Below, piece by piece: positions 1 to 34,929 of a stretch of DNA of 34,929 bases. The stretch spans positions 1 through 34,929 of IMG/VR virus record IMGVR_UViG_3300037071_000870, one strand, 5' to 3'. The notes under the pieces were generated by a model. That model made no database searches. It saw nothing but the letters and a program-made list of their open reading frames with translations, and was not told the origin of the DNA. Position 1 is the first letter of the stretch. The number at the start of each line of letters is the position of its first letter. Both the position numbers and the translations under genes were made by a program. The stretch is from a virus.

Positions 1-126
1 CCAGCGATACACGAGGTATGCGGGTGATCTGGTCGTTCGGATCAACCCAGCAGACTTCCCGCAGCATCATGCCGATGGCGTCAGAAGGGATCGGGATGGT
101 CGTGGTGTCTGGCGTCACCAGTACAT
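1..126. repeat. Terminal direct repeat, left copy
   Basis: These 126 bases are identical to 34801-34926. The adaptor reading frame runs unbroken from this copy into the sequence left of the right-hand copy. The repeat is therefore best read as the overlap of a circular or circularly permuted genome, not as two biological copies. A true short terminal repeat is possible but not shown. Confidence 0.95.
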
Positions 127-307
127 CACGCGTGAAGACGAAATACTCTTCGTTGAGCTTAGAGAGCATCGGCACGATAGCCGCCTGGAGCTCGATATTC
201 ATCAACTGAAGAATCTGATCGTCAGTGAATGTCTGTGTGGCGTTCGGGATCGACTCTATCTGCCGAACCGTATCAGCAAGGTAGTTGGACAGCAGCAGAT
301 TGGCCAT
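1..307 (-). CDS. Head-tail adaptor-like protein, N-terminal part (split by the window edge)
   Basis: ATG at 307 opens a frame beginning MANLLLSNYLADTV that runs off the left edge. The same frame continues at 34929-34187, giving a 306-residue protein on the closed circle. Its size and its place directly before the long nozzle-like gene match the tail tubular A or adaptor proteins that seat a podovirus tail on the portal. No domain is certain by eye. No strong ribosome site is visible; the start lies just after the stop of the acidic gene at 312, so translational coupling is likely. The role is inferred from gene order. Confidence 0.75.
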   Translation of the reverse strand, partial: MANLLLSNYLADTVRQIESIPNATQTFTDDQILQLMNIELQAAIVPMLSKLNEEYFVFTRDVLVTPDTTTIPIPSDAIGMMLREVCWVDPNDQITRIPRVSL

Positions 308-311
308 GGAG

Positions 312-608
312 TCAGACCGTCAGTGATTTGCGCTTCATGTGCGGGAAGCGCGTCGGCTTTTCCTTCTCTTCGTCACCCTCTCCGGTGATCGCATCCAAGG
401 CGGCGTTCATCGCGTCTGCCTCTTCCTCGTCCGGCTCGGCTACGCCAACCTTCGTGACCTTCACCTCTGCGTCAGGCTCGCCAAGGATTGACTCAACATC
501 CGGCAGGTCGTCTTCAACCTCAGGATCGAACTTCGAGTGCTCGGAGTCCATCATTGAGCACAAGAGGTCGAGAATCTTCAGCTTTACTTCGTTTTCCATG
601 TCGGACAT
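312..608 (-). CDS. Small acidic hypothetical protein
   Basis: A 98-residue protein, strongly acidic (EVEDDLPDVESILGEPDAEV, then a Glu/Asp-rich stretch) with a short basic tail (MKRKSLTV). The start at 608 (MSDMENE) is chosen because AAAGG lies about 7 bases upstream. The frame is open to 665, but that longer start would overlap the fibre gene and has no ribosome site. It lies between the tail fibre and adaptor genes, so a small virion or assembly role is plausible. No family was recognised. Confidence 0.65.
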   Translation of the reverse strand: MSDMENEVKLKILDLLCSMMDSEHSKFDPEVEDDLPDVESILGEPDAEVKVTKVGVAEPDEEEADAMNAALDAITGEGDEEKEKPTRFPHMKRKSLTV

Positions 609-636
609 GTCAATACCTTTCATTTGCAGACTGGGC

Positions 637-1461
637 TTAAAGTGCTCTTGCCAGGAAGCCCTCAAAATATGTAGTCAGAGCCAACGGCTGAAGTGCTGGT
701 GTGACGCCAACCAAATACACCCACACCTCCAGATAGTCTGTGGTCCCGTTCATGGGGATTAGACAGCTCCCGCCAACAGCATCCGCCATCGAAGTAGACG
801 GGGCGACGGCCAGGTATTTGACTGGAATGCCAGTTTTATAAATCTGGATGCCTCTAGTCGTTACTGCCGTAGTAGTTGCGGCAGCCGCGCTGATTTGGTA
901 ATAGCCAGCCACGTTCGGCGTAAAACGATACGTTGTGGTGTCGAAGCAATTTGCCGTATCAAATAGCTCTGACTGCAGATTTAGCTTTGTCCATGTCGAG
1001 GTTGTAACGACCTGCGCAACGCTCTGGTAAGCACTGAAGGCCGGGCCTTTGACTGCCGTCTGCACAAAAGCGGTTGTGGCCCCATTGGTTGTGCTGTCCC
1101 CATAGGCCGGGGTTGGCATCGTTGGTGACGTGGCAAATGTAGCCGCTCCGGCCACGCTGACACTACCTACTGTAGCCAACCCTGTCACGTTGAGCGTGCT
1201 GCTCATGGTGACGGCGCCAGTTATCGCAGCGCCACCAAGCATGGTAGTCAGGCCAGTAACAGACAGTGTCGAGCCCATCGTGACAGCGCCATCCAGTGCA
1301 GATGCGCCCGTAACGTGGACTGTCAGGAACGTGGCATTAGAGCCTGGGCCTAGCGAGTTCGTGACCGCAGCAGCCCATGCGGTCGCCTGCTGGCCCCAGC
1401 CTAAATCCCCCTCTGTGGGGTAGTTGTAGGTGACGCCCTGTATGGTTAGTGGAATGCTCAC
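637..1461 (-). CDS. Tail fibre protein with C1q-like C-terminal domain
   Basis: A 274-residue protein with a GTG start and AAAGGA upstream. The N-terminal GVTYNYPTEGDLGWGQQATA resembles the leading segment of many phage fibre proteins. Residues about 45-110 are repeats of the type TGAVTMSSTLNVTG, as in fibre shafts. Next comes GDSTTNGATTAFVQTAV, a motif common in collar and fibre proteins. From about residue 140 the sequence (FSAYQSVAQ, then RFTPNVAGYYQI and a terminal YFEGFLARAL) fits a trimeric C1q-like jelly-roll head. It probably binds the host surface. It follows the deacetylase spike gene after a 59-base gap holding a GC hairpin. Confidence 0.8.
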   Translation of the reverse strand: MSIPLTIQGVTYNYPTEGDLGWGQQATAWAAAVTNSLGPGSNATFLTVHVTGASALDGAVTMGSTLSVTGLTTMLGGAAITGAVTMSSTLNVTGLATVGSVSVAGAATFATSPTMPTPAYGDSTTNGATTAFVQTAVKGPAFSAYQSVAQVVTTSTWTKLNLQSELFDTANCFDTTTYRFTPNVAGYYQISAAAATTTAVTTRGIQIYKTGIPVKYLAVAPSTSMADAVGGSCLIPMNGTTDYLEVWVYLVGVTPALQPLALTTYFEGFLARAL

Positions 1462-1488
1462 GGCGATCCTTTTGTTACTGTGTCATTG

Positions 1489-1502
1489 CCCGCCGAGGCG
1501 GG
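1489..1502. other. GC-rich hairpin between spike and fibre genes
   Basis: CCCGCC and GGCGGG form a perfect inverted repeat (5 bp with a 4-base loop is realistic). On the leftward transcript it is followed by CAATGACAC, with no U-run, so it is not a normal terminator for these genes. It may protect or process the mRNA between the two receptor-binding genes. Confidence 0.4.
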
Positions 1503-1520
1503 TTGTGTTGGGTGTCTATG

Positions 1521-2831
1521 TCAGCGGCGGTCGGAAGTAGTGCCTGCGTGGTCTGCATACCAGCGTGACCAAGATTTTATCTCATACGTTCCGGCATCGC
1601 GTGCAGCGGCAAGCGACGCAAAGAGTTCCGTTGTCTTTGCATATGACCATGTGTAAGGGCCGTCTGCCGCTGCTATATCATGTGCCATAACCATGCCAAA
1701 ACCGTTCCACGTCACGACCTGTGCTATATCTGTGAGGCACTGTGCAACCGTATGGGATTGGTCGAGGGTTGTGCAGATATTCAAGGAATAGGTCAGCTTG
1801 TCGTTCGGGATGAGCTGATCCTTGGAGTCCCCGATAACGATGGCTGATGCCCGTGCAGACAGAAACCCTCCGGCCCGCATCAGGGCGAGCAGGTCATTCC
1901 CCCATACAGATTCCACATAAGGATGGTGACTTGGGCCATCACCGGTGATTCCAATGCCGCGCAAGAACTCCCTGCAACGCACTATGTTGGCATAGTACGC
2001 GGCGGCCCCCAGGGTACTGTAGTTCGTATGCACCGTGCTGTGGTTTGTGATGTCGAACAGTCGGCTTTCGTCGTTGAAGAGTTCCGTGATCTGCGCCGCT
2101 GTCATGTAGTTTGCTGTTCCTGTCAGATCGCAGGTAATGGCAAAGGTACAAGGGATATCGTAGTAGCGTGCCAGCGGGGCTACGAAGTCATACCAGCTCC
2201 GAAAACCATCATCAAACGTGAGGATAATCGTCGGCTTTGTCTTCGGCGGCATCGCTCCAGCAAATGCGATCCAGACTGATTCATTCGATGCCGATGCTGT
2301 TGCGGTGAATTGGATTTTGGAACGCATCTGAGCCGCGATTGCAGGTGCTCCAGAAGCCACCCACTTAGCGGCGTCGTCGCGTATCGCCATCCAATCACCG
2401 GCAACCAGCTTGTGCTGCGGGTAGTCGGCCGGAGGATTGCCACCAAATGTCCAGAAGTTCGTGTAAGTCGAGTCCCCCAAGTACCACTGGGCAGCGCTCA
2501 CGCACGCTAGATTACTGGACTTGAAAACTAGAGCGGCGTTGTTTCTGTTCCATCCGAACGGGACATTCGCGTTCGCTGTCGATGTGCCGACCTTGATAAC
2601 CCCTGAAACGCCTGCGGGAATGTCGATGCGCAGCGTTGGCTGGCCTCCGAATGTCACATTCGTATCGACCGCAATCGATACCGAGGCTGTTTTGTCAGTG
2701 CTCCACCACGCGGTGCTATTTGTTGGCAGTACAGGGACGGCCGCCCTCATGGAAACAGGTGGTGATGCGACACCGCCCCCGACAAGCGCCGCAACTTGGG
2801 TGGATGAGAGTGTTGCTTGAGGAAAGCTCAT
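1521..2831 (-). CDS. Tailspike-like protein with NodB polysaccharide deacetylase domain
   Basis: A 436-residue protein. Residues about 200-430 carry the NodB (carbohydrate esterase 4) motifs. Motif 1 is TFDDG at 205-209, with catalytic and metal Asp207/Asp208. Motif 2 is NHSTVH at 263-268, with metal ligands His264 and His268. A motif 3-like HHPYVESVWG begins at 302, and MAHD at 382-385 supplies the late His. The family removes N- or O-acetyl groups from surface polysaccharides using a metal ion. The first 195 residues are Ser/Thr/Ala-rich and beta-like, with no signal peptide, and may bind the virion. It sits among virion genes and starts one base after the stop of the gene at 2833. Altering capsule or O-antigen during adsorption is the likely job. 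Confidence 0.85.
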   Translation of the reverse strand: MSFPQATLSSTQVAALVGGGVASPPVSMRAAVPVLPTNSTAWWSTDKTASVSIAVDTNVTFGGQPTLRIDIPAGVSGVIKVGTSTANANVPFGWNRNNAALVFKSSNLACVSAAQWYLGDSTYTNFWTFGGNPPADYPQHKLVAGDWMAIRDDAAKWVASGAPAIAAQMRSKIQFTATASASNESVWIAFAGAMPPKTKPTIILTFDDGFRSWYDFVAPLARYYDIPCTFAITCDLTGTANYMTAAQITELFNDESRLFDITNHSTVHTNYSTLGAAAYYANIVRCREFLRGIGITGDGPSHHPYVESVWGNDLLALMRAGGFLSARASAIVIGDSKDQLIPNDKLTYSLNICTTLDQSHTVAQCLTDIAQVVTWNGFGMVMAHDIAAADGPYTWSYAKTTELFASLAAARDAGTYEIKSWSRWYADHAGTTSDRR

Positions 2832-2832
2832 A

Positions 2833-3096
2833 TCAGCGACCCTCGATCAATTCGTACGTATCCCCGGCCTGACCGGTGATCACGATGGCTGCAACAGGGG
2901 AGTTATTCACCGCGACAAGCTGTGTAGCTGTCGTTGTGTCCGGTGTTACAGAGATCAGATTGGCCGTGTTGTTGGGGTCTGGCTGGTACTGGATACTGCG
3001 TGATGCGTAGGCAGAAGTCAGAACGACAGTCATCGGCAGCTTACGCACCGCCGTGTTGGGTACAACTATCGGCGTGGTGTTGAGAATCTTCGGCAT
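2833..3096 (-). CDS. Small putative virion protein
   Basis: An 87-residue protein preceded by a good AGAGGTG ribosome site. Its sequence (VVPNTAVRKLPMTVVLTSAY, then DTTTATQLVAVNNSPVAAIV) suggests an all-beta fold. It lies just downstream of the coat gene and is coupled to the deacetylase spike gene (TGA, one base, ATG). A decoration or spike-attachment protein is plausible from position. No family was recognised. Confidence 0.65.
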   Translation of the reverse strand: MPKILNTTPIVVPNTAVRKLPMTVVLTSAYASRSIQYQPDPNNTANLISVTPDTTTATQLVAVNNSPVAAIVITGQAGDTYELIEGR

Positions 3097-3126
3097 GCGG
3101 CCACCTCTTAAGTCAGGTCATATACA

Positions 3127-3150
3127 ACAAAGGGGCCGAAGCCCCCTTGT
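3127..3150 (-). terminator. Stable UUCG hairpin after the coat gene
   Basis: On the leftward transcript ACAAGGGGGC and GCCCCTTTGT pair over 10 bp (one G-U) around a UUCG tetraloop, followed by the T-rich TTGTATATG. It lies 17 bases past the coat stop. It is probably a partial terminator or a 3' stabiliser that keeps coat mRNA in excess over the tail genes. Confidence 0.75.
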
Positions 3151-3166
3151 CTACCGTCAATCAAAC

Positions 3167-4438
3167 TCAGACGTTGGTGATGCCGGTGAATTTCACGCAC
3201 TTGGCCGGGGTCTCGATCAGCACTGCTTGATTGCTGTACGCGGTGATGCCGTACGCTGCAATGTTGGTGAGCTGGAAGAACGTCGGGCGAGTGTCGCCGT
3301 CAGCCATGCCGGTGAAGGTGGCTTCCTGTGCGCCGCAACGAACTACACGCTTCATCGGGACTGCGAAGGCTTCGCCCTGCTTGACGAACGGGTGTGCAAC
3401 GATCTTCTGCGTACCGGCAACAGAGTGGTATGCGATTTCGTTGAAGCCGTTTTCCGCTTTCTTGCCCGAGCCATAATCGACATCGTACCGGCGCAGAGCT
3501 GCTTGGTCTTTGTTGAGGAACGTCCAGGTCAGCGGGCTGACCAGAACAGTTACATCCTCTTGGAGACCCTTCGACACCGCGACAGCCAGACCGGCGTCAA
3601 GTACCGCCTCGGTCAGGTTGCCGCCAACCGCGTAGGAGTTGCCTGCCCACAGGTTGTAGGTGGCCGCGTCGATGTTGAACAGCGAGCCCGTGTTGGTGAT
3701 GATCTTGTCAAAACCGGCGATCTCGGTGTAAGTCGCTGCTGCCGTGCGTGCCCCGAAGAAGTTGATCGCAAGGTTGGTACCCTGCGCGTCAATTGCGGTG
3801 ATGTCGGCAGCAGCCGCGTCAATCGTGATGCTACGAACGGTCGGCGAGACATTGACCGTAAAGATCGTTGCAGCACCCACGGTGTTCAACAGGACGCCAG
3901 TGTCAGCACGGAACAGGGAAATGCTTGCGCCTTCCATGCCCGCCCAGATGCCAGCAGCGAACGACGCGGCCGTCAGGGTAATGACCGTGCGCGTGGCGGA
4001 AGTATTGACCGTGGCCGACGATAGACCGAGATTGGTCTGGCCGTACAGAATGCCGAGCTCGACACGCTTGCCGAGGCTCGACAGCATGTTCTCAACCAAG
4101 AGGTCGGTTGCCTTGGTGAAAACGTTCTTGTTGTTCGAGCGTGCAATTGCGTTGAAGCCGCACACTGAGTTCAGAACGATCTGACCACCGGCCACTTGGG
4201 CGTCTTGCAGGTAGCTGGACGATGGCACATTGAGTGCGTAAGCGTCAGCCGTTGGAGATTGGTACGTGAAGCCGTTCTCGTTCTTGACGATGACAGGCTG
4301 GTGGTAGAGGTCGCCGGAGCGCTGGGCGGATGGCACGAAAGGCACCATGCGCTGAACGATAGCGAAGTCGGGGATCAGGTCGATGATGTCATCGGCGTAA
4401 GCCTGCTTGAAGTCACCGTTAAGGGTACTGAAGTCCAT
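3167..4438 (-). CDS. Major capsid protein
   Basis: A 423-residue protein beginning MDFSTLNGDFKQAYADDIID. It directly follows the scaffold-like gene, and a stable hairpin lies just after it, as expected of a highly made coat protein. The N-terminal third (FVPSAQRSGDLYHQPVIV, then GGQIVLNSVCGFNAIARSNN) is typical of HK97-fold podovirus coats of about 400-430 residues. A Thr/Ala/Val-rich middle (about 160-230) could be an inserted domain. AAGGA lies upstream of the start. No catalytic motif is expected. Identity rests on length, position and general resemblance. Confidence 0.8.
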   Translation of the reverse strand: MDFSTLNGDFKQAYADDIIDLIPDFAIVQRMVPFVPSAQRSGDLYHQPVIVKNENGFTYQSPTADAYALNVPSSSYLQDAQVAGGQIVLNSVCGFNAIARSNNKNVFTKATDLLVENMLSSLGKRVELGILYGQTNLGLSSATVNTSATRTVITLTAASFAAGIWAGMEGASISLFRADTGVLLNTVGAATIFTVNVSPTVRSITIDAAAADITAIDAQGTNLAINFFGARTAAATYTEIAGFDKIITNTGSLFNIDAATYNLWAGNSYAVGGNLTEAVLDAGLAVAVSKGLQEDVTVLVSPLTWTFLNKDQAALRRYDVDYGSGKKAENGFNEIAYHSVAGTQKIVAHPFVKQGEAFAVPMKRVVRCGAQEATFTGMADGDTRPTFFQLTNIAAYGITAYSNQAVLIETPAKCVKFTGITNV

Positions 4439-4577
4439 GAGGAAATCCTTTCAGGGATTATGGAGTTTGGGTTTAGCTTCGCGCACTATTGCGGTCGGCC
4501 ATTCTTTAAACTGCACTGTCCTGAAGGATTGGGAGGGCCAAGCGGCCTTGCGTCCTCGCGGGTGCTGTGTTCTTTAC

Positions 4578-4622
4578 TTATCCACAGGGTCGGTTGGGGG
4601 TTAGCGCCTAACCTGTGGATAT
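4578..4622. promoter_or_regulatory. Inverted pair of DnaA-box-like sites with nested palindrome
   Basis: TTATCCACA at 4578-4586 is the exact consensus DnaA box. TGTGGATAT at 4614-4622 is an opposed box with one mismatch. Together they make a perfect 10-bp inverted repeat (TATCCACAGG / CCTGTGGATA) with a 23-base spacer. The spacer and right arm contain a second palindrome, GGTTAG-CGC-CTAACC at 4599-4613. It lies in the 199-bp gap between scaffold and coat genes, which otherwise holds only the coat ribosome site. DnaA binding is inferred. A transcript hairpin is the alternative. Confidence 0.5.
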
Positions 4623-4637
4623 GTCTGCATTAAAGCA

Positions 4638-5510
4638 CTAATTTCGGCGTTTGTTGTGAAAATCTGCGAACGTGCGGCGTTGTGGCACCAACTTGTCACG
4701 CTCTGACTTGCGCTGGATGACCACCGGGGCTGATTTGACGACTGGATTATTGGCCTCAAGCTGGCTCTTGATCAGCTTTGCGATGCCTTCCTTGCCGAGG
4801 ATCTTGATCAGATGATCCGGGTCGGCTTGACTGAATAGGCCTTTTTGCGTCTCGTGGAAGTCCTCCAGCACCTTCTTGGCGATCACCGCAATCGGAATGG
4901 CCTGCTTGTCCTTGCCGTTGTAGCCCTGCTTCAGCGTATTGGCCTTGTGCTGGGCAATCTCCTTGATCAGATGTGGGACGTACTTCTGCGGGACGTTCTG
5001 GCCTTCAAGCGAGGTCAGGATTTCTCCCATGACTTCCTCGCGGTACTGGTCAGCGATCTGCTGGAACTTCTCCGACTTCAGCGCCTTCTCGCGCTCAGCC
5101 TCTTGTGCTTCGTACTTGGCAACACGCTCTTTGAGCTCCAGTGCTTCCCGCTGCTCGGGCGAGAGGGATGCCATGCGTGCATCTTCCAGTTCGCGGCGAA
5201 TCTTCTCATCCAGGATGCTATTGACGAAATCGTCCTCATTGAAGCCGGGAAGGTTCTTGAGAATCTGGCGTGGGTTCTCCTTCAGCGTCTGCAGGAGTGC
5301 CTTGGCCTGCTTGCGGTCCTCCGCGGCCTGCCGAAGTTGCTGATTGGCGGCCGAGGCATGCGAGTAACCGCGCTGCAGCTCATCCAGCGTAACCTCTGTT
5401 TCCTTGCCATCGATGGTGACCTTGTACTTGGGCGACTCAACCGGCGCAGTCTGCGTGGCATCGGTGGCGACTTCTACGGGCGCTGCAACTTCGGTAGCGG
5501 CTACTTCCAT
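4638..5510 (-). CDS. Capsid scaffolding-like protein
   Basis: A 290-residue, highly charged and mostly helical protein between portal and coat genes, the usual place for a scaffold. The N-terminus is Val/Ala/Thr-rich, then VTIDGKETEVTLDELQRGYS, a motif common in podovirus scaffold-like proteins. A long Glu/Lys/Gln-rich region likely to form coiled coil spans about 60-200. The C-terminus is basic (KRRN), as in scaffolds that bind the coat through a positive tail. It is expected to template procapsid assembly and then leave. Confidence 0.75.
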   Translation of the reverse strand: MEVAATEVAAPVEVATDATQTAPVESPKYKVTIDGKETEVTLDELQRGYSHASAANQQLRQAAEDRKQAKALLQTLKENPRQILKNLPGFNEDDFVNSILDEKIRRELEDARMASLSPEQREALELKERVAKYEAQEAEREKALKSEKFQQIADQYREEVMGEILTSLEGQNVPQKYVPHLIKEIAQHKANTLKQGYNGKDKQAIPIAVIAKKVLEDFHETQKGLFSQADPDHLIKILGKEGIAKLIKSQLEANNPVVKSAPVVIQRKSERDKLVPQRRTFADFHNKRRN

Positions 5511-5519
5511 GATGACTCC

Positions 5520-7532
5520 TTACTGTGGCTGGGCATTATTGGCAGGCAGGCCGCCGTTTTCTGGGTTCCACGGCTGGCCGGACAGTGGATTAATGGGCAT
5601 TCCAGGCTGCTGCGCCTGAACCTGCGCGTTCGGGCTGGCTGATGGGCCGGGGGGCGCGGACATAGCTCCCGGAGGGGGTGCCGCGCCGGGCTGTGGTGGA
5701 ACTGGCGTCTGGCCGAGCAACTGAAGTAGGTTGGCATTGGCCGGGTCTTGCAGGATGTTCAGGTGCTGCATGAGGTGATCGGTTACGGTCTGGATCAGCT
5801 CAGGATCACGGCGGGCATCTGGATCACTCAATATGGATTTGTGCTCTGCGATGTGCAACAGGTGATTGTCAGTAATGACTACAGGAACGGGGATGTTGTC
5901 CGACAGGGCTTCGTTCTCTGCACGGATCGCAATGAGTTCATGCGTCGCGCCTTCGGTCAATGGCTCCAGTGCCCCGGTGTTGATGACCTGCAGGAGTTCG
6001 TCTGACGTGCTGATTGCCTTGGACTGGAGCAGTAGCTGCGCAATCTCCAGCTTTCCTGATGTGGTGCGGGAGAGTGGAGAGCCGACATCCACCATTACGC
6101 GATTGACTTCGCTCAGGTCTTGCCCGGAGAACTCTTTCATCAATCCCCGGTTGGACTTGCCCGCTATCATGGCGATACGTGGAACGGATGCGTACTCCTT
6201 GAGTTGGCCTATCATGGCCGTGCCCACGTCTTCCAGCAGCTTTACGTAGCTAGCCTGTAGTGGCTGGCTAAACTGGATCGCCATGGATTGAATCAGAGCA
6301 AGCGCAGCGCCAGACATCCCAGCAGAGGGGATATTCCCACGGGCTACGGAATTGACGCCGGATAGCGTCTCCATCTCTGATTCCAGCTTCTCCAGGTAGT
6401 TGAAAATCTCGGCTGGTGTTGCAGTGAGATTCAATGCCTCGGGTGGGCCGTCGCCCTCATACTCAATGAGGTTCATGCCGCCTTTAACCTCTGTGATCTT
6501 GACTGCAGATCCGCGCTTTGACGTGATGTTCTGCACGCCAAAGGCCGCTTGGTTGGTCAGGATGGTCGAGTGCAGCAGATTGACGCCTTGCTGCAGGCTC
6601 AACAGGTCAAACGAGGCCGAATAGCTGAATGGCTTGTCATACACCGGGTCAGAGGTGATCCGGTACAGATTCAGGCTCAGATATGGCAGAACTGAGTCAG
6701 TAAGCAGCACAGATTCAGTGAATTGCACCTGCCGACCCTGCGGAAGCGCAGGAGTGCGGTCGTGGATCAGCGTGTAGAGGTAAATCATGTCCGAATTGGC
6801 CGACGTGGAGTAATCCGTCTGGTCAAATGTGCGGCGCGGGTCGAAATCCATGCTTGTTGAGGTGATTTCTTCGGCCACTTCGGGGTATTTCGCCGCCAAA
6901 TCCCATTTATTTGCAACTTCACGCGTGATGTACCACGTATTGCTGCTCAAACTTGACACAGCCGGGTTGCGGATCACGTCCAGCGGCATGAAACACTGAA
7001 AAGCGAGGTCACCCTCCATCTGTTCGATGCCTGTTTCGGGGTCTTTGGCATACACCTTGCCCGAATGGGCATCCCAACTGGGCATAACATAGCCCTCCGC
7101 GTACAGAACGGCGTACTTGGTGGCATCGTGCAGGATGCTCTCCAGGTGCTTTTCCCGCATGTAGTAATCGAGCAGGTTCTTTGCCAGCAGAGTCTGCGCC
7201 TGCGACTTCATGTCGGTGTTCGTGGCCCTCGGTTCAAAGGTCGGGCGCGAGTCAATCGTGAGCGTTACCAGATGTTGCGTGAAGTTTCGCAGGTGATTGA
7301 CGGCGATTGTTGTGAATTGGCTATTTGATCCAGCCTTCCCGATCCGGCCGCCGACGTACAGCGCCTGATAGTAGGCTTGGTGGCACCGCTTCCACAGGTC
7401 GAACAGACCAACCCGGTTGATGTATTCGTAGTAATCAGTCACGCGCTGGTCTAGCGCCGCCATCAACTCCTCACCCTTGGCCGTAGCCCAGTACTCGGTG
7501 GTCGATGCGCCTTGGTTGCTCAGGTTTGCCAT
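5520..7532 (-). CDS. Portal protein
   Basis: A 670-residue protein just after the large terminase gene, in the size range of podovirus portals. It would form the 12-mer ring through which DNA is packaged and ejected and on which the adaptor docks. Visible features are an N-terminal helical region (MAALDQRVTDYYEYINRVGL), a central segment (SVARGNIPSAGMSGAALALI, about 400-420) typical of portals of this class, and a Pro/Gln/Ala-rich tail over the last 75 residues that is probably disordered. AGGA precedes the start, 6 bases after the terminase stop. Assignment is by gene order plus general similarity. Confidence 0.85.
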   Translation of the reverse strand: MANLSNQGASTTEYWATAKGEELMAALDQRVTDYYEYINRVGLFDLWKRCHQAYYQALYVGGRIGKAGSNSQFTTIAVNHLRNFTQHLVTLTIDSRPTFEPRATNTDMKSQAQTLLAKNLLDYYMREKHLESILHDATKYAVLYAEGYVMPSWDAHSGKVYAKDPETGIEQMEGDLAFQCFMPLDVIRNPAVSSLSSNTWYITREVANKWDLAAKYPEVAEEITSTSMDFDPRRTFDQTDYSTSANSDMIYLYTLIHDRTPALPQGRQVQFTESVLLTDSVLPYLSLNLYRITSDPVYDKPFSYSASFDLLSLQQGVNLLHSTILTNQAAFGVQNITSKRGSAVKITEVKGGMNLIEYEGDGPPEALNLTATPAEIFNYLEKLESEMETLSGVNSVARGNIPSAGMSGAALALIQSMAIQFSQPLQASYVKLLEDVGTAMIGQLKEYASVPRIAMIAGKSNRGLMKEFSGQDLSEVNRVMVDVGSPLSRTTSGKLEIAQLLLQSKAISTSDELLQVINTGALEPLTEGATHELIAIRAENEALSDNIPVPVVITDNHLLHIAEHKSILSDPDARRDPELIQTVTDHLMQHLNILQDPANANLLQLLGQTPVPPQPGAAPPPGAMSAPPGPSASPNAQVQAQQPGMPINPLSGQPWNPENGGLPANNAQPQ

Positions 7533-7538
7533 GGTGTC

Positions 7539-8978
7539 CTATCCAAATATCTTCGCAAGCTCGGCCCCGGCTGGGCTTGGATGCTGGTTCAAGTCGGTGT
7601 TGCCCACCCACATACCATCGGTGAGGCCGTGATGTACGGGGAGCGGGTTGCTGTGTTCATCTACGTTGCGCACCAGATAGACCAGCGCGGCCAGTGCGTC
7701 ATAGTGGCCATAAACGCCTGATCGTGCAAACTCGCGGGCCCCAGTGTGCTTGCTTGACCAGATGCCGTAACGCAAGCAGCCGATCAGATGCTTGCACTTG
7801 GGGCTGACGTAGATTCGTCCGGTCGCTACCCATACCCGCACCTTATTGACCATCGCCTCCAGCGTGTCCTTGTTGGTCACCTGAAAGTACAGCCCGTCCT
7901 GCGTGCCCATCTGGGTAAGCATAGTCCCCAGCGAGTTGTCCGACACCCGGCGATATGGGGCGCCAAGCGCTGGCCACACATCAGCCTCTTTGTCCTTGAT
8001 CGCCTTAGCCAGTGAGTTGGTGGTCATGGTCGGGCCGTTCTCGATCACCTCTTCCTCCACCACAAGACGGGCGTTCAGGAAGTCGTAGTAGGCGAAGATA
8101 CAGGCCGAGAAGTCCCGCGTACCCAAGTCGAGCGCCGTGTATCTGTGCCAGTGCCTGCGGTAGTACTCTTCGATCGGCAAGTCTGTCTCGTACTCGTCTT
8201 TCCAGTCATGAACGATCTGCAGCTGATCATCAACTACGAACTCACACAGGCGCTCACGTCGGAACGAGACGGTATGCGCCCCGCCCGCCTCACGGATGGC
8301 CTTCTCTAATCTGCGCTCCCAGCCTGTCGTCTTGTCGTCGTGGATCGTCAGTGTCGTCGTCAGTCCTTTTGACTGCAGATCGCGGAAGATGCCGACATAG
8401 TCATGGTCTGCCGTCTTGGGCGGCGTGCTGCTGAAGATGATCGTCCCGCCAGTGGTAGAGCACATCGGGGACAGTACGGACAGATAGACATAGCTCAGGT
8501 CATCCATGAACCCGCCCTCATCCACCATGATGATGTGCGCCAGGCCACCCCGTTGATTGTCGGCCCGCTGGTTGTCAGTGCCTACGATGGTGATCGATGA
8601 GCCGTTCGGAAAGGTAATCAATCCTGCCTGAAGATTGATGTTGGGCTGCAGGCTCGCAGGGCAAGTCTTGAGGATCGCACGCAATGCGTTCTTGATGGCG
8701 CGCTTGATCTGCGTGGATTCCGGGCCGACGTAGTAAATGACCGACTCAGGGAAGCGCAGGCTGTATTCCGTGGCCACAGTCATCAGCGTGACTGTCTTTC
8801 CTGTCTGGCGGGCGCAATTCACACCATCCGCATCGACTTCTGGGTTCTTGATGGATGCCCATATCTTGCGGTGAATCACTTGCTGATGCTCGGCCAGTAG
8901 CCAATAGAGCGTAGCCTTTGCCCACAAGCTGGGTATTAGCTTGTCCGGCGGAGGGTTCTCTCGGTGATAGACGGCCAT
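7539..8978 (-). CDS. Terminase large subunit
   Basis: A 479-residue packaging motor. The ATPase domain has a Walker A variant ARQTGKT at 56-62, Walker B IIMVDE at 149-154 with catalytic Glu154, and the coupling motif SSTP at 183-186. The nuclease domain shows ALDLG (Asp284), an acidic cluster VVEEEVIE near 306-313 and GHYDAL (Asp427), matching the RNase H-like metal site. It cuts concatemers and pumps DNA through the portal. Its ATG overlaps the upstream stop by one base (TGATG). All key residues look intact. Confidence 0.95.
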   Translation of the reverse strand: MAVYHRENPPPDKLIPSLWAKATLYWLLAEHQQVIHRKIWASIKNPEVDADGVNCARQTGKTVTLMTVATEYSLRFPESVIYYVGPESTQIKRAIKNALRAILKTCPASLQPNINLQAGLITFPNGSSITIVGTDNQRADNQRGGLAHIIMVDEGGFMDDLSYVYLSVLSPMCSTTGGTIIFSSTPPKTADHDYVGIFRDLQSKGLTTTLTIHDDKTTGWERRLEKAIREAGGAHTVSFRRERLCEFVVDDQLQIVHDWKDEYETDLPIEEYYRRHWHRYTALDLGTRDFSACIFAYYDFLNARLVVEEEVIENGPTMTTNSLAKAIKDKEADVWPALGAPYRRVSDNSLGTMLTQMGTQDGLYFQVTNKDTLEAMVNKVRVWVATGRIYVSPKCKHLIGCLRYGIWSSKHTGAREFARSGVYGHYDALAALVYLVRNVDEHSNPLPVHHGLTDGMWVGNTDLNQHPSPAGAELAKIFG

Positions 8979-9301
8979 CAGGGGATGTCGGCCGGATTTT
9001 CGCCAAGCGCACCCAATAGCTGATCGCGGCTCTTGTCTGCGTGCGGGTCCATCGTGACTGTCACGTTTGAGCGCTCGGTTGGCCTGCCCTCAAGTCGTTC
9101 ATGCACCAGTTTGATGGCCTGCAGGTCACCGCCCTTCGCAAGGGTGATGGCAGACAGGTTGATCTGCTCCAACTGGGTAAGGGACGTGTGGTCAAGCTGC
9201 TGAAGTTGCGCGTCCGTGATCTGTGCGAAGTCATCGAGCGAGCTTGTAACTCCCCGACGCAGTACTTCTTTGGCTAGCAGCTCAAGCGTTTTCTTGCTCA
9301 C
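8978..9301 (-). CDS. Probable terminase small subunit
   Basis: A 107-residue protein directly upstream of and coupled to the large terminase. The N-terminal half is helical (KTLELLAKEVLRRGV). The segment AIKLVHERLEGRPTERSNVT resembles the C-terminal end of many small terminase proteins. It would recognise phage DNA and regulate the large subunit. A clear helix-turn-helix is not obvious, so the call leans on position and that motif. Confidence 0.7.
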   Translation of the reverse strand: MSKKTLELLAKEVLRRGVTSSLDDFAQITDAQLQQLDHTSLTQLEQINLSAITLAKGGDLQAIKLVHERLEGRPTERSNVTVTMDPHADKSRDQLLGALGENPADIP

Positions 9302-9578
9302 GGCTCGGCTCCTTTGGCAGCATCTTCTGCAGCAGCTTGTCGGACATGAACTTGCTGTCGGATGGCAATCCCTTAATGCACTCGGCCAGCTCGGACTGCA
9401 GATTGCGCTTGCGGCTGGTCATGCGATCGAACTTACAGATCAGCGCGTTTGTCAGGTCGGTGCGCATCTTCTCCTGCATCGCCTCTAGCTGACTCTCCAG
9501 ACGGCGCAGGTCAATTACCAGCACGAGCGCCCTGCCCTCTGGTGTAGTAAGACGGCTGCGCTGAATGTATCGGCTCAC
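9282..9578 (-). CDS. Hypothetical helical protein upstream of terminase
   Basis: A 98-residue, charged, probably coiled-coil protein (LRRLESQLEAMQEKMRTDL, then RKRNLQSELAECIKGL). The start is GTG, forming a GTGA overlap with the upstream stop. Its end overlaps the small terminase gene by 20 bases. No family was recognised. Confidence 0.7.
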   Translation of the reverse strand: MSRYIQRSRLTTPEGRALVLVIDLRRLESQLEAMQEKMRTDLTNALICKFDRMTSRKRNLQSELAECIKGLPSDSKFMSDKLLQKMLPKEPSREQENA

Positions 9579-9763
9579 AACTTCCCCTGGCTGAAGTCCC
9601 GTAGCGCACGACTGAATCCCGCTGCGGCACTCTCGGGGATATCGAACACAAACAGCGACTCATTATCGGCAACTGGATTGTCACTCTCAGTGATGTCCAT
9701 GCCGGTATAGCCGCGCTTGTACAGCCACGTGGCCTGCTTGCGGTCGGTTGTGCGGTAGATCAT
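9575..9763 (-). CDS. Small DUF5659-like hypothetical protein
   Basis: A 62-residue protein (MIYRTTDRKQATWLYKRGY, then SLFVFDIPESAAAGFSRALR). The pattern of an opening Y-T-T-D, a central FVF and a final RALRDF resembles DUF5659 proteins of unknown function. It is linked to both neighbours by 4-base stop-start overlaps. Confidence 0.65.
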   Translation of the reverse strand: MIYRTTDRKQATWLYKRGYTGMDITESDNPVADNESLFVFDIPESAAAGFSRALRDFSQGKL

Positions 9764-10074
9764 CGTCCTACCATCCCGGCGATAGCTGCGTTGGTCTGCA
9801 GCTCCTGCGCAACGGCCTCAACTGCATCAAGGCGGGCCGTCAGCGGGCCGAGGTGCTTGTGGTAGCTGACTTGGGCTGCGCGCTCTTCTGCCAGCTTGTT
9901 GTAGGCGTCCGTGTATTCGCGGCGGTGGCCGTAGTTGGCGAACGCTACGATGGCCAGCACAGACCCGGCGAGCGTGTTGAATGGCAGCAGTACCAGCGCG
10001 ACATACACGGCCAAGTTGGTGAGACTCAGGCCGCCCTCAGCATCCAGCAGACGGAGGAAGCGTAGCGCCTTCAC
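9760..10074 (-). CDS. Phage membrane protein with coiled-coil tail
   Basis: A 104-residue protein with a GTG start. Two hydrophobic stretches (about 18-32 and 34-47, around LAVYVALVLLPFNTLAGSVL) are followed by a charged segment and a helical region (DAVEAVAQELQTN) likely to be coiled coil. It is probably in the inner membrane. It is not next to the endolysin, so a lysis role is not assumed. Confidence 0.65.
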   Translation of the reverse strand: MKALRFLRLLDAEGGLSLTNLAVYVALVLLPFNTLAGSVLAIVAFANYGHRREYTDAYNKLAEERAAQVSYHKHLGPLTARLDAVEAVAQELQTNAAIAGMVGR

Positions 10075-10259
10075 TTCTTCAACTCCTGTGCCAGATGCAG
10101 ACTGACCTGCGCCTGGGTGAATACGAAGCTGCCCGGCGTGCTGGTGGATTCGATCACGAACTTACCCTTTGCATCGAGCTTGCCGAAGTCGGCAACGTGA
10201 TTGCCACCCTCCACGCGCCTCACGCGGATCAGTGGCTCGTTGTTTGAGTCGATTGCCAT
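10071..10259 (-). CDS. Small hypothetical protein
   Basis: A 62-residue protein (IRVRRVEGGNHVADFGKLDA, ending LAQELKK). It shares a GTGA junction with the membrane-protein gene downstream and overlaps the gene upstream by 31 bases. The sequence suggests a small beta-rich domain. No family was recognised. Confidence 0.6.
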   Translation of the reverse strand: MAIDSNNEPLIRVRRVEGGNHVADFGKLDAKGKFVIESTSTPGSFVFTQAQVSLHLAQELKK

Positions 10260-10600
10260 TCCGCTCTCTCCTGTAGTGCTATAGCTAGTGATTGTGCGTC
10301 AGTAGGGATAACCCACGTGCCGCTGACCTCTCCTTGCTTCCATTCGCCATCCGCGTAGAACAGCGAGCCATTGACCATGCGGTTGATGTCAGTCTGAAAT
10401 ACGTGACGGGTGTAGAGCATGAGCATTTCCTGAGCTTCGGCGTTATCGGCCACTAGCTTCTCCCATTCTGAGGAAGTGACCTTTTCATTCTGCGTAGGCG
10501 CGGCGCCAGCATCACGCCACACATTAAGCAATGCATAGCACAAGCTGCCAGACAGGCAGGCCAATGTGGTGATGATCATGTACAGCGCGTGGTTACTCAT
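10229..10600 (-). CDS. Hypothetical protein with N-terminal membrane anchor
   Basis: A 123-residue protein. Residues about 5-27 (LYMIITTLACLSGSLCYALL) form one membrane span, and a soluble domain of about 90 residues follows. There is no cleavable signal or lipobox; the Cys residues lie inside the span. It has an ATGA junction with its upstream neighbour. Confidence 0.65.
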   Translation of the reverse strand: MSNHALYMIITTLACLSGSLCYALLNVWRDAGAAPTQNEKVTSSEWEKLVADNAEAQEMLMLYTRHVFQTDINRMVNGSLFYADGEWKQGEVSGTWVIPTDAQSLAIALQERAEWQSTQTTSH

Positions 10601-10986
10601 GCCGCCTCCTTAATGCCCGCTGCCTTGCGGATCTCCTGAAGCTGTTCGGGCTTCAATACCTCCACTAGCGCAGGGCTGTTCAATATCTCTTTTGGTGTCA
10701 TGTTCCCAAAACCCATTTCGATCAAGCTCTCCACCGGAAGGTCCGATCTTGGATCGCCCAACTTTAGCAATTTCGCCTGATAAATCAACTGGATACGCAA
10801 TTGTAGCCGAACTAGCCACAGTGGTGCGCGTGCAGTTTCCCGCAGATACGTTACCCAATGATAACGCTTATGGTGATCTGATAGCTGCTTTGTATAGTCG
10901 GCCGCTCGCTCTAGCTGTAGGTTCAGGAGGTCTGCAGCGGTGGGCGTGCGGGGCGGGAGCCGGTGCTTTATATTGCGCTCGGTCAT
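10597..10986 (-). CDS. Hypothetical protein
   Basis: A 129-residue protein. The start at 10986 (MTERNIKHRLPPRTPTA) is chosen because it makes an ATGA overlap with the HTH gene upstream, the rule in this operon. An in-frame start 12 bases further up is also open. The protein is helical and charged, ending MTPKEILNSPALVEVLKPEQ before a basic tail. Position near terminase is the only clue. Confidence 0.65.
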   Translation of the reverse strand: MTERNIKHRLPPRTPTAADLLNLQLERAADYTKQLSDHHKRYHWVTYLRETARAPLWLVRLQLRIQLIYQAKLLKLGDPRSDLPVESLIEMGFGNMTPKEILNSPALVEVLKPEQLQEIRKAAGIKEAA

Positions 10987-11252
10987 GCCTTCACCCATAG
11001 CTCGAATCTACCCAGTTTGCCAATGACCTTGGCTCTTCCTTGGCTCTTCAGGCCCTTCAGGCTTTCGCAGATGGTGGATTTGTGAATGCCGACGATTTCG
11101 ATAATCTCTGGCGTGGTGATGCCGTTTGTCTTGGGTAGCGTGGCATAGACCTGCTCTACGAATGAGAGAGTGCGAGCCCGTTGCTTAGGGTCTGGCTTGG
11201 GTGCGTTGAAGTGTGGCCTTGCGGCTTCTATCTGTTGGGCTATTGAAAGCAT
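10983..11252 (-). CDS. Winged-helix DNA-binding protein
   Basis: An 89-residue protein. Residues about 44-88 read as a winged helix-turn-helix: ITTPEIIEIVGIHKSTICES is the HTH, and KGLKSQGRAKVIGKLGRFEL is the recognition-helix end and wing. It is probably a small transcription regulator or DNA-binding accessory. GGAG lies 6 bases before the start, and the start overlaps ninB by 13 bases. Confidence 0.7.
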   Translation of the reverse strand: MLSIAQQIEAARPHFNAPKPDPKQRARTLSFVEQVYATLPKTNGITTPEIIEIVGIHKSTICESLKGLKSQGRAKVIGKLGRFELWVKA

Positions 11253-11629
11253 TCTTGCTCCGTGAATTTAACGCCTCGCTCGGCGCCGAAGGCGTAGATG
11301 AGCTCGATCAGCTCCGAGAACTGCGCCTTGCTCATCTTGCTAGTTGATTGCCCTAATGCGACAAACCCTGATCCGTCTATGTTCGGCACCACGTCGAGTT
11401 TTCTCAGGCTGGCCGACATCAAGTCTTTCCAGTTCTCCGGCGTGAGCGTCTTCCCGTACCAGAGCACTTGCTTTGACAGACATTCCAGCAGCGGCCAGAG
11501 CAGGGCATTCTGGTCTAGCGTCCTGGTTGGCTCAGCTATGGATGCAACCCAGCCGTCCGGAGCGCTCTTGATAGCCTCCCAGCAGCGGCGGCGTACGTCT
11601 AGATTGACTAGCTTGTAGAGCTGTTTCAC
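11240..11629 (-). CDS. ninB: NinB recombination mediator (lambda Orf family)
   Basis: A 129-residue protein matching NinB/Orf in length and pattern: MKQLYKLVN start, RTLDQNALLWPLLECLSKQV, then LTPENWKDLMSA and STSKMSKAQFSELIELIYAF. Lambda Orf binds single-stranded DNA and SSB and can replace host RecFOR in phage recombination. The GTG at 11629 is chosen because it gives the usual MKQL opening and a GTGA overlap with the upstream gene. An ATG at 11641 is the alternative. It pairs functionally with NinG at 13.2 kb and the annealing protein, SSB and exonuclease genes at 19-21 kb. Confidence 0.9.
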   Translation of the reverse strand: MKQLYKLVNLDVRRRCWEAIKSAPDGWVASIAEPTRTLDQNALLWPLLECLSKQVLWYGKTLTPENWKDLMSASLRKLDVVPNIDGSGFVALGQSTSKMSKAQFSELIELIYAFGAERGVKFTEQECFQ

Positions 11630-11901
11630 TGAGCGAACCATCCGTAAAAGTGATAGACGATCTTGCCATCACAAAGCTGAACGGTGCCAAGGTAGTCAAA
11701 GATGTCAGACACACTCGCTGGGATGTCTTGGCCTGTTGCGTGCATGGCTACATCGAAATCAACAAGCTCGTGAGCCTCGTTGCAGTGCATCCACAGGCTT
11801 ACATTCGCACCCTGAACCTGCACACTGAGCACTTGCGCATATTCTGGCACTTGTATCGTCTGACGATCTACCAGCTCTAGCGTCCATTTGAGGATCCTCA
11901 T
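11626..11901 (-). CDS. DUF7352-like phage protein
   Basis: A 91-residue protein. The pattern MRILKWTLELVDRQTIQVPE, YAQVLSVQVQGANVSLWMHC and later HATGQDIP matches a widespread small phage family (an opening basic segment, a VLSVQ strand, a GTG/ATGQ turn). Function is unknown. It has 4-base overlaps on both sides. Confidence 0.7.
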   Translation of the reverse strand: MRILKWTLELVDRQTIQVPEYAQVLSVQVQGANVSLWMHCNEAHELVDFDVAMHATGQDIPASVSDIFDYLGTVQLCDGKIVYHFYGWFAQ

Positions 11902-12074
11902 GCCATCGGCCCTTTGCGGTTGGCGAAACGCTCCAACACTCCGGGGTTAGCACCGCCCCGCTCCTTTAGCCATGCTTTGGCTGCTTCGAGCTTGACCCAG
12001 CGCCTAGCCCTGCGGTTATGCTCTTCCACAGACTCAGCCCAATCAAGCAGGAATACGATTGCTTTTCTGGTCAT
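11898..12074 (-). CDS. Small basic hypothetical protein
   Basis: A 58-residue protein (MTRKAIVFLLDWAESVEEHN, then KLEAAKAWLKERGGANPGVL) lying exactly between its neighbours with ATGA overlaps at both ends. This arrangement is strong evidence that it is translated. No family was recognised. Confidence 0.7.
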   Translation of the reverse strand: MTRKAIVFLLDWAESVEEHNRRARRWVKLEAAKAWLKERGGANPGVLERFANRKGPMA

Positions 12075-12295
12075 GTCGAACCCTCAAATGTAAGCAGCTG
12101 AATGCCTCTCGACTTGTCTGCATGCAGCCTGATGAATCCTTTAGCCTCCAGCGCCTTGATGTGGCATTGCGCTGCGTTTGGCGACTTGAATCCGAACCGC
12201 GTGCAAATCTCCATGCGAGTAGGTGGAAGGCCGCAGTCTCTGATCTTCTGTGCGATGAATAACACTATCTCGCGCTGTCTGGATGTAAGGCTCAC
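12071..12295 (-). CDS. LexA-like DNA-binding domain protein without protease domain
   Basis: A 74-residue protein that reads as the N-terminal domain of LexA alone: LTSRQREIVLFIAQKI, GLPPTRMEICTRFGFKSPNA and KSRGIQLL align along its whole length. The C-terminal self-cleaving Ser-Lys protease half is absent, so it cannot be inactivated by RecA the way LexA is. In the recognition helix the residues matching LexA Glu44-Glu45 are Gln43-Cys44, so its target may differ from the SOS box. It is likely a phage repressor or a competitor at host SOS promoters (inference). Its start is GTG, in a GTGA overlap. Confidence 0.85.
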   Translation of the reverse strand: MSLTSRQREIVLFIAQKIRDCGLPPTRMEICTRFGFKSPNAAQCHIKALEAKGFIRLHADKSRGIQLLTFEGST

Positions 12296-12438
12296 TTCTC
12301 ACCTCCTGTCAGCTTCTTGGCGAAGCGCTTGATCTGCTCTTTGTGCTCGGGCTTGCACCAGCCTTCATAGCGGACAAGCCCAAGAGCCTTTCGCGACTCT
12401 CGGGTTTTCTCCATACTTTTTGCGGCCTTGGTTTTCAT
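12292..12438 (-). CDS. Small basic hypothetical protein
   Basis: A 48-residue, Lys/Arg-rich protein (MKTKAAKSMEKTRESRKALG, then LVRYEGWCKPEHKEQIKRFA). Similar short proteins with a GLVR-E-W-PE-H pattern occur beside phage recombination genes. Its ATG overlaps the upstream stop by one base (TGATG). Nucleic-acid binding is possible from the charge but not shown. Confidence 0.65.
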   Translation of the reverse strand: MKTKAAKSMEKTRESRKALGLVRYEGWCKPEHKEQIKRFAKKLTGGEK

Positions 12439-12731
12439 CAGGACTTTCGGCGGCACGAAGTGCTGACTGTGCCGTAGCCGTAGCCGTTGCCGTTGCCGTT
12501 GCCGTAGCCGTCGCCGTTGCCGTAGCCGTAGCCGTCGCCGTTGCCGTAGCCGTAGCCGTAGCCGTAGCCGTTGCCGTAGCCGTAGCCGTAGCCGTCGCCG
12601 TTGCCGTAGCCGTAGCCGTAGCCGTCGCCGTAGCCGTAGCCGTCGCCGTTGCCGTAGCCGTAGCCGTAGCCGTAGCCGTAGCCGTAGCCGTCGCCGTTGC
12701 CGTAGCCGACAGGCCTATAAACGGCAGCCAT
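12438..12731 (-). CDS. Gly-Tyr/Asn/Asp dipeptide-repeat protein
   Basis: A 97-residue protein: eight leading residues (MAAVYRPV), one Gly plus 39 X-Gly dipeptides with X being Tyr (24), Asn (9) or Asp (6), and a ten-residue tail. The start at 12731 makes a TAATG overlap with the upstream stop, and the stop makes a TGATG overlap with the next gene, so this strand is very likely the coding one. The protein must be disordered or a repetitive solenoid. Tyr/Gly-rich repeats can self-associate. No function is known. The repeat can change length in 6-base steps without breaking the frame. Confidence 0.7.
   Translation of the reverse strand: MAAVYRPVGYGNGDGYGYGYGYGYGYGNGDGYGYGDGYGYGYGNGDGYGYGYGNGYGYGYGYGNGDGYGYGNGDGYGNGNGNGYGYGTVSTSCRRKS
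12471..12707. repeat. Hexanucleotide tandem repeat (NACGGC on the coding strand)
   Basis: 237 bases made of 39 imperfect 6-base units. Only the first base of each coding-strand unit varies, among T, A and G; C never appears. On the opposite strand the unit is GCCGTN, an Ala-Val codon pair in which the variable base is silent. Confidence 0.95.
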
Positions 12732-13048
12732 TACACACCCCATCCATCAGGCACAGGGATGCAGAAAATCTCCGAGCCGTCTGGCATCTCAACATCATGC
12801 GCCAAAGGCTTGAGTACGACCTTGTTGCTCTTCGGATTGGCGATCATGCCGTCAAAGCCAATCGACTCCCAGCGAAACACATGTACTGCATTGGAGATTT
12901 TCAGCCTGCCGTTTTCGCGAGTCACATCACCCGCAAAAATCCAACCTCGATCAACAACGACAATGGCACGCTTGCCCGTAGGCTTTGATACGCTATCGGC
13001 GCGGATGTATTGCACGTCATCAATCGTGATGGTTTGTGGCTTGGTCAT
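12731..13048 (-). CDS. Conserved phage hypothetical protein
   Basis: A 105-residue protein (MTKPQTITIDDVQYIRADSV, RAIVVVDRGWIFAGDVTREN, ending IPVPDGWGV). The VVVDRGWIFAGDV / VFRWESIGFDG pattern recurs in small phage proteins of unknown function. It is the first gene after the palindrome-bearing promoter at 13079-13106. AAGGA lies about 10 bases before the ATG. Confidence 0.75.
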   Translation of the reverse strand: MTKPQTITIDDVQYIRADSVSKPTGKRAIVVVDRGWIFAGDVTRENGRLKISNAVHVFRWESIGFDGMIANPKSNKVVLKPLAHDVEMPDGSEIFCIPVPDGWGV

Positions 13049-13078
13049 TTCATAGTCCTTTGAGTTGGTTGAGACTCA

Positions 13079-13106
13079 AGTATATGCAACCGGTTGCATA
13101 ACGCAA
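13079..13106 (-). promoter_or_regulatory. Leftward promoter with palindromic operator between -35 and -10
   Basis: On the leftward strand a -35-like TTGCGT (13106-13101), a 16-base spacer and a -10-like TATACT (13084-13079) are followed about 30 bases later by the start at 13048. The perfect 18-bp palindrome TATGCAACCGGTTGCATA (13083-13100) fills the spacer, the position where a dimeric repressor would block RNA polymerase. The -35 is weak, so activation is also possible. This site would head the block from 13048 down to the scaffold gene. The cognate regulator is unknown; the LexA-like, Cro-like and HTH proteins are candidates. Confidence 0.6.
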
Positions 13107-13109
13107 GAA

Positions 13110-13187
13110 CTATTTCAGGTTTATGTGCAGCCACCCTATCCACACTAGAGATAGGATGAGCAGGAGAAGGAAGATGCGAGGTGTCAC
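13110..13187 (-). CDS. Tiny single-span membrane peptide
   Basis: A 25-residue ORF with GTG start: VTPRIFLLLLILSLVWIG, then a short WLHINLK tail, almost entirely hydrophobic. The GTG is fused to the ninG stop in a GTGA overlap like other junctions in the block, which argues for translation. It ends just before the palindromic promoter. No family was recognised. Confidence 0.5.
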   Translation of the reverse strand: MTPRIFLLLLILSLVWIGWLHINLK

Positions 13188-13819
13188 TTGGTGAGCTCGC
13201 GCAGCAATTTTCGGTAGCGAGCTCCAATTGCGATGAGCTCGGTGTGCGTGTAGTTCTTCACTGTGTAGTCCTGTTCGAGCTCTTCCACGGCCTGAGCTCC
13301 GATGCGTTTTACGAGCTCAATGCGGTACATGATCGCGTTCGAGCTGAGCTCAACATTGCATCGGTAACATTGCAGCCACAGATTACGCTCATCGTAGCGG
13401 AGCCCTGGACGAGCTCCACGGCTTAGGTAATGCCCTGCCTGTGGCTTCCCGTCATGAGTGCCACAGGAAACGCAGCCAAGGCCCTTTGCACGGTCTCTAG
13501 CGACTACATATGCATTCACATCCCTCTGCGTGAGCTCGTGACGATGACCGAGAGTCATATTCTTCTGGCGGTATTCGGTGAGCTCACGGCGCTCCTTGCG
13601 TAAGCGCTCCGCCTTAGTATGGGCTTCTGCGCAATCAGGGCTACAGGTCTTGTGCCAGCTACTCCGGGGGATGAAGTACTCCCGGCAGGATTTGCACTTG
13701 CGCTGCTTTAGAGACTTCGGCTTGCGGCCCTTCGTTACTTCCTCAGCCTCTCGGGCCATTCCTTCATCGAAGCAACGGCGGCATTTTGCACTGATGGGCA
13801 GATCATGCTTGCAGATCAT
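13184..13819 (-). CDS. ninG: NinG recombination protein (lambda Rap family)
   Basis: A 211-residue protein matching NinG. The N-terminal MICKHDLPISAKCRRCF and CKSCREYFIPRSSWHKTCS carry Cys/His sets for zinc. The core domain has RDVNAYVVARDRAKGLGCVS, QAGHYLSRGARPGLRYDERN and LWLQCYRCNVELSSN, an HNH-like Cys/His centre, followed by a helical tail. Lambda Rap is a structure-specific endonuclease that cuts D-loops and Holliday junctions. The ATG at 13819 gives an ATGA overlap; a start at 13828 is also open. All ten places where its codons allow a GAGCTC hexamer use it (see the repeat entry). Confidence 0.9.
   Translation of the reverse strand: MICKHDLPISAKCRRCFDEGMAREAEEVTKGRKPKSLKQRKCKSCREYFIPRSSWHKTCSPDCAEAHTKAERLRKERRELTEYRQKNMTLGHRHELTQRDVNAYVVARDRAKGLGCVSCGTHDGKPQAGHYLSRGARPGLRYDERNLWLQCYRCNVELSSNAIMYRIELVKRIGAQAVEELEQDYTVKNYTHTELIAIGARYRKLLRELTK
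13193..13585. repeat. Cluster of ten GAGCTC palindromes inside ninG
   Basis: GAGCTC occurs at 13193, 13219, 13235, 13277, 13294, 13313, 13346, 13411, 13532 and 13580, each preceded by T or C. By eye I find only about seven more in the rest of the window. Seven encode Glu-Leu (GAG CTC) and three span Gly-Ala-X (GGA GCT C), so the hexamer is kept in two reading frames. Confidence 0.9.
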
Positions 13820-14136
13820 ACGAAGCACATCCCGCTGTCACAATGTCCAAAGAGAACGCCGTTTTGTTCCGACAAGTCGGCGTCTTCAAGAGGAATGCAG
13901 TCTGCGTGAAGGTATGCATTTGGATCACGCAATCTAATGCTGCGGTCAAATTGGATGGCTTGAGACCAATCTTCCGGCTTGTTTTCCTTGATATCCCGCC
14001 ATTCCTCTTGAGTATGGTTAGGGCAATTCCAGCAAGAGCTGCGCGGCGGGTCCGGCCAGATGTGTATGCCCAAGGCTCGCCAGTAGAGCCATCGCAGTAC
14101 CCTTCCGACAATCCCGGCTTCGCAAAGTGGTCGCAC
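13816..14136 (-). CDS. Orphan Cys-rich C-terminal domain of a PAPS-reductase-like phage protein
   Basis: A 106-residue frame from a GTG start. From about residue 23 it reads as the C-terminal part of phage PAPS-reductase-like proteins: DPPRSSCWNCPNHTQEEWRD, a conserved acidic/Trp segment, YLHADCIPL and a final SGMCFV. The nucleotide-binding N-terminal domain of that family is missing. Its stop overlaps the ninG start (ATGA), supporting this frame at the 3' end. At the 5' end another frame from ATG 14150 gives a plausible Cys-rich start (MNCKLCDHFAKPGLSEGYC), so a frameshift or recombination scar is possible. No strong ribosome site precedes either start. Confidence 0.6.
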   Translation of the reverse strand: MRPLCEAGIVGRVLRWLYWRALGIHIWPDPPRSSCWNCPNHTQEEWRDIKENKPEDWSQAIQFDRSIRLRDPNAYLHADCIPLEDADLSEQNGVLFGHCDSGMCFV

Positions 14137-14139
14137 AGC

Positions 14140-14337
14140 TTACAGTTCATACTCTTTGTGAATCGGCCAGCCAGTAGCACCACGCAGAGCGTCAGCGCGG
14201 GCCATGATTTCGCTCTCCAGCTTGATATCAGTGTGCGCGGGATCATCCAGCCATATCTGGCGCGCCGTCCCGTCTTGGATGATTATTCGATAGCGGACGC
14301 TCTGTCCATATCCTACTTTGGCGATGATGATCTTCAT
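14140..14337 (-). CDS. Small hypothetical protein
   Basis: A 65-residue protein (MKIIIAKVGYGQSVRYRIII, then LDDPAHTDIKLESEIMARAD). The start at 14337 overlaps the upstream stop as ATGA. A longer open frame upstream of it is a shadow of the HTH gene. The sequence suggests a compact beta-alpha domain. No family was recognised. Confidence 0.65.
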   Translation of the reverse strand: MKIIIAKVGYGQSVRYRIIIQDGTARQIWLDDPAHTDIKLESEIMARADALRGATGWPIHKEYEL

Positions 14338-14543
14338 TTCTTCTTCCCTCCAAGTGACCACACTGCATATCGAGCCCCAGACGGAGACCTCTCGTAGCGC
14401 GTCAGGATGTTGTAGCCGCGCTTTCGAAGGTCGGTGATGCGCTGGCTTGTGCAGGTAGTGCCGAACCGTTGATAGCCCGTTACCTGAGTCAAAGCCCCGC
14501 CGCACTTCATGTAAGCAAGGATGCGTTCGCATTGAGTTGTCAT
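14334..14543 (-). CDS. Small helix-turn-helix protein (HTH_39-like)
   Basis: A 69-residue protein. TQCERILAYMKCGGALTQVT, then FGTTCTSQRITDLRKRGYNI, matches the small phage HTH family in which two helices and a short wing (YAVWSL) make the whole protein. It is probably a DNA-binding regulator. It has 4-base overlaps with both neighbours. Confidence 0.75.
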   Translation of the reverse strand: MTTQCERILAYMKCGGALTQVTGYQRFGTTCTSQRITDLRKRGYNILTRYERSPSGARYAVWSLGGKKK

Positions 14544-14971
14544 CGCGTCACCATCTGGGCTTTGAACTTCGATAGGTAGTCATTCACGTTAGCTGGCATG
14601 GCTGTCGGTGTTCTGACTTCGTTACGCAGGGCCATGGCTTTGTCTGCCTTCTCCTGCTGCCTTATGGCCCATTCCTTGGCTTCCTCGCCCATGCTCATGA
14701 ACTTGTCTATGTTCTCAGAGCGGAAGATCACATCCAGGCTGTCGTGCTGCCGCCTGCCGTCCCACGGGTCAACCGCTACGCCCTCAATAGCTAGCATGAG
14801 GTTTTCAGGCGTGTGGCCGAGTTCTAGCTGGGTGACGATTACCTTGAACTTCATGGGGTCAAGGATTGAGCGTGGATGGTTGAGAATCATTTGCCAGTAG
14901 GCGAAGATGTCTTTGACCAGCGGCTCGTAGAGTTTGTCTGTGATGCTGAGTTGGTGCGGGCGGGCTCTCAT
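14540..14971 (-). CDS. Replication-protein-like phage protein
   Basis: A 143-residue protein. DIFAYWQMILNHPRSILDPM, an LGHTPENLMLAIEGVAVDPW segment and the following DSLDVIFRSENIDKFM match the C-terminal part of phage replication-initiation-like proteins, where YW-HPR-LD and AI-G-SP motifs recur. The N-terminal winged helix seen in longer relatives is absent. It could recruit host helicase or be an accessory factor (inference). It has ATGA junctions on both sides. Confidence 0.6.
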   Translation of the reverse strand: MRARPHQLSITDKLYEPLVKDIFAYWQMILNHPRSILDPMKFKVIVTQLELGHTPENLMLAIEGVAVDPWDGRRQHDSLDVIFRSENIDKFMSMGEEAKEWAIRQQEKADKAMALRNEVRTPTAMPANVNDYLSKFKAQMVTR

Positions 14972-15789
14972 GCTATGCCCTCAATGAATTTGATGCGATA
15001 TTGCTGATATTTTGACCGCTGATTTTCATTGCAGAACCGACGAAACGCGGATTCATGCAGCTCGCCATCTTCCATGGTTATGGAAGTCCCGCACATACCG
15101 CCTTTCCATGATCCCTTCTCCGGCCCCATTTCTTTATCAAAGCTTAGGTTGAGAGAGCGCACGACTTTCTGTCTGCAGAATAATCCCAGCCACTTGAAAT
15201 AACCCTCTCCGAACTTCCATGCACGCTCGTGAATTTGCGTGGTAACAACCACCCTTGTGCCGTCAAAGTCTTCGCACATGAATGACACTGCCGGACATTC
15301 CTCTTCTGCCTTGTGCTGTTCTTCGAAATTACTTCTTCCGCCCTTGTCTGACAACTGCGTGTAAAAATGCTCGCCAGCTCGACCGTACAAACTGAAGCGT
15401 ACAAATCTCCATTGCGTCCAAGGAAGAAACCAACTCTTTGACTGCGTTGTTTCACTATCATGAGTTTGTGCGCCTAGGAAAAGCTGCAGAAACCCGTCAT
15501 TCAGGCTGAAGCCATACTCACGCGGGAACGTTTCGTCATACCAGTTGCGGCCCATGCGTTCGACCGTAGCCTGATCCCACGAGGTGACAACATGGCGAAT
15601 AGCAAATGGGCTTAACAGGCTTGGCAAATTAATTCGGGCGCAGTACCCGAGCATGTAGATGGTCAATGTGTTGCATGTTTCTTCGTCATCGCCACCACCA
15701 CTTGACCAGACGCAGCGCCACGGATTCCAGCCTGCTTTTGCGTATGTGATAGGTCCAAAGTGTTTGTCATTATCGGTTAAGCGCCCCAT
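14968..15789 (-). CDS. Conserved phage protein of unknown function
   Basis: A 273-residue protein preceded by the strong ribosome site TAGGAGGGG. The opening MGRLTDNDKHFGPITYAKAG, the SGGGDDEETCNTLTIYMLGY segment, REYGFSL, then LPWTQWRFVRFSLYG and KGSWKGGMCGTSITM form a pattern I associate with a widespread phage hypothetical family. No enzymatic motif is evident. It is the first gene after the hairpin-rich gap, and its strong ribosome site suggests high expression. Confidence 0.8.
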   Translation of the reverse strand: MGRLTDNDKHFGPITYAKAGWNPWRCVWSSGGGDDEETCNTLTIYMLGYCARINLPSLLSPFAIRHVVTSWDQATVERMGRNWYDETFPREYGFSLNDGFLQLFLGAQTHDSETTQSKSWFLPWTQWRFVRFSLYGRAGEHFYTQLSDKGGRSNFEEQHKAEEECPAVSFMCEDFDGTRVVVTTQIHERAWKFGEGYFKWLGLFCRQKVVRSLNLSFDKEMGPEKGSWKGGMCGTSITMEDGELHESAFRRFCNENQRSKYQQYRIKFIEGIA

Positions 15790-16042
15790 CTACCCCTCCT
15801 AAAGCTAGTTAAATGACCTGAAAGCCTCCCCCTACCCCACAGAAGGAGAAGAGAGAGGATGACCCTGGATAAACCAGTTCTACATGCTGTGTTTCCACAG
15901 TCCCCGGGCGTGTAGATACAAGCCAGCCCCAGACATTACGGATTTGCACCGGGCGCCTAAACGCCGTCCTAGTCTCTTCTTCCACGCTGCCGACATGAGC
16001 ACTTGCTAACGGGTGGAGTCCGATCGGCACATAGACGTAAAA
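15790..16042. other. Gap with nested hairpins and no confident gene
   Basis: A 73-codon leftward frame (16030-15809, GTG start) is open here. It has no ribosome site and begins a few bases after a terminator-like hairpin, so I do not call it. Visible structure: CTGTG-TTTC-CACAG at 15887-15900 (GAAA loop on the leftward strand), enclosed by TCTACA at 15879 and TGTAGA at 15911, plus CTGG-ATAAA-CCAG at 15865-15877. No convincing promoter for the gene at 15789 was found. A leader RNA, a non-coding RNA or a replication origin are all possible. Confidence 0.5.
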
Positions 16043-16139
16043 AAGCCCTTTGGGGAGCTAGCCTAGGTTCTAGGAAGTTTCTGCTACACCGCTACGACAC
16101 GGTTTGACAGACGACCTAGACCAGCTTCCGAAAGGGCTT
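16039..16139 (-). terminator. Long hairpin with U-tract ending the first leftward block
   Basis: AAGCCCTTT (16043) and AAAGGGCTT (16131) pair perfectly. The stem continues inward to GGGAGCT/AGCTTCC after one mismatch. A second stem pairs GGTTCTAGG (16066) with CCTAGACC (16115), and shorter inner stems pair 16080-16083 with 16108-16111 and 16088-16091 with 16100-16103. On the leftward strand the outer stem runs into six U residues. It works on paper as an intrinsic terminator, but its length (97 nt) and layered stems also suit a stable structured RNA. Confidence 0.65.
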
Positions 16140-16205
16140 CTGATCAATCATCATGTCGTAGAGTTGTTGCATCGGTTTCCTAGGCCGATACGAAAGTCTA
16201 GCCAT
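16116..16205 (-). CDS. Possible 29-residue basic peptide
   Basis: ATG at 16205 with AAGGA nine bases upstream opens MARLSYRPRKPMQQLYDMMI, ending KPFRKLV. Its 3' end lies inside the terminator-like hairpin. It may be a last small gene of the block or a chance frame. Confidence 0.35.
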   Translation of the reverse strand: MARLSYRPRKPMQQLYDMMIDQKPFRKLV

Positions 16206-16227
16206 GCTTCGACTTCCTTGCAAGTTT

Positions 16228-16419
16228 TTACTTGGGTGGGGCGGGAAGTGGCATCCAGTGGGTACATACGCGAGCCCCATAAACCCGACTGGTCTGTATT
16301 GTTGGCCCAGGCACATAATCACCGGGTCTGCGCGCATCCATCGCCTTGAACCAGAATACGGCAAGCGCTGGCTTCTTCTTTAGCGCGTCATACGTCTCAA
16401 TTGGCTGCCATTCGCTCAT
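16228..16419 (-). CDS. DUF551-like phage protein
   Basis: A 63-residue protein beginning MSEWQPIETYDALKKKPALA and ending VCTHWMPLPAPPK. The opening W-x-PIET and the closing THWMPLP-PP are the hallmarks of DUF551, a small phage family of unknown role. The start at 16419 lies one base after the upstream stop (TGA, C, ATG); an earlier in-frame ATG is less likely. Confidence 0.85.
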   Translation of the reverse strand: MSEWQPIETYDALKKKPALAVFWFKAMDARRPGDYVPGPTIQTSRVYGARVCTHWMPLPAPPK

Positions 16420-16420
16420 G

Positions 16421-16612
16421 TCAAATCCCCGAATCGTCATAGGCCACTATCAGCCGGTTGTAGGTTTCTCGCAGGCGATCAACCTTTTCTGCGCATGCCT
16501 TAACAACCAGGAGGCTGCACTGCCCGCGTGCGTTGAACTCTTCGGCCTCTTCGAGCTGGCGCACGGCTTCGTTTAGCTCGTTCATCGCGGATTCAATTGG
16601 GTCTGGTGTCAT
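16421..16612 (-). CDS. Small coiled-coil hypothetical protein
   Basis: A 63-residue, mainly helical protein (MTPDPIESAMNELNEAVRQL, then EKVDRLRETYNRLIVAYDD). The start at 16612 makes an ATGA overlap with the upstream gene. A longer frame to 16693 has no ribosome site and overlaps that gene. No family was recognised. Confidence 0.65.
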   Translation of the reverse strand: MTPDPIESAMNELNEAVRQLEEAEEFNARGQCSLLVVKACAEKVDRLRETYNRLIVAYDDSGI

Positions 16613-16797
16613 GGGCGTGGCTCCAGTGTGTCTTTCCAATCGACTGGCAGCGCAGCTAGCTCGTTGTAGCCGGTGTCGTTTGCCCACATGCAACGGTTGA
16701 TGCTTGGCTTGTTCTCGAACCAGTACCAGCTGCCATCTTCATCCATCGCCAGCCACTTCATGCCTTCTGGCGCATCCTTCCAATCAGGCTTCGTCAT
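16609..16797 (-). CDS. Conserved small phage protein
   Basis: A 62-residue, Trp-rich protein (DWKDAPEGMKWLAMDEDGSW, closing VDWKDTLEPRP). The DWKDAPE-WLAMDEDG-WYWFE-KP opening and WKDTLE-RP ending recur in small phage proteins of unknown function, often near DUF551 genes as here. Confidence 0.75.
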   Translation of the reverse strand: MTKPDWKDAPEGMKWLAMDEDGSWYWFENKPSINRCMWANDTGYNELAALPVDWKDTLEPRP

Positions 16798-16963
16798 CGT
16801 ATCTCCGGCCGCTCAACGTAGCCACAAGACCACGCAGTACCTTGATGAGCTGGGTGTCCTGCTCTCGCTCTTTGAGGGTGCTGGAGCGCTCACATACAGC
16901 CCCTAGGATGAAGCCGATGATTGCGCAGACTCCGCAGAGTGCGGCGATAAGGTCATTCGTCAT
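16784..16963 (-). CDS. Small membrane protein
   Basis: A 59-residue protein. Residues about 5-24 (LIAALCGVCAIIGFILGAVC) make one membrane span, and a charged helical tail follows. The start at 16963 has GGGAGA six bases upstream; this ribosome site lies inside the preceding 34-residue gene. Confidence 0.65.
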   Translation of the reverse strand: MTNDLIAALCGVCAIIGFILGAVCERSSTLKEREQDTQLIKVLRGLVATLSGRRYDDEA

Positions 16964-17057
16964 CACATTCTCCCGCCCAAGCGTTTGCACAAACCACGAC
17001 AGCCAGCGTCATCAGAACGCATGCGCCGATTAGGATTCCTGCTTGTAGGTAGTTCAT
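16953..17057 (-). CDS. Tiny membrane peptide
   Basis: A 34-residue ORF, MNYLQAGILIGACVLMTLAV followed by VVCANAWAGECDDE. It has one strongly hydrophobic span and an acidic tail, and could be read as a short signal-like segment ending ANAWA. It has an ATGA overlap with the upstream gene and an 11-base overlap with the membrane-protein gene downstream. Two small membrane genes in tandem suggest they act together, but nothing proves it. Confidence 0.55.
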   Translation of the reverse strand: MNYLQAGILIGACVLMTLAVVVCANAWAGECDDE

Positions 17058-17296
17058 TTCTCAGGCTCCTTCGTTAAGCGTTGGCGCATTTCATCGCTGA
17101 GCTGATCCATCATCACCATGATCGGCGGTATCGGACTCTCAGCAATGATTTTGCAAAGGCGATCAATGTACGGCTGTGCATCCCGCAGATACGATTTGTG
17201 AAGCTCGGCTAGGCACTGTCTTAGATAGGCCTCTTCAGCGCCGTAACGCTGATCGGTATCGCGCGGATCGTCTTCTTCTGGCGGCTGAAAGTTCAT
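17054..17296 (-). CDS. Small acidic hypothetical protein
   Basis: An 80-residue protein (MNFQPPEEDDPRDTDQRYGA, then helical to MRQRLTKEPEK). The start at 17296 gives an ATGA overlap with the Cro-like gene. No family was recognised. Confidence 0.65.
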   Translation of the reverse strand: MNFQPPEEDDPRDTDQRYGAEEAYLRQCLAELHKSYLRDAQPYIDRLCKIIAESPIPPIMVMMDQLSDEMRQRLTKEPEK

Positions 17297-17475
17297 GGCT
17301 TCCTCATCTTCACTGAGCAATCAAGAATCTTGCGGACGCTGGCATATTGCGCGCCCTTGCCTGCGGCGATGTTCTTCAGTGTGCCAATTGATACGCCGCT
17401 ATAGAAGGCGAACGCATCAAGGTCTTCGCGCTTGATCTTCTCCAGCTTAGCGCGGGCTTTTTCCATCTCGTTCAT
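17293..17475 (-). CDS. Cro-like helix-turn-helix regulator
   Basis: A 60-residue protein with an HTH from about residue 18 to 42: DLDAFAFYSGVSIGTLKNIA followed by AGKGAQYASVRKIL. This is the pattern of small phage Cro/C1-type proteins that sense a GVS-GTLKNI recognition helix. It is the first gene left of the divergent control region, preceded by AAGGA 7-8 bases from the ATG. It most likely binds the mirrored operators at 17504-17514 and 17558-17568 and controls both early promoters. No cleavable repressor partner is present in the window. Confidence 0.75.
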   Translation of the reverse strand: MNEMEKARAKLEKIKREDLDAFAFYSGVSIGTLKNIAAGKGAQYASVRKILDCSVKMRKP

Positions 17476-17503
17476 GTGACTTCCTTTCTTGTTTCGGTAT
17501 GTC

Positions 17504-17532
17504 ATTACAGCACATGCAAGCGATTTATGCAA
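17504..17532 (-). promoter_or_regulatory. Leftward early promoter with operator
   Basis: On the leftward strand TTGCAT (17532-17527), 17 bases, then TGTAAT (17509-17504) with TGC directly before it (extended -10). The operator-like ATTACAGCACA (17504-17514) covers the -10. Transcription would begin just before the Cro-like gene at 17475. Confidence 0.65.
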
Positions 17533-17539
17533 AAACTTC

Positions 17540-17568
17540 TTGCGCAGGCATTTGTCGTGTGCTGTAAT
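17540..17568 (+). promoter_or_regulatory. Rightward early promoter with operator
   Basis: TTGCGC (17540-17545), 17 bases, then TGTAAT (17563-17568), again an extended -10 (TGC before it). TGTGCTGTAAT (17558-17568) is the exact inverse of the operator in the leftward promoter. The two promoters stand back to back, symmetric about 17536. The first rightward gene starts at 17600. Confidence 0.65.
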
Positions 17569-17599
17569 AGCTCCAGACCAACGCAACACGGAGAACGAA

Positions 17600-17806
17600 A
17601 TGGCCGCAGAGTTCTGGAAGGATGGCGCAGTAGTGGATCGGATGCGTGTCAAGGAAAAGTGCATAAAGCGCATGTACCAAGACAGTGCAGTTGTGGCGGA
17701 ACTACTTGAGCAAGTTGATGGCACAAATCTGCAAGCCGCAGAGCGCGCCGCTGATGATCTCCTGGCGGGCGATGCATTGCTGCCGGGCGTTGAAATTTAC
17801 TGCTAG
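17600..17806 (+). CDS. First rightward early protein, hypothetical
   Basis: A 68-residue, helical, charged protein (MAAEFWKDGAVVDRMRVKEK, then AELLEQVDGTNLQAAERAAD). The start at 17600 has GGAG 7 bases upstream; the open frame back to 17489 crosses the promoter and is not coding. The 13 bases GGAGAACGAAATG at its start are repeated exactly at the next gene. As the first early gene it may affect the host or regulation. No family was recognised. Confidence 0.7.
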   Translation: MAAEFWKDGAVVDRMRVKEKCIKRMYQDSAVVAELLEQVDGTNLQAAERAADDLLAGDALLPGVEIYC

Positions 17807-17815
17807 GAGAACGAA

Positions 17816-17971
17816 ATGACCTCAGCAATTGAAGCCGCAATCGTAATCATCAGCCTTCTGCTCGGCGCCATCAATGCAACCAAGACCGAAGAGAGTGTCG
17901 CGCCACCTGCAGTGGAGCAGCAAGCCACTGGCATTGAATGCAACGAGAAGTCGGTGCGGTGCTTGGCATGA
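17816..17971 (+). CDS. Small membrane-anchored hypothetical protein
   Basis: A 51-residue protein: MTSAIEAAIVIISLLLGAIN carries one hydrophobic span, and a soluble tail with two Cys residues follows. The ribosome site and start repeat those of the preceding gene base for base. It ends in an ATGA overlap with the next gene. Confidence 0.65.
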   Translation: MTSAIEAAIVIISLLLGAINATKTEESVAPPAVEQQATGIECNEKSVRCLA

Positions 17972-18195
17972 GCAAGTCCCTCCAGCAGATATTTGACGAA
18001 ATCATGAACGGCACGGTGTCACGCGAAGAAGTAGATGCAGCCCATGCGCGTGTCGTGAAGTCGAGCAAGGAAGTGTGCGAAACGTTCGCTGCGATGGACA
18101 AGCGCGAGCTGACTGCCAAAGAGATGGACAGGGCTTACAAGATGGGCAATGCGTCAATCTACGCTGACCATGCCAACGGCTTTACGCTGGATTAA
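17968..18195 (+). CDS. Small helical hypothetical protein
   Basis: A 75-residue protein starting MSKSLQQIFDEIMNGTVSRE, with EVDAAHARVVKSS and a C-terminal ADHANGFTLD. The opening FDEIMNGTVS-EE resembles DLLDGSISK-QA in the protein at 18676, suggesting related small phage proteins. Function is unknown. Confidence 0.65.
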   Translation: MSKSLQQIFDEIMNGTVSREEVDAAHARVVKSSKEVCETFAAMDKRELTAKEMDRAYKMGNASIYADHANGFTLD

Positions 18196-18207
18196 CTGGA
18201 GAACTAC

Positions 18208-18372
18208 GTGACCCAACAAACACAACCCATCCGCACTATCAGCGCCTACGTAGCGAAGAACTACGGACCGGCCTGCTCACATTGCGGGACGTTCTACGCA
18301 GCGCCTGGATCGCCTTTGTGCGCTTCGTGCATTGATACTGTTAGTGAAGTGAAGGAGCGTGATCGTGTCTAA
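18208..18372 (+). CDS. Small zinc-ribbon-like protein
   Basis: A 54-residue protein with GTG start and GGAG 6 bases upstream. Residues about 23-41 contain CSHCGTFYAAPGSPLCASC, a CxxC-x12-CxxC set fitting a small zinc ribbon. DNA, RNA or protein binding is possible. Confidence 0.65.
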   Translation: MTQQTQPIRTISAYVAKNYGPACSHCGTFYAAPGSPLCASCIDTVSEVKERDRV

Positions 18373-18598
18373 ACAAGTGCTAACTCCGTGGTTTCCGGCT
18401 GATGTAAAGCCAAAGCGCGCGGGCATATATGAAACAAGCGTCTCTAGAATGTTAAATAAAACATGCTGGCCAAATACTTTCCAATACTGGAATGGCCGCG
18501 AATGGGGTTGCTGGGACGAAACAACTGTCGATTTAGCATTTTTGCAAAAAGGGCAGTTCCAGCACGTTGAATGGCGAGGTCTCGCGAAAAAGCCATGA
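18365..18598 (+). CDS. Small Trp-rich phage protein
   Basis: A 77-residue protein. LTPWFPADVKPKRAGIYETS, later YWNGREWGCWDET and closing VEWRGLAKKP match a common small phage type (W-P-VKP-R-G-Y-E, then W-WRGL-P) of unknown function. GTG at 18365 is preferred because GGAG is 7 bases upstream; GTG at 18359 is too close to it. Confidence 0.7.
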   Translation: MSKQVLTPWFPADVKPKRAGIYETSVSRMLNKTCWPNTFQYWNGREWGCWDETTVDLAFLQKGQFQHVEWRGLAKKP

Positions 18599-18675
18599 GC
18601 GACTACCTACAAACCGCACTCGGCATCGCCCTGATATTGGGTGCTTGTGCTGCTATACCGTTGATGGGGTGGTAA
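18595..18675 (+). CDS. Tiny membrane peptide
   Basis: A 26-residue ORF, MSDYLQTALGIALILGACAA then IPLMGW, a single hydrophobic span. It starts in an ATGA overlap, and its TAA is followed at once by the next ATG, so it fits its slot exactly. Confidence 0.55.
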   Translation: MSDYLQTALGIALILGACAAIPLMGW

Positions 18676-18918
18676 ATGATTCCGACAATCGAAGCAATCG
18701 TTGAAGACTTGCTTGATGGAAGTATCAGCAAGCAGCAGGCCCTTGCCTGGCTTTTTCAGCATGCAGAAGGTTCCGCCAATGAACTGCGCGACCATTTTGC
18801 TGGACTGGCAATGCAAGGAATATGCGCGTCTGGACCCGGCTGTCACATGACTAACGATGCGATTTCTGCCGAGGCTTATCGCGTGGCTGATTCAATGATG
18901 AAGGCCCGCCAATCATGA
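18676..18918 (+). CDS. Conserved small phage protein
   Basis: An 80-residue protein. DLLDGSISKQQALAWLFQHA followed by EGSANELRDHFAGLAMQGI is a pattern seen in many phages; function is unknown. It is probably helical. It starts directly after the preceding stop and ends in an ATGA overlap. Confidence 0.75.
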   Translation: MIPTIEAIVEDLLDGSISKQQALAWLFQHAEGSANELRDHFAGLAMQGICASGPGCHMTNDAISAEAYRVADSMMKARQS

Positions 18919-19166
18919 CAAACCCTGAAGAAGTCTCACGCATGATGTACGAGGCGCTGAAAGGCATGCATGCTGGATGGCGGCACATCCGCTCATATCA
19001 TAACGATCTTTATGGTGTTGGCTGGGATCGTTGGGACGCAAGTGCCGCAGAAGCCATCCAGCTTTACGAGCAGTCCATCACCGTTGATCTGGAGCGGGAA
19101 GAGTACGAGCGCGGAGAGGTAGAGAGCGCGCAGAGTATTGCTCACAACAATGGAGAGTCACGATGA
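18915..19166 (+). CDS. Small hypothetical protein
   Basis: An 83-residue protein (MTNPEEVSRMMYEALKGMHA, then YGVGWDRWDASAAEAIQLYE), with a Glu-rich, probably helical C-terminus. It is linked by ATGA overlaps to both neighbours, the second being the annealing-protein gene. No family was recognised. Confidence 0.65.
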   Translation: MTNPEEVSRMMYEALKGMHAGWRHIRSYHNDLYGVGWDRWDASAAEAIQLYEQSITVDLEREEYERGEVESAQSIAHNNGESR

Positions 19167-19828
19167 GCGACAACATGAGTCTGTGGAAGCGTGTTTGCAC
19201 GACTGCTACAAGCGCCGTCAAGAAGATCACCGGCAAGCAGTACCAGGGTCACAGCCCGAAGCCTTATTGGCTCATTGAACGGGCTACGCAAGAGTTTGGG
19301 CCTGTCGGTATAGGCTGGGGCGTAACCGTCAAGTCAGAGCGCTTTGAGCGCCTTACAGACACCGATGTGTTGCATGTGGCGATTGTATCTGTTTGGTATG
19401 TGCTGGATGGAAAGCGCTCAGAAACATTCGAGCAGATGGGCGGCACGAAAGCCTGCTACAAGACCAGTTCCGGATCGATGATGATCGACGAGGATGCGGG
19501 TAAGAAGTCTGTGACTGATGGCATGGTCAAGTGCCTATCGATGATTGGATTTGCCGGGGATATTTTCTCTGGCCGCTGGGATGACTCGAAATATGTGTCA
19601 GAGCTGAAGGCGGAGGAAAGTGGAAGTGCTGGGCCGACTGTCAGCGAGCTCCCAAATACTGAGAACAACTATCCGCCAGATGGCCTCGACTTCAAGAAGC
19701 TTCTTGGCGCAGCAAATAGCATCCCCGATCTGGTCAAGGTCATGAATGGACTTGATGCAATTGACCGTGCAGCAGCGCAACCACTTTTCAACCAACGCAA
19801 GCAAGAGCTTGCACAACAAAAGGCGTAA
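19163..19828 (+). CDS. Candidate single-strand annealing protein (Rad52/Sak-like)
   Basis: A 221-residue protein. Residues about 1-140 show LWKRVCTTATSAVKKI, GHSPKPYWLIERATQEFGPV, the GIGWGV strand, an EDAGKKSVTDGMVKCLSMIG helix and DIFSGRWDDSKYV. This layout, with an aromatic turn, a KK-S-TDG helix and a final GRWDDSKY, is that of phage recombinases of the Rad52-like group; the exact family needs a profile search. The last 60 residues are a flexible linker and helix. It is followed at once by SSB and an exonuclease, the classic annealase-SSB-exonuclease set. Confidence 0.65.
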   Translation: MSDNMSLWKRVCTTATSAVKKITGKQYQGHSPKPYWLIERATQEFGPVGIGWGVTVKSERFERLTDTDVLHVAIVSVWYVLDGKRSETFEQMGGTKACYKTSSGSMMIDEDAGKKSVTDGMVKCLSMIGFAGDIFSGRWDDSKYVSELKAEESGSAGPTVSELPNTENNYPPDGLDFKKLLGAANSIPDLVKVMNGLDAIDRAAAQPLFNQRKQELAQQKA

Positions 19829-19831
19829 ATC

Positions 19832-20173
19832 ATGGCAAGTGTGAACAAGGTAATTATCGTCGGCAACCTTGGGAAAGATCCTGAAGTTCGCTACGCCCCC
19901 AGCGGTGATGCTTTTTGCAACATCACGGTCGCGACAACTGATAGCTGGAAAGACAAGGCTACCGGCGAAAAGAAAGAAGCGACGGAATGGCACAAGGTTG
20001 TGTTCAACGGAAAGCTGGCCGAAATCGCCGGGCAGTATCTCAAGAAGGGACGTCCTGTCTATGTCGAGGGCTCATTGCGTACGCGCAAATGGACCAACAA
20101 AGAAGGCGTGGATCAGTACAGTACTGAGATTCGCGGCGATGTGATGCAGATGCTCGGCTCGAAGGAAGAATGA
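19832..20173 (+). CDS. ssb: Single-stranded DNA-binding protein
   Basis: A 113-residue OB-fold [43 protein letters not shown] and [18 protein letters not shown] are diagnostic. It ends MLGSKEE right after the OB fold. The acidic tip (DDDIPF-like) used by bacterial SSB to recruit partners is missing, so it may coat DNA without calling host repair enzymes, or work with the phage annealing protein. AAGG lies about 9 bases before the ATG. Confidence 0.95.
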
Positions 20174-20174
20174 C

Positions 20175-20921
20175 ATGGACATCACCATTGATATTGAGAC
20201 GATTCCCTGTCAAAAACCCGCATTCCTCGTAGAGCTTCTCGAGAAGCACCAAGAAGCTGCAGAGAAGGAAGCTCAAGACGTTAATCCACCGCGCAACTAC
20301 AAATCTGCCGATACCATTGAGAAATGGTGGCAAGAGACTGGATTGGCGGCCCGTGACGCGATCCGTGCATGCGCGGAGGCCTCTGCCACGGCGGAGTATC
20401 GCCAAACGTCACTGGATGGCGCATTCGGGCAGATAGCTGTGATTGGTTATGCCATTGGTGATGACGATCCACGAGCGCTCTGGCAGCCAGCCTATGCCGA
20501 GTCTGAGAAGTGGCTGCTTGGCTGTTTGTATCAGGCCTTGTCTGAAGCTCAGCGAAATGGTGCCGCGGGCTGTCAGCTCCGCATCGTCGGGCATAACGTC
20601 GCCAACTTCGATCTGCGATTCATCCTGCAGCGAAGCATCGTCAATGGAATCCGACCTCCTACTTTCATGCCGTTCAATGCTAAGCCATGGGAGCAGGATA
20701 AGGTTTTCGACACCATGACCGCATGGGCTGGCGTCGGTGGCAAGGTGAAGCTGGATAAGCTCTGCAAAGCCCTCGGTTTGCCAGGTAAGCCGAACAACAT
20801 TGATGGCTCGAAAGTATGGGACTTCGTTGAAGCAGGACAGATCGCGGATGTTGCGGACTACTGCATTGATGACGTAATCCAGACTCGCGAGTGCTTCAAG
20901 CGCATGACCTTTGCAGACTAA
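20175..20921 (+). CDS. DEDDy 3'-5' exonuclease (PolB-like)
   Basis: A 248-residue protein. Exo I is DIET with Asp6 and Glu8; Exo II lies in IVGHNVANFDLRFI; Exo III is YCIDD near 229-233 (Y-x3-D), marking the DEDDy class. It resembles predicted PolB-like 3'-5' exonucleases lacking the polymerase. It likely trims 3' ends in recombination with the annealing protein and SSB just upstream. It starts one base after the ssb stop and is followed by a GC hairpin. Confidence 0.85.
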   Translation: MDITIDIETIPCQKPAFLVELLEKHQEAAEKEAQDVNPPRNYKSADTIEKWWQETGLAARDAIRACAEASATAEYRQTSLDGAFGQIAVIGYAIGDDDPRALWQPAYAESEKWLLGCLYQALSEAQRNGAAGCQLRIVGHNVANFDLRFILQRSIVNGIRPPTFMPFNAKPWEQDKVFDTMTAWAGVGGKVKLDKLCKALGLPGKPNNIDGSKVWDFVEAGQIADVADYCIDDVIQTRECFKRMTFAD

Positions 20922-20926
20922 CCAAC

Positions 20927-20944
20927 GGGGTCGGTAGCGGCCCC
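20927..20944 (+). other. GC hairpin after the exonuclease gene
   Basis: GGGGTC and GGCCCC pair (6 bp, one G-U) around GGTAGC, 5 bases past the exonuclease stop. There is no U-run, so it is more likely an mRNA stabiliser or weak attenuator than a full terminator. Confidence 0.4.
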
Positions 20945-20963
20945 ACCCAATACAGGAAGAGTC

Positions 20964-21008
20964 ATGACCCCACACACAACCGACATAGACGAGCTGGAGG
21001 CGGTATGA
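20964..21008 (+). CDS. Possible 14-residue leader peptide
   Basis: ATG with AGGAAG five bases upstream encodes MTPHTTDIDELEAV. Its TGA overlaps the next start as ATGA. The ribosome site of the next gene is otherwise poor, so this may be a coupling leader. Confidence 0.4.
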   Translation: MTPHTTDIDELEAV

Positions 21009-21358
21009 GCGCGCAACTGACGAACGCATTAGAGTCTCTTATTGAAAAATGGAAGCAACGCGCCCATGTCGCAGCGGCGACTGATGCAATGCTTATCAAC
21101 AAACATATCCGGGAGCTTACCGAAGCCCTCCGCATGGCCGAGGCCGCGCTGCGGGCGCGGGGGGAGCCTATACCGCTGGAGGTGATCCGCAAGTGGCCTG
21201 AAGGCTTCGATGCGCGCCTGCAACATGTTTGGCTCGACGTGATCGGCTTCATCCCGAACGTGAAGCTGTATGACCTGAAGCGGACTCTCGCTGAATTCGG
21301 TTTTGAAATGACAGTGCGTGAAGCCCCGCACCCCCAAGGAGAAGAGCATGGAGGCTGA
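21005..21358 (+). CDS. Hypothetical protein
   Basis: A 117-residue protein. The first half is helical (LTNALESLIEKWKQRAHVAA, then HIRELTEALRMAEAAL); the second is mixed (KLYDLKRTLAEFGFEMTVRE). The start at 21005 overlaps the short leader. No family was recognised. Confidence 0.65.
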   Translation: MSAQLTNALESLIEKWKQRAHVAAATDAMLINKHIRELTEALRMAEAALRARGEPIPLEVIRKWPEGFDARLQHVWLDVIGFIPNVKLYDLKRTLAEFGFEMTVREAPHPQGEEHGG

Positions 21359-21857
21359 TACTCCGGTGGCGTGGGTGCGCCGCCATCCAGACTGGACGCT
21401 GACGACAGAATTTCTTGCGCACGCCGCCATCGAGCCGTCACGCAAGCAATCTGGAGCATGGGTTCCACTCTTCACCAGAATCCAGCTTGAGCGGGCCGTG
21501 CAGAAGGAGCGGGAGACGTGGCAAGCCCGTGCCCAGCCTGCGAGCCCGCCATCGGTCTCGGTGGATGAGGAATTGCTGCGGCTTGTGAAATTAGCCAATC
21601 ACGGTGTAGGCGGGACGCACTCATTGTCGTGGCAGCGTGATGCAGCAGCAGCCATCCAGCGCGCCGAGGCTAGCAAGAAACCAATCATGACTTTCGATGA
21701 ATTCATCGCTGAAGGTACGCGGCTCGGCATCACCATGCACGACCTAGCTCCAGCGCTTGCGGCTCGGCCTGAGTTTGCGGACTGCTTGCCCACCGACCCC
21801 GCCAAGAGCGCGGAGCATGCGCGGGCTGTGGTGGATAACGGAGGTGCGGGGAAATGA
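21348..21857 (+). CDS. Hypothetical protein
   Basis: A 169-residue protein starting MEADTPVAWVRRHPDWTLTT, with GVGGTHSLSWQRDAAAAIQR and a C-terminal helix (MHDLAPALAARPEFADCLPT). The start at 21348 has AAGGAG 6 bases upstream and overlaps the previous gene by 11 bases. No catalytic motif was seen. Confidence 0.65.
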   Translation: MEADTPVAWVRRHPDWTLTTEFLAHAAIEPSRKQSGAWVPLFTRIQLERAVQKERETWQARAQPASPPSVSVDEELLRLVKLANHGVGGTHSLSWQRDAAAAIQRAEASKKPIMTFDEFIAEGTRLGITMHDLAPALAARPEFADCLPTDPAKSAEHARAVVDNGGAGK

Positions 21858-22072
21858 GCATGGCGACCATTCGCAGACAATACAGCGTACCCGCAAAGCG
21901 TGGCGGCAGGCTTTGTTTCACCGACACCGATGGCGTCAAATTCTTCTGCACGATCAAGTCCGCACGAGGCGGATATCTAAGCGTGCTCGTTGATGATCGT
22001 ATTCCAGGCTATCGCGGCAGGATGCTTTTGCACCCGACATGGAATGTCAAATACTTGGAGCCGAGACTATGA
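21854..22072 (+). CDS. Conserved small phage protein
   Basis: A 72-residue, basic, beta-rich protein (RRQYSVPAKRGGRLCFTDTD, then ARGGYLSVLVDDRIPGYRGR, ending HPTWNVKYL). The pattern seems typical of a small phage family of unknown role. ATG 21854 overlaps the upstream stop; ATG 21860 is also possible. Confidence 0.65.
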   Translation: MSMATIRRQYSVPAKRGGRLCFTDTDGVKFFCTIKSARGGYLSVLVDDRIPGYRGRMLLHPTWNVKYLEPRL

Positions 22073-22512
22073 CCAACCCCGCAGAACAACCCGCCAGCAG
22101 TGAGGCTGTGACGCCGCCCAACTTGCCAGTATTGCTCCAGAAGTTTGCGCAGGCCAGTGCGTATGGCTCGCTTGATGAACGACTGTCGAGTGCCGGGAAG
22201 GTAGAAGCTGCATTTTCCAATCTACAAGCCCGCATTGCTGCGCTGGAGGCCGATCTGACTACCTGCCGTGAATCTGTTCTGGCTACAGCAAAGCTCGCCA
22301 ATGACAAACAACGTGAAGTTGTGGCCCTAAACGCCGAGCGCGATGCACTACGCAAGGATGCGGAGCGGTATCGGTGGCTGCGTGATGTAAGTGTACCCCC
22401 GCACAACTTCTATCTGAGCGTGCCAATTGAATTCGACGGCGTGAAGTATTCACCGAGCGAAGTGGATGACGCCATCGACGCAGCACTCTCCAAGAAAGGG
22501 CCGCAAGCATGA
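22069..22512 (+). CDS. Coiled-coil phage protein
   Basis: A 147-residue protein. Residues about 40-105 are coiled coil (NLQARIAALEADLTTCRESV, then ALNAERDALRKDAERYRWLR), followed by a short domain ending DDAIDAALSKKG. The ERDALRKDAERYRWLRD motif occurs in many small phage proteins. It has ATGA overlaps on both sides. Confidence 0.7.
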   Translation: MTNPAEQPASSEAVTPPNLPVLLQKFAQASAYGSLDERLSSAGKVEAAFSNLQARIAALEADLTTCRESVLATAKLANDKQREVVALNAERDALRKDAERYRWLRDVSVPPHNFYLSVPIEFDGVKYSPSEVDDAIDAALSKKGPQA

Positions 22513-22742
22513 GTCTTCGCATAACACTTGCAACATACCTACCGTGGCTGCTGTCCTGTCTCTCGCTTGTCATGAGTGAGCTGACGGGCCGAAAGCTCCG
22601 GTGGGCTTGGTTGTTCGGAATCGGCATCCAGTGCGTATAGCTGCTGTGGATTGGCGTGTCGAAGTCCTACGGCTTCCTTCCGCTATGTCTGGCGCTCTTC
22701 TTCATCTACTGCCGCAATCACAAGAAATGGAATGCGTCATGA
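22509..22742 (+). pseudogene. Two-part small membrane protein interrupted by an in-frame TAG
   Basis: From ATG 22509 the frame gives MSLRITLATYLPWLLSCLSL and more to codon 43. Then comes TAG (22638-22640), and the same frame continues 33 more codons (LLWIGVSKSYGFLPLCLALF, ending HKKWNAS) to a TGA that overlaps the next gene as ATGA. Both halves are hydrophobic, and both ends keep the operon's 4-base overlaps, so the gene was recently whole. TGG (Trp) to TAG is a one-base change. As read it yields a 43-residue peptide. A suppressor host or readthrough would give 77 residues. TAG is used as a normal stop elsewhere (for example 17804-17806). Confidence 0.65.
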
Positions 22743-23338
22743 CCAGCCAGCCGGGATTTGTTGAGAGGGTGGAGGCGCGAATGCGGGACGCCATGCAGAT
22801 GATCGACAGTTACGACGAAGCCGTACTGTTGGACCTTCGCCAAGCCCTGACCGAGGTGCTGGCGGAGGCCGAGCCGGTTGGTACGATCTGCGTGCGCCAT
22901 AGCGACCCAACATGGGCGGGAAAGAACGGTGTAGATGAGTTCTACGTGCTTTGGGAAAATCAACGGGACGAGCCGCTACCCGAAGGTACGAAGCTCTTCA
23001 CCCACCCAGCGCCGTCCGAACTTGCTGAGGCGCAGGGGCGGATTGCGGAGTTGGAGCAACATAACCGCATCCTGCAGGATGACAACGAGTTACTGCGCAC
23101 CCTGAGTTATCGCGATGAACGTGACGAACTCCGCACCCAGCTCGCCGCAGCACAGGCAGCGCTAACCGAAGTACGCGGATGTTTCGAAGCCGCTATGGAC
23201 GAAGGTCTGCTGGAACGGCTCGCGGAGTTGGATGTGCATGATATCGGCACACTGGCTGACCTTGTGCATCGCCGCTTGATGTACGCCCATGCCGCAGCCA
23301 TCGCCACCGGCCAGCCCGCGAAGGATAGCAGCCAATGA
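22739..23338 (+). CDS. Coiled-coil phage protein
   Basis: A 199-residue protein. The N-terminal helix (VEARMRDAMQMIDSYDEAVL) is followed by a small domain with GVDEFYVLWENQRDEPLPEG and TKLFTHPAP, a motif common in phage accessory proteins. Next is a coiled coil (AEAQGRIAELEQHNRILQDD) and an Ala-rich helical end. Function is unknown. The start at 22739 overlaps the preceding frame's stop. Confidence 0.7.
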   Translation: MTSQPGFVERVEARMRDAMQMIDSYDEAVLLDLRQALTEVLAEAEPVGTICVRHSDPTWAGKNGVDEFYVLWENQRDEPLPEGTKLFTHPAPSELAEAQGRIAELEQHNRILQDDNELLRTLSYRDERDELRTQLAAAQAALTEVRGCFEAAMDEGLLERLAELDVHDIGTLADLVHRRLMYAHAAAIATGQPAKDSSQ

Positions 23339-23385
23339 ACCAACCACAGCGCCGCGTAGTGTGCGCGGCTATTCAAGGAGAGTGA
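23335..23385 (+). CDS. Possible 16-residue peptide
   Basis: ATGA overlap with the preceding stop, encoding MNQPQRRVVCAAIQGE. It lies over a GCCGCG/CGCGGC hairpin and ends two bases before the next ATG. It may only carry ribosomes to that start. Confidence 0.3.
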   Translation: MNQPQRRVVCAAIQGE

Positions 23386-23386
23386 G

Positions 23387-23500
23387 ATGCCATCAGAAGG
23401 CGGTTACTGTTACATCAGGCCAGATACGCGCAAGATTTGGCGTTACCCGGGCGTGCCTATTCCAGATCGGCTGAGGTCGCGCTACAAGGACAGGCCATGA
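23387..23500 (+). CDS. Small basic hypothetical peptide
   Basis: A 37-residue peptide ([20 protein letters not shown], ending [10 protein letters not shown]) with AAGGAG about 6-8 bases upstream. Its stop overlaps the zinc-ribbon gene as ATGA. Rich in Arg and Tyr. No family was recognised. Confidence 0.55.
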
Positions 23501-23904
23501 TCTGCCCACACTGTGAGCACGTCGGATCAGTTGTGAAAGATACGCGGCACACCGACGATGGCATAAGGCGCTATCGCCAGTGCATGACGTGCAAGCAACG
23601 GTTCGCCACGGATGAACTTTGCACCGAACGCAAATCGAAGCGAGATAGACTGGAAAGGAAAATGGACGAAATACTTCCGACTCTTTCGATATGGGAGCTT
23701 ATTGAACTTCAGCGGCAGACAGCTATTCTGTTGCTTGCAAAGCCATCCATTGTGCGGATATGGCCTCACTGGAGGCCTTTCACCAGCCGCATGTACATGA
23801 GTCGCAATTCAGGCTTGCGGATAGCACCAAGGCTTCATCCTGTGCGTTGGTGGGTTGGCGAAAAGCTCTTGCTGATTCAAATGCGCAGATTCACGTACAA
23901 ATGA
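23497..23904 (+). CDS. NrdR-type zinc-ribbon protein
   Basis: A 135-residue protein. Residues 1-40 ([20 protein letters not shown], then [18 protein letters not shown]) match the zinc ribbon of NrdR: two CxxC pairs with a basic loop. The NrdR ATP-cone domain is absent; a charged helix and a basic, Trp/Arg-rich tail follow. It may bind DNA as a small regulator. The start at 23497 has AAGGA 6 bases upstream; an in-frame start 20 codons earlier lacks one. It is the last rightward gene before the terminator. Confidence 0.7.
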
Positions 23905-23907
23905 AAG

Positions 23908-23935
23908 AAGCCCCGACTGAACTAGCGCGGGGCTT
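23908..23935. terminator. Terminator between convergent blocks
   Basis: AAGCCCCG (23908-23915) and CGGGGCTT (23928-23935) pair perfectly around a 12-base loop, followed rightward by TTGTTATCTT and leftward by CTTTCATTT. It can act in both directions. The stop codon of the leftward gene (23922-23924) lies in its loop. Confidence 0.85.
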
Positions 23936-24134
23936 TGTTATCTTCTTGCCCCAGATCCTGCGGGACCATGCGAGCCGCAATAATCAGGATGACGGCGTAT
24001 TTCATCCACCCATCGGGCAGATAGTCCTTCATCACAGGGAGGTAGTCATAAGCTGCGGCCAGCATGCCGACGAGTGCCGCAGCTTGGACGGAAAACAGCT
24101 TGTGCGAGGTCTTCAGATTGTCTGTGAATGTCAT
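23922..24134 (-). CDS. Small lysis-cassette membrane protein (DUF7940/holin-like)
   Basis: A 70-residue protein starting MTFTDNLKTSHKLFSVQAAA. Two hydrophobic segments lie at about 16-30 and 44-56 (MKYAVILIIAARMV), with a conserved PDGW turn between them. This matches small phage proteins found next to endolysins and often labelled putative holins. The start at 24134 overlaps the endolysin stop as ATGA. It could be a second holin, an antiholin or a spanin-like helper; the sequence does not decide. Confidence 0.7.
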   Translation of the reverse strand: MTFTDNLKTSHKLFSVQAAALVGMLAAAYDYLPVMKDYLPDGWMKYAVILIIAARMVPQDLGQEDNKAPR

Positions 24135-24520
24135 TTTTCCACCTTGTTTTGGAAGTGTGCCATTTCTTTGAGCTTCCCGGTCCATCTTCCCGCCCATTCA
24201 AGCCCGCAGGACTCGCCTAGAGCGCCGATCTTTGCCCACATCAGACCGTCTTGGCCAGACGTATTCCATGCAGGCTTTCCGTTGCGCAGCGGAACCACAT
24301 CAAAGGCCTCTCCGTGGTTATGGCGGGACTCTCCGGGCTTGGCATTAGTCACAATCAGCCCCGGAGTCGTTCTACCCTGGGCGTACAAGGCCGCTTGCTC
24401 TGCATTTGTCCGCAGGGTGCAAGTGATGAGGATATCCATCCCCTCTGCTTTGCACTTGGCCATGAAGTCACGGCACTTGGCCGCCACTTCTGGCTTCAGG
24501 TCATCAATGTTTCGACTCAC
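24131..24520 (-). CDS. Endolysin, M15-family peptidase
   Basis: A 129-residue zinc peptidase. SRHNHGEAFD at 65-74 gives the SxHxxGxAxD motif (zinc ligands His67 and Asp74). EMAHF at 119-123 gives the catalytic Glu119 and third ligand His122. Relatives cut peptide bonds in the cell-wall stem peptide (L-Ala-D-Glu or D-Ala-D-Ala). There is no signal peptide, so release needs the adjacent holin. The length is normal for a single-domain enzyme, and no cell-wall-binding domain is present. Confidence 0.9.
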   Translation of the reverse strand: MSRNIDDLKPEVAAKCRDFMAKCKAEGMDILITCTLRTNAEQAALYAQGRTTPGLIVTNAKPGESRHNHGEAFDVVPLRNGKPAWNTSGQDGLMWAKIGALGESCGLEWAGRWTGKLKEMAHFQNKVEK

Positions 24521-24795
24521 AGGCTTTGCGCCCTACGGTCTGGGCTGTTTTTTATCTCGATCAGCCGAGCCTGGTGCTCTTCTTCCAGGCGTTCGTCGTG
24601 GCGCCTGTCTCGTTGATCTTTTCGGTAGCCAAGCCAAAAGGTTAAAAACAGACCAAGCAACCCGATAATCACACCGCTCCACTGCTGAAGCGTCAAGGCG
24701 ACTGCTGCGCCTGAGTAGGTAACGGTCTTTGCGGCGATTTCGCCTATTGTGGTCTCGTTGTTCACAGTTCTCCGCCTATGTTCATGGTTGGTCAT
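24517..24795 (-). CDS. Holin (HP1-type), possibly with two starts
   Basis: A 92-residue protein. TIGEIAAKTVTYSGAAVALT and QQWSGVIIGLLGLFLTFWLG match small holins with a conserved AAK-TYSG segment, a hydrophobic core and a highly charged tail (YRKDQRDRRHDERLEEE). ATG 24795 has GGAG 7 bases upstream. GTG 24765, also preceded by GGAG, would give a form lacking the ten-residue leader that contains RRR, as in dual-start holin/antiholin pairs. It is coupled to the endolysin by ATGA and overlaps the virion gene upstream by 14 bases. Confidence 0.8.
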   Translation of the reverse strand: MTNHEHRRRTVNNETTIGEIAAKTVTYSGAAVALTLQQWSGVIIGLLGLFLTFWLGYRKDQRDRRHDERLEEEHQARLIEIKNSPDRRAQSL

Positions 24796-26407
24796 CGTCT
24801 TCTCCGTTCCGCGCAGCCTCGCGCGCCTCGGGTGAAAGCTGCTGCAGCATGTAGTTTACAGTTGCGGCCGGTGCGCCACGTTCGATAAGTGAGGCAAAGG
24901 TGGGGGATTTTTTCACCATCGCGTTGATGATCGACTGATTTTGATTGAAGCCTCGATTGAATGCCTGTGATGCGGCAACAGATGCCCCGAACGAGCCCGC
25001 CGCTACGCCAGTACCAGCTACTGCCGCTCCCAGCCTGGACGCTGTGCCAGAGTTCCCGATGGTGCCCTGCTTGATCATCGTGGCACCCTTGGCCAATTCC
25101 TTCAGATCAGTTTGGCCGGGAGTGAGCTTGTTCAGATTCGACAGCTTTGCGATACCTACATCACCGTCGATGGAGTTGGGCACAACGGCTTTTTCGAGCG
25201 TCTTGGTGTTGTGGTAGAGCTTGTTCGTGTCTCGCAGGGCTTGTGCTCGGGTTGGGTCAAAGCGGCTGATCGCGCTATTGAAGGCGGCGCGCAATTCCTT
25301 TGCCCTGTTGGCTAGGACAGAATTACCTGTGTCCATGGCCAGTTCGTCGAGTTGCTGCTTGAGGTTTAGCATGGCCTCGCCATTCACAAGGCCATTCGAG
25401 TCAGCAAGATCCTCGATCTTCTGTGTCATGTTGTTGATGATGCGCTGCTGACCCGCATCTAGCAGGGCCTCACCTGTCATCTGCACGCCGCCGACATCCT
25501 GACGGAATGTGTCGTCAAGCCGGAAATCTCGCTTGTAGAGGTCGTCGTACTGCCTGCCAAGGTCGGTCTTGGCGTTTTCGATACCCTGAACGACATTATC
25601 CCCGGATTGGCCCATTGTCCGATTGACTGCAGTGTTCATCTGCTTGCCCTGGCGCTCCGCCAGTCTTCCGGCCCCGCTGAACGGGGTTGATTCTGACGCA
25701 GCCGCTATGCCCTTGATAAATGGGCTGTTTGTGACCTGGGCAACTGACAAATCAATCCCGCGATCCTTCATCGCTTTAGCGACAGCCAGACGTTCCGGCC
25801 CAGCCATAGACTGAAGCGTCTTCAGTGCAGCCATTTTCGCAGCAGGCGCAGCCATTGGCGAAAGACCGGCAACAATCCCAGCGATAAGCTGTGCATTCTC
25901 CGAGCCGCCACCCTCTTTCACGGCGGAAGAAGCGCCAGAGGAAAGCCCCGTCGAGACGGCCTGTGCTTCAGGCGCTGCAGTGAGGAATTTGCCTACTCCA
26001 GCGACTGCCGGAATGCCCTTTAGCACCTGTCCAGCGCCCATGCCGGAAGACAGCCCGCCAACACCCTTGGCTACGTCGCTTGCAATGGCTTGGCCACGAT
26101 TCTCCGGTCGCGGAAAGCCAAGTGCGTCCAATCCACCCTCTACGCTCTCCTGATTCGTGCCGAATGGCTTCTTGGAGCCGAGCAGCTTGTTTCCTGCATC
26201 CACCACAAGAGAAGGCAGCGCAGCAGCACCGGAGATCACATTGCGGGTAAGTAAAGCAGCATCACGCCCGATCTGCGCGGGTAGTGAGCGCTCCTGCTTT
26301 GGCATATTGGCACTGATCTGCGCGACAACCTGCTCCTGCGTAGCGCCGGGAGGGCCGTCTATCGAGTAGTCGCGACCGTCCGGGCCGGTGATGGTGTAGG
26401 TAGTCAT
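24782..26407 (-). CDS. Internal virion / DNA ejection protein
   Basis: A 541-residue protein. The opening MTTYTITGPDGRDYSIDGPP, then GATQEQVVAQI, is a recurring N-terminal module in podovirus internal and transglycosylase-like virion proteins. Two Gly/Ala-rich, weakly hydrophobic regions (about 90-200 and 455-490) could insert into membranes, with a helical middle between them. It is the last structural gene before the lysis cassette, where ejection proteins usually sit. No lysozyme motif was seen. Confidence 0.7.
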   Translation of the reverse strand: MTTYTITGPDGRDYSIDGPPGATQEQVVAQISANMPKQERSLPAQIGRDAALLTRNVISGAAALPSLVVDAGNKLLGSKKPFGTNQESVEGGLDALGFPRPENRGQAIASDVAKGVGGLSSGMGAGQVLKGIPAVAGVGKFLTAAPEAQAVSTGLSSGASSAVKEGGGSENAQLIAGIVAGLSPMAAPAAKMAALKTLQSMAGPERLAVAKAMKDRGIDLSVAQVTNSPFIKGIAAASESTPFSGAGRLAERQGKQMNTAVNRTMGQSGDNVVQGIENAKTDLGRQYDDLYKRDFRLDDTFRQDVGGVQMTGEALLDAGQQRIINNMTQKIEDLADSNGLVNGEAMLNLKQQLDELAMDTGNSVLANRAKELRAAFNSAISRFDPTRAQALRDTNKLYHNTKTLEKAVVPNSIDGDVGIAKLSNLNKLTPGQTDLKELAKGATMIKQGTIGNSGTASRLGAAVAGTGVAAGSFGASVAASQAFNRGFNQNQSIINAMVKKSPTFASLIERGAPAATVNYMLQQLSPEAREAARNGEDDDQP

Positions 26408-27768
26408 CAGTGAGCCTTGAAGTTAGACCACCCACCCGAAACGCTTGGCAGTGCATCGGTTGATCTGCGGCCTGACGGCTTCTGTACCAACACTCCACCA
26501 TCACTAGGCCCCTTGAGCGGCGCCAGCTCTGGCACCTGAACGCCCCTGTCCGCCTGCTCTGCCTTCCATGTGTCGTAATAGCGCTTGTAGGCTTCGTATT
26601 TGGCTTTGTCTGTCTTTCCTGACCCACCCAGCGCACTCGTCACGACCTTCATGCCGCCGTCAGAGTCGATGATCTTGGTGAGCTTTGGGGAGGTTGCGGC
26701 CATGGACACCAAAGTGTCAGCAAGTGCGCCCTCGTAGCTCTCCGTGGCAGTGCGTCGGTCGGTCTCCATGCCAAGCGCAGAACTGACTGCATTGCCAACC
26801 TGCCCCAAAGTTGAGCCTGTGACGTTACCTGAGTTAATGAGATTGACGATGTTTGAGGCCTTGCCAACAGTGTCCGAAATAGTCTCCGCTCCAGCCTGAC
26901 CGGCAGGGGCGCCCCTTGCGCCGGGCTTCATGCCTGCGAGTGTCAGTGCGTTCTCGCGATCCTTTGCGCCTTCGGACACTTGCTGATTCAGCCGTTCGCG
27001 CTCCAGCCCGACGCGCTGCTGTTCAAGGCCAAGCTTTGCCTTGTCGTTGGCGATGTTGGCCTCGCGGATTTGCTTGGCTGCGGCTTCAGCGATGCCTTGC
27101 TGTACTGCCTGAAGGTTCGCGGCGATGAACGCAGCCGATTTGCCACGCATGGAGCCGACAAGATCGGGGCGGCCGGATTGCGTGAAGTAGGCATCAGCTT
27201 GGGCTTGTGCGGTCTGCGATAATTGCGAATTGGCGTCGTTGCCGTCAGCGCGGGCTTGTTCTTTGGCTCGTTGCTCGGTCTGGCCCTGATTCGCAGTAAT
27301 GGCTTGGTTTTCGGCGCTAATGCCTTGATTCACAAGCTGCTCATCAGTGTCGAACTGTGCGCGGCGCTTGTCAAAAGCCCCTGTCGTATCGTCCGCCACC
27401 TGTTTTGCGCGATCAGCATCAAACTTGGCATTGCCGAGGTTGTTCGAGTGCTCGAGAAAGTAGTTCCAATCGACACCCAATGGCTGATTGGGGTCTCGGC
27501 CCTGCATTTTGGCATCGCGCTTATCCATCGCAGCTTGACGGCCGGTCTCGTCCAGCCCTTGTGCGGCAAGTTCAGCCTTGCGGCGCTGGTAGTAGTTCTC
27601 GCGCTGCTTCTGTACAGCCTGCAGGTCGGAAGCGGCAGAGTTCGGAGGCGGTGCAACCATCATCGGTTGAGCCCCTTGCGCGCCAGAGCCGAAAATGTCT
27701 GCATTGACCCCGAGAGCGGGATCAACGGAGGCCATAGCCTTGCGGATGTCTTCGTCAGTGATCGGCAT
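26407..27768 (-). CDS. Internal virion-like protein, coiled-coil rich
   Basis: A 453-residue protein. Long Gln/Ala/Lys-rich helical stretches (DLQAVQKQRENYYQRRKAEL, then KLGLEQQRVGLERERLNQQV) are followed by a Gly/Ser/Thr-rich C-terminus. ATG 27768 overlaps the upstream stop (TAATG) with GAGGT upstream; the TTG at 27774 is not needed. Content and place suit an ejection-apparatus protein. No enzyme motif was recognised. Confidence 0.65.
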   Translation of the reverse strand: MPITDEDIRKAMASVDPALGVNADIFGSGAQGAQPMMVAPPPNSAASDLQAVQKQRENYYQRRKAELAAQGLDETGRQAAMDKRDAKMQGRDPNQPLGVDWNYFLEHSNNLGNAKFDADRAKQVADDTTGAFDKRRAQFDTDEQLVNQGISAENQAITANQGQTEQRAKEQARADGNDANSQLSQTAQAQADAYFTQSGRPDLVGSMRGKSAAFIAANLQAVQQGIAEAAAKQIREANIANDKAKLGLEQQRVGLERERLNQQVSEGAKDRENALTLAGMKPGARGAPAGQAGAETISDTVGKASNIVNLINSGNVTGSTLGQVGNAVSSALGMETDRRTATESYEGALADTLVSMAATSPKLTKIIDSDGGMKVVTSALGGSGKTDKAKYEAYKRYYDTWKAEQADRGVQVPELAPLKGPSDGGVLVQKPSGRRSTDALPSVSGGWSNFKAH

Positions 27769-28916
27769 TAGCAATACCTCTTTCGTGGAATCAGCATATC
27801 CAGCAAATCCTCGACTTCATCATCACTTAACTTGTCGCCCTTTGGTAGCTGGCCGCCCTTTGATGCGAAAGCAGCCCATGCATCTTGCTGCTCTTTTTCA
27901 AGATCCGCGTTGCTTTTCTTCTTCACGCCCGTGCTGTACGTGTTCGCCAGACCAGAGGCTATTTTCGCATAGTCCGTATTCACGGCATTGTCCGTTGCGG
28001 CCTGATTCGCAGTGGCGTTGATCATCGGCGCTGTAGCCGAGGCAGAGGATCTGGCAACGTTCAGCGCGTTATTGAATTTCGACTGCGCTGCTCCTGATTG
28101 GTTGGCTGCATTCTTATTCGCGATATCGGTGTTCGCATTGCGGATGCCCTGAGCCGATGCGAGATTAGCTGCCTGGGCAGCGTTGGCGTTGGCGATGTTC
28201 GTGTCTGCAGTGGATTGCTTGGCCTGCGTGTTGAATCGTGAGATAGCGTCATGAGCAGCTGCGGTCTTGGTCTGCTCGTCCGTCTGCTGGCCCCTCATTG
28301 CATTGGCCTGCGTTCCACCTGCGGCAAGAGCCTGCAGTGCGGCCTGTTGGGCTGCTTCTGCGATGTCTAGCCCTTGCTGGTGTGCTTGGTTGGCGTTGTT
28401 CTGGTTTGCCATCTGCTGGGTGACCAGATCCAGACCTGAGCCGCCCACCCCACGAGCATTGGCCGAGGCCGTCAGGGCCTCCCTTTTCCCTCTTGCGGCG
28501 GTGTTGCCTTCGGTGATGGCCTGATTGATACCCGCTGCCATCTTTGGGGTATAGCCACCTTGCGCGACCTGCTGAAGCTCGGAGAGCGTCTGATACTGCG
28601 CCGCCAGTACAGCGGGGTCGATCTTGTAGCCCTGATTCGCTGACTCTTGCTGCAAGATTGCGACGGCCTGTTGCGGGCTGAACTGACCGGCAGATACATA
28701 CTGCTGGAGCTGAACGGCCAGATCCTGAATAGACGGCTGCGTGATTCCGGCAATATTGGCCTTGTCCGCAGCAGTAGCCGACTGCGCAGTATTTGCTGCG
28801 TCCTGCGTGTTCTGGTTGTTGGATATGGCAGTCCCGGCTTTGATCGCCGTGTCCGCAATAGTGCCCCAGTTGTCGGAGTTGGCCGCCCAGTCAATGATCG
28901 AGTCCCAGATATCCAT
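27768..28916 (-). CDS. Internal virion-like protein, Ala/Gln/Asn-rich
   Basis: A 382-residue protein, very rich in Ala, Gln and Asn with heptad-like helices (AEAAQQAALQALAAGGTQAN, then NANAAQAANLASAQGIRNAN). It ends in an acidic stretch and KRY-C. It starts in a TAATG overlap. It probably forms part of the internal core or ejection channel. The opening MDIWDSI resembles GDIWDSI near the C-terminus of the upstream 773-residue protein. Confidence 0.65.
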   Translation of the reverse strand: MDIWDSIIDWAANSDNWGTIADTAIKAGTAISNNQNTQDAANTAQSATAADKANIAGITQPSIQDLAVQLQQYVSAGQFSPQQAVAILQQESANQGYKIDPAVLAAQYQTLSELQQVAQGGYTPKMAAGINQAITEGNTAARGKREALTASANARGVGGSGLDLVTQQMANQNNANQAHQQGLDIAEAAQQAALQALAAGGTQANAMRGQQTDEQTKTAAAHDAISRFNTQAKQSTADTNIANANAAQAANLASAQGIRNANTDIANKNAANQSGAAQSKFNNALNVARSSASATAPMINATANQAATDNAVNTDYAKIASGLANTYSTGVKKKSNADLEKEQQDAWAAFASKGGQLPKGDKLSDDEVEDLLDMLIPRKRYC

Positions 28917-31237
28917 TACGCGCCCCTTTTCATTTCAACTTTTGGCGATGCGCCCATCAACTTCATGAAGCGGTCAAGGTTATGAGCGCCAAGCATTTCC
29001 GTGATGTCCGCTGGGATGATGTATTCCCCACCGTCCAGCATGACCTTGGGGCCGCCTTTTATCCCGGTTGCCACATCATCAACACCGTGCTGGTTGTCGC
29101 CCTTAACCTGACCGCCCGCAGCCCTTCCGATTTTCGGGATAGCGCCGCCACGGTTCCAGTCAGAATTGCCCGACGTATCACCAGACCCGGCGCCCCCCTG
29201 AGACGCGGTTCCGCTGCCTTCGTCACCAAACCCATCCGGCGTCCCATCACCGTCCGCATCTGATCCAGCGGTGCTGTTGCCATTGCCGTTATTGTCACCA
29301 CCGAAAAAACTGGTGATCGAGTCCCAGATATCCCCAAGATCAACGCCCGGGCCGCCAAGCCCTTGGCCTCCTTGGAAGGTCTTGCCGTTGTTGTCGGTGT
29401 AATCCCAGCCCTTTGTCGCTTCGTTGTAGGTCCATGACTCGGGCGAGTATCCATTGCCTCCGTTGAGCTCGGCAAATGCCTCCGGCCCGATCGCCGCATA
29501 TAGTGACTCGACCGTAGCAGGGCCCTGCCGCGCCCCTGAGATTGCTTCAGCGGTACGGTCCTCCGCCGATATGTTGGCATTCGGGTTGCTGGCGCCGGTG
29601 GCGTCACCCATGGTTGTCTGAGCCTCACGACCTGCGGCAAGCATTGCCTCGCGGGCAGCTTCATCCATCTGCGCTTGGGTGGCGCGGCCCTCTCTGGCGT
29701 CCCTGGTGAATACGTCATAAGCCTGCTTGCCTGCCTGATACACGGACCACAACGTACCAACCGGTAGCCCGGTGAAATAACCGGCCACACCCATTGCGGC
29801 GCGGGCCATGTTCGGATTGTCCTGCAGCCATGTGACCACATCGCCAAAGCCTTCTTTGGCTGCGTCAAAATCAGCATCATTGGCCGTGTGATTGCCACCA
29901 GACTGGTCGCCCTCATTCCCGGAGCTGGAGCCCTGCTGAAACTCAGCCATGTCTCGTGTGGATTGAGCCTGCGCGGCTTCGTTGGCGCGTTGCTGCTCCT
30001 CTGTGGCGCGCTGAGCCTCGCCAGCCGCCTTGGCGTTGTTCAGATTGCCGATCGCACCAGATGCGTTAAAACCAAAGGCCGGGGCTGCGGTCTGGAGCTG
30101 TCCGGAGCTGAGCCAGTCAGGCGTTTTTCCAATAAGAGCGCCGAGGTTGTTGTAACGGTCAAGATCGGCCGTAGTCGCCACATTATTGACGTTGTACTGC
30201 GGGGCGGTCGCGTTCAGGTACTGGCTGAAATCCACTCCACCGCCGACTACGCCATTGAGCGCGACAATCTGCGCGTATTCCTCTGGGCTGATGCCGAGTG
30301 ATGCAGCCTCTTGGGCAATATCCGGCCCAATCTCTTGTGTTTGGTAAGGGTCGGAGATTGCAGAGTCCTTTCGCCCACTCAAGCGTTGTGCCGCCGCTTT
30401 CGCCTGATCGATCTTCATCTGCGCTTCAGCCTGCTTCTGCCCGACTCGCGCCTCTACCTGTGATTTGGTCTCGTTGCGAGCGGCATTGACATCGCCCGTG
30501 GCCATTGCGGCTGCGTCCCGGTTCGCCTGCGCGGCTTGACCGGCCTGAGTCTGGAGTTGTGTGGCTGCGTCCTTCGCTAATCCTGCGAGTGGCTTTACCT
30601 CTCCGACCTTGGACGTGAGTGTTGCAAAGGCTGGAGCGACGTTCTGCAGCAGATACTGATCCAGGCTCAATTCCCCCGCCTTCAGGCCGTTATTTCCCGT
30701 ACCGTACAGGGAGCTGATGAGCTGCTTGCGGCCTTCTGTGGTGTCAGCTTGGTCAGTGATCTGCTGCACACGATTCGAGCCCTCTGCGAGCTTGCTGTAG
30801 CCCTCTACCGCATCAGCGCTCTGCGGGCCTGAGTAGGATCCGGACAGCAGTTTGCGGTACTGGTCAGAGACGGACTCAGGATGCTCCAGTTCGGACTTTG
30901 ACGATGGGTCATAACGGTTCGTTGCGCCCGCAATCGCATTGCTGGCGTTCGTGTCGAATGTCGCCCGATCTGCCCTTGCAGTGTCGCCTACGGTCTGGAT
31001 ATTTCCCGATACGTTGTCGGCAAGTGCCTGTGTCTGTCCTTGGTTCAGGTCGGCGTACTTGTTGAAGTCGCGGAAGGTGCCTGACTCGTTTGATGGGGCT
31101 GACGCTGAGCCGGTAGCAGGACCGCCAGAGGCAACCTCTGACATTGGAGCCGCACCTGCCGTGAGGGCTTGGGCAGATGGGTCGGAATTGTCATCATCAA
31201 GTGGGTTGCCGGTCTTGTAGCTGAGCGAGTAGGCCAT
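28916..31237 (-). CDS. Large internal virion protein
   Basis: A 773-residue protein. The N-terminal half is polar and helical, the middle Ala/Gln-rich, and about 590-700 Gly/Asn/Asp-rich and probably disordered. The end KVMLDGGEYIIPADITEMLG, then AHNLDRFMKLM, is a motif seen at the C-terminus of many podovirus internal virion proteins. AAGGA lies 7 bases before the ATG. It is likely packaged in the capsid and released with DNA. Confidence 0.7.
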   Translation of the reverse strand: MAYSLSYKTGNPLDDDNSDPSAQALTAGAAPMSEVASGGPATGSASAPSNESGTFRDFNKYADLNQGQTQALADNVSGNIQTVGDTARADRATFDTNASNAIAGATNRYDPSSKSELEHPESVSDQYRKLLSGSYSGPQSADAVEGYSKLAEGSNRVQQITDQADTTEGRKQLISSLYGTGNNGLKAGELSLDQYLLQNVAPAFATLTSKVGEVKPLAGLAKDAATQLQTQAGQAAQANRDAAAMATGDVNAARNETKSQVEARVGQKQAEAQMKIDQAKAAAQRLSGRKDSAISDPYQTQEIGPDIAQEAASLGISPEEYAQIVALNGVVGGGVDFSQYLNATAPQYNVNNVATTADLDRYNNLGALIGKTPDWLSSGQLQTAAPAFGFNASGAIGNLNNAKAAGEAQRATEEQQRANEAAQAQSTRDMAEFQQGSSSGNEGDQSGGNHTANDADFDAAKEGFGDVVTWLQDNPNMARAAMGVAGYFTGLPVGTLWSVYQAGKQAYDVFTRDAREGRATQAQMDEAAREAMLAAGREAQTTMGDATGASNPNANISAEDRTAEAISGARQGPATVESLYAAIGPEAFAELNGGNGYSPESWTYNEATKGWDYTDNNGKTFQGGQGLGGPGVDLGDIWDSITSFFGGDNNGNGNSTAGSDADGDGTPDGFGDEGSGTASQGGAGSGDTSGNSDWNRGGAIPKIGRAAGGQVKGDNQHGVDDVATGIKGGPKVMLDGGEYIIPADITEMLGAHNLDRFMKLMGASPKVEMKRGA

Positions 31238-31246
31238 GTCGTTTCC

Positions 31247-31666
31247 TTAAAGCAAATGCAGATTTGCGTTGTAGCTTGTGCTTGGAGCAAGCCCGGCGAT
31301 ATACCCAATAGTCACTTGCCCTCCAGACACATTGGCCGAATACGCCCACTCAATCAGTGATACCGGCATCAGGATACGGACCGGGCCGGACAACTTCCCG
31401 AGATTCACGATTCTCACTGCCGTTTTGAACGGCCACGCAACGCGAAGCACCGGAAACCCCCCTGTTGCGTAGTCTGCGGGGGTCGTAAAGACAACCGAAG
31501 CGATCCGCTCAACCGTGTTTTGCTCAACGTCGATATTACCGCTAAGCACGCTGGTTGTTTGATCGCAAAAGCTGTTAAAAGCATTTAAAAGCGGCTCAAT
31601 ACCGTCAAACTTCTCATCCCTGAGCTGATCGCGGGTGATTCTTCGGAGTTCTGGCGCGGCAGACAT
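31247..31666 (-). CDS. Small virion-associated protein
   Basis: A 139-residue protein. The N-terminal helix (LRRITRDQLRDEKFDGIEPL) is followed by a beta-rich domain (GPVRILMPVSLIEWAYSANV, then GQVTIGYIAGLAPSTSYNAN). It starts one base after the nozzle stop and precedes the large internal protein. A tail plug or assembly factor is possible. No family was recognised. Confidence 0.65.
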   Translation of the reverse strand: MSAAPELRRITRDQLRDEKFDGIEPLLNAFNSFCDQTTSVLSGNIDVEQNTVERIASVVFTTPADYATGGFPVLRVAWPFKTAVRIVNLGKLSGPVRILMPVSLIEWAYSANVSGGQVTIGYIAGLAPSTSYNANLHLL

Positions 31667-31667
31667 G

Positions 31668-34190
31668 TCAGCCCTTCTGCTTGCTGGACATTTCTGCCCA
31701 GATCATCGAGTAACCCTGCATGGCGAAGCTGGAGAAGCACTTCTCCCCCTCAAGCGTCCATGTAAACCAGTTTGCACGGCGTGTATTGGTCGGAAGCAGT
31801 ACGCGGATGCGGTTTTCGCCAGAAGTATTGCCTCCCCACTGCGCTTCACCCCATGGGAACTGCCCCCAAGCACCAAAACGAGAGGGGATAACCCGGAAAG
31901 GCGTGCCATTTCCTGTCAAATCCGTCGAAATCGTTAGGGTTAGCTCGTCGAAGCCAGTTGTGCGGAACAACAAGCTAAGCTCGCAGGTTTCCTTGAGCAC
32001 GCCGGGGTTAGATTGAGCGTTCGGAATAGTGGTTAGCATCACTCGAATCGGGGTCACGGCAATGGCCGCCCCCGGCACCCAAGTGAAAATGTCCGTCAAG
32101 ACAATGGTATTCGTCGGAATATCGACCGATTCAATGATCGAGCTCGATGTGCCCTGAATCACCGACATGCGCGAGGTTAGGCCAACTGCCGAAGTCAGGA
32201 CGATGGTGTCACCAACGCTTGAAACGATGTTGATCGGGATGTCCGTGTCCGCAAAGTCGGTGTCGGTGTAGTTCTTGCGCTCCTTGTAGATCACCGCCTG
32301 TGAGGCAAGGTTGGTATTCGCGACGTATAGCTTGTTGTCGGTCGGATTCACCGCCCCTGCAGTCATGGCAACAGACCAGTGCGTCCATGCCTGGGTGGCG
32401 TAGTTCCAGACATATTCCTGTGTTGGATCAGGGCTTACATCCGCAATGGATGGGCAGGCCAGCAGGTACTTTTTGTCCGACTCGTAGGAGATGCCGAAAG
32501 CGTTGTCTTGGAACGGAGTCTGCTTGTTCGCAGCCAATTGCAGAACTTCCGAGCTGATAGGCTCCATGATGTCGAGAGCGGATTCATCGAACGACACGAT
32601 GCCGAGCGAGCTGTAGAAATAGAGCTTGTTTTCCAGCGTGACAGCAGAGTTCGGCGCGGTGATTCTGGTCGTTGTATCAACCGTGGTAACCCGGAAGTCT
32701 GACGGCGTAGTGCCAGACACACGATAAACCCCGTCCGTCGTCAGCACGTATAGGTAGTTCTTCACCAGCAAGATGCGCACGATGCGACTGTCAGAACTGC
32801 CTGCGCTAAGGGTGTTAGTAAGGGGAACCGCCTCCGGCAAATCCTGCTTGGAGTACATCAGACGATTAGTGGCTGCGTCGTTCTGCGAGACGTTGTAGAA
32901 GTTCGTCCCGGCTGCAGGGATGTTCTGCGTCCAGCAGGTGTTCCGGCTGGAGTTGATCTGAAAACGGTTGTCCGTATTGTCCAGGCGAGTGAATCGCATC
33001 TGGCCCGGCACGCCGTCAAAGGTCGAAACGTAGTAACCCGCAAGGAAGGTGTTCGAGGCGTAGCTATTGAGCACCCGAACAAGGGACTGCGCGGTGTTGC
33101 GGATATTCTCTGAAGGAGTGCCTGCAGCGAAGCGTTGAAACTGTCCCAACGCGGCATTCTCCGCTGCCTGCGCTGAGATGGTGAATGGCGCACCGGTCGT
33201 GGGTGTAAAGGTCAGGGTATCCCCGACCTGCAGACCGTTCGGAACGTCGGTCGATTCCAGATCGAGCGTCAGCGTATGCGGTTCTGAGGTGTTGGCGTAG
33301 AACGTGAAGCCGTTGTACGTGGCTATGTCATCAGCGAACGGGGGCGGGTAGTTTGCTGCGGCAATGCCCTCTTGTGACTCGGCCGTGTAGATCGTTGCTT
33401 GACGAAGCTCAGGAGGTGTTGAATCCACGCTCGTGACCGATCCCGCCGCAAGTTCTGGCGCTGTGGGCGAGCCTTCGATTACAAGTTGAAGCTCGTCGTC
33501 TGGCTCCACTGTCCCAGGTGAATTAGCAGAGCGATAGACCTGATAGAACCATGTGCCATCAATGGCGAAGTTCTTCGGAATCAGGAATGTGAGCGAGACA
33601 TTACGCGCCCCGCCGGAGGTATTGACGACAATGAAGCGGTCCGAAGGCGCTCCGGATACTTGATAAGCGTTGGCGTCCCGATAGCCCCACACGACGCGGT
33701 AGGCTACCTGCTCTGTGTTTGGGAGGAACCCTGTCGCCCCTGTAGTGGTCCCCGTACCGCCCAGGGCCACTGGAGCCCCGGCAAGGCGCGGCGTACCCGT
33801 TACGATGTCGAGCTTATAAACCCCAACACGAGTGGTGTAGTACAGATTCTTGCGAGCCTGCGTGCTGCGGATGCGAGAACTGCCAGAAGTAAGCGGGGCA
33901 AGAAAGGAGCCGGTGTAGGCTGGCCAGCTTGAGCCATCGTGGCTGGCATCACGATATAGACTGCCATTCGACCCATGGGCAAGAATGGTGTTCTGATAGT
34001 ACAGAAGACTGCGAACTGTCCCGACAAAGCCAAGGTTTCCGTAGATGTTGAAGCCACGGCGTGACTCGATCTGCCCTGGGCGATCAACCGACATATTGTC
34101 GGCAACCGTGAAGGACCCCGGCGGGACTTTGGAAAACTGGTTAGGGTCGGTCCAGAGCCCGGTGAGAATGACGGGGACGGTCTGGCTCAT
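31668..34190 (-). CDS. Tail nozzle-like protein (tubular B / stabiliser type)
   Basis: An 840-residue, beta-rich protein. Its start (ADNMSVDRPGQIESRRGFNI) and repeated blade-like segments (NYLYVLTTDGVYRVSG, NKLYFYSSLGIVSFDESALD, EYVWNYATQAWTHW) suggest a beta-propeller-like ring as in podovirus nozzle proteins. It would form the tip of the short tail below the adaptor. It is coupled to the adaptor gene by an ATGA overlap. Length and order fit T7 gp12-like proteins; sequence identity is not claimed. Confidence 0.75.
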   Translation of the reverse strand: MSQTVPVILTGLWTDPNQFSKVPPGSFTVADNMSVDRPGQIESRRGFNIYGNLGFVGTVRSLLYYQNTILAHGSNGSLYRDASHDGSSWPAYTGSFLAPLTSGSSRIRSTQARKNLYYTTRVGVYKLDIVTGTPRLAGAPVALGGTGTTTGATGFLPNTEQVAYRVVWGYRDANAYQVSGAPSDRFIVVNTSGGARNVSLTFLIPKNFAIDGTWFYQVYRSANSPGTVEPDDELQLVIEGSPTAPELAAGSVTSVDSTPPELRQATIYTAESQEGIAAANYPPPFADDIATYNGFTFYANTSEPHTLTLDLESTDVPNGLQVGDTLTFTPTTGAPFTISAQAAENAALGQFQRFAAGTPSENIRNTAQSLVRVLNSYASNTFLAGYYVSTFDGVPGQMRFTRLDNTDNRFQINSSRNTCWTQNIPAAGTNFYNVSQNDAATNRLMYSKQDLPEAVPLTNTLSAGSSDSRIVRILLVKNYLYVLTTDGVYRVSGTTPSDFRVTTVDTTTRITAPNSAVTLENKLYFYSSLGIVSFDESALDIMEPISSEVLQLAANKQTPFQDNAFGISYESDKKYLLACPSIADVSPDPTQEYVWNYATQAWTHWSVAMTAGAVNPTDNKLYVANTNLASQAVIYKERKNYTDTDFADTDIPINIVSSVGDTIVLTSAVGLTSRMSVIQGTSSSIIESVDIPTNTIVLTDIFTWVPGAAIAVTPIRVMLTTIPNAQSNPGVLKETCELSLLFRTTGFDELTLTISTDLTGNGTPFRVIPSRFGAWGQFPWGEAQWGGNTSGENRIRVLLPTNTRRANWFTWTLEGEKCFSSFAMQGYSMIWAEMSSKQKG

Positions 34191-34929
34191 CGGAACAAAC
34201 CGCCGTAGCTGTACGAATCAAGCAAGCCTCCCGTGCCACCGATGATCTTCGGCTCAGACACCACGCGACCAGTCAGGGCAGATTGCAGATCCTTGTACAT
34301 GGTGTCGTACTGGCTCTTGGCAGTCTTCCACGATGCTTGATCGCCCATGCCCTCACAGCACCGGACGGCCGTGCCCTGGCAGAGAAGGTGTGTGGCCTCT
34401 TGCGGGATGTACTGCGCGAACGGAGCCTGCCCCGGCCACGTCAGCCAGTCACCGATAGAAACAAGAGCGGCGTCTTCGGACGATAGCTGAACGTTCAGGC
34501 CGACAACCCCAAGGACGGTCGCGGACTCCAACACATAAGCGTTTGGTTGGGTAGATGCGCAAACACTGATCAGACTGTCTGTGTAGGGTGCGTCAATAGG
34601 CAGAGAGGCGAGTGTCACATATCCAGAGACAGTATCGACAGAGATCACTTCACCGGCATGCAGGGTATTCACCAAGGTGGCAGGGCGACGCAGGTAGAAC
34701 AGGCGCAACGTGCCGCCTCTCAGGCTGTTGGGCTTGAACTTGAGTGCGTTCTGCTGAACCCAGTACCCAGTCGAGTAGCTTGAGCCCATCGTGGCGACCT
34801 CCAGCGATACACGAGGTATGCGGGTGATCTGGTCGTTCGGATCAACCCAGCAGACTTCCCGCAGCATCATGCCGATGGCGTCAGAAGGGATCGGGATGGT
34901 CGTGGTGTCTGGCGTCACCAGTACATTCT
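34187..34929 (-). CDS. Head-tail adaptor-like protein, C-terminal part
   Basis: Continuation of the frame entering from 307-1 across the circle junction. It reads MLREVCWVDPNDQITRIPRV, later GGTLRLFYLRRPATLV and a C-terminal helical segment ending DSYSYGGLFR. Joined length is 306 residues. The last three bases of the window differ from the left copy and look like an assembly artefact. Confidence 0.75.
   Translation of the reverse strand, partial: NVLVTPDTTTIPIPSDAIGMMLREVCWVDPNDQITRIPRVSLEVATMGSSYSTGYWVQQNALKFKPNSLRGGTLRLFYLRRPATLVNTLHAGEVISVDTVSGYVTLASLPIDAPYTDSLISVCASTQPNAYVLESATVLGVVGLNVQLSSEDAALVSIGDWLTWPGQAPFAQYIPQEATHLLCQGTAVRCCEGMGDQASWKTAKSQYDTMYKDLQSALTGRVVSEPKIIGGTGGLLDSYSYGGLFR
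34801..34926. repeat. Terminal direct repeat, right copy
   Basis: Identical to 1-126. The final three bases (34927-34929, TCT against CAC at 127-129) diverge. Confidence 0.95.

Follow-up and report, generated by a model that had tools for sequence, protein, structure and literature searches.

The DNA analysed here, called the window below, is a virus record of 34.9 kb (34,929 nucleotides). It comes from a podovirus-like phage, with a weak match to a P22-type portal and a match to a T4-type terminase. Its early region is lambdoid and contains ninB and ninG. The last of these genes carries ten copies of the hexamer GAGCTC, and the features of the window on which the argument bears are as follows.

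7539-8978, minus strand: terminase large subunit (PF03237, E 5e-13).
8978-9301, minus strand: candidate small terminase just upstream of the large subunit, so named by position alone.
12731-13048, minus strand: gene for a 105-aa protein; 55-70% identical proteins are encoded by some 80 or more viral contigs, mainly metagenomic ones.
13184-13828, minus strand: ninG (NinG/Rap), 214 aa, host gene of the array (PF05766, E 3.5e-43; phrog_171, E 8.6e-62).
13193-13351: dense core of the array, seven hexamers in 159 bp at the 3' end of ninG, adjoining a 135-bp non-coding gap.
13193-13198: GAGCTC 1, Glu-Leu, frame 0, three codons before the ninG stop.
13219-13224: GAGCTC 2, Gly-Ala-Arg, frame 1 (residue G202).
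13235-13240: GAGCTC 3, Glu-Leu, frame 0.
13277-13282: GAGCTC 4, Glu-Leu, frame 0 (E183).
13294-13299: GAGCTC 5, Gly-Ala-Gln, frame 1.
13313-13318: GAGCTC 6, Glu-Leu, frame 0 (E171).
13346-13351: GAGCTC 7, Glu-Leu, frame 0, followed by a second AGCTC.
13411-13416: GAGCTC 8, Gly-Ala-Arg, frame 1 (R140).
13532-13537: GAGCTC 9, Glu-Leu, frame 0 (E98).
13580-13585: GAGCTC 10, Glu-Leu, frame 0.
14540-14971, minus strand: replication-initiation-like gene, weakly matching the C-terminal part of phrog_16167 (E 1.2e-5, profile positions 187-270 of 315).

The original prediction for this DNA had been that ten copies of GAGCTC are packed into 393 bp of ninG, with about seven others in the remainder. Exact counting confirms both figures: among the 17 copies of the window, ten lie at 13193-13585, all in ninG, and seven elsewhere. 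It is also correct that every Glu-Leu pair (7/7) and every usable Gly-Ala-X site (3/3 GA[LPHQR]) of NinG is written with the hexamer, and that two reading frames are involved, seven copies being in codon frame 0 (Glu-Leu) and three in frame 1 (Gly-Ala-Arg/Gln). Only two permissive options are left unused in the gene, both in frame 2 (RSS and LSS). The repeat unit is an exact 6-bp palindrome, and successive copies are irregularly spaced by 26, 16, 42, 17, 19, 33, 65, 121, and 48 bp (range 16-121 bp). These spacings show no helical phasing, which was rejected. A tandem-repeat origin was rejected as well, given the irregular spacing and hexamer flanks that are 26-27% alike, as by chance. A pyrimidine had also been claimed to precede each site. 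On the plus strand this holds for 10/10 copies, but the same is seen in six of the seven copies elsewhere, so that this base argues weakly for a word of 7 bp.

Taken over the whole window, GAGCTC is not rare (17 copies versus 13.8 in dinucleotide shuffles), as would suit an accumulation by chance or biased codon usage. The array itself, however, has a Poisson log10 P of about -16 for ten copies in 400 bp. A codon-shuffled null, proposed earlier as a check, never reached about ten sites: shuffling ninG's own synonymous codons gave a mean of 2.6 and a maximum of 8 in 20,000 trials (10 observed), and synonymous resampling with the codon usage of the window a mean of 1.03 and a maximum of 6 in 100,000. 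Outside the hexamers, the codons of ninG are ordinary (six GAA and six GAG for Glu, CTC for 2 of 12 Leu, and likewise for Gly and Ala). Outside ninG, the window writes Glu-Leu as GAGCTC at 5 of 46 sites and uses the word at none of 24 GA[LPHQR] sites. Foreign codon usage and codon-pair bias are excluded by these two observations, and codon usage or a foreign origin of the gene was rejected on the codon nulls and the ordinary codons outside the hexamers. Moreover, IMG/VR metagenome 3300037119 contains a contig that matches the window without a difference for 10,390 bp. This second record argues against an assembly slip, and carries no information on independent evolution. A slip could not, in addition, have scattered hexamers over two frames while leaving the conserved NinG residues intact. 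Altogether, the probability that chance, codon-usage bias, horizontal gene origin or an assembly artefact accounts for the array is negligible.

The host gene itself encodes an ordinary PF05766 member. Because the invariant residues of the family are retained, NinG of this phage is probably still functional, as judged from its sequence. Comparison with relatives (34-47% identical; residue percentages weighted) shows nevertheless that the protein has been altered. Ten of its peptide sites are able to hold GAGCTC, versus 0-5 (median 2) in 101 NinG relatives that align at 34-46% identity, and the hexamers cover several residues that the family has seldom or never (E98 and G202, 0%; E183, 3%; R140, 5%; E171, 9%). 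Other residues under the hexamers, L172, L184, and G177, are conserved family residues that serve as anchors, and the hexamers look as if they had been built onto half-fitting conserved positions. It is thus the hexamer itself that is maintained, not codon usage or the protein, and the amino-acid changes were pushed by it. Since codon nulls fail and NinG was changed to fit the word, there is good support for the earlier proposal that a 6-bp DNA site is under selection. As a natural example of a DNA word that prevails over the choice of codons and of amino acids alike in a working gene, the array is unusually clean.

The proposed test of hexamer retention in relatives had a negative outcome for the NinG family. 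Setting the identical contig aside, 104 ninG genes, whose products are at most about 47% identical to this one, contain 0-1 GAGCTC each, and no comparable array of another word was found in them. The array as a conserved feature of the NinG family was accordingly rejected: its host gene is an ordinary member of NinG/Rap (PF05766), and the array is found in no other member. As all these relatives have 0-1 copies, it is confined to the lineage of this phage. Neither the viral and phage collections, searched with NinG and TerL, nor the genome collections, searched with NinG, yielded a close relative, the nearest being about 47% identical. Two ways in which the array might have travelled were also rejected. 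Around 79 relatives of the neighbouring gene 12731-13048, 688 kb contain 26 GAGCTC and no array; with regard to the structural module, nothing comparable was found at the 28 loci of portal relatives that represent the terminase/portal module. A distantly related Silvanigrella phage lacks the array too. A scan of viral contigs for GAGCTC triples returned, among the matches listed, mostly GAGCTC-rich genomes and repeat proteins. One contig (L118:7208-7285) has a 77-bp cluster of five GAGCTC that makes use of every frame of a short coiled-coil-like ORF, with none elsewhere in its 9.3 kb, and may represent a second GAGCTC array in an unrelated phage. At L048:6572-6645, five GAGCTC precede a terminase large-subunit gene by about 250 bp.

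Arrays of other words were sought in phage DNA totalling about 2 Mb, as non-tandem palindromic hexamers in any gene, and as all words in ninG neighbourhoods. The GAGCTC array of ninG is the strongest non-tandem word array in this DNA. AT-rich TATATA runs aside, the next strongest palindrome class is TGCGCA, in several enterobacterial prophages. These prophage arrays contain 5-8 copies in about 130-250 bp versus 0.4-1.7 expected, exceed codon shuffles, and all lie inside the small-terminase gene (phrog_51) in two or three frames. In a dedicated TGCGCA scan, at least 33 of the 120 matches listed, including nearly all the top array-like ones listed, are in terS-like genes. Since the scans were aimed at arrays of this kind, the number of comparators gives no estimate of frequency. 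TGCGCA arrays of 5-10 copies, in two to three frames, occur just after the N-terminal region of phrog_51-type terS (L198:9668-9801, L218:9821-9954, L221:9684-9937, and L211:9815-9948; further loci in L202, L144, L140, L215, L318, L303, and L240), where they are probable pac sites. At the same place in terS, TGCGCA is replaced by TGCGAA in L146:8100-8160 and in L354 (terS of Yersinia phage vB_YenM_29.18), and another terS family carries six GCGAACC (L227:9291-9445). Co-evolution of the word and its terminase would be expected to produce such differences. The other genes of known function in which the scans revealed coding word arrays are mainly replication initiators. Candidate origins in initiator- or O-like genes are L186:3043-3143 (CAATCAA), L161:993-1091 (CCGCAC), L157:605-872 (GTTGGA), L224:470-756 (AGGGAA, in a phrog_16167 gene), L393:4663-4905 (AACCTT), and L339:5307-5520 (TGCGCA). 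Searches of the open literature by title and abstract retrieved nothing relevant, either for TGCGCA in connection with terminase or for phage GAGCTC palindromes.

With a probability of roughly 0.65, the ten GAGCTC can be proposed to form a cis-acting DNA array laid over ninG and read by a putative sequence-specific protein. This protein, presumably phage-encoded, would read the array hexamer by hexamer, with several copies bound at once, and the array would mark where it starts a DNA transaction. The irregular spacing without helical phasing fits independent binding of palindromes by a multimeric protein, as in small-terminase rings, and not a phased operator.

Of the roles open to such an array, a packaging start resembling that of P1 would be the most likely, with a replication origin a close second. 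The P1 pac site spans 161 bp inside pacA and has seven TGATCA/G hexamers; synonymous changes in it lower the P1 titre about ninefold (PMC10028697). The array of ninG likewise assembles short palindromic or near-palindromic hexamers within a few hundred bp (10 in 393 bp), held at the DNA level within a coding gene despite the coding constraint. It differs from P1 pac in its word, which lacks the GATC (Dam) site, in its larger number of copies and longer stretch, and in its location: P1 pac is in the small-terminase gene, whereas the present array occupies ninG and is separated from the terminase module by about 3.9 kb. With the TGCGCA arrays of terS it shares a palindromic hexamer in 5-10 copies, multiple frames, irregular spacing and few copies elsewhere. 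Those arrays, in contrast, use another word, are denser (mostly 7-30 bp apart), and lie in the small-terminase gene after the N-terminal domain. The original suggestion of a protein-binding cluster or packaging signal stands as the best reading, by close parallels (P1 pac and the TGCGCA arrays). The traits in favor of pac are those common to P1 and the TGCGCA arrays, namely an exact palindromic hexamer, independent spacing and mixed frames. Against it are the roughly 3.9 kb that separate the array and the terminase genes, and the lack of an array near the 28 relatives of the terminase/portal module. The product of 8978-9301, the candidate small terminase, has no family match and no match to the genes upstream of related terminases. 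On these analogies, assignment of the array as a P1-pac-like packaging start is tentative, at odds well short of even.

Several observations point instead to a theta-replication origin, bound by a phage initiator or a host protein and displaced into ninG, about 1 kb downstream of the initiator gene. The DNA-transaction module nearest to the array is the initiator-like gene 14540-14971, about 1 kb upstream, which has a weak profile match and whose product is 37.8% identical to a Xanthomonas phage replication protein. This gene is short and itself free of arrays, and blind scans placed coding word arrays in initiator- or O-like genes of other phages (L186, L161, L157, L224, L393, and L339). However, those arrays use mostly non-palindromic words, the present array is outside the initiator gene, and GC skew of the window indicates no clear origin. 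The likeness to the origin iterons of lambda O-like initiators is that of recognition sites repeated across an early-region coding gene; the iterons differ in their mostly non-palindromic words and in their location inside the initiator gene. Lambda iterons are also longer (18 bp) than the hexamer. Repeats larger than a hexamer in a consistent orientation, as in iterons, were not found, the unit being an exact 6-bp palindrome with flanks at chance level. Taken by itself, an origin is less likely than not, a little behind a packaging start. Because the word type favors pac and the position near the initiator favors an origin, the two roles are not yet separable.

An array of binding or methylation sites, for a host methyltransferase or a SeqA-like or activator-like protein acting ahead of a promoter that would lie in the gap following ninG, is improbable. 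GAGCTC is the specificity of a type II restriction-modification system (SacI), and the dense core, with its seven copies in 159 bp, adjoins the 135-bp non-coding gap, which has an 18-bp perfect palindrome. Nevertheless, no methyltransferase was found among the window proteins scanned (small ORFs only partly included), the array reaches about 400 bp into ninG, more than a usual operator, and the promoter scan did not list the possible promoter in the gap. The palindrome itself (13083-13100, TATGCAACCGGTTGCATA) lies between ninG and the next gene, within this possible promoter, and is operator-like. Still less credit can be given to a function at the RNA level, through pairing of the self-complementary hexamers in ninG mRNA. 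Eight of the ten hexamers pair with another hexamer in the predicted fold, but any palindromic word would do so, the stems barely extend past the hexamer, and the total folding energy of the mRNA is not unusual when compared to codon shuffles (z -0.96). Searches for known RNA families and tRNA gave no match.

Returning to a packaging or replication start, it may be speculated that start sites of a general but under-described type are in use among phages, made of 5-10 exact short words over a gene in any frame that its protein permits, the word changing between phages along with its reader. In the present phage, such a site would have moved out of the terminase and initiator genes to ninG and remodelled NinG for ten copies. 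In one version of this idea, the reader could be NinG, whose N-terminal zinc-ribbon-like region is extended in this phage. This generalization is doubtful at present, but the parallel TGCGCA/TGCGAA arrays of terS make it testable in laboratory phages. If the array is a pac or an ori, a simple statistic, the excess of a clustered word over the codon null, would reveal start sites in phages that lack annotation. How TerS binds pac is poorly understood (review PMC9611059), and words repeated exactly in many copies would supply a defined substrate for this binding.

Other elements of the neighbourhood deserve mention. Close to ninG, the minus-strand gene 12438-12743 encodes a Tyr-Gly repeat protein, in which about 40 copies of the hexamer GCCGTA occupy 12471-12708. 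Repeats of ACGGCAA/CAACGGC words, similar to this GCCGTA run, are found near relatives of gene 12731-13048 in several phages. On the other side of ninG, 14968-15789 (minus strand) is a gene for an Acb3-family CBASS inhibitor (PF25187, E 7.7e-64).
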